Positions 1 through 59,684 of a DNA stretch of 59,684 bases are shown here, in pieces. The notes under the pieces were generated by a model that saw only the letters and a program-made list of their open reading frames with translations, had not been told where the DNA came from and did not search any database. This stretch comes from an uncultured bacterium (GTDB taxonomy: Bacteria > Desulfobacterota > GWC2-55-46): positions 1-59,684 of the forward strand of contig CAJPGC010000012.1 in the NCBI GenBank assembly GCA_905339405.1. Direction: 5' to 3'. The translations under genes and the position numbers were made by a program. Position 1 is the stretch's first letter; each line of letters opens with the position of its first letter.

Positions 1-1
1 A

Positions 2-1015
2 AAGGAGCAGGCAGAAAAGCTCATACACGTTTCGAACCTCTACCATATCGAGACCCAGTCGCTTCTGGCGAAGATGCTGACTGAAAACTCTTTCGGCGAT
101 CGCGTGTTTTTCTGCAACTCCGGGGCTGAGGCCAACGAGGCCGCCATAAAGCTCGCGAGGAAGTATTTCAGCAACAAGGGAGAGGCCCGCTACCAGGTGC
201 TTACGATGGAGCAGTCTTTCCACGGTCGCACAATGGCGGCCCTGGCCGCTACAGGCCAGAAGAAGTACCAGGCGGGTTTCGAGCCCCTGCTGGAGAAGTT
301 CGTCCATGTTCCATTCAACGATATCGAGGCAGCCAAAAGGCTCATAAACAGCTCCACTGCCGCCGTTATGATAGAGCCGATACAGGGCGAGGGCGGGGTC
401 AACGTGCCCTCCGTCCAGTACATGAAGGAGCTGAGGGAGCTCTGCACAAAGGCCGGCGTGCTCCTCATATTCGACGAAGTACAGGTCGGGGTGGGGCGCA
501 CAGGCACGCTTTTCGCTTATGAGAACTTCGGGGTAACGCCGGACATAATGACCCTTGCCAAGGGGCTCGCCGGAGGCGTGGCAATAGGCGCGATGGTAGC
601 CACCGAAGATGTGGCGTCGGCTTTCGTGCCTGGCACGCACGCCTCGACCTTCGGCGGAAACCCGCTGGCTACTGCCGCTGGACTTGCCGCGTTGAAAGCA
701 ATAAAAGAAGAGGGCGTGCTCGATAATTGCAAGAAGGCCGGAGCGTACCTAGAAGGCAAGCTCAACGGTTTGAAGAGCAAGTACCCTTTCATAAAAGAGG
801 TGAGGGGCCGTGGCCTCATCCTCGGCATGGAGCTGGCCGAAGGCATAAAGGGCGGCGAGATCGTGAAAGAGTGCCTCTCAAAGGGCCTTCTCTTGAATTG
901 CGTAGGCGACAAGGTACTCCGCTTCATCCCGGCGCTCATAGTGACCGAGAAGGAAGTCGACGAGATGCTCTCGACTCTCGTCCCGGCGCTCGAGACGGCA
1001 GCCGGTCAGGTTTAA
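2..1015 (+). CDS. argD: acetylornithine aminotransferase (5' end cut by window edge)
   Basis: PLP-dependent class III aminotransferase that makes N-acetylornithine from N-acetylglutamate semialdehyde in arginine synthesis, in the cytoplasm. The frame is open from base 2, reading through HVSNLYHIETQS, so the first ATG at 74 is internal and the true start lies before the window. Visible motifs are CNSGAEANEAAIKLARKY (phosphate and substrate binding), IFDEVQVGVGRTG (the Asp pairs with the PLP ring) and TLAKGLAGG, which holds the PLP-binding lysine. The C-terminal domain is complete and the stop is at 1015. It lies 38 bases before argF on the same strand, as expected of an arginine operon. Succinyl-ornithine or 4-aminobutyrate aminotransferase are the alternatives, but argF and argG next door favour ArgD. 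Confidence 0.93.
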   Translation, partial: KEQAEKLIHVSNLYHIETQSLLAKMLTENSFGDRVFFCNSGAEANEAAIKLARKYFSNKGEARYQVLTMEQSFHGRTMAALAATGQKKYQAGFEPLLEKFVHVPFNDIEAAKRLINSSTAAVMIEPIQGEGGVNVPSVQYMKELRELCTKAGVLLIFDEVQVGVGRTGTLFAYENFGVTPDIMTLAKGLAGGVAIGAMVATEDVASAFVPGTHASTFGGNPLATAAGLAALKAIKEEGVLDNCKKAGAYLEGKLNGLKSKYPFIKEVRGRGLILGMELAEGIKGGEIVKECLSKGLLLNCVGDKVLRFIPALIVTEKEVDEMLSTLVPALETAAGQV

Positions 1016-1053
1016 CTGAATTCAGCGGTAAAGAAAGCGGAGAACAACTCATA

Positions 1054-1962
1054 ATGCACCTCCTTACGATAGCAGAACTTACAAAGCAGGAAGTAGACAG
1101 GCTCCTCGTGATGGCCGCCACAGGCAAGGCCCGCCACAAGATGGGCATACCGCATAATCCGCTGCGCGGGAAGACCCTGGGGCTCATATTCGAGAAGTCT
1201 TCGACGAGGACGCGCGTTTCTTTCGAGACGGCCATGTACCAGCTCGGCGGGGACGTCATCTTCATAAGCCAGCGGGACTCACAGATAGGCCGCGGCGAGC
1301 CGATTAAAGACACCAGCCGCGTCATGTCGAGGTACGTCGACGGCATAATCATCCGCACCTTCGGCCACGAGATAATAGAGGAGTACGCGAAGTACTCGAC
1401 GGTGCCCGTCATCAACGGACTCACCGACCTCCACCACCCTTGCCAGGTGCTGGCCGACGTCCTTACGATAATCGAGAAAAAAGGCGGCTACGAGGGCATG
1501 AAGGTCTGCTGGATAGGCGACGGCAACAACATGGCAAACTCGTGGATAGAAGCTGCCGGGGTTCTCGGCTTCGAGCTGGTTCTCGCGTGCCCGAAGGGCT
1601 ACTTCCCGCACGAGGGCATATTGAAGAAGGCGGCCTCCGCAAACCCGAAGATAAGGGTCACGGAGAGCGTCGAGGAAGCCGCAACCGGCGCCGACGTCCT
1701 CAACACCGACGTCTGGGCGTCCATGGGGCAGGAGGAAGAGGCCGAGGCGAGGAAAAAGGCCTTCGACGGCTTCCAGATAAACTCAAGGCTTCTGGGGCTC
1801 GCGAAAAAAGACGCCATAGTCCTCCACTGCCTGCCCGCGCACAGGGGCGAGGAGATAACCGACGAGGTGATGGAAGGGCCGCAGTCGGCTATTTGGGACG
1901 AAGCGGAGAACAGGCTGCACATACAGAAGGCGATTCTCGAGCGGCTGCTCGTTACTGCATAG
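1054..1962 (+). CDS. argF: ornithine carbamoyltransferase
   Basis: Joins ornithine and carbamoyl phosphate to give citrulline in arginine synthesis. The 302-residue protein has the family's usual length. It shows STRTRVSFE (carbamoyl-phosphate loop), the HPCQ motif within DLHHPCQVLADV, and the C-terminal HCLPAHRGEEI containing the catalytic Cys. The frame stays open upstream to 727, but that stretch overlaps argD and is unlike the family. The ATG at 1054 begins with MHLLTIAEL, a normal OTC N-terminus, so I chose it. The ribosome site is weak (GGAG about 10 bases before). The stop is followed at once by a long-hairpin repeat. Confidence 0.95.
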   Translation: MHLLTIAELTKQEVDRLLVMAATGKARHKMGIPHNPLRGKTLGLIFEKSSTRTRVSFETAMYQLGGDVIFISQRDSQIGRGEPIKDTSRVMSRYVDGIIIRTFGHEIIEEYAKYSTVPVINGLTDLHHPCQVLADVLTIIEKKGGYEGMKVCWIGDGNNMANSWIEAAGVLGFELVLACPKGYFPHEGILKKAASANPKIRVTESVEEAATGADVLNTDVWASMGQEEEAEARKKAFDGFQINSRLLGLAKKDAIVLHCLPAHRGEEITDEVMEGPQSAIWDEAENRLHIQKAILERLLVTA

Positions 1963-2085
1963 CAGACTGCCCAAAAAGCCCCATCTGCTGCGTTGTCATC
2001 GTCGCTCGTAATTGCGGCGTACAACAGAGTACGCCTCATTCCTCGCTCCTCGACGCCTTGCATATGGAGCTTTTTGAGAAGTCTG
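1963..2085. repeat. long-hairpin repeat, copy A
   Basis: Imperfect palindrome of about 120 bp starting directly after the argF stop. The outer arms pair CAGACT with AGTCTG, followed by a shared AAAAAGC/GCTTTTT block. The central stem is GGCGTAC (2016-2022) with GTACGCC (2029-2035) around a 6-base loop. It shares sequence with the copies at 9378-9701, but the outer and central stems differ by paired changes, so the fold is kept while the sequence drifts. It has no coding capacity that I trust. It could be a transcribed hairpin between argF and argG or a non-autonomous mobile palindrome. Confidence 0.8.
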
Positions 2086-2135
2086 AAGCAATTTGAATTT
2101 TTCAGCAAACTTAGAAAAAACTGAAGGGGCTTGTC

Positions 2136-3392
2136 ATGTCGAAAAGCATAAAAAGGGTTTCTTTAGCTTACTCCGGGGGTCTTGACACCTCGGTAATAAT
2201 GAAGTGGCTCATCGAGACCTACGGTTGCGAGGTCGTCGCTTTCTCGGCCGATATCGGCCAGGGCGACGTCGAGATAGACGCCATAAGGAAAAAAGCGCTC
2301 GCCACAGGAGCGAAGAAGGTCTACATAGAAGACCTCCGTGAGGAGTTCGTAAAAGACTTCGTATTCCCGATGCTCAGGGCGTCTTCCGTATACGAAGGCA
2401 CGTATCTCCTCGGCACTTCGATTGCCAGGCCCCTTATAGCAAAGGCGCAGATGGAGATCGCCGCCAGGGAGAACTGTGACGCCGTGTCCCACGGGGCGAC
2501 CGGCAAGGGCAACGACCAGGTCCGCTTCGAGCTGGCCTACTATTCCATGAACCCTCATATAAAGGTCATAGCACCCTGGAGGATATGGGATATGAAGGGC
2601 AGGGCCGACCTCGTGGCCTACGCAAGGAAGCACGGTATCCCGGTCTCCGTGACCAAGAAAAAGCCGTACAGCTCGGACGCCAACCTCTTCCACATAAGCT
2701 TTGAGGGAGGGATCCTCGAAGACCCCTGGGCAGAGCCGACTCCCGACATGTACACCATGAGCGTTTCTCCTGAAAAGGCCCCTAACAGGGCGACTTACAT
2801 CGAGATAGGCTTTGAGAATGGCAACCCGGTATCAGTTGACGGCAAGAGGCTGTCTCCGGCCAGCCTCCTCGCCCTCTTGAACAAAATCGGCGGGGCCAAC
2901 GGCGTCGGCAGAATGGACATGGTAGAGAACCGCTATGTCGGCATGAAGTCAAGGGGCGTCTATGAGACCCCGGGCGGCACGATACTCCATATCGCCAGAA
3001 GGGCCGTGGAATCGCTGACCATGGACAGGGAGCTGCTTCACCTGCGCGACAGCATGTCCCAGAAGTACGCCACGCTGGTCTACAACGGCTACTGGTTCTC
3101 GCCCGAGAGGCTGGCCCTCCAGTCGCTCATCGATTCGGCCACCTCGGGAGTCACTGGAGTAGCAAGGATAAAGCTCTACAAGGGCAACGCGATAGTCGCA
3201 GGAAGGAAGGCGGAGCAGTCGCTTTACCATCCTGACTTTGCCACCTTCGAAGAGGACACCGTTTACGACCAGAAGGACGCCGAGGGCTTCATCAAGATAA
3301 ACGCCCTGAGGCTCAAGATAAAGTCGATGGTCGACAAGGCCGCGAAGCCGAAGGCCCACAAAAAGGCCGCTTCAAAGAAAGGAAGAAAGTAA
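2136..3392 (+). CDS. argG: argininosuccinate synthase
   Basis: Condenses citrulline and aspartate using ATP, the penultimate step of arginine synthesis. The N-terminal PP-loop [11 protein letters not shown] binds ATP. Further family motifs are [14 protein letters not shown] and [16 protein letters not shown]. At 418 residues it is slightly longer than usual because of a Lys/Ala-rich tail (about the last 20 residues), which may be disordered. The start ATG follows a GAAGGGG stretch. It is separated from argF by the hairpin repeat and ends exactly where the next frame begins (TAA then TTG). No argH is seen in the window. Confidence 0.95.
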
Positions 3393-4187
3393 TTGAAGCT
3401 CTGCAGGTTCAAGGCATCTGAAAAGATATCCTTCGGAATCATCGAGGGAGACTCGGTCTTCGAAATGGAGGGCGGCCTTTTTGAGGCGGCTTCAGGAGCC
3501 AAAAAGGGGAAGGAGCACAAGCTTGATTCGGTCAGGCTCCTTGCCCCTGTTCTGCCTTCCAAGATAGTGGCCGTAGGGCTCAACTACAAGGCGCACGCCG
3601 CCGAGTTCGGCAAGCCGTTGCCCGAAGAGCCGATGATATTCATAAAGCCCTCGACCGCGGTCATAGGCCCGGATGACGAGATAGTCTACCCTAGCCACAT
3701 GTCGCACAGGGTAGACTACGAAGGCGAGCTCGGGGTAGTCATCGGAAGGACGGCCAAAGAGGTCCAGGTAAAAGACGCGGCCGGGTACATCCTCGGCTAT
3801 ACCTGCGTGAACGACGTGACGGCCCGCGACCTGCAGGGCAAGGACATACAGTACACCAGGGCAAAGGGCTTCGATACCTTCGCCCCCATAGGCCCCGTGA
3901 TAGAGACTTCGCTCGACCCCACGGACGCGGCCATACAGACTTACCTCAACGGCCAACTGAAGCAGGACACCTCTTCCAAGGACATGATTTTCAACGTTTT
4001 TCAGCTCGTAAGCTTCGTGACGCACGTCATGACTCTCCTGCCAGGGGACATCATCACGACCGGCACGCCCTCCGGCATAGGCAAGATGAGGCCCGGGGAC
4101 GTCGTCGAGGTCAGGATAGAGGGGATAGGCGGCCTTAAAAACAGGGTAGTTGACGGCCAGGCGGCAAAAAAACTCTGGCTTGATTGA
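3393..4187 (+). CDS. fumarylacetoacetate hydrolase (FAH) family protein
   Basis: Divalent-metal enzyme of the FAH fold. Members hydrolyse or isomerise acyl-pyruvates or 2-hydroxyhepta-2,4-diene-1,7-dioate, and others are oxaloacetate decarboxylases. [13 protein letters not shown], the metal-ligand region [14 protein letters not shown] and [15 protein letters not shown] are all present. The length of 264 residues fits the single-domain family. The start is a TTG directly after the argG stop, with AAGGAAG about 7 bases upstream, so translation is probably coupled to argG. The substrate cannot be told from sequence. No aromatic-degradation genes are nearby, so a housekeeping role such as fumarylpyruvate or oxaloacetate clean-up is more likely than a catabolic one. 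Confidence 0.85.
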
Positions 4188-4304
4188 ATTCCCCTCCGGG
4201 AATGGTTGAGATGGCATACCTATTCTTGGTAGTTGAACTGAAGGCCGTTTTGGTCTAATATATCCATCCCCATTCGCACCACAGCAAGGAGGTTTCAAGC
4301 ACTG

Positions 4305-5543
4305 ATGTCTGAAGATTATATCCAGGGTTTGTTCGCCGAAAGAATAGGCGGCAGCCTTTTCGGAAAAAGCCAGAAGATCTACAAGTTCGAGAAGATAAAG
4401 AGGGCGAAGGCCGAGGCGAAGAAGAACTCGCCCATGACCGAGCTCCTCGATTTCGGCGTCGGCGAGCCTGACGAGATGGCCTTCCCCCTCGTGGTCGAAG
4501 CCTTGAAGCTCGAGTGCGCCAAGGCCGAGAACAGGGGCTACTCCGACAACGGCATTGCCGAGCTGAAGGAAGCCGCGGCCAGGTACCTCGAGAAAGTCTA
4601 CGGAGTGCCCGGCATCGACCCGGCGAAGGAGATAATCCATTCCATCGGCTCCAAGCCCGCGCTCGCCATGATACCGGAGGCTTTCATAAACCCGGGCGAC
4701 GGCGTTCTCATGACCGTGCCCGGCTACCCCATCATGGCCACCCACACCGAGTGGAACGGCGGTAGGGTCGTGAAGCTCCCGCTGAAGGAAGAGAACGGTT
4801 TTTTGCCCGACCTAGACGCCTTGACTCCGGCGGACCTCAAGGGCGTAAAGCTCCTGTACATCAACTACCCGAACAACCCGACCGGGGCCGCAGCCACGCC
4901 CGAGTTCTTCAAGAAGGTCGTGGAGTTCGCGAAGAAGAACAGGATAATCGTCGTCCATGACGCCGCCTACGCGGCCCTGTCCTTCGACTCCAAGCCCTTG
5001 AGCTTCCTTTCGGTAGAAGGGGCCAAAGACGTCGGCATCGAGATACACTCCTTCTCGAAGGCCTACAACATGACCGGCTGGAGACTCGCTTTCGTGGCCG
5101 GAAACGAGAAGATAGTCGCTGGCTACGGACACGTTAAAGACAACTACGACTCCGGGCAGTTCATAGCGATACAGAAGGCAGGGATCCACGCCCTCGACCA
5201 CCCGGAGATAACAGACAAGATATCCGAGAAGTACAAAAGAAGGCTGAAGCTCATGGTAGAGGCCCTCAGCGCCTGCGGCTTCTCCGCGGTCATGCCGAAG
5301 GGGTCGTTCTACCTCTACGTCGGCGCGCCAAAGAAGGCGCAGAAGACGGGCACGGTCTTCAACAGCGCCGAGGACGTCTCCGAGTACTTCATAAAAGAGG
5401 CGCATATCTCGACCGTGCCCTGGGACGACGTGGGCCAGTACCTGCGCTTCTCTGCGACTTTCATCGCCAAGAACAAGGACGACGAGTACAGGGTAATAGA
5501 AGAGATGAAAAAAAGGCTTAAGGCCCTGGAGCTGCAGTTCTGA
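4305..5543 (+). CDS. dapL: LL-diaminopimelate aminotransferase-like PLP enzyme
   Basis: Class I/II aminotransferase that would convert tetrahydrodipicolinate directly to LL-diaminopimelate for lysine and peptidoglycan. The 412-residue protein carries FGVGEPDEMAF near the N-terminus, YPNNPTGA, HDAAYAAL and the PLP-lysine motif SFSKAYNMTGWR. These match the DapL/alanine-transaminase-like group better than aspartate aminotransferase. A strong ribosome site, AAGGAGGT at 4286-4293, lies 11 bases before the ATG. It is 117 bases beyond the FAH gene, so it may have its own promoter. Other lysine genes are not in the window, so the exact substrate is an inference from motif resemblance. Confidence 0.8.
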   Translation: MSEDYIQGLFAERIGGSLFGKSQKIYKFEKIKRAKAEAKKNSPMTELLDFGVGEPDEMAFPLVVEALKLECAKAENRGYSDNGIAELKEAAARYLEKVYGVPGIDPAKEIIHSIGSKPALAMIPEAFINPGDGVLMTVPGYPIMATHTEWNGGRVVKLPLKEENGFLPDLDALTPADLKGVKLLYINYPNNPTGAAATPEFFKKVVEFAKKNRIIVVHDAAYAALSFDSKPLSFLSVEGAKDVGIEIHSFSKAYNMTGWRLAFVAGNEKIVAGYGHVKDNYDSGQFIAIQKAGIHALDHPEITDKISEKYKRRLKLMVEALSACGFSAVMPKGSFYLYVGAPKKAQKTGTVFNSAEDVSEYFIKEAHISTVPWDDVGQYLRFSATFIAKNKDDEYRVIEEMKKRLKALELQF

Positions 5544-5572
5544 TAAGGCGCGCCGGGAGAAAATGACAGGAC

Positions 5573-5604
5573 GGGCCTGGACCGCCTCGGCGTCCAGGCC
5601 CTTT
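5573..5604 (+). terminator. rho-independent-like hairpin after dapL
   Basis: Perfect 10-bp stem (GGGCCTGGAC at 5573-5582, GTCCAGGCCC at 5592-5601) with a short TTT tail. The tail is short, so termination may be partial. It lies just upstream of folK. Confidence 0.55.
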
Positions 5605-5612
5605 GATATTTC

Positions 5613-6095
5613 ATGATAGCTTACATTGCGATAGGTTCAAACCTCGGCGACAGGCTCGACAACGTGAAAAAGGCCGTTCTTCGAGCAGCCGACGAGGAGA
5701 AAGCGACCCTTGTCTTCATGAGCTCCTTTTACGAGACCGAGCCCTGGGGCATAAAGGAACAGCCCGCCTTCATCAACGCCGTGATGGGGGTCGAAACCGA
5801 ATTGGCGCCCGCCGCCCTCCTTGCCCATCTGAAGGCGGTCGAGGCAGGGTTGGGCCGCCAGATGTCAGAGCGCTGGGGGCCCCGGGTCATAGACCTCGAC
5901 ATAATCTTCTACGACGGCCTCGTCATCGACGAGAAGGGCCTGAAAATACCCCATCCGTCGGCGCATGAGCGCGCCTTCGTCATGGTACCGCTGGCCGAGA
6001 TAGCCCCGGAGTTTGTCCATCCGGTCCTCGGCAGGAGCGCGGCCGAGATAGCCGGAGGGCTCGACAAGTCAGGCGTTAAAAAGCTGGAGATATAG
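5613..6095 (+). CDS. folK: 2-amino-4-hydroxy-6-hydroxymethyldihydropteridine pyrophosphokinase
   Basis: Transfers pyrophosphate from ATP to the pterin alcohol in folate synthesis. The 160-residue length is typical of a stand-alone HPPK. Motifs are IAIGSNLGDR at the N-terminus, TEPWGIKEQPAFINAV, the metal/ATP signature GPRVIDLDIIFYDG and HPSAHERAFVMVPLAEI. No clear Shine-Dalgarno is visible, and the hairpin 5573-5604 lies within the leader. The stop overlaps the start of the following small YHS gene by one base. Confidence 0.93.
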   Translation: MIAYIAIGSNLGDRLDNVKKAVLRAADEEKATLVFMSSFYETEPWGIKEQPAFINAVMGVETELAPAALLAHLKAVEAGLGRQMSERWGPRVIDLDIIFYDGLVIDEKGLKIPHPSAHERAFVMVPLAEIAPEFVHPVLGRSAAEIAGGLDKSGVKKLEI

Positions 6096-6364
6096 TGAAG
6101 AGCGTCCTCATATTGCTGGTTGTTTTTTTCTGCGTCCGGGCCCTGAAGAAGCACCTCGAGGGCAGGAACGCGCAAAAAGCGGCCCCCGCACCTCCCACGC
6201 CGCCAAAAGAGCAGCCGGGCGCCCCGCGCCAGAAGGCCGAGGAGATGGCCCAGGACCCGGTCTGCGGGAGCTACGTGCCTTTGAGCGCGGCGATAAAGTC
6301 GACCGTCGAGGGCAAGACCGTCTTTTTCTGCTCAGACGATTGCCGCGAGAAGTTCGCGCCTTGA
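6095..6364 (+). CDS. small membrane-anchored YHS-domain protein
   Basis: An 89-residue protein. It has one N-terminal hydrophobic segment (about residues 3-15, SVLILLVVFFCV), then a basic and Pro/Ala-rich linker to about residue 50. A YHS domain with DPVCGSYVP and FFCSDDCREKF follows. The Cys residues are those that bind metal in YHS/TRASH modules. The GTG start overlaps the folK stop, so it is translationally coupled. YHS domains often accompany metal handling, but no metal transporter lies nearby, so the partner is unknown. Proteins of this layout are widespread but uncharacterised. Confidence 0.75.
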   Translation: MKSVLILLVVFFCVRALKKHLEGRNAQKAAPAPPTPPKEQPGAPRQKAEEMAQDPVCGSYVPLSAAIKSTVEGKTVFFCSDDCREKFAP

Positions 6365-6383
6365 AACTGCCACTTGTTTTCAG

Positions 6384-6412
6384 TTGACGGGGAAGCTGGA
6401 GATTGCTATTCT
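6384..6412 (+). promoter_or_regulatory. sigma-70 type promoter candidate
   Basis: TTGACG (6384-6389), a 17-base spacer, then TATTCT (6407-6412), about 110 bases before the aldolase start. Found by consensus reading only. Confidence 0.4.
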
Positions 6413-6519
6413 GACATATTGTTTGAATGTTCTTTTATGGTAGCCGAACCGCTTGATTTGAAAGGTTTTTGTCCGGGGAAACCGGCGCTAAAATATAAAC
6501 GTAAAAGGGAGGGGTCACA

Positions 6520-7323
6520 ATGGATTGGGGGATGAAGAACCGTCTTTCGAGGATAATACGTCCGGAGACCGGAAGGACGGTCATGCTCGCCGTCGACCAC
6601 GGCTACTTCCTGGGGCCCACGTCGGGCCTTGAAGACCCGGCGAAGACGATAGAGCCGCTCGTCAAATATGCCGACTGCCTCATGCTCACAAGGGGCGTCC
6701 TCCGCAGTTCAGTGAATACCGGCGTCGACGTGCCCATCATGCTCCGCGTCTCCGGCGGCACCAGCATACTCGGCACTCTCGCTGACGAGGGCACGACCGT
6801 TTCCATCAGGGACGCCATAAGGATGAACGTCTCGGGCGTGGCGATGTCGATATTCGTCGGCTCCGACCTTGAAAGAAAATCCCTCCTCGGGCTCGCAGAC
6901 CTCATAAACGAGGCGCAGGAGTTCGGCATCCCGGTGCTGGCAGTGACGGCCGTGGGCAAGGACATGAACAGGGACGCGAGGTACCTGTCCCTGGCGTGCA
7001 GGATAGCGGCCGAGCTCGGGGCGCACGTCGTCAAGACCTACTACTGCGACGAGTTCGAGAAGGTCGTCAAGACCTGCCCCGTGCCGGTAGTCATCGCGGG
7101 CGGCAAGAAGATACCGGAGAAGGAAGCCATAGAGCTTTCGTACAACGCCGTCGTAAGGGGAGCGGCCGGAGTTGACATGGGCAGGAACATATTCCAGTCC
7201 GAGCACCCGGTCGCCATGATAAAGACAGTGAGGGAGATAGTCCACAAGGACCTCGACCCGGCAAAGGCGTGGGACATGTTCAACACGCTCGCCAATGAAA
7301 AGGCCCCTTCCAGGGCGAAGTAA
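6520..7323 (+). CDS. LsrF/DhnA-type class I aldolase or thiolase
   Basis: TIM-barrel Schiff-base enzyme of the DeoC/LacD/FbaB group, 267 residues. The N-terminal MLAVDHGYFLGPTSGL and the catalytic-lysine segment HVVKTYYCDEF resemble LsrF, the thiolase of autoinducer-2 catabolism, and archaeal-type 2-amino-3,7-dideoxy-heptulosonate synthases. The phosphate-binding end is GAAGVDMGRNIFQ. The ribosome site GGGAGGGG precedes the ATG well. The next gene, 21 bases on, is a zinc alcohol dehydrogenase, so the two probably act on one substrate. No other lsr genes are present, so AI-2 processing is not supported. Canonical aroC, aroK and aroB are present elsewhere, including a bacterial-type 3-dehydroquinate synthase, which argues against the archaeal shikimate route. 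Confidence 0.8.
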   Translation: MDWGMKNRLSRIIRPETGRTVMLAVDHGYFLGPTSGLEDPAKTIEPLVKYADCLMLTRGVLRSSVNTGVDVPIMLRVSGGTSILGTLADEGTTVSIRDAIRMNVSGVAMSIFVGSDLERKSLLGLADLINEAQEFGIPVLAVTAVGKDMNRDARYLSLACRIAAELGAHVVKTYYCDEFEKVVKTCPVPVVIAGGKKIPEKEAIELSYNAVVRGAAGVDMGRNIFQSEHPVAMIKTVREIVHKDLDPAKAWDMFNTLANEKAPSRAK

Positions 7324-7344
7324 AAAACATCCGGAGGTAAGCCT

Positions 7345-8370
7345 GTGAGGGCTGCCGTTTATTACAACAACAGGGACGTGCGCGTTGAGGAGAGGCCTGT
7401 GCCGGCCGTCGGAGCCGGAGAGGCGCTGGTGAAGATTGAGGCCAGCGGCATCTGCGGCAGCGACGTCATGGAGTGGTACAGGATAAAGAAGGCCCCGCTG
7501 GTGCTCGGCCACGAGATAACCGGCACCATAACCGCCGTAGGACAGGGCGTCTCCCGCTTCCAGCCCGGCGACAGGGTCACCGTGGCCCACCACGTCCCGT
7601 GCAATACGTGCAGGTACTGCCTCGCCGGAAACCACTCGGTCTGCGATACGCTCCGCACGACGAACTTCGACCCGGGCGGGTTCTGCGAGTTCGTGAGGGT
7701 GCCCGCCATAAACGTGGACAGGGGCACTTTCATCCTCCCCGGCTCCGTGAGCTTCGCTGAAGGCACGTTCGTCGAGCCCCTCGGCTGCGTCGTGCGGGCC
7801 TTCAGGATGGCCAGGTTCACTCCCGGCACCGACGTCCTCGTAATCGGCAGCGGCATGTCCGGGCTCCTCCACATAAAGCTCGCGAAGGCCCTCGGGGCCG
7901 GAAAAATTGCCGCCACCGACATAAACGACTTCAGGCTGAAGGCCGCAGAAAATGCCGGGGCCGACGCGGTCTTCAGGGGCGATAAGGTCGACGTCCCGGC
8001 TTCGGTAAAGGGTGCGCTCGGCAATCTTCCGGGCCTCGTCATCGTGTGCGCCTCGAGCGACCCGGCCATAGCGCAGGCCTTGAAGAGCGTCGACAGGGGC
8101 GGCACCCTGATACTTTTCGCACCGAAAGAGCCGGGCGGGACTTATCCTTTCCCGCTTTTCGACCTGTGGCGCGACAACATCACGATAATAAATTCATACG
8201 CCTCTCCGCCGCTCGACACTCAGATGGCCATAGACCTCATCGCGGCGAAGAGGGTCGTAGTGAGCGACATGATAACCCACAGGCTCGGCCTGGGGCAGGC
8301 CCAGGAGGGCTTCCGCCTCGCAGCGCAGGCCGCGGATTCGATCAAAGTTGTGATAGAGCCGCAGAGATAG
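7345..8370 (+). CDS. zinc-dependent medium-chain alcohol dehydrogenase
   Basis: MDR-family NAD(P)-dependent dehydrogenase of 341 residues, in the sorbitol/threonine dehydrogenase group. Catalytic zinc ligands are in ASGICGSDVMEW and LGHEITGTI. The structural-zinc cysteines occur as CNTCRYCLAGNHSVC. The Rossmann motif is VIGSGMSG. The GTG start has GGAGGT 6 bases upstream. It probably forms a two-gene unit with the LsrF-like aldolase. The substrate is unknown; a sugar or polyol is plausible from the family. Confidence 0.87.
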   Translation: MRAAVYYNNRDVRVEERPVPAVGAGEALVKIEASGICGSDVMEWYRIKKAPLVLGHEITGTITAVGQGVSRFQPGDRVTVAHHVPCNTCRYCLAGNHSVCDTLRTTNFDPGGFCEFVRVPAINVDRGTFILPGSVSFAEGTFVEPLGCVVRAFRMARFTPGTDVLVIGSGMSGLLHIKLAKALGAGKIAATDINDFRLKAAENAGADAVFRGDKVDVPASVKGALGNLPGLVIVCASSDPAIAQALKSVDRGGTLILFAPKEPGGTYPFPLFDLWRDNITIINSYASPPLDTQMAIDLIAAKRVVVSDMITHRLGLGQAQEGFRLAAQAADSIKVVIEPQR

Positions 8371-8382
8371 TTTTGCAAAGTC

Positions 8383-8469
8383 GTCATCCTGAGGAGCCGA
8401 AGGCGACGAAGGATCTCGCAAATCATCTCCGCCGCCGGCTCAGAGATTCTTCGCTTCGCTCAGAATGAC
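8383..8469. repeat. REP-like palindrome before nadK
   Basis: Imperfect inverted repeat: GTCATCCTGAGGAGCCG at the left, and GAGATTCTTCGC then TCAGAATGAC at the right. It is of the short-palindrome type seen in many bacterial intergenic regions. Its last bases contain the ATG at 8465 that would extend nadK, which argues that this ATG is not the real start. Confidence 0.7.
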
Positions 8470-8509
8470 GGATAAGAAAGTTTTCAGCAATCTTTTTGCC
8501 GGAGGAGCA

Positions 8510-9373
8510 TTGAAGAGGATAGGTCTGGTCGTAAAGGTCAGCAACCCCGACGCCATAACGCTCGCGGACAGGATCGCCGAGTGGGTGACTGAAAGGGGCG
8601 GCAAGGTATTCACCGACGAGGTGTTGAGCCTCATGGTGAAAAGCGCCGTTGCGACCAGGCTCAAGGACCTGCCCGGCTCCATCGACGTTATGGTCGTCCT
8701 CGGCGGCGACGGCACCATGATACACGCGGCCAGGCTCATCAACGGCCGCAAGGTGCCCATACTCGGCGTCAACCTCGGCAGCCTCGGCTTCCTCACGGCT
8801 ATAACCGTCGCCGAAGTCTTCCCGCTCCTCGAGAAGATAATGCAGGACGACTACAAAGTCGAGGAGAGGATGCTCCTGCACGTTGAGCATACGAGAGGCG
8901 ACGAGGTCCTCTGCTGCCACAGGGTGCTAAATGATGCCGTCATAAAGGGAGACAACGCCAGGCTCGTGCGCCTGGAGACGCGCATAAACAAGGAATACGT
9001 CAACACCTACAGGGCCGACGGCCTCATAATCGCCACCCCCACGGGCTCCACCGCCTATTCGCTTTCGGCCAACGGCCCGATACTCTACCCCACTATACAT
9101 TCGATAATCGTCGCGCCCATCTGCCCCTTCAACCTCACGAACAGGCCGGTCGTCATACCGGACTGGATGACCGTCGACATCACGGTGAGCCCCGAGCAGC
9201 ACGGCATAGAGCTCATTCTCGACGGCCAGGTAGACATGCCTCTGGAGAGTGGGGACGTCATCAAGATAAAGAGGGCCGAAGAGAGCGCCTATCTCATCAA
9301 ATTCCAGGGCAAGAGCTACTTTGACATCTTGAGGGAAAGGCTAATGTGGGAAGTTAAAGTAGTAAGGAACTGA
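8510..9373 (+). CDS. nadK: NAD kinase
   Basis: Phosphorylates NAD to NADP. The 287-residue protein from TTG 8510 begins LKRIGLVVKVSNPDA, as NAD kinases usually do. GGAGGAG at 8501-8507 sits at good spacing, so I prefer TTG over the in-frame ATG at 8465, which lies in a repeat and lacks a ribosome site. Motifs are VVLGGDGTMIHAAR (the catalytic GGDGT), NLGSLGFLT and the NAD-binding TPTGSTAYSLSANGP. It is followed by three hairpin repeats. Confidence 0.93.
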   Translation: MKRIGLVVKVSNPDAITLADRIAEWVTERGGKVFTDEVLSLMVKSAVATRLKDLPGSIDVMVVLGGDGTMIHAARLINGRKVPILGVNLGSLGFLTAITVAEVFPLLEKIMQDDYKVEERMLLHVEHTRGDEVLCCHRVLNDAVIKGDNARLVRLETRINKEYVNTYRADGLIIATPTGSTAYSLSANGPILYPTIHSIIVAPICPFNLTNRPVVIPDWMTVDITVSPEQHGIELILDGQVDMPLESGDVIKIKRAEESAYLIKFQGKSYFDILRERLMWEVKVVRN

Positions 9374-9377
9374 CCAT

Positions 9378-9500
9378 CAGGCCGCTGAAAAAGACCCATC
9401 TGCGTTGTCGTCATCGTCGCGAGCTCATTGCGGCGTATAAAAAATACGCCTCATGTCTCGCGCCTCGACTCCTCGCATCTGGATCTTTTTGAGCGGCCTG
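9378..9500. repeat. long-hairpin repeat, copy B
   Basis: The best-preserved copy. A 27-base left arm (9378-9404, starting CAGGCCGCT) pairs with a right arm (9474-9500, ending AGCGGCCTG) with about four or five mismatches. The central stem is GGCGTAT/ATACGCC around AAAAA. It starts four bases after the nadK stop. Confidence 0.85.
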
Positions 9501-9511
9501 CATGTGGAGTT

Positions 9512-9626
9512 TTGAAAAAGACCCATCTGCGTTGCCGTCATCGTCGCGAGTTCATTGCGGCGTATAAAAAATACGCCTCATGGCTCGCTCAGTACTCCTC
9601 GCATCTGGACCTTTTTGAGCGGCCTG
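9512..9626. repeat. long-hairpin repeat, copy C
   Basis: Tandem copy of the unit at 9378-9500, with the same central GGCGTAT/ATACGCC stem and right arm. It lacks its own CAGGCCGCT left outer arm and probably shares the flank of copy B. Confidence 0.8.
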
Positions 9627-9701
9627 CATAGAGTTTTGAAAAAGTTTCATCTGCGTTGTCGTCATCGTCGCGAGCTCATTGCGGGCCAGCGGCCTGCATG
9701 A
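9627..9701. repeat. long-hairpin repeat, copy D (internally deleted)
   Basis: The left half of the unit runs up to CATTGCGGG and is fused directly to the terminal AGCGGCCTGCATG. The central stem-loop and most of the right arm are missing. This is a decayed or deleted member of the tandem array. Confidence 0.75.
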
Positions 9702-9732
9702 CCGGTAACTTAATGGTTTCAATGGCACATCC

Positions 9733-11475
9733 ATGCTCATAGAACTCAACATCAAAGACTTTGCCATAATCGACTCTCTTAGTGTCGGTTTCGGCCCCGG
9801 CCTCAACATATTCACGGGCGAGACCGGCGCAGGCAAGTCGATAATCATGGACGCCCTTTCGCTCATCCTCGGCGACAGGGCCTCGAACGAGATAATACGC
9901 CAGGGCGCTGAAGAGGCCCAGGTAGAGGCCCTTTTCGACGTCTCGGCCGTCCGCGCGAAGGGGCTCGATTCCGTCCTATCCGAGGCCGGGCTCCCGCCTT
10001 CAGACGAGCTTATCATAAAGCGCGTAGTGCAGAGGGCCGGAAGGAACAGGATATACATAAACGGCTCGCTGGCAACTCTGGTCACGCTGACCGAAGTCGG
10101 CAGGAGGCTCATCGACATCTACGGCCAGAGCGAGCACCAGTCGTTGACGCGCCCAGAAGAGCACATGGAACTCCTTGACTCGTTCGGCTCCCTCGGGGCC
10201 ATGCGCTCCCACATGGCTGACGTCTACAGGGAGTACGCTGCCGCCAGAAAAGAGTTCGAATCTCTTGTGCTGGACTCGAAGAACACGGCCGACAAGAAGG
10301 GCTTTCTCGCCTACCAGCTCAAGGAGCTCGCTGACGCGGACTTGAAGGCTGGAGAAGAGGAGAGCCTCAGGAAAGAGAGGGAGCGTCTCCAGAACGCGGG
10401 GAAACTCGGGTCTGTGACGGAAGAGGCCGAAAGGGCCATCTACTCTGATTCGGGCTCCATCACCGAAAGGCTCGGCGCGATATCAAAGGCTTTGAAAGAG
10501 CTTTCAGCCGTTGACCCGGCGCTTGCCGCCACCGCGAAGACAATTGAGGAGTGTCTCGTCTCTCTTGAGGACGCGGGGGCGTTCCTCCGTGATTATTCCT
10601 CTTCGGTAGAGGCTGACCCTGAGGCCCTCGAGGCAGCCTCAGACAGGGCCGACCTCATAGGGAGGCTCAGGAAAAAGCACGGCTGCACGCTAGAAGAGCT
10701 GATAGCTAAAAAAGACGCTTTAGAGGCGGAGCTGAGGGGTTTGGATAACATCGAGTTCAAGGCGGGCGAGCTGGAGGCCAGGGTAAAGGCCCTGAAGGGC
10801 AAGGCCGAGGAGGCCGCCAGCCATCTCACCGAGGCGAGAAAGACAGCTGCTGCCGAGCTCGAATCCCTCATAGAAGGCGAACTGAAGACGCTCGGCATGA
10901 AGGGCGTCGTCTTCGAGGCGGCAGTTGACGCCGACGCGGGCCACGACGGCGGGGCGAGGCTCACTGAAAAGGGCGCAGACAGGGTGAGTTTTTTCATCGC
11001 CACGAACAAGGGCGAGGGTTTGAAGCCGCTGGCCAGGATAGCCTCAGGTGGAGAGCTCTCAAGGATAATGCTCGCAATGAAGAGCGTCATGGCAACTGGG
11101 CGCGTTTCCACCCTCATTTTCGACGAGATAGACACCGGCGTCAGCGGCTCCATAGCGCAGGTCGTGGGCCTCAAGCTCAAGGAGGTCTCCAGAGGCAACC
11201 AGGTGCTTTGCATAACGCACCTGCCGCAGGTGGCGGCCTTCGCCGACAGGCACTTCGTCGTCTCGAAAAAGGCCGCCGGGGGGAGGACCGTGACGAACGT
11301 CGTTGAGGCAGCTGGGGAAGACAGGGTAGAAGAGATATCCGCCATGCTCGGCGGGCTCAAAGTGACCGATACCACGAGAAAGCACGCTGCCGAATTGATA
11401 GAAGCTGCCATTGGAATGTCAGGCAGGAAGAAAGCGCCCGTCAGAAGGCCGGGCGCGGCGGAGGGCAAGGGATAG
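9733..11475 (+). CDS. recN: DNA repair protein RecN
   Basis: SMC-like ATPase acting at DNA double-strand breaks, 580 residues. The N-terminal Walker A is TGETGAGKSIIMDAL. Two coiled-coil arms occupy roughly residues 160-400, rich in Glu, Lys and Leu. The C-terminal head has the ABC signature ASGGELSRIMLA, Walker B TLIFDEIDTGVSG and the switch His in CITHLPQVAAFAD. A basic 20-residue tail extends the usual end. No clear Shine-Dalgarno or LexA-like box was noticed upstream. The gap to nadK is filled with hairpin repeats. It leads a tightly packed run with argA, tldE and crp/fnr. Confidence 0.95.
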   Translation: MLIELNIKDFAIIDSLSVGFGPGLNIFTGETGAGKSIIMDALSLILGDRASNEIIRQGAEEAQVEALFDVSAVRAKGLDSVLSEAGLPPSDELIIKRVVQRAGRNRIYINGSLATLVTLTEVGRRLIDIYGQSEHQSLTRPEEHMELLDSFGSLGAMRSHMADVYREYAAARKEFESLVLDSKNTADKKGFLAYQLKELADADLKAGEEESLRKERERLQNAGKLGSVTEEAERAIYSDSGSITERLGAISKALKELSAVDPALAATAKTIEECLVSLEDAGAFLRDYSSSVEADPEALEAASDRADLIGRLRKKHGCTLEELIAKKDALEAELRGLDNIEFKAGELEARVKALKGKAEEAASHLTEARKTAAAELESLIEGELKTLGMKGVVFEAAVDADAGHDGGARLTEKGADRVSFFIATNKGEGLKPLARIASGGELSRIMLAMKSVMATGRVSTLIFDEIDTGVSGSIAQVVGLKLKEVSRGNQVLCITHLPQVAAFADRHFVVSKKAAGGRTVTNVVEAAGEDRVEEISAMLGGLKVTDTTRKHAAELIEAAIGMSGRKKAPVRRPGAAEGKG

Positions 11476-11477
11476 AG

Positions 11478-11960
11478 TTGGTAAGAAAGGCCGTTTCGGC
11501 GGACGTCCGGGCCATCTACGAGATAGTCGAGGCGTTCGCCAAAAAAGGGATAATGCTCCACAGGGCCGAGTCGGACATATGCGACAGCCTTCGCGATTTT
11601 TTCGTCTATGAATCCGAAGGCAGGATACTGGGAACCTGCGCCCTGCACATATGCTCGTCCGAGATGGGTGAGATAAGGTCGCTTGCGGTAAGGTCCGGGC
11701 ACACGAGGGGCGGCATAGGCACGAAGCTCGTCACCGCGTGCCTCGACGAGGCGCGCTCGCTGGGGTTGAAAAAAGTCTTTGCCCTTACCTACCAAACCGC
11801 TTTTTTCAACAAGCTCAGGTTCAAGGTCATAAACAAGGATTTGCTTCCCCATAAGATATGGGGAGATTGCATAAAATGCGTCAAGTTCCCCAATTGCGAC
11901 GAGAATGCTGTTATAATCGCCATCGAGGGGCAGCAGATTCCAAACGGGGGGCACGCATGA
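11478..11960 (+). CDS. argA: GNAT N-acetyltransferase, short N-acetylglutamate synthase type
   Basis: A 160-residue GNAT-fold protein that probably acetylates glutamate, the first step of arginine synthesis. The acetyl-CoA loop region is RSLAVRSGHTRGGIGTKLV. The C-terminal LPHKIWGDCIKCVKFPNCDE, with its CxxC and FPNCDE pattern, is characteristic of the short stand-alone N-acetylglutamate synthases of bacteria that lack classical ArgA. The start is TTG two bases after the recN stop, and the end overlaps the next start (ATGA). argJ is also present and can recycle acetyl groups, so this enzyme would be anaplerotic. Assignment rests on motif resemblance plus the other arginine genes. Confidence 0.75.
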   Translation: MVRKAVSADVRAIYEIVEAFAKKGIMLHRAESDICDSLRDFFVYESEGRILGTCALHICSSEMGEIRSLAVRSGHTRGGIGTKLVTACLDEARSLGLKKVFALTYQTAFFNKLRFKVINKDLLPHKIWGDCIKCVKFPNCDENAVIIAIEGQQIPNGGHA

Positions 11961-13321
11961 AGGAGATGCTCAGGGAAGCTGGCGCGGAGCGCGTCATAGA
12001 AAGACTCAAGAGCGGGCTTAAGGGCCGCGCCGAGTCGTTCGAGATATATTTTTCCTGCCAGAAGGGTTTCGGCGCCGACGCGAAAGAAGGCGAGGTAGAC
12101 TCCCTCAAGGTTCGCTCGAGCTCAGGTGTAGGCATAAGGACTATTTCCAAAGGCAGGCTCGGGTTCGCCTTCTCGAGCGTTCTGGAGGACGCGGTCCTGG
12201 ACGAGCTGGCGGCAAAGGCGCTCGCCGGGAGCCTTGAGGCTTCGGTCGACGAATTCCTGCGCCTCGCTACTCCTGGGGGACAGGCGCGCTCTGAAGAGGG
12301 GCTCGGCATATTCGACGAGGCGTACTTCAGCGTCCCTGAAGAAGAGAAGATAAAAAAGGCCATAGACATAGAAAAGGCCGCCCGCGGGTTTGACGGGCGG
12401 GTTAAGAGGATAAGGAAGGCCTCCTACTCGGAGTCGGTCACCGCCGACAGGGTCGTGAACTCCAACGGTGTCGACGCCTCCCATTCTGCGACCTATTTCA
12501 CCGGCAGCGTCACGGCGGTCGCCGAGGAAGGGAAGGAGTCGCAGATGGGCTGGGAGATGGGCATGGGGCATTCGATGTCAGCCATAGACCCGGCCTGGAT
12601 AGGCGAGGGCGCCGCTAGGAACGCGGTGAGGCTCCTTGGGGCCAGGGAGATAAAAACGGTCAAATGCGCGGCGGTAATAGAGAATACGGTCGCCTGCGAG
12701 CTCCTCGAGTCTCTGGCCAGCTCCTTTCTGGGCGACAACGTCGAGAAGGGCAAATCCATGCTCATAGGCCGTCTGGGGAAGAAAATCGCTTCTCCCGTGC
12801 TTAATATATTCGATGATGGTATAATGACTGGCGGTTGGGCGACTTCGGCTTATGACGCCGAGGGCACGGCAACCGCGAGGACCCCTCTCGTGCTGGAGGG
12901 CGTGTGCCAGGGATTCCTTTTTGACACGTACTGGGCAGCCAGGGCGGGGAAGGCCTCGACCGGGAACGCCGCCAGGGGCGGGTACAAATCGACTCCCGGG
13001 GTCGGGCTCAACAACATCTATATAGAAAAGGGCGGGAGAAGCTTCGAGGAGCTCTTGGGCGGCCTCGGCAAGGGGCTCTTCATAACGGAGCTCCTCGGCG
13101 TGCACACCATAAACACCGTGAGCGGGGACTTCTCCCTGGGCGCGGCCGGTTTCTGGATCGAGGGAGGCCGGATCGCCTATCCCGTGAGGGGCATGGCGAT
13201 AGCGGGGAACCTTCTCGGGCTTTTCTCAAAAATAGGGGCTTGCGGGTCAGACCTCAGATTCCTGGGGTCCATCGGCGCGCCGAGCCTCCTTGTAACCGAA
13301 GTAGAGGCGAGTGGGACATGA
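11957..13321 (+). CDS. tldE: TldE/PmbA family protein
   Basis: Partner subunit of the TldD-TldE protease that trims peptides such as microcin B17 leader or CcdA. The 454-residue length fits. The C-terminal block with GYKSTPGVGLNN, ELLGVHTINTVSGDFSLGA and GMAIAGNLLGL is the conserved core. No HExxH zinc motif is visible, as expected for TldE rather than the catalytic TldD. The frame is open upstream, but ATG 11957 overlaps the GNAT stop and starts MKEMLREAG, so I chose it. TldD is not in the window. Confidence 0.88.
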   Translation: MKEMLREAGAERVIERLKSGLKGRAESFEIYFSCQKGFGADAKEGEVDSLKVRSSSGVGIRTISKGRLGFAFSSVLEDAVLDELAAKALAGSLEASVDEFLRLATPGGQARSEEGLGIFDEAYFSVPEEEKIKKAIDIEKAARGFDGRVKRIRKASYSESVTADRVVNSNGVDASHSATYFTGSVTAVAEEGKESQMGWEMGMGHSMSAIDPAWIGEGAARNAVRLLGAREIKTVKCAAVIENTVACELLESLASSFLGDNVEKGKSMLIGRLGKKIASPVLNIFDDGIMTGGWATSAYDAEGTATARTPLVLEGVCQGFLFDTYWAARAGKASTGNAARGGYKSTPGVGLNNIYIEKGGRSFEELLGGLGKGLFITELLGVHTINTVSGDFSLGAAGFWIEGGRIAYPVRGMAIAGNLLGLFSKIGACGSDLRFLGSIGAPSLLVTEVEASGT

Positions 13322-14001
13322 TCGAGACGACTATCAAGGATGATCTGAAGAAAGTGGAGGAAGGACTTGCCCGCAACCAGCTTTTCACCGGGCTCGAGGA
13401 CTTCTACCGCAAGGGCATCATCTCCAGGGGCGAGGTGAGGACCTGGCCGGCCGGGACCCAGATAATAACAGAGGGCGACCCAGGGGACGCGGTCTTCTTC
13501 ATAATATCCGGCAGGGTCAAGGTGACGCTCTACGGCGAGGAAGGCCGGGAGATAGTCCTGGCCATCCTGAACGATGGCGACATGTTCGGCGAGATGTCGA
13601 TAATAGACGACAAGCCCCGCTCTGCCAACGTCGAGGCTGTCCAGGACCTGCAGTGCCTTGTCGTGACCAAGGGCGCTTTCCTCGACTATATGTCCCGCCA
13701 CCACAAAGTATACATGAGGTTTTTCGCCTACCTTACCGGCAGGCTCAGGGAGGCCACGAGGAAAATAGGCGGGCTTGCCCTACTGGACGTCTGCGGAAGG
13801 ATAGCCCATACCCTTCTCGGCATGGCCAGGGCCGCTGGAACCGACAAGGAAGTCGTCGAGATAGAAAGGCCGACCCACGAGCAGCTCGCCGCCATGATAG
13901 GCTCCTCAAGGGAGGTAGTGAGCAGGGCATTGAAGAAGATGACACAGGAAGGCTACATTAAGATAGAAAAGGACAGGATACTGCTTTACATCTCGGAGTA
14001 G
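13318..14001 (+). CDS. Crp/Fnr-family transcription regulator
   Basis: A 227-residue regulator. An N-terminal cyclic-nucleotide-type beta-barrel covers about residues 20-140 and keeps the phosphate-binding pattern GEMSIIDDKPRSANVEA. A long dimer helix follows, then a winged HTH in which EQLAAMIGSSREVVSRALKKM is the recognition region. No N-terminal cysteine cluster is seen, so it is not an FNR-type oxygen sensor; a cyclic nucleotide is the likely ligand. The ATG overlaps the tldE stop (ATGA), so it is expressed with that operon. Nearby regulated genes could include narK and the mini-proteins on the other strand, but no binding site was confirmed. Confidence 0.9.
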   Translation: MIETTIKDDLKKVEEGLARNQLFTGLEDFYRKGIISRGEVRTWPAGTQIITEGDPGDAVFFIISGRVKVTLYGEEGREIVLAILNDGDMFGEMSIIDDKPRSANVEAVQDLQCLVVTKGAFLDYMSRHHKVYMRFFAYLTGRLREATRKIGGLALLDVCGRIAHTLLGMARAAGTDKEVVEIERPTHEQLAAMIGSSREVVSRALKKMTQEGYIKIEKDRILLYISE

Positions 14002-14041
14002 AGCCGCCCGTAGTCGCGGGCCGGTCTAAATAAAAATTAAA

Positions 14042-14073
14042 AGGCTCTCAGGGTTTCCCCTGGGAGCCTTTTT
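14042..14073. terminator. bidirectional terminator between crp/fnr and the mini-protein unit
   Basis: Twelve-base stem AGGCTCTCAGGG (14042-14053) with CCCTGGGAGCCT (14058-14069), one mismatch and a 4-base loop. A T run follows on the plus strand and an A run precedes it, so it can end both the crp/fnr operon and minus-strand transcripts. Confidence 0.85.
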
Positions 14074-14186
14074 GTCTTGAGCCGGAAAATTGAACGGGCA
14101 TGGCCCATATGAGCCTCTGCCCGCATTCCGCCCGTTCCCCTGGGAGCCAGGAGAGCCTCGTCTATCCTGTATCAGGCTTTTTCCCC

Positions 14187-14273
14187 TTAAAAAACTGCTA
14201 TCACTATAGCCAGGGTAGCCATCACGGACACATGGGCGATGACATCGAGTATTCCGTATTCTGCTTTCTTCAT
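14187..14273 (-). CDS. 28-residue hydrophobic mini-protein 1
   Basis: Small open frame missed by usual length cutoffs. It begins MKKAEYGILDVIA and ends VMATLAIVIAVF, with the C-terminal half a single predicted membrane helix. AGGGAGG lies 7 bases before the ATG. Its twin at 14375-14458 has the same EYGILDVIA core and a near-identical hydrophobic tail, and both end VIAVF then TAA. The pair differs by many synonymous changes, which suggests selection on the protein. It lies between crp/fnr and narK. I do not recognise the family. A role as a small membrane-complex subunit or regulator is only a guess. Confidence 0.75.
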   Translation of the reverse strand: MKKAEYGILDVIAHVSVMATLAIVIAVF

Positions 14274-14374
14274 CTGGGTTCCCTCCCTTTGAGTGTCTGT
14301 TCGCCTCACGCCCCCGCATGGTAACAGGTGCGGCTTTCTTGCCGATGTGCCCTGGGGCACAACCCGGCTGACCC

Positions 14375-14458
14375 TTAAAAAACCGCTATCACGACCGCCA
14401 GTGTGGCCATTACTGCCAGGTTTGCTATTACGTCTAGAATTCCGTATTCGGGCTTCAT
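14375..14458 (-). CDS. 27-residue hydrophobic mini-protein 2
   Basis: Paralogue of the frame at 14187-14273, about 100 bases upstream in the same transcript direction. It starts MKPEYGILDVIA and ends VMATLAVVIAVF. GGAGGA (complement of 14466-14471) sits 7 bases before the ATG, a strong ribosome site. About 20 of 27 positions match the twin. Codons differ at conserved residues (for example Ile ATA versus ATT, Leu CTC versus CTA), so this is not a fresh duplication. One membrane span is predicted, with a short charged N-terminus (K2, E4, D9). Confidence 0.75.
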   Translation of the reverse strand: MKPEYGILDVIANLAVMATLAVVIAVF

Positions 14459-14591
14459 AGGGGCATCCTCCATTTTAAGAGAGTTCCTTAACATGCGTCC
14501 ATGATAGCACCGTCAATATTAATTGAGGATTAGAGGCGGACCGGGGCGATTTTGTTCGAAAAAATGGAGAGTATCGTCTGTTTTTGGGCGC

Positions 14592-14630
14592 AAAAAAAGC
14601 CAGCAGGGCCTTTTATTCGACCCTGCTGGC
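14592..14630 (-). terminator. terminator of the narK transcript
   Basis: Perfect 10-bp stem GCCAGCAGGG (14599-14608) with CCCTGCTGGC (14621-14630). On the minus strand a T7 tail follows. It sits 42 bases past the narK stop and also insulates the mini-protein unit from narK read-through. Confidence 0.9.
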
Positions 14631-14671
14631 TCTGAAAAAGCGCCCCTTACCAAGGGGAGTTGAGAGTAGTT

Positions 14672-16162
14672 CTAGTGCGCTCCGCTGTTCCCTTCTCTTT
14701 CAATTTCACGGTCGACGGAGGAGACATGGTATTCCTCGGCGAACCCTCCCTTGGGCTCCTTGAGCATGATGAGGCAGAAGATGAAGCTCAAGAAGGCTCC
14801 TGCCGCTATTATGTAGAAGAACTGGTTAGCCGTCACAAAGGTATAGATGAACAGGTAGAAGACCGCGCCCACGTTGCCGTACGCGCCGGCCATTCCTGAT
14901 ATCTGCCCGGTAAGACGCCTTTTAATCGACGGGATTATGCCGAAGGTCGCGCCTTCCGCTCCCTGGACGAACATCGAGCAGGCGACCGTCACGAGGGTCG
15001 CAAGCGCTATCGGCCAGGCGGAGTTCATCAGCGCCATCAGGAAAAACCCTACGGCGATGCCCAGCATGTAGAACATCATTATTCTTTTCCTGCTGTTGAA
15101 CCTGTCTGAAACCCAGCCTCCCAGAGGCCTGGCGAACAGGTTGACGAAGGCGAAGGACGCGGCTATCATGCCCGCCGCTGCCGGAGTCAGTGTCCATACG
15201 GACTCGAAGAACGCGGGGAGCATCGATACGACGGCGAGCTCTGCGCCGAAGTTGGCGAAGTAGGTCGCGTTCAGGGCCGCTACCGAGCTGAAGGGGTACT
15301 TGTCGTCCTCGGGGACGCCTTTTTTGAGTATCGGCAGGTTGACGCGCAGTATCTGTATTATCTGGTAGAGGACGACCGCCGCTATGACGGCGTAGGAGAT
15401 GTAAGCCCCGGTCATGGTTATGTAGCCGGCGGTCTGTATCCTCCATACCAGTATCGATAGTATGCCTACCGTCGGTATCGTCCATACGATGAGCTGGATC
15501 ATGTCGCCCCAGGTGCTGACTTCGAGGGCGGCAACCTTTCTGGGCTTTACATGGACCGAGCCCTTTGGGCCATCGGTTATCGCGAACCAGTAGAAAACGC
15601 CGTAGGCCATCATGAAGACGCAGCTGAAGGCTATCGCGTATCTCCAGCCGTTCTCTCCTCCGAAGACGAGGGCGGCTATCGTCGGCAGGACTATGGCCGC
15701 GCCGGCGGAGCCGAAGTTGCCCCAGCCCGCGTAGAAGCCTTCAGCGAAACCTATGTCCCTCGGCTTGAACCAGAGCGCGGTCATGTGGATGCCGACGACG
15801 AAGCTCGCGCCTATGGAGCTCAGGACGAGACGGGAGACGAGGAGCTGGGAGAGCGTGTTGCCGAAGGCGAAAAACAGGCCCGGTATGCCGCAGAGCACCA
15901 TGAGTATGGCAAAGACCCTGCGCGGCCCGTATTTGTCGAGGGCCATGCCTGTAAGAAGCCTGGCCGGGATGGTCAGGGCGACGTTGCAGATGGCGATTAT
16001 CTTGAGGTCCTTTGCCGTGAGCCAGCCGTTGTACTTGAGCATCGTCGTGGCCAGCGGGGCCATGTTGAACCAGACGAAAAAGCTGATGAAGAAAGCTATC
16101 CAGGTAAGGTGCAGAGCCCTTATCTCCGGATTTCTGTATTTGAATAGATCTGAAACCTGCAT
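14672..16162 (-). CDS. narK: NarK-type nitrate/nitrite MFS transporter
   Basis: A 496-residue major-facilitator protein with about 12 membrane spans. The nitrate-signature glycine-rich motifs are visible as GFAEGFYAGWGNFGSAGAAI in the first half and SGMAGAYGNVGAV in the second. MFS loop motif LTGMALDKYGPRRVF lies between spans 2 and 3. AGGAGG lies just before the ATG. Uptake of nitrate or export of nitrite across the inner membrane is the family role. No nitrate or nitrite reductase lies in the window. A uspA-like gene directly upstream on the same strand suggests a stress or anaerobic unit. Confidence 0.87.
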   Translation of the reverse strand: MQVSDLFKYRNPEIRALHLTWIAFFISFFVWFNMAPLATTMLKYNGWLTAKDLKIIAICNVALTIPARLLTGMALDKYGPRRVFAILMVLCGIPGLFFAFGNTLSQLLVSRLVLSSIGASFVVGIHMTALWFKPRDIGFAEGFYAGWGNFGSAGAAIVLPTIAALVFGGENGWRYAIAFSCVFMMAYGVFYWFAITDGPKGSVHVKPRKVAALEVSTWGDMIQLIVWTIPTVGILSILVWRIQTAGYITMTGAYISYAVIAAVVLYQIIQILRVNLPILKKGVPEDDKYPFSSVAALNATYFANFGAELAVVSMLPAFFESVWTLTPAAAGMIAASFAFVNLFARPLGGWVSDRFNSRKRIMMFYMLGIAVGFFLMALMNSAWPIALATLVTVACSMFVQGAEGATFGIIPSIKRRLTGQISGMAGAYGNVGAVFYLFIYTFVTANQFFYIIAAGAFLSFIFCLIMLKEPKGGFAEEYHVSSVDREIEREGNSGAH

Positions 16163-16205
16163 TAGCAGCCTCCTGCCTGAGTAATATTTATGGAGTTGGA
16201 GCGCA

Positions 16206-16622
16206 TTACGTGTGGAATACCAATGCCGGGCACTTCACGTGGCGGACGAGATAGGCGCTCACGCTTCCGAGCACCATTTCCTTTATTACTCCCGCTCCCC
16301 TTTTGCCGATGACCACGATGTCCGGGTTTTTCTGTTTGACGGTCTCGATGATCATTGCCCTCGCGTCTCCCACGGCCATGATGGCGTCCACGTCGAAGCC
16401 GCGCCCTGCGACCATGTCCGAGGTCTTTTTCAGGAAATCGTGGCGCTCCTGGACCATTTTCGCGGTGAGTTCCTCGTTGACCGAGCTCGCGTCAGCCGGG
16501 CCCTCGACGACAGTCACGAGGATTATCTCCGGGTTGTTGGGCTTGAATATCTTTAGAGCCTCATCCAAAGCCTGCTGAGCGTTTTCCGATCCGTCATGAC
16601 AGACCATAATCTTCATCTTCAT
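16206..16622 (-). CDS. universal stress protein (UspA family)
   Basis: A 138-residue single-domain Usp protein. The N-terminal KIMVCHDGSENAQQALDEAL and C-terminal VIGKRGAGVIKEMVLGSVS form the ATP-binding pattern of the UspFG/MJ0577 type, so ATP binding is expected. The frame is open to 16748, but ATG 16622 has CCTCCT (complement AGGAGG, 16634-16639) 11 bases upstream and gives a normal N-terminus. It is 43 bases upstream of narK on the same strand, so co-transcription is likely. Confidence 0.88.
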   Translation of the reverse strand: MKMKIMVCHDGSENAQQALDEALKIFKPNNPEIILVTVVEGPADASSVNEELTAKMVQERHDFLKKTSDMVAGRGFDVDAIMAVGDARAMIIETVKQKNPDIVVIGKRGAGVIKEMVLGSVSAYLVRHVKCPALVFHT

Positions 16623-16742
16623 ACCTGGCAGAACCTCCTGATTTCGAGATTGAAAAACTTTGCGTTTTTCCGAATGCGCCTCACATTCATGGAGGGTGGC
16701 GTGTACTCTTGCTAAAAGACATCCTTCATCCCTCTTTTCCCC

Positions 16743-16785
16743 TGTCAAGGCACTCTCGTTCGGGTCCGCTGAGAGGGCCTTGACA
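16743..16785. repeat. inverted repeat in the uspA leader
   Basis: TGTCAAGGC (16743-16751) and GCCTTGACA (16777-16785) are perfect complements, with CTCTC/GAGAG extending the stem. There is no T run on either side, so it is not an obvious terminator. It lies about 120-165 bases before uspA and could be an operator or an RNA hairpin in the leader. Confidence 0.5.
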
Positions 16786-16831
16786 GCGCAAGATTATTTT
16801 GTTTCTGGTTCGCGAGCGTTTTGTTGGCCGC

Positions 16832-16874
16832 AAAAAAAAAGGCCAACGAAGCCGCTTGCGCGTCTTCGTTGGCC
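16832..16874 (-). terminator. orphan minus-strand terminator
   Basis: Perfect 11-bp stem (16841-16851 with 16864-16874, sequence GGCCAACGAAG) followed on the minus strand by T9. No minus-strand coding gene lies upstream of it for about 800 bases, so it implies a noncoding transcript reading leftward. Confidence 0.85.
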
Positions 16875-17146
16875 TACTCTCCCGGGTGAATGCCCGGGCG
16901 CGTCCGTCCGCTAAGAATTTTTAAAGCTTCAACCCTGGACTGCCTGGAACGCGCTGACGCGTCCGAAATAGGCGGTGCGGGGCTGAAAATCCGCTTCCCT
17001 CTCTTTTACGCCCGAAGATTTGTTGATTGTCTTAATAAAAATGCAATATTTGTACCAGGCATTGTGGAATTCAGTAGATAAGGGTTAACTACCTATTATA
17101 AAAGGTAATTTCAGAAATGGCTTTCAGGATATATTAATGTGTGACT

Positions 17147-17267
17147 GTTACCAAAAGGTTACGCCATCATGAGGGCGAGATGGGGAATGAGGGCGTATAT
17201 ACCTGAAAAACAGGCTATTTTCTTATAGCGTTACCTTTAAGTAACAGGCCTGGTATGAATCGTTACT
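17147..17267. promoter_or_regulatory. phased GTTAC half-sites
   Basis: GTTAC at 17147 and 17158 form a direct repeat with an 11-base period. GTTAC at 17230 and GTAAC at 17241 form an inverted pair with the same period. Another GTTAC is at 17262. One-helical-turn spacing is typical of sites for OmpR/PhoP-type regulators. The regulator is unknown. Confidence 0.4.
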
Positions 17268-17545
17268 TCTGCGGGAAAGGGGAACAGGCGCTCTCTGTCC
17301 GCATATTCCCGGACCGGTGACGGCTGTCACTGCCCTTTATGACGCCTTGAAGTAAACTGCGTTCAGGTTTTGGGCGAAAGCCAAAGACCTTGACAAGCGG
17401 GGAAGGCCTGTGCTAAGGAATACACTCCAAAAAAGAACCTCCATTCAGTCCATTCCTTCACCATGGGCAGGTTCTTTCAAGTTCCTCCGCCTCCTGCCGA
17501 AATAAGGAGGTCGAAGGATATCGCCCCGCCCGCTACCGTATACAA

Positions 17546-17613
17546 GCGCGCCGGGTTTCAGGCTCACCAAAAAAGCCGGTCCTTTGACCGGCGGCAACGG
17601 CGCCAAGGCGCGC
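17546..17613 (+). ncRNA. structured leader element upstream of the M23 peptidase
   Basis: GCGCGCC (17546-17552) pairs with GGCGCGC (17607-17613). This encloses a perfect 7-bp hairpin GCCGGTC/GACCGGC (17575-17592) and unpaired CAAAAAA and GGCAAC segments. The arrangement resembles a riboswitch-like closed multiloop, but I could not match it to a known class. The element ends about 70 bases before the TTG start. Confidence 0.35.
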
Positions 17614-17681
17614 GGATGCTCAACCGGTTCCATCGAACTGATAATCAAGCAAGGTTAATCCTAAGGAAGGGAGGTCCGAAG

Positions 17682-18605
17682 TTGGATAAGAGATTTCTCA
17701 CTCTGTTCGTCCTGACCAACGACGCCTCGAAGACCAGGCAGTTCAGGCTCCCCTTCAGGTCGCTGAAGATAGCCGGCGCCGTCTCGGGTCTTTTCGCGCT
17801 CGTTTTTGCTTTCGTCCTGTTCGATTACGCGAGGCTAAAGAGCGTAGACATGGAGTACGGCTCTCTGAAGCTGGCTGGCTCCGAGCAGAGGCTCACTATG
17901 CAGGCCTTTGCCTCGCGCATAAAAGAGCTCGAGGGGCAGCTCGCTAAGCTGAGCCTCTTTGACAAGAAGATAAGGATAATCGCCAACATCGAAAAAGACC
18001 CCATGCCCGCGGGGCACTCCGACCAGCAGCTTCTCGGCATGGGAGGCGATTCGGTAGTGGAAGAGGAGCTGTTCACGAAGCCCGGGGCCAGGGTCGGCGA
18101 GCTCGTCGACAAGATGCGCTCCGACCTCATGAACCTCGAGCACATGGCGAGCACTCAGGAAGAGAGCTTCACCGAGCTCAAGGACTATCTCTCCAAGCGC
18201 TCCGTAAAGCTCGCCTCCACGCCGTCGATACTCCCGGCGAAGGGGTGGGTTACTTCCAACTACGGCAGCAGGGTCTCCCCGTTCACCGGGGAACCCCAGC
18301 ACCATACGGGAATCGACATAGCCAACCGCATAGGCACCCCGGTCGCCGCGTCGGCTGACGGCATCGTAGTGCAGGCCGGAAAGAACTCGTCACTCGGCAA
18401 GTTCGTTTCCATCTCCCACGGCTACGGCATAAAGACCACCTACGGACACCTCTCCGAAGTCATGGTCAAGCCCGGGCAGAAGGTCAAGAGGGGCTCCCAG
18501 GTAGGGCAGATGGGCAACACTGGAAGGTCTACCGGCCCGCACCTCCATTACGCTGTTTCCGTGAACGGGCTGAACGTCAACCCGGAAAAGTATATAGTCG
18601 ATTGA
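17682..18605 (+). CDS. M23-family peptidoglycan endopeptidase, membrane-anchored
   Basis: A 307-residue envelope protein. It has one N-terminal membrane span (about residues 28-48, AGAVSGLFALVFAFVLFDY) and a coiled-coil stretch (about 55-90). A C-terminal LytM/M23 domain has HHTGIDIANRIGTPV and GPHLHYAV, giving the zinc ligands H, D, H of the HxxxD and HxH motifs. The frame runs open to 17463, but TTG 17682 has AAGGGAGGT at 17667-17675 and begins LDKRFLTLFVLTND, a normal cytoplasmic tail. It could be an active lysostaphin-like enzyme, since the metal ligands are intact. A terminator separates it from secA. Confidence 0.88.
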   Translation: MDKRFLTLFVLTNDASKTRQFRLPFRSLKIAGAVSGLFALVFAFVLFDYARLKSVDMEYGSLKLAGSEQRLTMQAFASRIKELEGQLAKLSLFDKKIRIIANIEKDPMPAGHSDQQLLGMGGDSVVEEELFTKPGARVGELVDKMRSDLMNLEHMASTQEESFTELKDYLSKRSVKLASTPSILPAKGWVTSNYGSRVSPFTGEPQHHTGIDIANRIGTPVAASADGIVVQAGKNSSLGKFVSISHGYGIKTTYGHLSEVMVKPGQKVKRGSQVGQMGNTGRSTGPHLHYAVSVNGLNVNPEKYIVD

Positions 18606-18633
18606 GGGCCCAGGACGAGGCCGCGACGCTATT

Positions 18634-18672
18634 AAGCCCTGCCGGGGAGCGCTTCCCCGCGGGGCTTTTTTA
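18634..18672 (+). terminator. terminator after the M23 peptidase
   Basis: GC-rich stem AAGCCCTGCCGGGGA with TCCCCGCGGGGCTT (small bulge) followed by a T6 run. Confidence 0.8.
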
Positions 18673-18835
18673 TTGGCTGCGGCCCCAGGTTACAAATGCC
18701 ATGAAAAAAGCTCTTATCGTTATGGAAATGTCAATATCTTTATGTTATCATAACAGTTTACGGAACCATTTGTCCGGCTCGCACATGAGAGCCCGGAACC
18801 CCATGAAAGGACAGCTTTTTTCATAGCGCTAAAAA

Positions 18836-21556
18836 ATGTTCAATAATCTTTTAAAGAAGGTTTTCGGCTCCAAGAACGACCGCGAGGTGAAGCGGATAAC
18901 TCCGGTCGTCGAGAGAATAAACGCGCTCGAGCCGCAGATGAAGGCCATAAGCGACGATGGCTTCCGTGAGCTTACCGCCAGGTTCAGAGAAGAGCTCGCT
19001 TCCGGCAAGACACTCGACGACCTCCTGCCAGAGGCTTTCGCCGCAGTCAGGGAAGTGGCCTGGAGGCGCCTGAAGATGCGCCACTTCGACGTCCAGCTCA
19101 TAGGCGGCTTCGTCCTCCACGAGGGCAAGATATCGGAGATGAAAACGGGCGAGGGAAAAACGCTCGTCGCGACCCTCCCCATGTACCTGAACGCGCTCCC
19201 GGGCAAGGGCGCGCACCTCGTCACGGTGAACGACTACCTCGCGAAGAGGGACTCCCACTGGATGGGAGCGGTCTATCACGCGCTCGGCCTTACCGTCAGC
19301 GTCATACAGCACGAGGCGAGCTACCTTTATGACCCCACGTACACCGAGGGCCCCGGAAGCTTCATCCATTTCCGCCCCATATCCAGGAAAGAGGCCTATA
19401 ACGCCGACATAACCTACGGCACCAACAACGAGTACGGCTTCGATTACTTGCGCGACAACATGAAGTTCACCCTCGAGGAGTACGTCCAGAGGGACCACCA
19501 CTACGCCATCGTCGACGAGGTCGACTCCATCCTCATCGACGAGGCCAGGACGCCGCTCATCATATCCGGCCCGACCGACGACTCCACCGACAAGTATTAT
19601 GTCATAGACAGGATAATGCCAGGGCTCAAGAAAGAGGAGCACTACACCGTCGACGAGAAGGCCAAGCAGGTCCTCCTCACCGAAGACGGCATGAACAAGG
19701 TAGAAGAGCTCCTCGGCATCGACAACCTCTACGACCCGGCCCACCTGGAGACGTTGCACCACGTCAACCAGGCCCTTTACGCCCATGTCTTGAAGCACAG
19801 GGACGTTGACTACGTCGTGAAGGACGGCCAAGTCATCATCGTCGACGAGTTCACCGGAAGACTCATGGCAGGCCGTCGCTGGTCTGACGGGCTCCATCAG
19901 GCCGTCGAGGCCAAGGAGAAGGTCAAGATAGAGAACGAGAACCAGACCCTTGCGACCATTACATTCCAGAACTACTTCAGGATGTACGAAAAGCTCGCCG
20001 GCATGACCGGGACCGCCGACACTGAGGCTTCCGAGTTTCATTCCATCTACGGTCTCGACGTCGTCATCATCCCGACGAACAGGGGGCTGGCAAGAAAGGA
20101 CAACACCGACCTCGTCTACAAGACCAAGAAAGAGAAGTTCAAGGCGGTCATAAAGGACATAGAAGAGTCGTACAGGACCGGACGCCCCGTGCTCGTGGGC
20201 ACCATATCCATCGACGACTCGGAAAAGCTCGCCAAGATGCTCGCAACGCACAAGATACCCCACACGGTCTTGAACGCCAAGCAGCACGAGAGGGAGGCCG
20301 AGATAGTCGCGCAGGCCGGAAGGCTCCGCGCGGTGACCATATCGACCAACATGGCAGGCAGGGGAACGGACATATTGCTCGGCGGCAACCCCGAGTACCT
20401 CGCGGCCGCCCGCGCCGGAAAGGACGACTCGACCGAAAGCTACCACGAGGCCGTCGAGAAGGCCCGCGCGCTGTGCGAGGAGGAAAAGCAGAAGGTCCTT
20501 GCGCTCGGCGGCCTGTACATACTCGGCACCGAGAGGCACGAGTCCAGGCGTATAGACAACCAGCTCCGCGGACGCGCAGGCCGTCAGGGAGACCCGGGAG
20601 CTTCCCGCTTCTACCTTTCTCTCGAGGACGACCTCCTGCGCATATTCGGCTCCGAGAGGATAGCCTCCATAATGGAGAGGATAGGCCTCGAGGAGGACAT
20701 GCCCATCGAGCACGGCCTCGTTTCAAAGGCCATAGAGAACGCGCAGAAAAAGGTCGAGGGGCACAACTTCGAGATAAGAAAACACCTCCTCGAGTACGAC
20801 GACGTCATGAACCAGCAGAGGGAAGTCGTCTACGGCTACAGGAAGCAGATATTGAGCCAGTCCGGACTTCGCGAGATGGTAAAGGAGTTCTCCCAGGAGG
20901 TCTCCCGCGATCTGGCGGCAGGCCACGCCGAGGAGAAATCCCACCCCGAGGACTGGGACTTCAAATCGATAAACGACGCGTCCCTCATCCAGTTCGGCGT
21001 GGGCTTTACTGCCTCTGATGCGCAGGGCGCTTCAGTTTCCACGCGCGACGAGCTTGGAGACGCGATAGCTTCCAGGGCCTGGAAGTCATATGACGAAAAG
21101 GTCGCCGAGGTAGGCGACGGGCCTTTCGCGCAGTTCGAGAAGGTCATAATGCTCCACACGCTCGACACCCTCTGGAAGGACCACCTCCTTTCAATGGACC
21201 ACCTGAAGGGCGGCATCGGACTTCGCGGCTATGGGCAGAAGAACCCCCTCCAGGAGTACAAGAAAGAGGGCTTCGACATGTTCGTCGAGATGATAGCGAG
21301 GCTCAAGAGCGAGGTTTGCGAAAGGCTCTTCAAGGTGCAGATAAAGAGGGAGGAAGAGTCCGCCGCCCCGCCGCCGCAGCCAAAGACGCACGTGAGGCCA
21401 CAGAAGGTGACCTATTCGCGCGGCGAGGAGCCCGAGGAAGAGGCAAAGGAGCAGCCCGTGACGCGCTTCGGTGACAAGGTCGGCAGGAACGACCCGTGTC
21501 CTTGCGGAAGCGGCCTCAAGTACAAGAGGTGCTGCGCCGAAAAGAGCGCGAGATGA
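18836..21556 (+). CDS. secA: preprotein translocase ATPase SecA
   Basis: Motor of the Sec export pathway, 906 residues. Walker A is [11 protein letters not shown] near residue 100. The DEAD-type motif is [16 protein letters not shown]. The second motor domain has [16 protein letters not shown] and [13 protein letters not shown]. The tail carries the zinc-binding [13 protein letters not shown], which also binds SecB in family members. No Shine-Dalgarno is close to the ATG; the nearest purine run is about 25 bases away. The leader holds a small palindrome GTTATCATAAC near 18743. argJ follows 21 bases downstream. Confidence 0.97.
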
Positions 21557-21577
21557 CACGGGGGGCTGAAAACACAA

Positions 21578-22792
21578 ATGGCGCCAGATAAATCGAAGCC
21601 CGGAAGGCTGCCCGCCCTGAGGGTCACTGGCTTTAGGGCCGCGGGAGTGGCCGCCGGAATAAAGAAGAACGGCAAAAAAGACCTCGCTCTCATAATAAGC
21701 GACAAACCGGCGCAGGTGGCCGGTCTTTTCACCACCAACAGCGTCAAGGCGGCCCCGGTGCTTCTTGACATGAAGCGCGTCAAAAAAGGGGTCTCGAGCG
21801 GCCTCATAGTCAACAGCGGCAACGCCAACGCCTGCACGGGCGTTGACGGTGCGAAAAAAGCCGAGAAGATGACCGGGCTCGTGGAAAAGGCCCTCGGCCT
21901 CAAGAAGGGGTCTGTCCTGGTCTGCTCCACCGGAGTAATCGGCGTGCCCCTTCCCATCGAGAAGGTCGCCTCCGGCGTCCCGAGCGCGGTAAAGGCCCTG
22001 GGCTATGACGGCATCCCGGCGGCAGGCGAGGCCATGATGACCACCGACGCCTTCCAGAAGGCAGGCGAGCGCAGGGCGAAGATCGGCGGCCGCGAGGTCG
22101 TAATAGCGGGCCTGTGCAAGGGCGCGGGGATGATATGCCCCAACATGGCGACCATGCTCGCCTTCTTCATGACCGACGCCGGCATCAAGTCCGCGTTGCT
22201 CGCCGAGGCTTTGAGGAAAGCCGTGGACGCCTCCTTCAACAGCATAATCGTGGACAACGACACCTCGACCAACGACACAGTCCTGGCCTTTGCCAACGGC
22301 ATGAGCGGTGCCCCCGAGATAAAGGCGGGCACGAAGGAATTCAGGGATTTCACGGCCCTCCTTACCTCCCTTTGCGTGGAGCTCGCGCAGATGATAGTGA
22401 GGGACGGCGAAGGGGCTACCCGCCTCGTCGAGATAGAGGTAAAGGGCGCGGCCAGCGCTGATGACGCCAGGAGAGCAGCGCGCACCGTGGCCGAGTCGTT
22501 TCTCTGCAAGACCGCCTTCTTCGGCGGCGACCCGAACTGGGGGCGCGTGATGGCCGCAATCGGAAGGGCCGGGATACGCATGAAAGAAGAGCGCGTCACA
22601 ATAGAATTCAACGGCGTAAGGGTCGTTGAAAAGGGCCTGGATACCGGCAAGGAGAAGGAGGCCGCGAGGGCTATGAAGCAGGACACGCTCGCCGTCTCAG
22701 TCGACCTTAAGACCGGCAGGAGCGCCGAGCGGGTCTGGACCTCAGACCTCACCTACGAGTACGTCAAGATAAACTCCGCCTATAGGACCTGA
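21578..22792 (+). CDS. argJ: glutamate N-acetyltransferase / ornithine acetyltransferase
   Basis: Moves the acetyl group from N-acetylornithine to glutamate, giving the cyclic arginine pathway. The 404-residue protein self-cleaves before the nucleophilic Thr, seen here in GAGMICPNMATMLAF. Other motifs are SGNANACTG and DPNWGRVMAAIGRAG, plus the C-terminal SDLTYEYVKINSAYRT. With argD, argF, argG and the GNAT argA in the same window, most of the pathway is present; argB, argC and argH are not seen. It lies right after secA and just before a HEPN gene. Confidence 0.95.
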   Translation: MAPDKSKPGRLPALRVTGFRAAGVAAGIKKNGKKDLALIISDKPAQVAGLFTTNSVKAAPVLLDMKRVKKGVSSGLIVNSGNANACTGVDGAKKAEKMTGLVEKALGLKKGSVLVCSTGVIGVPLPIEKVASGVPSAVKALGYDGIPAAGEAMMTTDAFQKAGERRAKIGGREVVIAGLCKGAGMICPNMATMLAFFMTDAGIKSALLAEALRKAVDASFNSIIVDNDTSTNDTVLAFANGMSGAPEIKAGTKEFRDFTALLTSLCVELAQMIVRDGEGATRLVEIEVKGAASADDARRAARTVAESFLCKTAFFGGDPNWGRVMAAIGRAGIRMKEERVTIEFNGVRVVEKGLDTGKEKEAARAMKQDTLAVSVDLKTGRSAERVWTSDLTYEYVKINSAYRT

Positions 22793-22804
22793 CAAGGAGG
22801 CGCA

Positions 22805-23227
22805 ATGGACATTTTCTGGAAAGAGGCAGAAAGATGGCTCAGGCAGGCCGAGTACGACCTCAAGGCTTCGGAATGGTGCCAGCAGGGCGGGTTCTTCGCT
22901 CCGGCGGCCTTCTGGGCCCAGCAGTCTGCCGCAAAGTCGCTGAGGGCCTTCCTGTTCCTGAACAAGGAGGACGCCAGGGAGACCCGTTCAGTCGTAGACC
23001 TTCTGGACAGGGCGCTCGTTTACGAGGAAGGGTTCAAGGGCTTTGTCGCTTCGTCCAGAAGGCTCGACATCTACTATAAGACCTCACGCTTTCCTGACGC
23101 GCTTCCCGGCGGCGTCCCCGCCGAGGTGATTTCCGACAAGGACGCGGTCGAGGCCATAAGGCAGGCCGCCGACATACTCGACGCAATCGAGAAGAGGAGG
23201 AAGGGTTATCTTCCCGAGACCCTTTAG
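22805..23227 (+). CDS. HEPN-domain protein, active-site His not seen
   Basis: A 140-residue all-helical protein of the HEPN fold, with WLRQAEYDLKASEWC and FWAQQSAAKSLRAFL as the hallmark first helices. HEPN ribonucleases use an RxxxxH motif. Here the matching region reads ARETRSVVDLL, with Val where His is expected, so nuclease activity is doubtful. AAGGAGG precedes the ATG at good spacing. The usual minimal nucleotidyltransferase (MntA-type) partner is not adjacent. It may be a nucleotide- or RNA-binding remnant or a partner of a distant gene. Confidence 0.75.
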   Translation: MDIFWKEAERWLRQAEYDLKASEWCQQGGFFAPAAFWAQQSAAKSLRAFLFLNKEDARETRSVVDLLDRALVYEEGFKGFVASSRRLDIYYKTSRFPDALPGGVPAEVISDKDAVEAIRQAADILDAIEKRRKGYLPETL

Positions 23228-23296
23228 CGAAGGGCCGCAACGGCGCTCCCGCCGTGTGTCCAGGGCTCTTCACGGGCCTCATACCCCAGCAGTCTG

Positions 23297-24076
23297 ATGC
23301 CGGATAATCTCATACTCATCCTGCCTTTCATCTTCGGGGCCGTAGTCGGGAGCTTCCTGAACGTCTGCATTTACAGGATACCGCTCGGCAAGTCCATCGT
23401 GACCCCTCCTTCGAGCTGTCCCAACTGCGGGACGGCCGTCCCTTTTTATTTGAACGTCCCGATTCTGAGCTACCTTGTCCTGGCCGGGAAGTGCTCGTCG
23501 TGCAAGGTCCCTTTTTCCGCGAGGTACCCTGCGGTCGAAGCCCTTACGGGCCTCATGGCCGTATTCACCTTCATGAAGTTCGGCCCTTCCGTCGACGCAT
23601 TCATCTATTTCGCCTTCATCAGCGCCCTCATAGTAATAACCTTCATAGACTTCGACCTCCAGATAATTCCCGACGTGATAAGCCTGCCGGGGATAGCGCT
23701 GGGTTTCGCGGCCTCTTTCGTTCTTTCCGATTTGCCGGTGCTTGATTCCGCCATAGGGCTCATAGCGGGCGGAGGCACTCTCTACCTCATTGCCGCAGGA
23801 TACCAGCGCGTGACCGGACACGAGGGCATGGGTGGCGGGGACATAAAGCTCCTTGCGATGATAGGGGCTTTCCTCGGCTGGAAGGGGGTCCTCCTTACGC
23901 TTCTTCTCAGTTCCTTCACCGGGGCCATATTGGGCGCGGTCCTCATGTACGCGTTCGGCAAGGGCGGCCGCCACGCTATACCTTATGGCCCTTTCCTTGC
24001 CATCGGGGCAGTCTTCCATCTTTTCTACGGGGAAAGGCTCATAAGCTGGTACATAATGAGGGCGTCCGGACTCTGA
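23297..24076 (+). CDS. pilD: prepilin peptidase / N-methyltransferase
   Basis: Inner-membrane aspartic protease that cleaves and N-methylates type IV prepilins, 259 residues with about seven or eight spans. The N-terminal domain has GSFLNVCIYRIP and two CxxC pairs (SCPNCG and KCSSCK), which mark the methyltransferase part. The catalytic aspartates sit in TFIDFDLQIIPD and GGGDIKLLAMIG. Its substrates are very likely the four prepilin-like proteins encoded downstream. The stop lies two bases before the sensor-kinase gene, so they form one unit. Confidence 0.95.
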   Translation: MPDNLILILPFIFGAVVGSFLNVCIYRIPLGKSIVTPPSSCPNCGTAVPFYLNVPILSYLVLAGKCSSCKVPFSARYPAVEALTGLMAVFTFMKFGPSVDAFIYFAFISALIVITFIDFDLQIIPDVISLPGIALGFAASFVLSDLPVLDSAIGLIAGGGTLYLIAAGYQRVTGHEGMGGGDIKLLAMIGAFLGWKGVLLTLLLSSFTGAILGAVLMYAFGKGGRHAIPYGPFLAIGAVFHLFYGERLISWYIMRASGL

Positions 24077-24077
24077 G

Positions 24078-25582
24078 ATGAAGCGAAAAGGCCAGGGCAT
24101 ACGTTTCCAGCTGACCGCAGGGATAGTCCTCATGACTATCGCCGGGATTGGGCTCGTCGGCCTCATGAGCATCAAGATAGCCGAGAGGAGCGCCCTTCAA
24201 TGGAAGCTCAGCCAGGCCGAGGGGATAGCCGGCTTCATGCGCGCTTCCATGCGCCTTTCTGACGGCGGCCAGGGCTGGGGCGGCAAGCTCGCCGCCTCTC
24301 TTGCTGACGAGGCCGGGATAGCCGACTTCAGGCTTACCGCGCCGGATGGCAGGCAGCTTGCTTCATCCGGGTCGATGCCGTCCGGGCCAGGGAAGCTCGT
24401 CTACTCCGGCAGCGTAGAGGCCTATATGTACGGGGGAAGTTTCCTTACAGGCATAGGCGAGTTCATGAGGGTTTCGGCGAACGTGCCCGGCGCTGGCAGG
24501 TTCGAGTTCATCTTGAGCCTCGCGGAAGTCAACGAGGACATGGCCGCCGTAAGAAAGCTCCTCGCGTTCTACGCCATCATCGACTCTATCGTCATCATCG
24601 GCTTCGGTGTCTACTTCCTCTCCCGCTCCATAGTCCAGCCGCTGAAGAAGCTCGAAGAGTCGGCGAAGAGGATAGCCGGAGGCAAACTCTACGACAGGGC
24701 CGACGTAGCCGTCGACAACGAGGTCGGCAGCCTTGCCTCCTCGTTCAACAGCATGGCTGAAAGGCTTGAGGACGAGATAAAGAGCCTGGAGAGGGTCAAC
24801 CTCGAGCTGACGACCGCGCAGGACGAGCTGCTGCGGAACTCGACCCTTGCCGCGGTCGGGAGGCTCGCCGCCGGGATAGCCCACGAGATAGGAAACCCGC
24901 TCGGCGCTCTCAACGGCTACATAGACATACTCTCGCGCGGAGGGCTAGACCCGGCCGAGGAAAAAGAGATTATCGGCCGCGCGGCGCGCGAATCCGACCG
25001 CATAGACTCCATCGTGAGGGACTTCCTCGAGGTCGCAAGACCCGCAAAAAAAGCCCTTTTTCCGGTGGACGTGAACTCGCTTTTGAGGGAGACCCTCGAA
25101 GGCCTCTCGGTCAGGGCCGATTTCGGCGGCGTGGCAACGGACCTGGCTTTCGGTCAGGGCATCCCTCATGTCATGGCCGAAGAGGGCAAATTAAGGCAGG
25201 TCTTCTCGAACATCTTCATAAACGCGGCGCAGGCGATGGAAGGCATGGAAAAAAAGACGATAACGGTTTCGACCGCCGCCGAGTCCAGGCCCGCAGCCGT
25301 GAAATCCGGCAGGAGAAGGGGGGATGCCCCCGCTGAAAGGCTCCCGGCCCCCAGGGAGTTCGTGCTCGTGTCCATCAAGGACACCGGGGCCGGAGTCCAG
25401 GCGGACGACTCCTCGAAGATATTCGACCCGTTCTTCACGACAAAAGAGGTCGGCAAGGGCACGGGGCTCGGTCTTTTCGTGTCGCAATCCATAATAAAGG
25501 CGTACGGCGGCGAGATAACTTTCAGGGGCGCGGACCCCGGCTCGGAGTTTACGATAGCTCTCCCGGCGGCTGAAGGAGGGGC

Positions 25583-25586
<4 letters not shown>
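24078..25586 (+). CDS. sensor histidine kinase, PilS-like, HAMP type
   Basis: A 502-residue membrane kinase. Spans lie at about residues 12-34 and 162-184, enclosing a periplasmic sensor of about 125 residues. A HAMP linker (about 186-240) and HisKA follow, with the phospho-accepting His269 in AAGIAHEIGNPLGALNGY. The HATPase has NIFINAAQAM and GTGLGLFVSQSII. The stop overlaps the regulator start (GTGA), so they are coupled. Classical PilS has six spans and a PAS domain; this one differs, so the name rests on position between pilD and the pilins. The signal is unknown. Confidence 0.85.
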
Positions 25587-26917
<1,331 letters not shown>

Positions 26918-26982
26918 AATAAATGCATAGTTTTATGACACCCCGCCTTTTTCAACTCTAATCAATTCAACAACTTAGCTTC

Positions 26983-26997
26983 TGGCACGGTACTTGC
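26983..26997 (+). promoter_or_regulatory. sigma-54 (-24/-12) promoter of the minor-pilin operon
   Basis: TGGCACGGTACTTGC matches the sigma-54 consensus TGGCAC-N5-TTGC at every fixed position. It lies 123 bases before pilV and directly after a gene for a sigma-54 activator. Transcription would start near 27010, leaving a leader of about 110 bases. Confidence 0.85.
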
Positions 26998-27119
26998 GAT
27001 GTAATCATTGCAGAGGCGCACCCATGCGTGTCTTTGCCTTTGCAAAGTGAGATTCTGAGCGGAATCTCTTGTGACCCTGGTCATTTAGTTTGAAAACAGG
27101 CGGGATTAAATTAAAAAAC

Positions 27120-27530
27120 ATGACGAACCTTAAGATCGGACAAAAAGGTTTCACCCTTCTCGAGCTCCTCGTGGCCATGTCTATTCTCACAGTGGGCCTC
27201 CTCGGGCTGGCCACCATGATGTCATCCGGGATAGGCTCCGACAGGTTCGCCCATGTGATAGCCGTCGAGGGCTCGGTGGGCTCTCTGGTCATGGAAGAGA
27301 TAACCTCGCGCGACGGAGACGACCCGATTTTCGACTCCACGGTCGCTGGCGTCACCTACGACCTCGACCCGGCTAGCGCGGCCACGACCAGGGTAGTGAA
27401 CAACAGGACCTATACGGCCACCTATTCCGTCACCCCGAACAACCCTGTGACCGGGGTAGCGACGGTTTCGGTCAGCATAACGAGCGGCGGCAGGACTATC
27501 ACGCTGAACGCGTTCAAGTCAACCATCTGA
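27120..27530 (+). CDS. pilV: type IV minor pilin, PilV-like
   Basis: A 136-residue prepilin. The ten-residue leader ends GQKG before FTLLELLVAMSILTVGLLGL, giving the PilD cleavage site, the Glu+5 (FTLLE) and the hydrophobic helix. The body carries a short PilV-type globular domain with repeated short beta strands. The frame is open to a TTG at 27090, but ATG 27120 gives a normal short leader. No strong ribosome site is visible. It is the first gene after the sigma-54 promoter. Confidence 0.88.
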   Translation: MTNLKIGQKGFTLLELLVAMSILTVGLLGLATMMSSGIGSDRFAHVIAVEGSVGSLVMEEITSRDGDDPIFDSTVAGVTYDLDPASAATTRVVNNRTYTATYSVTPNNPVTGVATVSVSITSGGRTITLNAFKSTI

Positions 27531-27539
27531 GGATATATT

Positions 27540-28439
27540 ATGAGCGCCCGGCTTGAAAAAGGTTTCACGATACTCGAGTTAGTGATAGCGATGGCCATAC
27601 TCGGCGTGCTTACGGCGGGCATCTTCAGCCTGTACAACAGCCAGCACAGGGTGACGCACATCGAGGCAGACGTCGTCGACGTGCAGCAGAACCTGCGCAT
27701 GTCGCTCGACAGCGTCTCCAGGGACGTGCGCATGGCCGGTTTCGCGCTTACTAACGCCGCCAACCCAATAGGCGCGTCCGGCAACGGCAGCGGGCTCGGC
27801 GGCTCGGACACTTTCACCATCAACATCGCGGGCGCCCTCGGCGTGGCCACGAGGCTTGACGCGGACCAGAGCGCCACGGTCACATCGGGCACGCCCCTGA
27901 CCTTCACGGTGCTCGCCGGCGAGGTCAGCCTTTTCGAAGCCGGTGACGCCATACGGATTATCCACACGGGAGACAAGAGCCAGCCTGCCGATACTGTTTT
28001 CGTCGTCAACTCGGTTGACCCGGCTGGCCCGACCATAACGGCCACTCCCTCGACGACCGCCGGCGCGGTCGAGTTCAAGCGCGGCTTCCTTGTGGTGAAG
28101 ACAGGGGAGGCGGCCCCGGACACGTTCCCGAACACTGTCGTTTACTGCCTCGGGCCTGACGCCGGGTGCGCCTCGGCAGTTGCCTGCCCCGCCGGGAACT
28201 GCCTCATGAGGGTCGTCAACGGCTCTGCCGACGCGGGTTCGATCGTCGCGAGCAACATACAGGACATGCAGGTAAGCTACGTGCTCGACGACGGCACGAC
28301 GAGCGCCGCCCCGGCCAACCTCTTCCAGGTCAGGGACGTCGTAGTGACCGTCTCCGGCCAGACTGAGGCGACGGCCGGGCTTTCGGGCGCGGCCAAGACC
28401 AGGGAGATGACGGTTTCAGCCAAGATACGCAACAGGTAA
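27540..28439 (+). CDS. pilW: type IV minor pilin, PilW-like
   Basis: A 299-residue prepilin with leader and N-terminal helix KGFTILELVIAMAILGVLTAG. Cleavage would follow the Gly, with Glu at +5. The large globular part (about 250 residues) is usual for PilW, which primes pilus assembly with PilV, PilX and PilY1. It includes two Cys pairs near residues 202-220 (YCLGPDAGCASAVACPAGNC) that may form disulphides. Nine bases separate it from pilV and seven from pilX, so all are one transcript. Confidence 0.88.
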   Translation: MSARLEKGFTILELVIAMAILGVLTAGIFSLYNSQHRVTHIEADVVDVQQNLRMSLDSVSRDVRMAGFALTNAANPIGASGNGSGLGGSDTFTINIAGALGVATRLDADQSATVTSGTPLTFTVLAGEVSLFEAGDAIRIIHTGDKSQPADTVFVVNSVDPAGPTITATPSTTAGAVEFKRGFLVVKTGEAAPDTFPNTVVYCLGPDAGCASAVACPAGNCLMRVVNGSADAGSIVASNIQDMQVSYVLDDGTTSAAPANLFQVRDVVVTVSGQTEATAGLSGAAKTREMTVSAKIRNR

Positions 28440-28446
28440 GGGGACG

Positions 28447-28896
28447 ATGAGAAAAGACGGGATAACAGGCAACGAGAAGGGCATGGCCCTTGTGCTGGCG
28501 CTCATAATACTCTTCCTCATGAGCGTCCTGGGGACGATGATGTTCACGAACTCGTCCTCCGAGACACAGGCGTCGAGGAACTTCCGCGTTAAGCAGGACG
28601 CGTTCTACGCCGCCGAGCGCGCTGTCGAGTATTCAAGGAGCGACGTGAACATATATTCCGCGATAGGCACTGGCTCCGTGAACGTGCCCCTTACCGGAAT
28701 AAGCCTGCAGGCGGGGACGAGTGACGCGACCGGGACAGTGACGTACCTGGCCAACGGCAACCCTCCCAGGGGCTCGGGTATGGACGCCACGGAGTTCCAG
28801 GCAAACTATTTCGCCATTTCCGCAACCGGCACTGGCCCGGTGAACTCAAGGACGGAGGTAGAGACAAATGTCGCGAGAATCATCCCCAAGAACTAA
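28447..28896 (+). CDS. pilX: type IV minor pilin, PilX-like
   Basis: A 149-residue protein with an N-terminal charged region ending NEKG, then MALVLALIILFLMSVLGTM and FRVKQDAFYAAERAVEYSR, the PilX_N pattern. The residue at +5 after the Gly is not Glu, as is common for PilX. PilX helps place PilY1 at the pilus tip. Its last 29 bases overlap the start of pilY1, whose ribosome site GGAGGT (28855-28860) lies inside pilX. Confidence 0.85.
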   Translation: MRKDGITGNEKGMALVLALIILFLMSVLGTMMFTNSSSETQASRNFRVKQDAFYAAERAVEYSRSDVNIYSAIGTGSVNVPLTGISLQAGTSDATGTVTYLANGNPPRGSGMDATEFQANYFAISATGTGPVNSRTEVETNVARIIPKN

Positions 28897-31800
28897 GATG
28901 CGTTCTCTTGCTGTGGCCATGCTGTCCGCTTGCCTTCTGACGGCCGTCTCTTCGCAAGACGCCTCCGCGGTCATCGACCAGTACCCGGGCGACACTGTCA
29001 TCTACGGCGTGTCGACGGGGACCATACAGCCGAACGTGCTCGTGATACTCGACAACTCGGGTTCCATGAGCGGAGAGATAATAACGGGCGGCCCTTATAC
29101 CCCGGCGACGACCTACGCCGTGACGAACAGCTGCTCGGGGGCGGCCTGCACTTCGAACGCCGTCTATAAGTGGAAGGCGGGCGAGAACAAATGGGTAAGC
29201 TACATATCCGACGTCGCTACTGTCACCTGCACCAAGGCCAGAAACGGATTTCTTACGTCGGGCACTTTCCAGGGCAAGCTTACCAGCGGGGGCGCCTGCT
29301 CGGGTAAATCCGGCAGCTTCGCCACCGGCAACTATGTCAACTGGCTCGCCGCTGGCGGAGGGGCCCGCGCGAAGATGGTCGTCGCCAAGGAGGTCCTGAG
29401 CGACCTCCTCAACAGCACCTCGGGCGTAAGGTTCGGCCTCATGATATTCAACTCCTCAGAAGGCGGCCACATAACCGGCGTGGGGGATGCGTACGGGTAC
29501 CTCAACTACGACGCGTACATCCAGGACATGGACACCATCTTCTCCGGCGCTGAAACGAACAGGGACGCGCTCGTGAAGACCGTCAATAACGTAAACCCTG
29601 GCACGTGGACCCCGCTTGGCGAGACCCTCTTCGAGGCCATGAGGTATTACAAGGGAGGTCAGACGGTCTTCAACGGTTCATACACATATACGACCCCCAT
29701 ACAGTACGCCTGCCAGAAGAACTACGTCATACTCATAACCGACGGCATGTCGACCGAGGACAGGAACGCCATCCTGCGGACCATCTGCAACAACGGCGAC
29801 TGCGACGGAGACGGCTTCGAGCCGGCAGGCGACCCGGACAAGCAGTACGACTCGAACGGCTCGGACTACCTGGACGACGTCGCCAAGTATATGTACGAGA
29901 CCGACGTCCTCACCGACGGCGTGGACGAGAAGACCATAGGCAAGCAGAACATCATAACCTACACCGTAGGCTTCGGGCTAGCGGGCGTGGACTACGCCGA
30001 GACCCTCCTTCAGGAGACGGCAACGAACGGCGGAGGAAGGTATTTTTCGGCCGATTCGACCGGAGGCCTCAGCGAATCGCTCAGACAGATAATCGCCTCG
30101 ATAGTCGAGGACGACACCTCTTTCGTGGCCCCGGTGCTTCCGGTGAGCCCGGAAAACCGCACCTATACGGGCGACAGGCTCTACATGGGCTTCTTTAAGC
30201 CCAAGAGCGACGCTTTCTGGAGCGGCAACCTCAAGAAGTACGGCATCGACGTCAACGGCAACATCCTCGACAAGGACGGCAACCCGGCCACCAACGCCGA
30301 CGGCAGCATCAAGGACAACGCCGAGTCTTACTGGGGTACGGAAGCCGACGGCAGCGACGTCGAGGAAGGGGGAGCTGGAGCGCTCCTGCTGACGAGGGCG
30401 ACCGCGAGGAACATATACACCTATACCGGCTCGAGCAGCGTGCTCTCGGCCGCTTCCAACGCCTTTTCGACCACTAACGCGGCCATTACAGCGGCCGCTT
30501 TGGGCGTGGCGGACGATACCGAGAAGGACAAGGTCATCAATTACGTCAGCGGACTCGACTCTTATGACGAGGACGGCAACGGGAATACCACGGAGAAAAG
30601 GGACTGGATACTGGGCGACATACTCCACTCGAAGCCGACGGTCGTGAACTATACCACTTTCACGATGGGCAACGAGGGTGATTGCATCATCAACAAGTCG
30701 CTCGTGTTCGTGGGCAGCAACGACGGCATGTTCCACGCTTTCAGGGACTGCGATGGCGCCGAGCTCTGGGCTTTCGTGCCGCCCGACCTGTTCCCCAATC
30801 TCCAGCACAGTCACGGGACGACCCATTCGTACTTCGTCGACTCCTCGCCTGCGACGTACGTCTACGATGACGACCACGACGGCAACATAGAGAGCGCGGA
30901 CGGCGACAAGGTCATAGTGATGTTCGGAGAGCGCAGGGGAGGCGGTTATTACTACGCGCTGGACGTGACGAACCCGTCTTCTCCGCAGTACCTCTGGAGG
31001 ATCAGCGCGACCGAGAGCCCATTTTCCGACGACTACTCGGAGCTGGCGGAGACCTGGTCCGAGCCGGTCATAGCCAAGGTCTTCATCGACTCGGCCGGGA
31101 CGGACGTGGCGAAGGTGGCCGCTTTCATAGGCGCTGGCTATGACAACGTAGCCGAGGACGCGGAGCCTGCCGGAACGGCTAACAAGGGAAGGGGCGTGTA
31201 CGCCGTCGAGATAGCGACCCTCGTCAGCGGAGTGCCCGATTTTTCGACGAGCGGCCATAAGATATGGGGTTACACCGTGGTCGACAACGGCTCCCTTACG
31301 AGGCCGATAGTCTCCCAGCTCGCCTTGCTCGACGTAAACGGCAACGGCTACGCCGACAGGGTCTACGCGGGCGACACCGGCGGCGGCCTCTGGAGGTTCG
31401 ACATAGGGAACAAGCTCACTTCGTCCTGGACGGGAAGGAAGATATTCCAGTCCAACCCGGGCGCCGACTCCTCGACGGGCAGGAAGATATTCTACAAGCC
31501 CGCCGTCACCCTTGAGGTCGGCTACGAGATGCTCTTCTTCGGCACCGGAGACAGGGCCCACCCTGTCTCCGCGACAGAGGTGAACAGGCTTTACGGCGTC
31601 AAGGACACCGGACAGACTACGGCCAAGACGGAGTCCAACCTTTCGGACGCTACAAACTCGTCGAGCGTCAACATATCCTCGACCTACGGCTGGTACGTGA
31701 AGCTAAATACGAACAGCGAGGAGAAGGTGCTCGCTCAGGCGGCCGTCTTCGGCGGCGTGGCCTACTACACCACGTATACGCCGGTAGTGACGGCGAGCAT

Positions 31801-32080
31801 GTGCTCGACCGGCGGGGGCACCTCCAGGCTGTACGCGGCCGAGTACCTGACCGCGGCCGCCGCCTACAACTACAACACTTCGAACGACAACGCGGGCGGA
31901 GCGGTCAAGGACGCAACCGACCGCTCGACCACCATAGGCTCCGGCATAGCCTCGGGCATAGTCACAGTCGTGAGCCCGAGGGGCTTCACGGCCCTTGTCG
32001 GCTCCGGCGGCGCCATAGTGAAGCCGGACGTCAAGCAAAGCGGGTCGAGCATACCCACTTACTGGAGGGAGGTGCGCTGA
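28868..32080 (+). CDS. pilY1: pilus-tip adhesin / biogenesis factor PilY1
   Basis: A 1070-residue exported protein. The signal peptide (about residues 11-34) has basic RTKMRS before LAVAMLSACLLTAV. A von Willebrand A-like domain follows with a MIDAS motif in LVILDNSGSMSGE (DxSxS). The C-terminal half is the PilY1 beta-propeller with calcium-loop repeats such as DVNGNGYADRVYAGDTGGG. Start ATG 28868 has a good ribosome site inside pilX; ATG 28898, just past the pilX stop, would also give a signal peptide but lacks a site. In other bacteria PilY1 controls retraction, adhesion and surface sensing. Confidence 0.93.
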   Translation: MSRESSPRTKMRSLAVAMLSACLLTAVSSQDASAVIDQYPGDTVIYGVSTGTIQPNVLVILDNSGSMSGEIITGGPYTPATTYAVTNSCSGAACTSNAVYKWKAGENKWVSYISDVATVTCTKARNGFLTSGTFQGKLTSGGACSGKSGSFATGNYVNWLAAGGGARAKMVVAKEVLSDLLNSTSGVRFGLMIFNSSEGGHITGVGDAYGYLNYDAYIQDMDTIFSGAETNRDALVKTVNNVNPGTWTPLGETLFEAMRYYKGGQTVFNGSYTYTTPIQYACQKNYVILITDGMSTEDRNAILRTICNNGDCDGDGFEPAGDPDKQYDSNGSDYLDDVAKYMYETDVLTDGVDEKTIGKQNIITYTVGFGLAGVDYAETLLQETATNGGGRYFSADSTGGLSESLRQIIASIVEDDTSFVAPVLPVSPENRTYTGDRLYMGFFKPKSDAFWSGNLKKYGIDVNGNILDKDGNPATNADGSIKDNAESYWGTEADGSDVEEGGAGALLLTRATARNIYTYTGSSSVLSAASNAFSTTNAAITAAALGVADDTEKDKVINYVSGLDSYDEDGNGNTTEKRDWILGDILHSKPTVVNYTTFTMGNEGDCIINKSLVFVGSNDGMFHAFRDCDGAELWAFVPPDLFPNLQHSHGTTHSYFVDSSPATYVYDDDHDGNIESADGDKVIVMFGERRGGGYYYALDVTNPSSPQYLWRISATESPFSDDYSELAETWSEPVIAKVFIDSAGTDVAKVAAFIGAGYDNVAEDAEPAGTANKGRGVYAVEIATLVSGVPDFSTSGHKIWGYTVVDNGSLTRPIVSQLALLDVNGNGYADRVYAGDTGGGLWRFDIGNKLTSSWTGRKIFQSNPGADSSTGRKIFYKPAVTLEVGYEMLFFGTGDRAHPVSATEVNRLYGVKDTGQTTAKTESNLSDATNSSSVNISSTYGWYVKLNTNSEEKVLAQAAVFGGVAYYTTYTPVVTASMCSTGGGTSRLYAAEYLTAAAAYNYNTSNDNAGGAVKDATDRSTTIGSGIASGIVTVVSPRGFTALVGSGGAIVKPDVKQSGSSIPTYWREVR

Positions 32081-32081
32081 T

Positions 32082-32444
32082 ATGAATAAAACACGTTTCT
32101 TCGCGGCCGTTCTCGCGGCCCTTTTCCTCGGCGCCCAGGCGGCATGGAGCGCTGAGGCCGTAGACGACAGGGAATACGAGTTCATGCAGGGCGTCATAAA
32201 CGCAAGAGGGCCCGGCGTCGTGATACTGAACGAGACCGTCAAGGTCAAGCTGACCAAAGACACGAAGTTCTTCGATTCGGCCGCAAGGAAGTCCGGCCTC
32301 CGGTCGATGGGCCAGCACAAGTGGCTGTACGTCGAGGGAGTCAAGGAGCCGGACGGCAGCATAACGGCCGAGGAGGTCTATTACCTGCCCGGCCACGTCA
32401 GCAGGAAGGAAATGAAAAAATACGGGTTCATGCAGCTGCCATGA
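32082..32444 (+). CDS. unknown exported protein in the minor-pilin operon
   Basis: A 120-residue protein with a clear signal peptide (FFAAVLAALFLGAQAAWSA). The mature part of about 95 residues has strands such as GVVILNETVKVKL and KWLYVEGVKEPDGSITAEEVYYL, suggesting a small beta-barrel or OB-like fold. There are no cysteines in the mature part. It is sandwiched between pilY1 and a lipoprotein gene with one-base spacing and ATGA overlap, so it is probably a pilus accessory factor. I do not recognise the family. Confidence 0.7.
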   Translation: MNKTRFFAAVLAALFLGAQAAWSAEAVDDREYEFMQGVINARGPGVVILNETVKVKLTKDTKFFDSAARKSGLRSMGQHKWLYVEGVKEPDGSITAEEVYYLPGHVSRKEMKKYGFMQLP

Positions 32445-33328
32445 AAAAAATAACTACGAAAATAGCGGTCATCCCTTTGATAGCGGCCGCGGCCCTTGCC
32501 TTGCAGTCGTGCTCAAGGGACGAAGCGCAAAAAACCGCCTCCGGCCCTGAAGGCCATGGCGCCGCCTCTGGCAAAGTATCGGTCACGCTCCTGCCCGAGG
32601 CCCCGAAGGCGGGGACCATACTGAGGGCGGTAGTCTCGGGCGAGGACGCGCTGGTCCGCTGGCAGCGCAACGGCGAGCCGCTGGAAGCCGAAGGCGACAT
32701 GCTGGCTACGTCCGGCTTCAGGAAGGGCGACGTCATTACGGCGCTCGCCGGGACAGACGGCGCGCAGGGCTCGGCGGAGACCGTCCTTCAGAACGCCCCT
32801 CCGGCCATAAGGTCGGTAACTGTCTCTCCCAGGCCGTTCTACAAGGGGCAGGACCTGAACGCGATGGCCGAAGCATGGGACGCGGATGGCGACAACGTAT
32901 CTTTCAGCTATGAGTGGAGCGTCAACGGCGAGAGGGTCTACGAGGCCGACGGTGCCGTGCTCCCGGCCGCCCGGTACGGCAGGGGGGACGAGATAGCGGT
33001 GACGGTCTCCCCGTCGGACGGCGAATCAGAAGGCGAACCATTCAGGGCGGTTGTTGGCAAGACTGAAAACTCGGCGCCGAAGTTCACTTCGGCCCCTCCG
33101 GCGGACTTCTCCGGCAGGTTCGTCTACGCGCCCTCGGTGAGCGACGCTGACGGCGACGGCATAGCCCTGTCTCTCGTGAGAAGCCCCGAGGGCATGACCG
33201 TCTCGGGCGGCGTGGTCGAATGGCGCGCCAGGGACGAGCAGAAGGGCTCCTTCGAGGTGACTATAGCGGCCGATGACGGCTTCGGGGGCAGGACTCTGCA
33301 GACATTCGAGCTCAAGGTGGGACAATGA
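32441..33328 (+). CDS. lipoprotein with Ig/cadherin-like domains in the minor-pilin operon
   Basis: A 295-residue protein. The signal peptide ends in the lipobox LQSC, so Cys is probably lipidated near residue 24. Two to three beta-sandwich repeats follow. One contains SYEWSVNGERVY. The last, about 80 residues, has SVSDADGDGIALSL and IAADDGFGGRTLQTFEL, as in cadherin-like or putative-Ig repeats of surface proteins. ATG 32441 overlaps the preceding stop; the open frame upstream is spurious. It may tether or cap the pilus adhesin at the outer membrane. Confidence 0.75.
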   Translation: MKKITTKIAVIPLIAAAALALQSCSRDEAQKTASGPEGHGAASGKVSVTLLPEAPKAGTILRAVVSGEDALVRWQRNGEPLEAEGDMLATSGFRKGDVITALAGTDGAQGSAETVLQNAPPAIRSVTVSPRPFYKGQDLNAMAEAWDADGDNVSFSYEWSVNGERVYEADGAVLPAARYGRGDEIAVTVSPSDGESEGEPFRAVVGKTENSAPKFTSAPPADFSGRFVYAPSVSDADGDGIALSLVRSPEGMTVSGGVVEWRARDEQKGSFEVTIAADDGFGGRTLQTFELKVGQ

Positions 33329-33795
33329 GGAGCGAAAAAGGGTTCACCCTCGTGGAAACGCTCATCGTCATAGCCATAATGGCAACACTCAGCGCGATAG
33401 CGCTGCCCTCTTTTTACAAGTGGCAGACTTCGGCGAGGTACAAGGAAGTCTCCTGGGGGGTCGTCTCCGGCCTCCGTCTCGGCAAGCAGATGGCCCTTTC
33501 GACCAACCGCGAGCACAGGATGGAGCTCGACCTCGACGGCAGAAGGTACAGGATATCACGCGGGAACCTGCCTTCTGGCAGCACCGCTTGGACGGCCGTC
33601 AACGCCTGGACTTCGATCCCGGTGGAGGTGAACTGGGCCGGCGGGGCCGCCTGCAACGGCACGGCCGATTTCGACGTGGTGTTCAGGCCGAACGGCTCCG
33701 CCGAGACCGAAGTGCTGTGCGTCAAGGACACGTCCAACGTGGTCAAGTACACCGTAAGCGTGAACGCGGTAAGCGGAAGGGCCGTCATAAACTGA
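33325..33795 (+). CDS. fimT: FimT/GspH-like minor pilin
   Basis: A 156-residue prepilin with a very short leader MRSEKG before FTLVETLIVIAIMATLSAIA, carrying Glu+5 and the hydrophobic helix. The body matches the GspH/FimT type with SGLRLGKQMALSTNREHRME and two Cys toward the C-terminus (about residues 110 and 132). It overlaps the lipoprotein stop and ends the operon. After it come about 300 bases without a gene, containing a promoter candidate. Confidence 0.87.
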   Translation: MRSEKGFTLVETLIVIAIMATLSAIALPSFYKWQTSARYKEVSWGVVSGLRLGKQMALSTNREHRMELDLDGRRYRISRGNLPSGSTAWTAVNAWTSIPVEVNWAGGAACNGTADFDVVFRPNGSAETEVLCVKDTSNVVKYTVSVNAVSGRAVIN

Positions 33796-33978
33796 CCCGG
33801 ACGCGCCCCGTTTTTCCTCCTTCAGACCTTTCGTCCGCCGGACACCCGTAATTATTTCCTAAACAAATATCTTTTCCTGTCCGATAAGGCTTAAGGGGCG
33901 CGTACACGCCACTTAGGTCACGGTTTTTTTGTTATGCATCTGTTATATGTACTTATGGATAAATTAATAGAAATGAGT

Positions 33979-34007
33979 TGACTTTTAAGACACATTAGAA
34001 TAGATTT
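33979..34007 (+). promoter_or_regulatory. sigma-70 type promoter candidate for the pilM operon
   Basis: TTGACT (33979-33984), a 17-base spacer, then TAGATT (34002-34007), in an AT-rich gap of 304 bases (33796-34099) that otherwise shows no gene. It lies about 90 bases before the HTH gene. Confidence 0.45.
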
Positions 34008-34099
34008 CACGTAAAAGCAGCATACCTTCGCAGGACTTATGACATCTTGTCAGAATTCAAATCTTTTTTTCTTCAGCTTGTGACTTAGGTGCTTGTGCC

Positions 34100-34297
34100 A
34101 TGTCCAGAAATAATCTAAAAAAGATAAGAGAAGGGATGCTCCTCAGCAAGTCCGAGCTGGCAAGGAAGGCGAGCGTGTCGCCTCTTACCATCGACAGGAT
34201 CGAAAAAGGGTATCCTTGCAGGATGGAGACCAAGCGCAAGATAATCCAGGCGCTCGGCTTCAAGGTCGCCGAAAAGGGCAAGATCTTTCTGGATTGA
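34100..34297 (+). CDS. small HTH (Cro/CI-type) protein heading the pilM operon
   Basis: A 65-residue protein that is almost entirely one helix-turn-helix of the XRE class: LKKIREGMLLSKSELARKA, then SVSPLTIDRIEKGYPC, then a third helix KRKIIQALGF. It has no ligand or dimer domain. It lies 10 bases before pilM on the same strand. It may autoregulate the pilMNOPQ operon. It could also be an inactive remnant, but its codon use and spacing look normal for the region. Confidence 0.75.
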   Translation: MSRNNLKKIREGMLLSKSELARKASVSPLTIDRIEKGYPCRMETKRKIIQALGFKVAEKGKIFLD

Positions 34298-34307
34298 CGG
34301 GGGTGTA

Positions 34308-35378
34308 ATGATTTTACCATTCGCAAGGAAGCGTGATGCCGTTGCCTTCGACATCGGCTCCAATTCCATAAAGCTCGTGCAGATGAACCAGACCAAGAAG
34401 GGCTGGGAGCTCGTCAAGATGGGCATGGCAGAGCTCCCGCCGGAAGCTATCGTGGACGGCTCCATCATCGACTCAATGACGGTCACCAACACCCTGCGCG
34501 ACCTCGTAAAGGAGCACGGGGTCAAGGTCAAGGACGCGGTCTCTTCCCTCACGGGCCATTCGGTCATCATAAAGAAGGTCAGCTTTCCCGCGATGACCGA
34601 GGACGAGCTTGCCGACTCCATCCAGTGGGAGGCCGAGCAGTACATCCCGTTCCCCATCAGCGACGTCAACATCGACTTCCAGATACTAGGCGCCGACACC
34701 GACGGCAGGGGCCAGATGGACGTCATGCTGGTCGCGGTCAAGAAGGACGTCATCAACGACTACACCAACGTCATTAAAGAGGCCGGGCTCAACCCGGTCG
34801 TCATCGACGTCGATTCGTTCGCCCTCGAGAACATGATGGAGATAAACTACCCCGTGACCCCCGGCGAGAACATCGCCATGGTGAACATCGGGGCTTCCAT
34901 CACCAGCATAAGCGTCATAATGGGCGGTCTCACCATATTCACCAGGTCCATCCCGATGGGAGGCAACCAGTTCACCGAGGAGCTCCAGAGGCAGCTGAAC
35001 GTCAGCTTCAAGGACGCCGAGGACCTGAAGCTCGGCAGGAAAGAAGGCGAACGCGACCATGACGCCGAGCAGCTCGCCATCTCCATAGACTCGGTCTCCA
35101 CGAACCTGACCTTCGAGGTGAAGAGGTCCCTGGACTTCTTCCTAGGCGGCGCGCAGGGCTCCTACGTAAGCAAGATATACCTCTCGGGCGGCGGCTCGAA
35201 GGTCTCCGGCCTGCAGAACCTGATGCAGGAGAAGACTTCGATACCCGTCGAGCTCATCAACCCCTTCAAGGGCGTAGAGGCTGGCGGCAAGCAGTTCGAC
35301 AAGGACAGGCTCAAGGACGCGGCTTCGTTCTTCGGGGTAGCAGTTGGACTTGCGACAAGGAGGTTTGCCGACAGATGA
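34308..35378 (+). CDS. pilM: type IV pilus inner-membrane platform protein PilM
   Basis: A cytoplasmic actin-like ATPase-fold protein, 356 residues. It begins with the phosphate-1 motif AFDIGSNSIKLVQM, has the second signature MVNIGASITSISVIMGG and the adenosine motif IYLSGGGSKVSGL. It binds the N-terminus of PilN and links the motor to the alignment complex. The stop overlaps the pilN start (ATGA). Confidence 0.95.
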   Translation: MILPFARKRDAVAFDIGSNSIKLVQMNQTKKGWELVKMGMAELPPEAIVDGSIIDSMTVTNTLRDLVKEHGVKVKDAVSSLTGHSVIIKKVSFPAMTEDELADSIQWEAEQYIPFPISDVNIDFQILGADTDGRGQMDVMLVAVKKDVINDYTNVIKEAGLNPVVIDVDSFALENMMEINYPVTPGENIAMVNIGASITSISVIMGGLTIFTRSIPMGGNQFTEELQRQLNVSFKDAEDLKLGRKEGERDHDAEQLAISIDSVSTNLTFEVKRSLDFFLGGAQGSYVSKIYLSGGGSKVSGLQNLMQEKTSIPVELINPFKGVEAGGKQFDKDRLKDAASFFGVAVGLATRRFADR

Positions 35379-35941
35379 TCCGCATAAACCTTCTGCCCGT
35401 AAGGGCCGCAAAGAAAAAAGAGTCGATAAGGTTCCAGCTCACGGTCGCTGGGCTCGTGACCTTCCTCGTGGTCGCCGTGTCAATGGCCGCCTACCTGGTC
35501 GTCAGGAGCGAGGCTTCCAGTTTGAAAGGCCAGATAGCCTCGGGCGAGCAGGAGCTCGAGCAGCTCAAGAAGAAGATAGGTGAGCTCTCCAAGATAAAGG
35601 AACAGAAAAGGGTGGTCGAGGAGAAGCTCAACATAATAACCGAGCTCGAGGCCAACAAGACCGGCCCCGTGAAGCTCTTCCAGAGGGTAAGCGCCGCGAT
35701 GCCGGACAAGGCGTGGATAAGGACCCTGAGGGAAGACGGTTCCATAATCGCGATAGATGGGTTCGCCGCCGACGACGAGATAGTGGCGGACGCGATGAGG
35801 GGGCTTGAAAGGTCCGGCCTCGGCACAGTAGAGCTCGACGTGGCCCAGCGCGTCGTCGAGAAGGAGACGGGCGTCGAGGTCGTGAGCTTCGTCATAAGGG
35901 TGGAACGGCAGGCTCCTCCCAAGCCTGAGGAGAAAAAATAA
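35375..35941 (+). CDS. pilN: type IV pilus assembly protein PilN
   Basis: A 188-residue bitopic inner-membrane protein. It begins MIRINLLPVR, the conserved PilM-binding tail, with one span at about residues 22-44, a coiled coil (about 48-90) and a small periplasmic ferredoxin-like domain. It forms a heterodimer with PilO. It overlaps pilM and pilO. Confidence 0.93.
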   Translation: MIRINLLPVRAAKKKESIRFQLTVAGLVTFLVVAVSMAAYLVVRSEASSLKGQIASGEQELEQLKKKIGELSKIKEQKRVVEEKLNIITELEANKTGPVKLFQRVSAAMPDKAWIRTLREDGSIIAIDGFAADDEIVADAMRGLERSGLGTVELDVAQRVVEKETGVEVVSFVIRVERQAPPKPEEKK

Positions 35942-36564
35942 TGGCGCTCCCCAAGATAAACCTCGATTCCGTATTGAAGCTCCCGCTCGCCAAGAGGGTC
36001 CTCATTCTCCTGGCGATAAACATAGCTGTCGGCGGGTTGGTGTACTGGTTCCTCACCGGCCCCAAGTACGGCGAGATAAAAAAGCTCAACGTCGAGCTCG
36101 AGCAGCTCACGGCCAAACTCGTCGAGAACAGGCAGATAGCCGCCGACATCCCTAAGTACATACGCGAGAAAGAGGAGATGGAGGCCAAGCTCGCGGCCGC
36201 CGTCGCCCAGCTCCCCAATGCCAAGGAGATACCCGACCTCATCGACGGCATCAGCAGCTCCGCCGAGAGGTCCGGCCTGAAGATCCAGATATTCAGGCCG
36301 GGCAAGGAAGTGCCCAAGGGCTTCTACGCCGAAGTCCCTGTGAAGATGAATGTCGAGGGCAGGTACGAGAGCCTGTTCGAGTTCAGCGAAAAGATCGGAA
36401 GCCTGCCGAGGATTGTGAACCTCGGAGGGATGAATATAGCATCGACGGGGCACAAGAACCGCGTCCCGGTGCTGAAAGCGGATTTCACCGCCACGACCTT
36501 CAGGTTCATACCCCAGTCGGAAGTGGCCGATAAAGCAGAGGGCAAACCGGGGAAAAAGAAATGA
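35941..36564 (+). CDS. pilO: type IV pilus assembly protein PilO
   Basis: A 207-residue inner-membrane protein with a span at about residues 18-40 (RVLILLAINIAVGGLVYWFL), a coiled coil, and a periplasmic domain with GFYAEVPVKMNVEGRYESL. It pairs with PilN to align the secretin with the motor. Its start shares one base with the pilN stop, and its stop overlaps pilP. Confidence 0.92.
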   Translation: MALPKINLDSVLKLPLAKRVLILLAINIAVGGLVYWFLTGPKYGEIKKLNVELEQLTAKLVENRQIAADIPKYIREKEEMEAKLAAAVAQLPNAKEIPDLIDGISSSAERSGLKIQIFRPGKEVPKGFYAEVPVKMNVEGRYESLFEFSEKIGSLPRIVNLGGMNIASTGHKNRVPVLKADFTATTFRFIPQSEVADKAEGKPGKKK

Positions 36565-37067
36565 TAAGGATTTTGACCGCGATTATAGCGCTTACGCTGT
36601 TCGTCTCCTGCAACAAGGCCGAGGAGCCCCAGCAGCTCCAGATGAAAAAACCGGCCAAGGCCGCCAAGAAGGCTCCTGTGTCTGAGGCGGTTGACATTGC
36701 GGCCGGGCTTTCAGGAAGCCTTGATGTCGCCAAACAGAGGAACCCCTTCCAGAGCCACATAATCGTCGCCAAGGGAGCTCCCGGAACCACCCAGAAGGCG
36801 AAGGGCCCCCTGGAGTGCTGCGAGCTTGGCATGTTCAAGGTGCTGGCGGCGGTCGTGGGCGTTACCGACAGCGAAGGGTTCGCCCTCATACAGGCCCCTG
36901 ACGCCAAGAGATACGTCGTAAGGCGCGGGGACGTCATGGGCGCGAGGGACGGAAGGGTAATAAAGATACATTCAATGGGTATGTTGATACGCGAGCACAC
37001 GAGGGACGAGGACGGCAAGATAAAGTCCACAGAGGACATCGAGCTGAGGTTGGAGAAGAAGTTCTAA
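36561..37067 (+). CDS. pilP: type IV pilus lipoprotein PilP
   Basis: A 168-residue lipoprotein with lipobox LFVSC near residue 15, then a Lys/Ala-rich linker and the beta-rich C-terminal domain (about residues 75-165) with YVVRRGDVMGARDGRV. It bridges PilN/PilO to the secretin PilQ. Confidence 0.9.
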   Translation: MIRILTAIIALTLFVSCNKAEEPQQLQMKKPAKAAKKAPVSEAVDIAAGLSGSLDVAKQRNPFQSHIIVAKGAPGTTQKAKGPLECCELGMFKVLAAVVGVTDSEGFALIQAPDAKRYVVRRGDVMGARDGRVIKIHSMGMLIREHTRDEDGKIKSTEDIELRLEKKF

Positions 37068-37123
37068 TAACCCGGATCCCAAGGCTCCGGTTTTCCGGCA
37101 AGAGCATGAACGGAGGTCTTAAA

Positions 37124-39865
37124 ATGAGTTTGAGAGAAGTTCGGTTGAGGCAGGCCCTTTTTGCCATGGTACTCGGAGGCGCCCTTGCCGTCACAGGCTG
37201 CGCGTCCACCGGCTCGATGAGCGCAGGGGAGGCGGACAAGCAACAGACGCAGGCGGAAGAGGCGGCGCCTGTCTCCGGTGAGCAGAAGGTATCGGTCGAG
37301 TACGTCAACGTCGTGGGCGACGGCGACAGGGTGCTCATCGGGACGAGCGGACAGGTGAAGTACACTGTCTTCAAGCTCTCGGACCCCTCCAGGCTCATTA
37401 TCGACATGCCCGGGACGGACCTTTCGAAGGTGACTTCCCCGATGCAGGTCGGCAACGACTACCTTGGCGAGATAACTGCCGTGACCTACGGCGACGACAA
37501 GGACATCGGCAGGATAGTGATAGCCCTCAACGACAACATCGACCACGAGGTCAAGACCGGCGACAACAGCATCCTCGTGAGCCTCTCGAAACTCACCGGG
37601 GCGCAGCCGGCCGGGGCCATCATCGGTGCCTCCAGTGAGACGGTGACCGAAGTTGCGCTCGAGGCAGCCCCTGAAGCGCAGGCTGAGAGTGCCGCGGTCT
37701 CTTCCGAAGAGCCAGCGGCCGCAAAGCCCGCTTCAAAGGTCCTCAAGGTAAGCTCTTCGAAGGAGGACGGCAACACCGTAATAAGGATAGCGACCGACGG
37801 CTTGGCGTCCAAGTACAACTCTTTCGTGCTCTCGGATCCGGCCAGGATAGTCGTAGACGTCCTCGGAGTGTCCAACTCGACCGGCAAGGACGCGCTGAAG
37901 CTCCAGGGCTCGTATGTAAAAGGCGTAAGGATAGGCAGCTACGCCGACAAGGCGAGGCTCGTCTTCGATGGTTCCGTCAAGAAGCTCCCGCCTCATGCTA
38001 TAACGGTCGAGGACGGGGCCATAGTCCTGACGCTCGGCCCGAATGTCACCCCGGTGGCAAAGGCTGAGCCCGCCCCTGCGCGCATGCCCGAGGCAGTGCC
38101 AGTAAAGGCTGCCGCAGTGGTCGAGGCGCCCGCTCCGGCTCAGGCCGCGCCTGTTGCCGCCACGGCAATCGAAGGGCCGAAGGTTGAGAAGGTAGATTAC
38201 AGGAAAGTCGGCGACAAGGGCAGGCTTACCATAGCCAGCTCCGTGAAGCCCGAATACAAGATAAGGGAAGGCAAGGACGGCAAAACGGTCGTCCTCGACA
38301 TAAAAGGAGCTTCCATACCGGAGGAGCTTACCAGGACTCTGGATGCTTCCAAGCTCAACACCGTGGTCGCGTCGATAAGCTCGTACCAGGAATCTTTGAG
38401 CCCCAGGTCGGTGCGCGTTCTCGTGAAGCTCAAGGACAAGGCTACGTATAACGTTCAGGACCTCGAGAACTCCCTTGCGATCGACTTCGTCCAGGCAGCC
38501 GCCGCGCCAGCGGCAGAGGCACCGGCAGCCGCAGCCGAGGGAACTGAAAGCTCGGTCATAAACAAGGGCATAAAGCTGCAGGAGCAGGAGTACAACGGCA
38601 AGAGGATAGACCTGGACATGATGGACGCCAACGTCTCTGACGTCCTGAGGCTCCTGGCCGAGATAAGCAACCTCAACATCGTCGCCTCTGATGACGTTAA
38701 GGGCACCATATCTCTGCGCCTCAAGAACGTGCCCTGGGACCAGGCTTTCGACATCATCCTCAAGTCAAAGGGCCTTGACAGCATACGCGAAGGGAACGTC
38801 ATAAGGGTGGCACCCGCCGCAAAGGTAAGGGCTGAGAGGGAAGCAGCCCTTACGTCGAGGAAGGCCGAAGAGAAGCTCGAGGACATGGAAATTGAGTTCG
38901 TGCCGGTGAACTACGCCACCGCCGACGAGCTGGTCCCGCAGATAAAGGGCGTCCTTTCCGACAGGGGCGACGTCACCACCGACAAGCGCACCAACACACT
39001 CATCATAAAGGACATAAGGAGCGGCATCGATTCCGCGAGGAACGTTGTCAAGAAGCTAGATACCACCATACCGCAGGTCCTCATAGAAGCCAGGATAGTC
39101 GAAGCGTCCTCGAGCTTCGCCAGGGACCTCGGCATACAGTGGGACGTCAGCTACGGGACCGGCGGCAACCCGACGACGAACCTGTTCGGAGCCTCCGGCA
39201 CTGAAGGACAGTTTGAAAACCAGGCGCAGATACCCGGCGGCAACATAGTAAGGGCGGACGCACCCAACCAGTACGCGGTGAACCTGCCCGCAACGGGCCT
39301 TGCCGGTACTCTCGGCGCTATAGGCTTCCAGGTGGCAAAGCTCGGCGCCAACCCGCTGGTCCTTGACCTCAGGCTCTCGGCCGGAGAATCGCAGGGCCAG
39401 CTGAAGACGATATCAAGGCCGAGGGTCACGACCCTCGACAACAAGGAAGCCATCATTGAGCAGGGCGAGTCGATACCCTACGAGACGACCAGCGCTGCAG
39501 GCACTTCGACTATATTCATAGACGCCAAGCTGAGCCTCAAGGTCACCCCGCACATAACGCCAGACGGCAGCGTCCTGATGAAGATAGAGGCCACGAGGAA
39601 CTCGATAGGCCCTGTTTCCTCCGACGCCGGTCCTTCCATTAACAAGAAGGAGTCCAGGACCGAGGTCCTCGTCAAGGACGGCGAGACGACAGTCATAGGC
39701 GGCATTGTCATAACCGACAAGAACAACACGGACAGGGGCATCCCCTACCTGATGGACATCCCGGTTCTAGGCTGGCTCTTCAGGAGCAAGTCGGTAGCCG
39801 ACACCCAGCAGGAGCTCCTTATCTTCATAACCCCGAAGATAATAAAAGACAAGTCGGTAGGTTAG
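37124..39865 (+). CDS. pilQ: type IV pilus secretin PilQ with three AMIN domains
   Basis: Outer-membrane pore of the pilus, 913 residues from ATG 37124. I chose that start because GGAGGT (37112-37117) lies 6 bases upstream; the ATG at 37106 would include this site in the gene. A lipobox AVTGC near residue 25 suggests lipidation. Three AMIN (peptidoglycan-binding) repeats follow at about residues 50-150, 205-305 and 345-450, separated by Ala/Pro/Glu linkers. Then come STN/N0 with LDMMDANVSDVLRLLAEIS, the N1 domain and the secretin barrel with RPRVTTLDNKEA and ending LLIFITPKII. Two AMIN domains are more usual. Confidence 0.94.
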   Translation: MSLREVRLRQALFAMVLGGALAVTGCASTGSMSAGEADKQQTQAEEAAPVSGEQKVSVEYVNVVGDGDRVLIGTSGQVKYTVFKLSDPSRLIIDMPGTDLSKVTSPMQVGNDYLGEITAVTYGDDKDIGRIVIALNDNIDHEVKTGDNSILVSLSKLTGAQPAGAIIGASSETVTEVALEAAPEAQAESAAVSSEEPAAAKPASKVLKVSSSKEDGNTVIRIATDGLASKYNSFVLSDPARIVVDVLGVSNSTGKDALKLQGSYVKGVRIGSYADKARLVFDGSVKKLPPHAITVEDGAIVLTLGPNVTPVAKAEPAPARMPEAVPVKAAAVVEAPAPAQAAPVAATAIEGPKVEKVDYRKVGDKGRLTIASSVKPEYKIREGKDGKTVVLDIKGASIPEELTRTLDASKLNTVVASISSYQESLSPRSVRVLVKLKDKATYNVQDLENSLAIDFVQAAAAPAAEAPAAAAEGTESSVINKGIKLQEQEYNGKRIDLDMMDANVSDVLRLLAEISNLNIVASDDVKGTISLRLKNVPWDQAFDIILKSKGLDSIREGNVIRVAPAAKVRAEREAALTSRKAEEKLEDMEIEFVPVNYATADELVPQIKGVLSDRGDVTTDKRTNTLIIKDIRSGIDSARNVVKKLDTTIPQVLIEARIVEASSSFARDLGIQWDVSYGTGGNPTTNLFGASGTEGQFENQAQIPGGNIVRADAPNQYAVNLPATGLAGTLGAIGFQVAKLGANPLVLDLRLSAGESQGQLKTISRPRVTTLDNKEAIIEQGESIPYETTSAAGTSTIFIDAKLSLKVTPHITPDGSVLMKIEATRNSIGPVSSDAGPSINKKESRTEVLVKDGETTVIGGIVITDKNNTDRGIPYLMDIPVLGWLFRSKSVADTQQELLIFITPKIIKDKSVG

Positions 39866-39911
39866 TAAAATGTCTGAAAATCGCTCTTTTTCCCGATCTC
39901 TTTGTTAGGGC

Positions 39912-39961
39912 GGAAGTCAAAATGCTCACATATTGAAATATATGCTGCGCTTTTTACTTCC
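39912..39961. repeat. imperfect hairpin after pilQ
   Basis: GGAAGTCAAAATGC on the left and GCGCTTTTTACTTCC on the right form an imperfect stem around an AT-rich loop. No T run follows. It is probably an intergenic palindromic repeat of the left genome, and only one copy is seen here. Confidence 0.5.
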
Positions 39962-40017
39962 ACGTAAGCCTCGACCTCGGGAAAAATAGCTGATTTTGAA
40001 AAGCTCATAATAAAAAA

Positions 40018-40044
40018 ATGCACCCCCAGGGGTGCATTTTTTTA
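40018..40044. terminator. terminator between the pil operon and aroC
   Basis: Stem TGCACCCC/GGGGTGCA flanked by A7 upstream and T7 downstream, so it can work in both directions. It ends the pilMNOPQ transcript. Confidence 0.9.
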
Positions 40045-40104
40045 TTTATGGGGAAGCGGAAAAGTTATATAAATAAGGCTACTCCATTTTCACAGGGTGA
40101 CAAG

Positions 40105-41292
40105 ATGCTCAGATACCTTACAGCAGGCGAATCCCATTGCCGGGAGCTTACAGCCATAATAGAGGGGATGCCGGCCGGTCTTGACGTCGCTTCAGCCGAC
40201 ATTGACCGCGAGTTTAAAAGAAGGCAGTCCGGGTACGGCAGGGGCGGCAGGATGAAGATAGAGGCCGACCGCGCGGAGATAACCTCCGGGATAAGGCACG
40301 GGAAGACGCTGGGCTCTCCGATAGCCCTCGTGGTGAAGAACAGGGACTGGGAGAACTGGACATCGATAATGTCGCCGGACGCCATCGGCGCCTCCGCTGA
40401 AAAAGCCGTCACGAGGCCCAGGCCAGGGCACGCTGACCTGACGGGCGGGCTCAAGTACGGCCACAGGGACCTGCGGAACGTCCTCGAGCGCTCGAGCGCC
40501 AGGGAGACGACGATGAGGGTGGCGGCAGGGGCAATCGCAAGGCGCCTCCTGGGAGAGTTCGGCATCGAGGTCTACAGCTGGGTCACGGAGATAGGCGGGG
40601 TCAAAGGGAAGTTCACAGGCGCGCCGGGCGCGCTTTTCAGGAGCGCAGAAGGCTCCGAAGTAAGGTGTCCGGACGGTGCGGCCTCTAAGGCCATGATGGA
40701 GAGGATAGACAAGGCGAAGGCCGAAGGCGACAGCCTCGGCGGCGCTTTCGAGGTCGTCCTTACCGGAGTGCCTCCGGGGCTCGGCAGCTACGTCCAGTGG
40801 GACAGGAAGCTCGACGCCAGGCTCGCCTTCAGCCTCATGTCCATACAGGCCATCAAAGGCGCGGAAGTTGGCCTGGGCTTTTCTGTAGCATCCCTTCCCG
40901 GCTCGGAGGTACATGACGAGATATTCTATTCAGCCAAAGGCAAATCGGCCAGGTTCTGGCCCAGGAGGCCGGGCTTTACGAGGAAGACGAACAACGCCGG
41001 AGGCATAGAGGGCGGGATGTCCAACGGCGAGCCGATAGTCCTTCGCGCCGCCATGAAGCCAATCCCGACCCTGTACAAGCCGCTCCGTTCAGTGGATATC
41101 GAGACGAAAAAGCCATTCAAGGCGAGCGTTGAGAGGTCCGACACCTGCGCAGTGCCCGCGGCCGCGGTCATAGCCGAAGCTGTCGTTGCCTTTGAAGTGG
41201 CATCGGCATTTCTTGAAAAATTCGGCGGCGATTCCATATCCGAGACAGGGCGCAACTACACCGCATATCTCGACGAGATAGCACGGTATTGA
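40105..41292 (+). CDS. aroC: chorismate synthase
   Basis: Converts EPSP to chorismate with reduced FMN as cofactor. The 395-residue protein shows [18 protein letters not shown] at the N-terminus, [15 protein letters not shown] and the family signature [15 protein letters not shown]. The frame is open to 40018, through the terminator, but ATG 40105 gives the canonical start with AGGGTGA 5 bases before. It is followed by aroK with stop/start overlap. Confidence 0.96.
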
Positions 41293-41888
41293 GCCAGGCC
41301 GACCCCCATATGAAAAACGAAGCTGTCAGGAAGAAGATCGGCGTAATACTTACCGGGTTCATGGGCACCGGAAAATCGACAGTCGGAAGGCTCCTTGCCA
41401 GAAGGCTCGGTTTCGGCTTCCTCGACCTCGACGAGCTCATCGAGAAAGAGGCCGGTATGGCTGTGAAGGACATCTTCAGCTCTCATGGCGAAGCCCGTTT
41501 CAGGGAGCTCGAAGCAAAGGCCATTGAGCGGCTCGCTTCTGGCGCACTAGGAACGGAGCTGGTGGTCTCGACCGGCGGCGGCGCTGTCATAAGCGTGAGG
41601 AACAGGTCGCTTCTGAGGAGCTTCGGCCTCCTGGTCTGCCTGAAGGCCTCTCACGAGGAGATATTGAAGAGGGTGGGCAACAGACCGGAGCGGCCCCTTC
41701 TTTACGGGCCCGGCAGGGAAGAGAAGTTGAGGGCGCTTCTCGCCGAACGGCAGGAGGCCTACACTGACTGCGACCTCGAAGTGGACACGACCCGGCTTAA
41801 GCCCGAAGAGGTAGCCGGATTGATACAGGGATATCTTTCAAGGGCCGTATCTGTCACCGGCCCGGATAAAAAACGCGGCGAAGATTGA
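41289..41888 (+). CDS. aroK: shikimate kinase
   Basis: P-loop kinase that phosphorylates shikimate, up to 199 residues. Walker A is [15 protein letters not shown]. The shikimate-binding residues lie in [13 protein letters not shown] and STGGGAV. The lid region has [16 protein letters not shown] 41289 overlaps the aroC stop and is taken as the start. ATG 41310 would remove seven residues and is equally possible, because neither has a strong ribosome site. It sits between aroC and aroB in one operon. Confidence 0.93.
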
Positions 41889-41895
41889 AGGGGAC

Positions 41896-42999
41896 ATGCG
41901 CACTGTAAGGGTAGAGCTGGGAGAGCGGTCGTACGATATCTCGATTGAAAGGGGCATCCTCAAAGAGGCCGGCCCCATGATGAAGGCCCTCGGGCTCAAG
42001 GGCTCCGCGGCGATTGTGACGAACCCGACGGTCGCCGCGCTTTACGGCAACACGGTCGTAAAGAGCCTGGAAGCGGCGGGCTTCAAGACGTCCGTCATCA
42101 TTGTCCCGGACGGCGAGGAGTACAAGAGCCTCGAGGAGGCCGGGAAGGTATTCGATTCTCTAATCGAGGGCAGGTTCGAGCGCACCTCCCCCATAGTGGC
42201 CCTCGGCGGAGGCGTCATTGGCGACCTTGCAGGGTTCGTCGCGGCAACTTATCTACGCGGGGTGCCGTTCATACAGGTGCCGACGACCCTCCTTTCGCAG
42301 GTCGACAGCTCCGTGGGCGGCAAGACTGCCGTCAACCACCCCAGGGGCAAGAACCTCATCGGCGCGTTCTACCAGCCCAGGGCGGTCTTCATAGACCCGG
42401 ACGTGTTGAAGACCCTCGAAGAAAGGGAAGTGAGGGCAGGGCTCGCGGAGGTCATCAAGTACGGAGTCATCTGGGACAGCTCGTTTTTCGCCTTCCTCGA
42501 GGAGAACGCGGCCCGTCTCCTCGAGCCTGGAGAAGAGATAATAAAGGCGATTGAGAAGTCCTGCGCCATAAAGGCCGAGGTCGTCGGCAAGGACGAACGC
42601 GAGGAGGGGCTGCGAGCCATCCTCAACTTCGGCCATACCTTCGGACACGCCATTGAGGCCCTCTCGGGCTACGGCACCTTCAGGCACGGCGAGGCCGTGG
42701 CAATAGGCATGGCGATGGCAGCGGAGCTTTCGGCGAAGCTCGGCGGCAGCAAGGAGTGCGCCCCGAGGATAACGGCTCTCCTCAAAAGGCTCGGCATGCC
42801 CTCTGAGCCGCCTTCCATAAGCGTGGGCTCTTTTCTTGACGCGATGAAGCTCGACAAGAAAGTCTCGTCCGGCAGGATAAGGTTCGTCCTCGCCTCTAAA
42901 ATGGGCGAGGTCTTTTTGAAGGAAGTCTGCGAGGACGTATTGAAGGAATTCCTTTCGGGGCAGGGCCGTCAGACGGGGTCTTCCGGAGTTCTCCCCTGA
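41896..42999 (+). CDS. aroB: 3-dehydroquinate synthase
   Basis: NAD- and metal-dependent enzyme that cyclises DAHP in the second shikimate step, 367 residues. The glycine-rich GGGVIGDLAGFVAATYLRG, substrate motif PTTLLSQVDSSVGGKTAVNH and metal-ligand motif NFGHTFGHAIE are all intact. AAGGGGAC precedes the ATG. It ends the aroCKB run. Confidence 0.96.
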   Translation: MRTVRVELGERSYDISIERGILKEAGPMMKALGLKGSAAIVTNPTVAALYGNTVVKSLEAAGFKTSVIIVPDGEEYKSLEEAGKVFDSLIEGRFERTSPIVALGGGVIGDLAGFVAATYLRGVPFIQVPTTLLSQVDSSVGGKTAVNHPRGKNLIGAFYQPRAVFIDPDVLKTLEEREVRAGLAEVIKYGVIWDSSFFAFLEENAARLLEPGEEIIKAIEKSCAIKAEVVGKDEREEGLRAILNFGHTFGHAIEALSGYGTFRHGEAVAIGMAMAAELSAKLGGSKECAPRITALLKRLGMPSEPPSISVGSFLDAMKLDKKVSSGRIRFVLASKMGEVFLKEVCEDVLKEFLSGQGRQTGSSGVLP

Positions 43000-43009
43000 C
43001 AGGTTTATC

Positions 43010-43038
43010 TTGACTTAGTTGCTGTTTTTTAATACTTT
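43010..43038 (+). promoter_or_regulatory. sigma-70 type promoter candidate
   Basis: TTGACT (43010-43015), 17 bases, TACTTT (43033-43038). If used, transcription would begin just past the ATG at 43039, and the next gene would start at the in-frame ATG 43063. Confidence 0.35.
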
Positions 43039-43278
43039 ATGTCATTAAACCGGGGTTCTTTCATGGGCAATATAAAGGCTTGCGACGATATGTTCTTCAC
43101 CATCACGATGGCCGAGGTCCTCGAAGAGCAGGGCCATTACGAAGACGCCCTCATGATATACAAGATACTCGTCGACACCAACCCCTGGGACCAGTCCCTG
43201 GGCATGAGGATAGACAAGCTCAAGAGCCTGGCGGAAAAGGGCAGGAGAAGGCCCCAGAAACAGGACACGGTGGCCTGA
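43039..43278 (+). CDS. small TPR-like protein
   Basis: A 79-residue protein (71 if it starts at ATG 43063) with a single TPR-like helix pair, ITMAEVLEEQGHYEDALMIYK then LVDTNPWDQSLGMRIDKLKSL, and a basic tail. It is probably an adaptor. The promoter candidate just before it favours the second ATG. Its stop shares a base with the start of the Roadblock gene, so the two products are made together and may bind each other. Confidence 0.7.
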   Translation: MSLNRGSFMGNIKACDDMFFTITMAEVLEEQGHYEDALMIYKILVDTNPWDQSLGMRIDKLKSLAEKGRRRPQKQDTVA

Positions 43279-43637
43279 TGTCCTTCCATGATTTTTTAAA
43301 AGAGCTCGTCGAAGGCGTCGACGGCGGGCTGGCCGCCACCCTCATGGGCATGGACGGCATAGCTGTAGAGCAGTACATAAAATCGGACGGCTGCGACGTC
43401 GAGACCGTCGGGGTCGAATACGGCAAGGTGATAGAGGAGATAAAGAACGCCTCAAGCCTCCTGAACCTCGGCACAGTCGAAGAGGTGATGGTGGCCACTG
43501 CCACGAGCGACCTGCTCCTTCGGATGTCTACGCCTGATTATTACATAGCCTTTGTCCTCGGCCACAACTCGAATATCGGCAAGGCGAGATACCTGGCCAG
43601 GAAGGCCGCTGAGCAGGCCGCCGCGGAGCTCATCTGA
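43278..43637 (+). CDS. Roadblock/LC7-domain protein (MglB-like)
   Basis: A 119-residue single-domain protein. LVEGVDGGLAATLMGMDGIA is the typical first helix-strand, and the domain continues through VMVATATSDLLLRM to the last helix. Members act as GTPase regulators, and MglB controls the polarity GTPase MglA in gliding and pilus-driven motility. No MglA is present here, but the pilus genes lie 3 kb upstream. It overlaps the TPR gene by one base, and the peptidase gene follows. Confidence 0.75.
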   Translation: MSFHDFLKELVEGVDGGLAATLMGMDGIAVEQYIKSDGCDVETVGVEYGKVIEEIKNASSLLNLGTVEEVMVATATSDLLLRMSTPDYYIAFVLGHNSNIGKARYLARKAAEQAAAELI

Positions 43638-43638
43638 G

Positions 43639-44718
43639 ATGAAGCCTCTTTACGGGGAAAGGCTCAAAAGGTTCAGGGCCGGGCTTGCAGCGAAAAAGCT
43701 CGACGCTTTTTTAGTGACCGACCTGAAGAACATCAGGTACCTCACCGGCTTTACGGGCTCCAGCGCTTACGCGATAGTTTCCGCCGGGAAGGCTTTTTTC
43801 CTCACCGACCCGAGATATACCGCCCAGTCGCGCGAAGAGGTAGAGGGCTTTCGCGTAAGGATCTTCAAGAAGGCCCTCGACACCATCGCCCAGACCGTAA
43901 GCGAGATGAAGGCCGGGGTGATAGGGTTCGAGTCCGGCTCCCTGAGCTTCGATAACTACTCGAAGCTCAAAAAGGCGCTCCGGCCGAAGGCGGCCCTCAA
44001 GCCTTTCGCCGCTCTGGTGAGCGGCCTGAGGAGCGTTAAGGACCCCTTCGAGATAGAGAGGATAAGCGAAGCCGCCAGGCTCCTGGACAGGGGCTTCACC
44101 TACGCGATGAAGGTCGTGAAGCCCGGCGCGGTAGAATCTGAAGCGGCCTATTCGATAGAGACTTTTTTCAGGAAGAGGGGGGCAGAGGCCCTCGCTTTCG
44201 ACACCATAATAGCTTCAGGGGAGCGCGGCGCGCTCCCGCACGGCAAGGCCTCTGAAAAGAGGATAAAAAAGGGCGAGTTTGTCGTCGTGGACATGGGAGC
44301 CCTTTTGAACGGATACAACTCCGACGAGACGAGGACCTTTGTTACGGGAAGGCCTTCGGTTAAACAGAAAGAGGTCTACGGAGTCGTCAGGGAGGCGCAG
44401 GCCGCGGCAATCGAGAGCGTGAGGCCGGGCGTCAAGGCGTCGGCCGTTGACCTGGCCGCCAGGGGCGTCATTGAAAAGGCCGGTTACGGCAAGTACTTCG
44501 GACACGGCACCGGCCACGGGGTAGGGCTCGACATACACGAAGGGCCGGGCCTCGGGCCGGCAAGCCCCGAGCTTCTCGAAGAGGGAATGGTAATAACGGT
44601 AGAGCCGGGCATATACATACCCGGATGGGGCGGCGTCAGGATTGAGGACATGGTCCTCGTCACGAAAAACGGAGCCAGGCTCCTTACAAGCACAAACAGG
44701 GATCTCGTAATCCTTTGA
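43639..44718 (+). CDS. pepP: Xaa-Pro peptidase (M24B family)
   Basis: Metallopeptidase that cleaves X-Pro bonds, 359 residues. The N-terminal creatinase domain is short and includes KNIRYLTGFTGSSAYA. The catalytic domain has the dimetal ligands in VVDMGALLNGYNSDETRTF, GHGTGHGVGLDIHE, TVEPGIY and IEDMVLV. The frame is open upstream inside the Roadblock gene, but ATG 43639 directly after its stop gives the normal N-terminus. It precedes accB by 11 bases. The efp gene often found between them is absent. PepQ-type dipeptidase is the alternative. Confidence 0.88.
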   Translation: MKPLYGERLKRFRAGLAAKKLDAFLVTDLKNIRYLTGFTGSSAYAIVSAGKAFFLTDPRYTAQSREEVEGFRVRIFKKALDTIAQTVSEMKAGVIGFESGSLSFDNYSKLKKALRPKAALKPFAALVSGLRSVKDPFEIERISEAARLLDRGFTYAMKVVKPGAVESEAAYSIETFFRKRGAEALAFDTIIASGERGALPHGKASEKRIKKGEFVVVDMGALLNGYNSDETRTFVTGRPSVKQKEVYGVVREAQAAAIESVRPGVKASAVDLAARGVIEKAGYGKYFGHGTGHGVGLDIHEGPGLGPASPELLEEGMVITVEPGIYIPGWGGVRIEDMVLVTKNGARLLTSTNRDLVIL

Positions 44719-44729
44719 TTGGAGGATAG

Positions 44730-45176
44730 ATGGACATTAAGGATATAAAGAACATATACAAGTTCCTGAGGGAGACCGACATAGTCGAGTTCGAGCTCGA
44801 AGGGCCGGACGGCAAGGTAAGGCTGAAAAGAGGGAACGCCTACGCCGTCAGGGAAGCAATGCCGGTCGAGTCCCTGGAGCCCAGGGAGGCCCCGAAGGAA
44901 GCGAAAAAAGAGGAGCCAGCGCCTGTAACGAAGGCGGACAATGTCAAGGTCGTCACCTCCCCTATGGTAGGCACCTTCTACCGTTCGCCTTCCCCGGAGG
45001 CGGCCTCTTTCGTCGAGGTGGGCAGCGTGGTGAAGCCCGCGCAGACGCTGTGCATCATAGAGGCGATGAAGCTCATGAACGAGATCGAATCCGACCAGGC
45101 GGGGGTGATCAAAGCTGTTCTGGTCGAGAATGGCCAGCCTGTGGAGTACGGCCAGCCCTTGTTCCTGATCGCCTAG
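44730..45176 (+). CDS. accB: biotin carboxyl carrier protein, chimeric between two genomes
   Basis: Carries biotin for acetyl-CoA carboxylase. The 148-residue frame is intact. An N-terminal helix [14 protein letters not shown] and an Ala/Pro/Glu linker lead to the biotinyl domain with [14 protein letters not shown] and biotin-Lys114 in [10 protein letters not shown]. Codon use changes inside it. Up to Ile110 (ATA at 45057-45059) it follows the left genome; the last third (residues ~125-148, ending [11 protein letters not shown]) follows the right. The protein would be functional. The following accC belongs to the right genome. Confidence 0.85.
45060..45110. other. likely assembly junction between two genomes
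   Basis: Left of here, Ile is mostly ATA and Arg mostly AGG, and intergenic hairpin repeats of one family occur. Right of here, Ile is almost always ATC and Arg CGC or CGT, and gene order is betaproteobacterial. The break falls in the segment coding the invariant [10 protein letters not shown] motif, where unrelated genomes can share a long identical stretch, as expected of an assembly join. Confidence 0.75.
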
Positions 45177-45232
45177 TTTCCTGGCGCAGCGCCGCCATTC
45201 GGGCTTGATGCCCACCTTTCAGCCAGGCTTCC

Positions 45233-45268
45233 ATGTTTGAAAAGATTCTGATCGCCAACCGCGGCGAC
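45233..45268 (+). pseudogene. duplicated accC 5' fragment
   Basis: The first 12 codons of accC ([12 protein letters not shown]) appear here with an ATG and then run into unrelated sequence. The real accC start repeats them at 45375-45410 with three base differences. Between the two lies a 106-base insert with palindromes: AACTTCCGC/GCGGAAGTT around GCT, and GCCGC-GAA-GCGGC. Confidence 0.75.
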
Positions 45269-45374
45269 AACACGCCGCGAAGCGGCTTGTTGCGGCGGAG
45301 GCTAACTTCCGCGCTGCGGAAGTTAAGCGCAGCGGCCGGAGCCAAATCGCCCGCTGGGCGTTATGGAGTCGAGA

Positions 45375-46733
45375 GTGTTTGAGAAGATTCTGATCGCCAA
45401 CCGCGGCGAAATCGCCCTTCGTATCCAGCGCGCCTGCCGCGAAATGGGTATCAAGACCGTCGTCGTGCACTCCGAGGCCGACGCCGAAGCGAAATACGTG
45501 CGCCTGGCCGACGAGTCGGTTTGTATCGGCCCCGCCGCCAGCAGCCAGAGCTACCTCAACATCCCGGCCATCATCAGCGCCGCCGAGGTCACCGATTCGG
45601 AAGCCATCCACCCCGGTTACGGGTTCTTGTCCGAGAATGCCGATTTCGCCGACAAAGTCGAGCGCAGCGGCTTCGTTTTCATCGGGCCCCGGGCGGAGAC
45701 CATACGCCTCATGGGCGACAAAGTGAGCGCCAAGCAGGCCATGCGCGAGGCCGGCGTACCCTGCGTGCCAGGGTCCGAAGGCGCCTTGCCCGACGAACCC
45801 AAGGAAATCATCCGCATTGCCCGAGGCGTCGGCTACCCGGTGATCATCAAGGCCGCGGGCGGTGGCGGCGGACGGGGCATGCGTGTCGTGCATACCGAGG
45901 CCGCACTGCTCAACGCCGTGAGCCTCACCCGCAGCGAGGCCCAGGCGGCCTTCGGCAACCCCATGGTGTACATGGAGAAGTACCTGGAGAACCCGCGGCA
46001 CGTGGAAATCCAGGTGCTTGCCGACGAGCACCGCAATGCCATCTACCTGGGCGAGCGGGATTGTTCGATGCAGCGCCGCCATCAGAAGATCATCGAAGAG
46101 GCGCCCGCTCCCGGCATCGCGCCGCGCATCATCGCCAAGATCGGCGAGCGCTGCGCCGATGCCTGCCGGCAGATCAGCTATCGCGGCGCCGGCACCTTCG
46201 AGTTTCTTTACGAAAACGACGAGTTCTATTTCATCGAGATGAATACCCGGGTTCAGGTCGAGCATCCTGTCACCGAGATCGTCACGGGCATCGACATCGT
46301 GCAGGAACAGATTCGTATCGCCGCGGGGGAAAAGCTACGCCACCGTCAACGCGACATCGAAAAATCCGGCCACGCGCTGGAGTGCCGCATCAACGCCGAG
46401 GACCCCTTCACTTTCGTGCCTTCTCCTGGCCGCATCACCTCCTGGCATCCGCCCGGCGGGCCAGGCATCAGGGTGGACTCGCACGTCTACCATGGCTACT
46501 TCGTGCCGCCACACTATGATTCCATGATCGGCAAAGTCATCGCCTTCGGCGAAACCCGCGAGCAGGCCATGGCGCGGATGCACGTGGCGCTTTCGGAAAT
46601 GGTGGTCGAAGGTATCAAGACCAATATCCCGCTGCATCAAGAGCTCCTGGCCGACGAGATGTTTCGGCGCGGTGGCACTTCGATCCATTACCTCGAGCAG
46701 CGCCTGGCGAAAACCAAGAAGTCCGGTGCCTGA
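45375..46733 (+). CDS. accC: biotin carboxylase subunit of acetyl-CoA carboxylase
   Basis: ATP-grasp enzyme that carboxylates biotin on AccB, first step of fatty-acid synthesis; 452 residues. It begins [16 protein letters not shown]. Motifs are [14 protein letters not shown], the glycine-rich [29 protein letters not shown] and [15 protein letters not shown] chose GTG 45375 because it restores the standard N-terminus; ATG 45363 would add MESR. Its codon use is of the right-hand genome. Confidence 0.95.
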
Positions 46734-47745
46734 GGTGGCCTTCCTCGCCCTGCACTTCGAAGCTGACGCCGAGGGCGCCCAACGCTGGTCCGATGCACTG
46801 CTCGATGCGGGCGCTCTGGCCGTGGACATTGCCGACGCGTCTGCCGGGACCAGCGCCGAATCGCCGCTTTATGGCGAACCCGGCGATCCCTCGGGCGCGG
46901 TTCCGGCCTGGACCCGCAATCGTGTGCTCGCACTGTTTTCACAAGACGTGCCGGCGCGCGCCATGGCCGAAACACTTGCCGCCGAGCTCGGTCTGCCCAA
47001 GGTTGTGGGATGGGCGGAACAGCAGGTCGACGATCAGGACTGGGTACGCTTGACGCAAGCGCAATTCGGTCCTCAGCATGTGAGTCCCAGGTTGTGGGTG
47101 ATTCCGAGCTGGAGCGAGCCGGTCGATGAGACGGCGATCAACATCATGCTCGATCCGGGACTTGCCTTTGGCACGGGCAGCCACCCCACGACCCGCCTGT
47201 GCCTGCGCTGGCTGGATGCGCATCTCTCGCCCGGGGACGCCGTGCTGGACTATGGCTGCGGTTCCGGACTGCTGGCCATCGCGGGTGCACTGCTCGGAGC
47301 GGCGCCGGTGCATGGCGTGGATATCGACCCGCAGGCCGTGCACGCCGCGACCGAAAACGCCTTGCGCAATGAAGTCGCCGCCGAGTTCTTCCTGCCCGAT
47401 GTCCTGCCCAGCCGAAGTTACGATGTGGTGGTGGCCAACATTCTTACCAAGCCGTTGTGCGCGCTAGCGCCACTACTGTGCGAACAGACCGCGAGCGGCG
47501 GCGCCCTGCTGCTTTCCGGCATTCTGCGCGAACAAGCGGACGAAGTCATAGCCGCCTACGCGCCCTGGATCACACTCCAAACCTGGCGCGAAGAGGACGG
47601 CTGGGTCGCCCTGGCCGGGGTCAAACCCTTGGGCGCAGCCGAGAGATCCCAAGCGGGCGCAAGCCAAGGACCGGAGCGGATGCAGTCCGCGAACCGCGGT
47701 CACCCCCTCCCGCCCAAAGGGGGAGGCGGGAAGGTACAACCATGA
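46726..47745 (+). CDS. prmA: ribosomal protein L11 methyltransferase with extended tail
   Basis: SAM-dependent enzyme that trimethylates L11; the frame gives 339 residues. Motif I is [18 protein letters not shown] with downstream GVDIDPQAV. The catalytic-domain signature [19 protein letters not shown] and the loop [15 protein letters not shown] are typical. GTG 46726 (overlapping accC) or GTG 46735 are possible starts. The normal family end is near AGVKP; about 40 further residues, rich in Gly, Pro and Gln, read through a GC-rich palindrome before the stop, so the tail may be a recent extension. It ends overlapping the next gene (ATGA). Confidence 0.92.
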
Positions 47746-48566
47746 CCGCGCCGCTCCATACCCGCTGCCCGAAGTGCCAAACCGTCTTCCGCATCACCGC
47801 GGAGCAGCTCTCCTTGCGCGAAGGCCGCGTGCGCTGCGGACAGTGCCAGGCCGTGTTCGATGGCAGGATGTATCTGGTCGAGTTGCGGCACAAGGCGCTG
47901 GCGCGCCCCGAATACGAGCTGGAGGAAGGATTCGATCCGACCAAAGGCCCGCCGACCATGACGCTGCGGCGGCCCATAGGAAGTGAGGGCGAAGCGCCGC
48001 AGGCCAGCGCTTTGCCGGCGGATCGCGACGAAGAAGCACCGCTGCGTCTGCCCGGGGAACTCGCCACGGCGCGCCGTCGGCTCAGCGCGGGCGAATTGTG
48101 GGGCTATGGCCTGGCCACCCTGTTTTTGCTCGTTTTGCTGGCGGCGCAAATGGTCTACGGTTTTCGCGACCGGCTGGCCGCGGAGTACCCTGAAGTCGGT
48201 GACATCCTGCGTCCGGCTTGCCTGCAATTGGGCTGCCGCATCGGGCCGCCGCACGAGCCGGGGCGTATCACCATTGAAGCCTCCGATCTGCAAGCCGATC
48301 CCGCGCGCAAGGGCCTGCTCGTGTTTTCCGCGACGCTGCGCAATCGCGCAGCGTTTGTTGTGGCCTACCCCCATCTCGAGCTGGCGCTGCAAGATGTCCA
48401 GGGACAGGTCGTGTCGCGAAGAGTGTTTGGACCGGCGGAATACCTCGGCCCCAAAGCCAGCGCCGAGCGCGGCCTCCCGGGAGGAGAGGAGTATTACCTC
48501 AGCTTGTATCTCGATGCCGGCGCCTTGCGCGCCGAAGGCTACAAGGTCGAGACCTTTTACCCCTGA
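47742..48566 (+). CDS. zinc-ribbon and DUF3426 membrane protein
   Basis: A 274-residue protein. An N-terminal zinc ribbon has CPKCQTVFRI and CGQCQAVFDG (two CxxC pairs), as in MJ0042-type fingers. An acidic linker, one span at about residues 112-132 (LATLFLLVLLAAQMVYGF) and a C-terminal periplasmic DUF3426 domain follow. Its position after prmA is characteristic of Betaproteobacteria. Its function is unknown; envelope-linked regulation is a guess. Confidence 0.85.
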   Translation: MTAPLHTRCPKCQTVFRITAEQLSLREGRVRCGQCQAVFDGRMYLVELRHKALARPEYELEEGFDPTKGPPTMTLRRPIGSEGEAPQASALPADRDEEAPLRLPGELATARRRLSAGELWGYGLATLFLLVLLAAQMVYGFRDRLAAEYPEVGDILRPACLQLGCRIGPPHEPGRITIEASDLQADPARKGLLVFSATLRNRAAFVVAYPHLELALQDVQGQVVSRRVFGPAEYLGPKASAERGLPGGEEYYLSLYLDAGALRAEGYKVETFYP

Positions 48567-48596
48567 GCCGGCAAAGCCGCTTTTGTGGACTTAGGC

Positions 48597-49052
48597 CTAG
48601 TTCTGTTCCCAGGGTAAGCCAGCCGCCCGCCAGCCGCCGAGCGTACTGCGATGGCCATGTTCGTCGCGGTTGCCTTCGAAGCCTTCCAGCACGTTGAAGC
48701 AGCATTCGTAACCCGCGGCAGTCGCGGCGCGGGCGGCCAGGTCGGAACGGGCGCCACTGCGGCAGACGAAAAGCAGCGGCGCCTGCCGGTCCGGAACCGC
48801 GGATTGCACCTCGGCGATGAAACGCTCATTGAGGTGCATGTCGGGATAGGCCTGCCACTCGATCAGCGGAATGCCCGGGATGTGACCCACCCAGTCCCAT
48901 TCCGCATTGGTGCGCACATCGATCATGCGCGCATCGGGCGATTCCTGAAGCAGGGCTGCGGCCTCGCGCGGGGTCAACGCACCAAAATAGGGCAAACCCA
49001 TTTCGGCGCCGCGTTTTCGCGCAATGGCAAGCAAATCATCAAGTTGGCTCAT
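48597..49052 (-). CDS. rhodanese-like sulfurtransferase domain protein
   Basis: A 151-residue single rhodanese domain. LTPREAAALLQESPDARMIDVRTNAEW contains the CH2A-type motif, the active-site Cys is in LLFVCRSGARS, and the end is GGWRAAGLPWEQ. The open frame upstream to 49328 covers non-family sequence; ATG 49052 gives the usual start. It converges on the DUF3426 gene with only 30 bases between, and diverges from glnA. It would move sulfane sulfur or act as a phosphatase-like binder; the substrate is unknown. Confidence 0.87.
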   Translation of the reverse strand: MSQLDDLLAIARKRGAEMGLPYFGALTPREAAALLQESPDARMIDVRTNAEWDWVGHIPGIPLIEWQAYPDMHLNERFIAEVQSAVPDRQAPLLFVCRSGARSDLAARAATAAGYECCFNVLEGFEGNRDEHGHRSTLGGWRAAGLPWEQN

Positions 49053-49559
49053 ATAGGCAGTTCCCGGCGAAACAATTCCGGCAGCGTCCGCAGCCACTTG
49101 CGGCAGCGCTACGTGCTTGGGAAAAACCACTAGTATAGGGCAGAGCGGGGACGATCGCAGCACCCACCCAATCGACGCGGAGCCCCAGGACGCTCGACGG
49201 ATCGGACCTAGGCCGGACGCGCCGGAACCCAGAAGGATCGCCCTGGGGTGCCGAGTGGCGGAAAACAAGGAACAAACCCCGGGACCAACAAGGGGAGAAG
49301 CCTCTTGGATATCCCCCGCCAGGAACAAAGGGGCAAGCCCCCTGTAAACCCCTAGATTAGACTCTTCGGCTCAATTCTCTTCCGGAATTGTCAAGACTTC
49401 AGACCTTCGTGAATGATGTCGCGCCTCGGGTTCGGATACCGAGCTTGCAGGCTTGGCTTAGACCGCCGTCGGAGGTGGGGTTCGATCGCCTGCGAGCGCG
49501 CTGCCATGACCTGGGCAAATCGACTAAAATGATGCCTAGGCACGCACGGCGCCCCGAAC
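49053..49559. other. gene-free stretch upstream of glnA
   Basis: The rhodanese-glnA gap spans 49053-49726. The left part up to about 49560 has no believable gene, only GC-rich short palindromes such as GGGGC-AA-GCCCC near 49332. An open frame at 49388-49717 overlaps the glnA control sites and is not taken as coding. Confidence 0.6.
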
Positions 49560-49574
49560 GCACCACGATGGTGC
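49560..49574 (+). promoter_or_regulatory. NtrC binding site 1 upstream of glnA
   Basis: GCACCACGATGGTGC is a perfect dyad with the NtrC consensus GCACCA-N3-TGGTGC. It is centred about 116 bases before the predicted start of the sigma-54 promoter. Confidence 0.85.
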
Positions 49575-49588
49575 GGTTTCTGTCGCGT

Positions 49589-49603
49589 GCACCACGGTTG
49601 CGC
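49589..49603 (+). promoter_or_regulatory. NtrC binding site 2 upstream of glnA
   Basis: GCACCACGGTTGCGC keeps the left half-site exactly and the right half with two changes. It lies 29 bases from site 1, close to three helical turns, as in enterobacterial glnA enhancers. Confidence 0.65.
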
Positions 49604-49657
49604 GCGCTCTCGACTGCGCCCGTTGCTATCAGCTCAGTTTCTTGCGGTTCCGACGCA

Positions 49658-49673
49658 TGGCATGAATGCTGCT
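49658..49673 (+). promoter_or_regulatory. sigma-54 promoter of glnA
   Basis: TGGCATGAATGCTGCT keeps the -24 GG and -12 GC with correct spacing, and has two changes from TGGCACG-N4-TTGC. It lies 54 bases before the glnA ATG, downstream of two NtrC sites. Confidence 0.75.
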
Positions 49674-49726
49674 TTGTGCCTCGACGTCACTATTTATGCT
49701 CTCAGACTTTCCCCTAGGAGAAAACC

Positions 49727-51136
49727 ATGGCGGCAGCCGATGTACTCAAGATGATTCAGGAAAAAGAGGTCAAGTTCGTCGACCTCCGTTTCACCGACAC
49801 GCGCGGCAAAGAGCAGCACGTGACCGTGCCCTCGCACCAGTTTGGCGCCGACAAGTTCGAGTCCGGCCATGCCTTCGACGGCTCCTCGATCGCCGGCTGG
49901 AAAGGCATCCAGGCCTCCGACATGCTGCTCATGCCCGATGCCGACACCGCCAACATCGACCCCTTCATGGACGAAACCACGCTCAACATCACCTGTGACG
50001 TCGTCGAGCCCTCCGATGGCAAGGGTTACGAGCGTGACCCGCGGTCTCTCGCCAAGCGCGCCGAGGCCTACCTCAAGTCCACCGGCCTGGGCGACATCGC
50101 TTACTTCGGCCCCGAGCCCGAATTCTTCATCTTCGATTCCGTCGAATGGTCGGTCGACATGTCGGGCTCTTATTGCCGCGTGTTCTCCGAAGAAGCGGCT
50201 TGGTCCACCGCCGAGAAGTTCGAGGGCGGCAACAAAGGTCACCGTCCCACGATCAAGGGCGGCTATTTCCCGGTACCGCCGGTCGATTCGCTGCAAGACA
50301 TCCGGTCGGCGATGTGCCTGGCGCTCGAGGAAATGGGCGTCGAAGTCGAGGTGCATCACCACGAAGTGGCCAACGCCGGCCAATGCGAAATCGGCACCCG
50401 GTTTAACACCCTTGTGAAGCGCGCCGACTGGCTACAGGTGATGAAGTACGTCATTCACAATGTGGCCCATGCCTACGGCAAAACCGCGACCTTCATGCCC
50501 AAGCCCATCGTCGGCGACAACGGCTCGGGCATGCACTGCCATCAGTCGGTGTGGAAGGGCGGCCAAAACCTCTTCGCGGGCAACGGCTATTCCGGGCTTT
50601 CCGACTTCGCGCTTTATTACATCGGCGGCATCATCAAGCATGCCCGCGCGCTGAATGCCATCACCAATCCCGGCACGAATTCTTACAAGCGCCTGGTGCC
50701 AGGCTTCGAAGCGCCGGTGAAGCTGGCTTATTCCGCCCGCAACCGCTCGGCCTCGATCCGCATTCCCTACGTGCCCAACCCCAAGGGGCGCCGCATCGAG
50801 GTGCGCTTCCCCGATCCGACCTGCAATCCTTACCTGGGCTTCGCCGCCATGCTGATGGCCGGCCTCGACGGCGTGCAGAACAAGATTCACCCCGGCGATC
50901 CCGCGGACAAGAATCTCTACGACCTTCCGCCCGAAGAAGACGCGAAGATTCCGACCGTCTGCTCGTCGCTCGACCAGGCGCTTGAATACCTCGACCAGGA
51001 CCGCGAGTTCCTCACCCGCGGTGGCGTGTTCACCAACGACATGATCGACGCTTACATCGACTTGAAGATGGAGGAAGTGACACGCTTCCGCATGACCACG
51101 CATCCGGTCGAATACGACATGTATTACAGCCTGTAA
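49727..51136 (+). CDS. glnA: glutamine synthetase type I
   Basis: Makes glutamine from glutamate and ammonia; 469 residues as usual for GSI. Motifs are [12 protein letters not shown], the metal and substrate region [19 protein letters not shown]-binding [16 protein letters not shown] and the adenylylation tyrosine in NLYDLPPEE, so activity is probably controlled by GlnE. AGGAGAAAACC lies before the ATG. Transcription should respond to nitrogen through the NtrC sites and sigma-54 promoter just upstream, with ntrB-ntrC following downstream. A strong terminator ends it. Confidence 0.97.
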
Positions 51137-51163
51137 GCGGTTTCGCGCTTTAGGGCGTTGATC

Positions 51164-51187
51164 AAGGGGCGGCTTGCCGCCCCTTTT
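51164..51187 (+). terminator. terminator after glnA
   Basis: Perfect 10-bp stem AAGGGGCGGC/GCCGCCCCTT with a 2-base loop and TTTT downstream. It lies 28 bases past the glnA stop. Confidence 0.85.
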
Positions 51188-51220
51188 GCATTTCCGTCCA
51201 AATCACCTACACTCGTACCC

Positions 51221-51721
51221 ATGGATGCCGCAGAACCGAACCCCACGAGATTTTCGCGTCCGCTCGGTGCCTTGCTGGGGGCGTCTTGTCTGGCGTTCGC
51301 AAGCGTCGCCTGGGCCGATATCTGCAAGTACGTCGACGCCGAGGGGCGGGTGATCTACTCCAACCTGCCGGTAAAAGGGGCCAAGCGCCTGTCCTGCGAC
51401 GTCACCCTCGATGCGGGCAGCAACGGCGGGAAGAGTGCCCGCAATGCGCCGAGTCCCGCGGGGTTTCCCAAGGTCGACGGGGCCACGCAAAAAGGGCGCG
51501 ATGATTTGCGCCGCAAGGTCCTCGTAGAGGAGCTTGCTGCCGAAGAAAAGCTTTTCGCCGAAGCGCGTGGAGTCTATCGCGAGGGCACGCCCGAGCGCTT
51601 GAGCGAGGAACTGGGCAACGACGCAAAGTATCGCGAGCGCGTTGCCAAGCTGAAGCAAAACCTTGCCGTGCACGAGAAAAACGTCGCGGCCCTCAAACAG
51701 GAACTGGCGAAAATCAAGTAG
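51221..51721 (+). CDS. DUF4124-domain exported protein
   Basis: A 166-residue protein with an N-terminal signal segment (LGALLGASCLAFASVAWA). A short DUF4124 motif follows, ICKYVDAEGRVIYSNLPVKGAK, and a charged coiled-coil tail (about residues 95-165). Proteins of this type often lie between glnA and ntrB in Betaproteobacteria, but their role is unknown. ATG 51221 is chosen because the longer frame begins inside the glnA terminator. Confidence 0.8.
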   Translation: MDAAEPNPTRFSRPLGALLGASCLAFASVAWADICKYVDAEGRVIYSNLPVKGAKRLSCDVTLDAGSNGGKSARNAPSPAGFPKVDGATQKGRDDLRRKVLVEELAAEEKLFAEARGVYREGTPERLSEELGNDAKYRERVAKLKQNLAVHEKNVAALKQELAKIK

Positions 51722-51763
51722 CCGGGCGCGTTTATTGCTTCATTGGACGGGGTGGACCTGACC

Positions 51764-52842
51764 ATGAGCGCAAGCAGCAACCCGCAGCCTTTCCCCGGCC
51801 TCGATCTCTTGGCGACGGCGGTGTTGCTGCTCGAACGCAACCTGCGCATCAACTACGCCAACCCAGCCGCGGAGAATCTGTTCGAGCTTTCCCGCAAGCA
51901 GCTCCTGGGCCAACCGCTGGCCGGTCTGTTCGTGGATGCCGCGTCGCTGATGCAGGCCATCGACAAGGCGCTCATGAGCCGCGGGAGTTTCACCGAACAG
52001 GAAATCGAATTGGCAATGCCGGCCCGCCATAAGCTTCATCTGTCCTGCACGGTGACGCCCATCGAACAGGGGACGGCGGTACTGCTGGTGGAGCTGCGGC
52101 ACATCGATCAGCAACTGCGCATCGCGCGCGAGGAGCGCTTGCTGGAGCAGCAGCAGGCCAATCGGGAACTCATACGCAACCTGGCGCACGAAATCAAAAA
52201 CCCTTTGGGCGGCATTCGAGGGGCGGCGCAGCTGCTGGAGCACGAACTCGGCCAGCCGCAGCTCTCGGAATACACTCAGGTGATCATCAGCGAGGCCGAC
52301 CGCTTGCAGGCGCTGGTCAATCGGCTGCTCACGCCCCACCGCCTGCCCAACTTTCGCGCCACCAACATCCACGAAATCCTGGCACGGGTCCGTAGCCTCA
52401 TCCTCGCCGAATACCCTCAGGGGATCGCCATCCACAACGACTTCGACATCAGCCTGCCAGAGTTGGAGTGTGACCCTGAACAGATCCTCCAGGCCGTGCT
52501 CAACGTGATGCGTAATGCCGCGCAAGCCTGCCACGGCAAGGGCGAGATTCGCGTCATCACCCGCGTCGCTCGCCAAGTCACTCTGGCGCGCAAGCGGCAC
52601 CGATTGGCGCTGTCACTGCAAGTCGAAGATAACGGTCCGGGTGTGCCGGGCGAGCTCTTGGAACGCATCTTCTATCCCCTGGTTTCAGCGCGCGAAGGCG
52701 GCACCGGCTTGGGCCTGACCATCGCGCAGACCTTCATCGCACAGCACCAGGGCACCATTGAGTGCCAAAGCGAACCCGGGCGCACGGTCTTCACCATTCT
52801 GCTGCCGCTCACCGCGGCACCTCACCGAAACGGACACACACC

Positions 52843-52846
<4 letters not shown>
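51764..52846 (+). CDS. ntrB: nitrogen-regulation sensor kinase NtrB
   Basis: A cytoplasmic PAS-HisKA-HATPase kinase, 360 residues, that phosphorylates NtrC when nitrogen is scarce and is controlled by PII. The PAS domain (about 15-110) has LRINYANPAAENLFELSRKQ. The phospho-His lies in NLAHEIKNPLGGIRGAAQLL. The ATP lid has VEDNGPGVPGELLERIFYP and GGTGLGLTIAQTF. No membrane spans are seen. ATG 51764 is preferred to TTG 51743. The stop overlaps the ntrC start (ATGA). Confidence 0.95.
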
Positions 52847-54246
<1,400 letters not shown>

Positions 54247-54408
54247 ACCCAGGCCCCCGACAACACGCAGGGGTAGGGCAAGGTCGAGGTCGCGCCACGC
54301 ACTCGGCCCAACGTGACACCAAGCCAGGTGCCGCGAAGCCACGGCCGCTTGCCCCACCTGCCTGCACTGTGGTTCCATAAACCCACCCGTTGCCACCCAG
54401 GTCTTGGC

Positions 54409-54669
54409 GTGACTCAATCCCTGCTTGAATTCCCCCTCGATTTCCCGGTCAAAGTGCTCGGCCGCACTCAGCCAGGGTTCGCACAGGAAATCCTGGAGCT
54501 GGTGCTGCAATACGCCCCGGACTTCGAAAGTTCGCAGATGCACATGCGCCCCAGCCGCGAAGGCAAATATTTGAGTCTCACCTGCACCCTACGCGCCACC
54601 TCGCAGGCGCAGCTCGACGCGCTCTACCAGGCGCTCACCCGTCATCCCGGCGTGGTCATGGTGCTGTGA
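54409..54669 (+). CDS. DUF493/YbeD family protein
   Basis: An 86-residue ACT-like ferredoxin-fold protein with LLEFPLDFPVKVLGR, the MHMRPSREGKYLSLT strand and DALYQALTRHPGVVMVL at the end. GTG 54409 gives the usual length; the longer frame begins in noncoding sequence. It precedes lipB with a TGATG overlap, the standard ybeD-lipB-lipA order. Its molecular role is not known. Confidence 0.87.
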   Translation: MTQSLLEFPLDFPVKVLGRTQPGFAQEILELVLQYAPDFESSQMHMRPSREGKYLSLTCTLRATSQAQLDALYQALTRHPGVVMVL

Positions 54670-55358
54670 TGCGCACCCACCAGATCAAACACGGCCACGC
54701 CGACTTCAGCGACCTCGAAGCCGAGGCGCGGCATCCCAAGCATGGCCCGCTTCCCGAGCCGGTGATCAAACGCTTTGGCGTGGTCGAATACGAACCCGCG
54801 CTCAAGGCCATGCAGCGCTTCACCGAGCTGCGGCAGGAAGACACCCCGGACCAGATCTGGCTCTTGCAGCATCCGCCGGTCTTCACCCTGGGACTCAACG
54901 GCAAGCCCGAACACCTGCTACACGATCTGGGCATACCGGTGATCAAGGTCGATCGCGGCGGCCAGATCACCTACCACGGGCCGGGGCAACTGGTGGTCTA
55001 CCTGCTCCTGGATCTCAAGCGCCTGCACCTCGGCGTGCGAGACCTGGTGCGGCGCATGGAGCATGCCGTGATAGAATTGTTGGCCAATTTCGGTGTTGCC
55101 GCGCAGGGGCGCGAAGACGCTCCCGGCGTTTATGTCCACGAGGCCAAGGTTGCGGCGCTGGGGCTTCGGGTCAAGCGCGGCTGCACCTATCATGGTCTAG
55201 CACTCAATGTCGACATGGACCTCAAACCCTTCGCGGCGATCAATCCCTGCGGTTACGAAGGCTTGGCCGTCACCCAGCTCAAGGACCTCGGCATCGAGCC
55301 CGACCTGCCGCACATCGCCGAGCAACTGCTGAAGAAGCTCCTCAAGAATCTCTACTGA
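54669..55358 (+). CDS. lipB: lipoyl(octanoyl) transferase
   Basis: Moves octanoyl from acyl carrier protein to target lysines, first step of protein lipoylation. From ATG 54669 it has 229 residues, including about 30 extra N-terminal residues before the usual [16 protein letters not shown]. Motifs are [17 protein letters not shown], the lysine-containing segment [20 protein letters not shown] and the catalytic Cys in [19 protein letters not shown] at 54763 would give the shorter form. Confidence 0.95.
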
Positions 55359-55389
55359 CCGCGCGCAGCGCGCGAGCCCCCAAGACCCC

Positions 55390-56337
55390 ATGACTGAAAA
55401 AACCGCCGGCCTCAAACAAAAAGGCGAGGCCAAGACCGCGCGCATCCCGGTGAAAATCGTTCCGGCGGAACGGCTCAAGAAACCCGAGTGGATTCGCGTC
55501 AAGGCGGGTTCGGGGGCGCGGTTCCAGGAAATCAAGCGCACTTTGCGCGAGCACCATTTGCACACCGTTTGTGAAGAGGCGTCTTGCCCCAATATCGGCG
55601 AGTGCTTCAGCCGCGGCACCGCCACCTTCATGATCATGGGCGACATCTGCACCCGGCGCTGCCCCTTCTGTGACGTCGGGCACGGCCGGCCGCTGCCGCT
55701 CGATCCGCAGGAGCCCCAAGCGCTTGCCGCCACGGTGGCGGCGATGCGCCTGTCCTACGTGGTGATCACCAGCGTCGACCGCGACGACCTGCGCGACGGG
55801 GGGGCCGCGCATTTTCGCGATTGCGTGCGCGAATTGCGGCAAAGTTCGCCCGGCACACGTATCGAAATCCTGGTCCCCGATTTTCGCGGCCGCGTGGACC
55901 TGGCGCTCGAAGTACTGGGCGAGGCCCTGCCCGATGTCTTCAACCACAACCTCGAAACCGTGCCGCGGCTCTATCGCCAGGCGCGGCCCGGCGCCGACTA
56001 TGTCCATTCGCTGGCTTTGCTCCAAGGGTTTCGTGAGCGCTATCCCGGCATCACCACCAAATCGGGCCTGATGGTGGGCTTGGGCGAAACCGACGAAGAA
56101 ATCCTTGCCACCTTGAGCGACCTGCGTGCCCATGAGGTGGACATGCTTACCCTGGGGCAATATTTGCAGCCCTCGGCTGGGCACCTGCCGGTGCTGCGCT
56201 ACGTCACGCCGGCGCGCTTTCGAGAGTTCGAACAGCAAGCCCTGGCCCTGGGCTTCAAGCACGCCGCCGTCGGTGCCATGGTGCGGTCGAGCTACCACGC
56301 CGATCAACAGGCGCATGGAGTCTTGAACGTCCCGTAG
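55390..56337 (+). CDS. lipA: lipoyl synthase
   Basis: Radical SAM enzyme that inserts two sulfurs into octanoyl groups, 315 residues. The auxiliary cluster cysteines are in [13 protein letters not shown] and the radical-SAM CxxxCxxC is [10 protein letters not shown]. The family end [12 protein letters not shown] is present. It lies 31 bases after lipB on the same strand. Confidence 0.96.
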
Positions 56338-56434
56338 TGGGTTCACCTATAAGGTGATGATCCAGACACACCCGCAGACTTTGTCCCGCCTGACGGGTAG
56401 CGAATAGATGAGCGGTCAAGGGAGGTTTTTAGGT

Positions 56435-57052
56435 TCAAGCCTGCGCCGCGGCGAGTTCGCGGCTTGCCGCGCGCAGCACCCGCAGCGACGAACTCAGAAG
56501 CAGCACAAGGAGCCCCAGCGCGACCACCCGATCCGGCCAGGCCGATCCGGTCAGCCACACCGCCCCGGCCGCCACGAAGACCGACAAATTCGCGGCAATG
56601 TCGTTGCGCGAGCACTCCCATACCGAAGTCATGTTCACGTCATCATCACGGTGGCGCCAGAGCAGGAACAGGCAAGCCGAATTCGCGGCTAAACCGAGCA
56701 GGCTGAATACGCCCATTACTTCGAAAATGGGCACACTCGGCACCCCTAGGCGATAGATGAGCTGGCCCGCCACCACCATCGCCGCCAGAAAGATCAGCGC
56801 TCCCTTGAACAAGGCCACGCGCGCCTTGGTGCCCGCACCCTGCCCGACGGCGTAAAGGCTCAAGCCGTAGGTCAGCGCATCGCCGAAATTGTCGAGGCTG
56901 TCGGCCAAGAGCGCGCTGGAGCGCCCATAGAGAGCGGCGGCAACGATCACCAAAAACATCAGCGCATTGATGACCAGCACTGCGCGCAGCGTGCCCCGCT
57001 GGCGCTCGCGCAGGCGCTCCAGGGCGCAATCGTGGTCGCAACAGCCGCTCAA
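56435..57052 (-). CDS. short cation-diffusion-facilitator-like transporter
   Basis: A 205-residue membrane protein with about six spans. SALLADSLDNFGDALTYGLSL and CSRNDIAANLSVFVAAG correspond to the paired Asp/Asn metal-site helices of CDF transporters. The cytoplasmic C-terminal domain of typical CDF proteins is absent. The N-terminus has CCDHDC, a possible metal-binding tip. Zinc, cobalt or cadmium efflux is the family role. It follows a hydrolase gene on the same strand, 69 bases apart. Confidence 0.82.
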   Translation of the reverse strand: MSGCCDHDCALERLRERQRGTLRAVLVINALMFLVIVAAALYGRSSALLADSLDNFGDALTYGLSLYAVGQGAGTKARVALFKGALIFLAAMVVAGQLIYRLGVPSVPIFEVMGVFSLLGLAANSACLFLLWRHRDDDVNMTSVWECSRNDIAANLSVFVAAGAVWLTGSAWPDRVVALGLLVLLLSSSLRVLRAASRELAAAQA

Positions 57053-57121
57053 AACCCGAAGCTCTTCATGCGCAGGCGGGGTGCGTCGCGCCGGGCGGCG
57101 CTTGCCGAAGCCAAAAAGACC

Positions 57122-58381
57122 TCAAGCCTCCTCCAGCCAGGCCCGGATGTGTTCATATACCTCGCGGTGATGCAGCAGTTCGAGGTGGCCACAACCTCGC
57201 ACGACGCGCCGGTGCGCTGTGGCGAAGTGCAGGCTGCGGGTCGGGTCATGGTGCTCGCCCAGGGCGCTGGCCACCGGCACCAAGCCGTCGCCCGGCAGGC
57301 GTCGTTCGGGCATCTGTGTGTCGGTCTCGCGGCTCGCCGCCAGGGTGTAGCAGCGCACGCCGCGTGGCAGGGGCAGGGGCGTGCGCGGATCATGGGTGTG
57401 TTCCTTGGCCTGGCCTTGCCAGTCGGTATCCAGGAGGTTGCCGTAGCGCAAATCCTTCACGCCTGCGCTGCGGATTTTTCCCAGCCGGGCGAAGGGCGCG
57501 GTGTAGGGGCTGATACCCACCAGCACATCCACCCAGTTGCCGGCGCGCTCCAGCGGGGCACCATGATGCGGGCTACCCAGAAAGACGAGCTTGACGAGGC
57601 GCCTGGGCCATTCCAGGCGCGAGCGCCGTGCGTAGTGGACCGCGCTGCGCGCCACCAGGCCGCCCATGCTGTGCCCCAAGATCGTCAACTCGCGCAGCTC
57701 CTGCGGCCACTCGCGCAGCAGCGTCTCCAACAAGTGCGCCAGCGCGCGGCCGTTCTTGGAGATGTGTTCCCCGCTGTTGTAGTAAAGGTAAAGCGGCGTC
57801 AAGCCAAGTTCCCGTGCCAGCGCCTCGCCATGGTCGTGCCGCTCGCGACGCCATTGCAAATCGTTCATGCACAGACCATGAACGAGCAGCAGCACGCGTC
57901 CCTGCGGCGCCTCGATTTCGCGCCCCAAGGCCTCGCGTTCGAGGGTCAGCGCGTGACCTTGTTGCCGCAATTGCATGCCAATCGCCAGCGGATTACCCGA
58001 TGCGGCCAAATAATCGCCCAACACGCCATTGAGCGCGGCTCGCACCGCATCGCCGCGCGGTGAACCATGACGCCCGCGCAGCAGCGGCGAGAGCTTTGCC
58101 AGGGCGGCGTCGAGGCCAAGCCCCACCACCCGCGTCACGCCGCGCACGCCGCCGTACACCATACCGGTGATGCCGCGGGTGCGCCCGGGAGGCGCGGCGC
58201 CCACCACCGGCGCGAGGCCCGCGATGTTGCGGTGCATACTCTCCACGATGCCCGTCACACCCAACACCGCATCGACCGCCAAGCGGCTCGCGCCGCGCAG
58301 ATAGACGAGGCTTTCGGGCAGGGCAGGCGGGGGCTCCTGCCCTAAGGTGCCTGCCTCACTACCGACGATTCGTTCCGGCAT
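57122..58381 (-). CDS. large alpha/beta-hydrolase (lipase/PGAP1-like)
   Basis: A 419-residue protein. An N-terminal region of about 170 residues with Gly-rich helices (RGITGMVYGGVRGVTRVVG) is of unknown fold. A hydrolase domain follows with VLLLVHGLCMNDLQW (oxyanion region), the nucleophile in TILGHSMGGLVARSAVH and a final His in GCGHLELLHHREVYEHI. The pattern fits triacylglycerol-lipase or PGAP1-like esterases. ATG 58381 is chosen over TTG 58393. No signal peptide is seen, so it is probably cytoplasmic. The substrate is unknown. Confidence 0.82.
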   Translation of the reverse strand: MPERIVGSEAGTLGQEPPPALPESLVYLRGASRLAVDAVLGVTGIVESMHRNIAGLAPVVGAAPPGRTRGITGMVYGGVRGVTRVVGLGLDAALAKLSPLLRGRHGSPRGDAVRAALNGVLGDYLAASGNPLAIGMQLRQQGHALTLEREALGREIEAPQGRVLLLVHGLCMNDLQWRRERHDHGEALARELGLTPLYLYYNSGEHISKNGRALAHLLETLLREWPQELRELTILGHSMGGLVARSAVHYARRSRLEWPRRLVKLVFLGSPHHGAPLERAGNWVDVLVGISPYTAPFARLGKIRSAGVKDLRYGNLLDTDWQGQAKEHTHDPRTPLPLPRGVRCYTLAASRETDTQMPERRLPGDGLVPVASALGEHHDPTRSLHFATAHRRVVRGCGHLELLHHREVYEHIRAWLEEA

Positions 58382-58435
58382 GTTGGGTGCCAATCGTATT
58401 GACGATGACTTAGGATCAGCCGTAACGCGCCGCGT

Positions 58436-59684
58436 TCAAGTCCGCAGCTCTCCACTGCCCAACACCACCCACTTCTGGCTGGTGAGCCCCTCCAGGCCCA
58501 CCGGACCGCGGGCGTGAATTTTGTCGGTGGAGATGCCGATTTCGGCCCCCAGGCCGTACTCGAAGCCGTCGGCGAATCGCGTCGAGGCATTGACCATAAC
58601 CGAGGCGGAATCCACTTCGCGCAGGAAGCGGCGGGCGCGGGCATAGTCGTCCGTGACGATGCAGTCGGTGTGCTGCGAGCCAAACGCGTTGATGTGCTCG
58701 ATGGCCTCATCGATGCCGGGCACGGTGCTGATGGCCACGATGGGCGCGAGAAATTCGGTGCGGAAATCCGCTTCGGTCGCGGCGATCACTTTGGGAATGC
58801 CGGCGACTTCGAGAATGGTGCGCGACTCAGGGCAACAACGCATTTCCACACCTTTGTCGGCGTAGATTTTGCCGAGCTTGGGCAGGAAGTAGCAGGCTAC
58901 CGCCTGCGCCACCAGCAGCGACTCCATGGTGTTGCAGGTGCCATAACGCTGAGTCTTGGCGTTGTCGGCGATGGCGAGCGCCATCTCGAGATCGGCGCGC
59001 TCGTCCACGTAGACATGGCAAATGCCGTCGAGGTGCTTGATCACCGGCACGCGCGCTTCGCGGCTGATGCGCTCGATCAGGCTCTTGCCGCCGCGCGGTA
59101 CGATCACGTCGACGAATTCCGGCATGGTGATGAGCGCGCCCACCGCGGCGCGATCAGGGGTGTCGACCACTTGCACGCAGGTCTCCGGCAGTCCAGCCGC
59201 GGCGAGCCCTTCGCGCACGCAGGCGGCGATGGCCTGGTTGCAGCGCAGCGCTTCCGAACCGCCCCGCAAAATGGCCGCGTTGCCGGCCTTGAGGCACAAG
59301 GCGGCGGCATCGGCGGTGACATTGGGGCGCGCCTCGTAAATGATGCCGATCACGCCCAGAGGCACGCGCATCTTGCCCACCTGGATGCCCGAAGGCCGCA
59401 GCTTGAGATCGGTGATTTCGCCCACCGGGTCGGGCAGGCGCGCCACTTGCCGCAAGCCTTCGGCGATCGCGGCCACCCCTTTGGAATTCAGGGTCAGGCG
59501 GTCGAGCAGGGCCGCGTCCAGCCCCGCGGCGCGGGCGGCGGCAAGATCTTGCGCATTGGCCGCAAGTAGTGCCTGCTCCTCGCGCTCGATGGCGTTCGCC
59601 ATGGCGAGGAGTGCCGCGTCTTTCTTGCGGGTATCGGCGCGTGCCAGTTCGCGCGAGGCGGCGCGGGCGCGGCGGCCGAGTTCC
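58436..59684 (-). CDS. proA: gamma-glutamyl phosphate reductase (N-terminus cut by window edge)
   Basis: Reduces glutamyl-5-phosphate to the semialdehyde in proline synthesis. The frame is open through the right edge, reading [20 protein letters not shown], so only about the first ten residues are missing. The ATG at 59602 is internal. Motifs are [34 protein letters not shown] and the catalytic Cys in [14 protein letters not shown]. The end has [19 protein letters not shown]. proB is not seen. Confidence 0.95.

Follow-up and report, generated by a model that had tools for sequence, protein, structure and literature searches.

Two tandem mini-ORFs on the minus strand of the 59,684-nt stretch of DNA analyzed here (the window) are, as far as sequence can tell, two members of one micropeptide regulon. 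They appear to belong to an undescribed set of membrane peptides of ∼25–40 residues scattered through groundwater 'Deltaproteobacteria' genomes. That a micropeptide regulon under a common promoter box exists in these organisms is, in our judgement, very likely, and an OmpR-type response regulator, here termed RR-A, is probably its activator. Our best explanation of the whole, held with moderate confidence, is that the peptides are outputs of an RR-A two-component stress regulon and modulate membrane proteins.

Two mini-ORFs with the marks of genes

Micropeptide a (27 aa, MKPEYGILDVIANLAVMATLAVVIAVF) is encoded at positions 14375-14458 and micropeptide b (28 aa, MKKAEYGILDVIAHVSVMATLAIVIAVF) at positions 14187-14273, both read as ORFs on the minus strand, where an earlier note on this DNA had placed them. 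The Shine-Dalgarno (SD) sequences upstream, GGAGG for a and GGGAGG for b, are both of the GGAGG type and normally spaced (a, AAAATGGAGGATGCCCCT-ATG; b, CAAAGGGAGGGAACCCAG-ATG), which bears out the note's claim that each ORF has its own strong ribosome site. Over the 24 aligned codons, which begin at EYGILD and run to the final residue, a and b differ at 18 bases, distributed as 4, 0 and 14 over codon positions 1, 2 and 3, a pattern far from chance. Nine of these codons are identical, 11 have changed synonymously and 4 change the residue; with 11 synonymous against 4 replacement codons and second positions unchanged, the earlier reading of the synonymous differences as a sign of selection holds. 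For the set of three sequences comprising a, b and the homologue in genome G001, pN/pS is 0.23. A search with the family alignment as query matched peptide a at E = 7.2e-16, a itself being part of that alignment. By these measures, a and b look like real genes.

The a-b unit is bounded by terminators on both sides, as the note had it, and both hairpins were seen by direct reading. One, at 14592-14630 on the minus strand (GCCAGCAGGG...CCCTGCTGGC-TTTTTTT), follows narK and separates it from the peptide promoter; it is absent from our terminator scan because its loop is too long for the scan. The other, the terminator of the a-b unit itself, lies at 14031-14070 on the minus strand (AAGGCTCCCAGGG-GAAA-CCCTGAGAGCCTT-TTAATTTTT). 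Part of it was listed by the scan in plus-strand form, and it could also be used by crp/fnr in the opposite orientation.

The flanking ORFs encode a NarK-type transporter (14672-16162, minus strand) and a converging Crp/Fnr-type regulator (13240-14001, plus strand); these names, like dinB, ubiE, lexA and helicase below, come from sequence reading. The idea that these two neighbors, pointed out in the earlier note, define the system is not supported, given the terminator behind narK, the peptides' own promoter and the homologues beside unrelated genes, and the link of the peptides to narK and Crp looks incidental. On present evidence, the NarK-type transporter lies outside the regulon. A narK-type neighbor is also present at the counterpart locus in G001 (L003), with a single peptide copy downstream of narK. 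Hence, the description of the peptides as twins fits the two copies in the window and understates the family, which has one copy at the G001 locus and many more members elsewhere. The homologues appear to be united instead by a common promoter and probably also by a common two-component regulator.

Searched over its whole length, the window gave no Rfam match at gathering thresholds. From about position 45000 to its end at 59684, GC content climbs from ∼0.59 to 0.60-0.67, and near 45-46 kb, within an accC-like gene, a positive GC skew gives way to a mostly negative one. The genes downstream of this change (prmA-like, glnA, DUF4124-like and ntrB/ntrC-like) look gamma/betaproteobacterial, and the contig may be a chimera.

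A promoter box that predicts micropeptides

A common motif, [CT]TAAT-N6-[CT]TAAT-N10/11-TATAATGG, lies upstream of the peptides. In the window, the putative operator/promoter of a occupies 14499-14533 on the minus strand (CTAAT-N6-TTAAT, with the -10 element TATCAT 11 bp further on; CTAATCCTCAATTAATATTGACGGTGCTATCATGG). Its repeats have an 11-bp period, it departs from the regulon pattern by one mismatch, and it lies 40 nt upstream of peptide a. Upstream of peptide b, no box of its own was found; b is probably cotranscribed with a.

The strict pattern occurs at three sites in the window's genome (G000), with no match for the control, and all three lead to micropeptides that earlier sequence-similarity searches had missed there. 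With up to one mismatch allowed, the 30 genomes of the family contain 70 box sites, versus 0 for the reversed-pattern control. Of the 69 readable sites, 52 are followed within 95 nt by an SD and a single-span transmembrane micropeptide of 23-44 aa; part of this number is to be expected, since it was upstream of peptides that the box first drew attention. Independent tests are provided by the own-genome predictions and by the boxes that other families of the class contain (G034, G040, G044 and G060). Random positions lead to an SD and micropeptide in 111 of 20000 cases (0.55%; 10-70 nt range), a rate measured in the same loci and thus in sequence enriched for micropeptides. For TATAAT without a box, the proportion is 3/313, and two of these three carry degenerate boxes.

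Scanning 257 Gb of genome sequence with the promoter pattern gave 14 matches, of which 13 fall in groundwater 'Deltaproteobacteria' MAGs (GWA2_55_10 and GWB2_55_19 among them). All 13 precede micropeptides; one stretch (L075) stops inside its peptide, and the same peptide is complete in L043. The remaining match is archaeal, has no micropeptide behind it and was taken as chance. Viral contigs gave no promoter match, and plasmids gave no DNA match.

Behind other box sites come TlpA- and CcdA-like genes, a sensor kinase gene or apparently noncoding units. Boxes of the RR-A type also precede TlpA-like genes and occur in the ApbE locus (L127, L099, L218, L219), which suggests a redox/envelope theme. 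At L088, L096 and L126, what follows the box appears to be noncoding, with prmC-like genes alongside; the gene upstream at L088 is that of L044 (G005), where a micropeptide is present, and these units are possibly decayed copies or small RNAs. Another box-driven, apparently noncoding unit, consisting of CCTGGGGTACTCCTTTCCACAAGTTAAAGCG plus a terminator, is conserved in three genomes (G000:C7:77434-77600, corresponding to L111 1000-1170; L055; L109). Its CTCCTTTCC stretch could pair with SD sequences.

Spread, arrangement and selection of the peptides

When a profile built from the first seven relatives was searched against the order, homologues turned up in no taxonomic family other than the window's own. 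There they occur in many genomes, mostly MAGs, often in several copies per genome, with at least 13 such peptides listed in G000; the matched frames are open and free of stops. The outcome that the earlier note had named as a refutation, a lack of homologues in relatives or frames that are broken, therefore did not arise. Ten of the micropeptides were compared with Pfam and NCBIfam and none matched at E≤5, in line with the earlier statement that no family with this signature was known.

In the neighborhoods that we read, tandem arrays comprise 2-7 units, mostly of 23-45 residues, each unit with its own SD. Such peptides recur near ubiE, between or beside dinB and a DEAD-box helicase gene, at ApbE/DUF3570, next to ANTAR regulators, near narK, and in an RND-efflux region that is followed by a PAS-AAA-Fis sigma54 activator. 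Direct reading shows a sigma54-like TTGGCACG-N4-TTGTA upstream of several arrays of the RND-efflux region. Sigma54-like promoters precede micropeptide operons ahead of the PAS-sigma54 activator gene at L052, L053, L056, L046 and L050, possibly as a second control layer. Genomes G026 and G044, which represent different families, both have five-peptide arrays ahead of a DEAD-box helicase gene, and these arrays hold clearly related members (e.g. GLFEILATAANLTAVLLLSKVII and GLFEIMATAANLVAVLLISRVII).

Computed pN/pS values range from 0.04 to 0.45 and thus lie below 0.5 in all 16 ortholog or paralog groups measured; judged by these ratios, the micropeptides are under purifying selection. In the best-aligned subfamily, an acidic residue (E/D) is present in 24/24 sequences and an A and an L in 22/24 each. 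Ala, Leu and Ala/Ser are nearly invariant at positions +3, +5 and +6 from the acidic residue, and small residues repeat with a helical period of 3-4 residues. The span has the conserved acidic residue at its start, followed by heptad-like small residues (A, A/S, T, S/A, A), which suggests docking on other membrane helices. We also considered a light-harvesting-like histidine ligand and rejected it, as half of the sequences have N at the position in question and 7/24 have H.

A candidate regulator

The lead to RR-A was a box site in G005 just behind a sensor kinase gene whose partner regulator is of the OmpR type. In the window's genome, RR-A is encoded at G000:C1:24722-25390, adjacent to a heavy-metal-type sensor kinase; the regulator has Response_reg and Trans_reg_C domains and the kinase HisKA, HATPase_c and HAMP domains. 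The operon reads (PepSY-)cytochrome b561-RR-HK, the PepSY-like gene being present in some families. Orthologues at ≥79% identity occur in 21 of the 30 family genomes, and RR-A-like genes in 39 of 63 genomes of the class. Of 30 RR-A/kinase loci, 26 contain the box, versus an average of 0.1 for Markov-shuffled loci; in most, it precedes the operon immediately, follows the kinase gene, or does both. Since the same box flanks its operon in this many loci, RR-A is the likely activator.

Co-occurrence points the same way. Across the 63 genomes, 29 have both box and RR-A, 10 have RR-A only, 6 have the box only and 18 have neither (P = 2e-4, with phylogeny ignored). Five of six genomes of genus g6 are without RR-A and without a box-driven peptide at this stringency, and the sixth has both. 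In G060, G054 and G010, the RR-A operon has micropeptides immediately ahead of it. Counting against RR-A are three genomes with box-driven micropeptides and no RR-A match, namely G012, which is rated complete (at least one stretch reads N), and G015 and G021, which are fragmented or incomplete. Also counting against it are G011, G018, G020 and G022, which have RR-A without a box-driven micropeptide at this stringency. The proposal as a whole is further weakened by the single mismatch in the window's box, by the want of a separate box for peptide b and by the diversity of the sites.

The best NCBIfam matches of RR-A (TIGR01387, 266.4 bits) and of the kinase (TIGR01386, 274.6 bits) fall just under the respective cut-offs of 279.2 and 292.55. 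Because both proteins fall short of these heavy-metal models, metal or envelope stress as the inducing signal is a guess. RR-A scores 188.5 bits against the PmrA model NF007928 (cut-off 330), and hence we say that it may work like PmrA rather than being a member of that family. PhoB was also considered and rejected; RR-A reaches 196.7 bits against a cut-off of 296.2, and no good box lies near phoU in G005 (L139).

Discussion

In the mechanism that we propose, RR-A would bind the direct repeats [CT]TAAT-N6-[CT]TAAT, which would replace the -35 element. Besides its own operon and a small number of redox/envelope genes, it would thereby activate single-span micropeptides by the dozen, each encoded separately (at least 13 in G000). 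Each micropeptide, once made, would insert as one transmembrane helix and, like PmrR on LpxT, modulate its partners, presumably kinases, transporters, and respiratory or envelope enzymes, under stress. We infer that the peptides are helix-docking modulators acting under metal or envelope stress because the half-sites and their spacing resemble those of PmrA and BqsR, PmrR is a precedent, and membrane peptides can activate PmrB; this part of the proposal is tentative.

Some of the same evidence would fit feedback or connector peptides of the MgrB/SafA kind, acting mainly on the inducing kinase and on other regulators. All of the peptides lie under what is likely the kinase's own operator, they adjoin the RR-A operon in the three genomes named above, and many adjoin other regulators. 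Moreover, selection from random sequences has given hydrophobic transmembrane peptides that can activate PmrB (PMC7790251). However, at least 13 different peptides in one genome exceed what simple feedback would need, and we consider this reading unlikely.

We give somewhat less credence to the idea that the peptides resemble type I toxins, that is, stress-induced helices that depolarize the membrane and are kept in check by an RNA. Their size, single span and tandem copies fit, tandem copies being known for toxins of the ldr/ibs and tisB/dinQ types. One array lies between dinB and the DEAD-box helicase gene, near lexA-like genes, and G000, G001 and G002 carry beside the dinB/helicase array a conserved, box-driven, apparently noncoding and sRNA-like unit with an anti-SD CTCCTTTCCAC and a terminator. 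Such an anti-SD stretch could, however, pair with any SD, and the SDs of the peptides look strong. Two families retain the same kinds of array, with distinct subfamilies (L121, L221), the ortholog groups are under purifying selection, and the acidic residue, together with the face of small residues, has the look of specific docking; all of this speaks against a toxin.

Lower again we place the possibility that the peptides are accessory subunits of particular neighbors, in the manner of CydX, AcrZ or KdpF, for example of NarK in the window's genus. It is true that peptides have narK-type genes as neighbors twice in G000 (in the window and on C28), with counterparts in G001. Yet narK terminates before the peptide promoter, the promoter is common to the set, and homologues sit beside the unrelated ubiE, ApbE, ANTAR and dinB genes. 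Chance ORFs in conserved regulatory RNA or promoter-rich intergenic DNA, a thought invited by the tiny size of the peptides and by their being known here from sequence alone, can be dismissed almost entirely in view of the 4/0/14 codon-position pattern, the low pN/pS in 16/16 groups, the SDs, and the frames that stay open in all homologues found.

The RR-A stress regulon of membrane-protein modulators can be put in a broader form, which we offer with reserve. Throughout the class, a single two-component system would act chiefly by producing many and varied single-span micropeptides, part of them encoded in conserved tandem arrays. Under stress, these would assemble with one another or dock on many membrane proteins and so re-tune the inner membrane. 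This would have no described counterpart; a search of the open-access literature found no micropeptide regulon of this kind. Gene callers routinely miss short membrane peptides, and the promoter box described here predicts them. The box yields peptides for testing by the dozen, along with a single candidate regulator, and suggests that a stress regulon may consist largely of micropeptides. What such peptides do could be approached by knocking out that one regulator or through one inducing signal.

Comparison with known systems

Small subunits such as CydX sit in the operon of their enzyme, whereas the peptides described here have their own promoter, flanking terminators and, elsewhere, diverse neighbors. 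The type I toxins TisB, DinQ, Ldr and Ibs are short single-span peptides linked to stress, some of them in tandem; the present peptides differ in their conserved distinct subfamilies and common two-component-type operator. CzcR/CopR and CzcS/CopS (TIGR01387, TIGR01386) are the best family matches of RR-A and its kinase, yet below the curated cut-offs, and the RR-A operon differs from theirs in carrying cytochrome b561 and, in some families, a PepSY-like gene.

BqsR recognizes TTAAG(N)6TTAAG, and BqsR/BqsS (CarRS) of Pseudomonas responds to Fe(II) (PMC4682146). The box here has the same 11-bp period and TAA core, although its half-site is [CT]TAAT and not TTAAG. We know of no micropeptide regulon under BqsR/BqsS.

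Like the system proposed here, PmrA/PmrB (BasRS) combines an OmpR-type regulator and an adjacent kinase with a box-driven membrane peptide. The PmrA box consists of tandem half-sites, XTTAAT/CTTAAG-like, 5 bp apart (PMC3973317), and the same arrangement emerges from counts over our 52 sites, with half-sites that also tolerate CTAAT. PmrB belongs to an Fe3+-responsive system, and PmrR, a small peptide of the inner membrane under the control of a PmrA box, inhibits LpxT (PMC8129183). PmrR is one peptide with one known target, whereas here, in another lineage, there are at least 13 different peptides in one genome, often in arrays.
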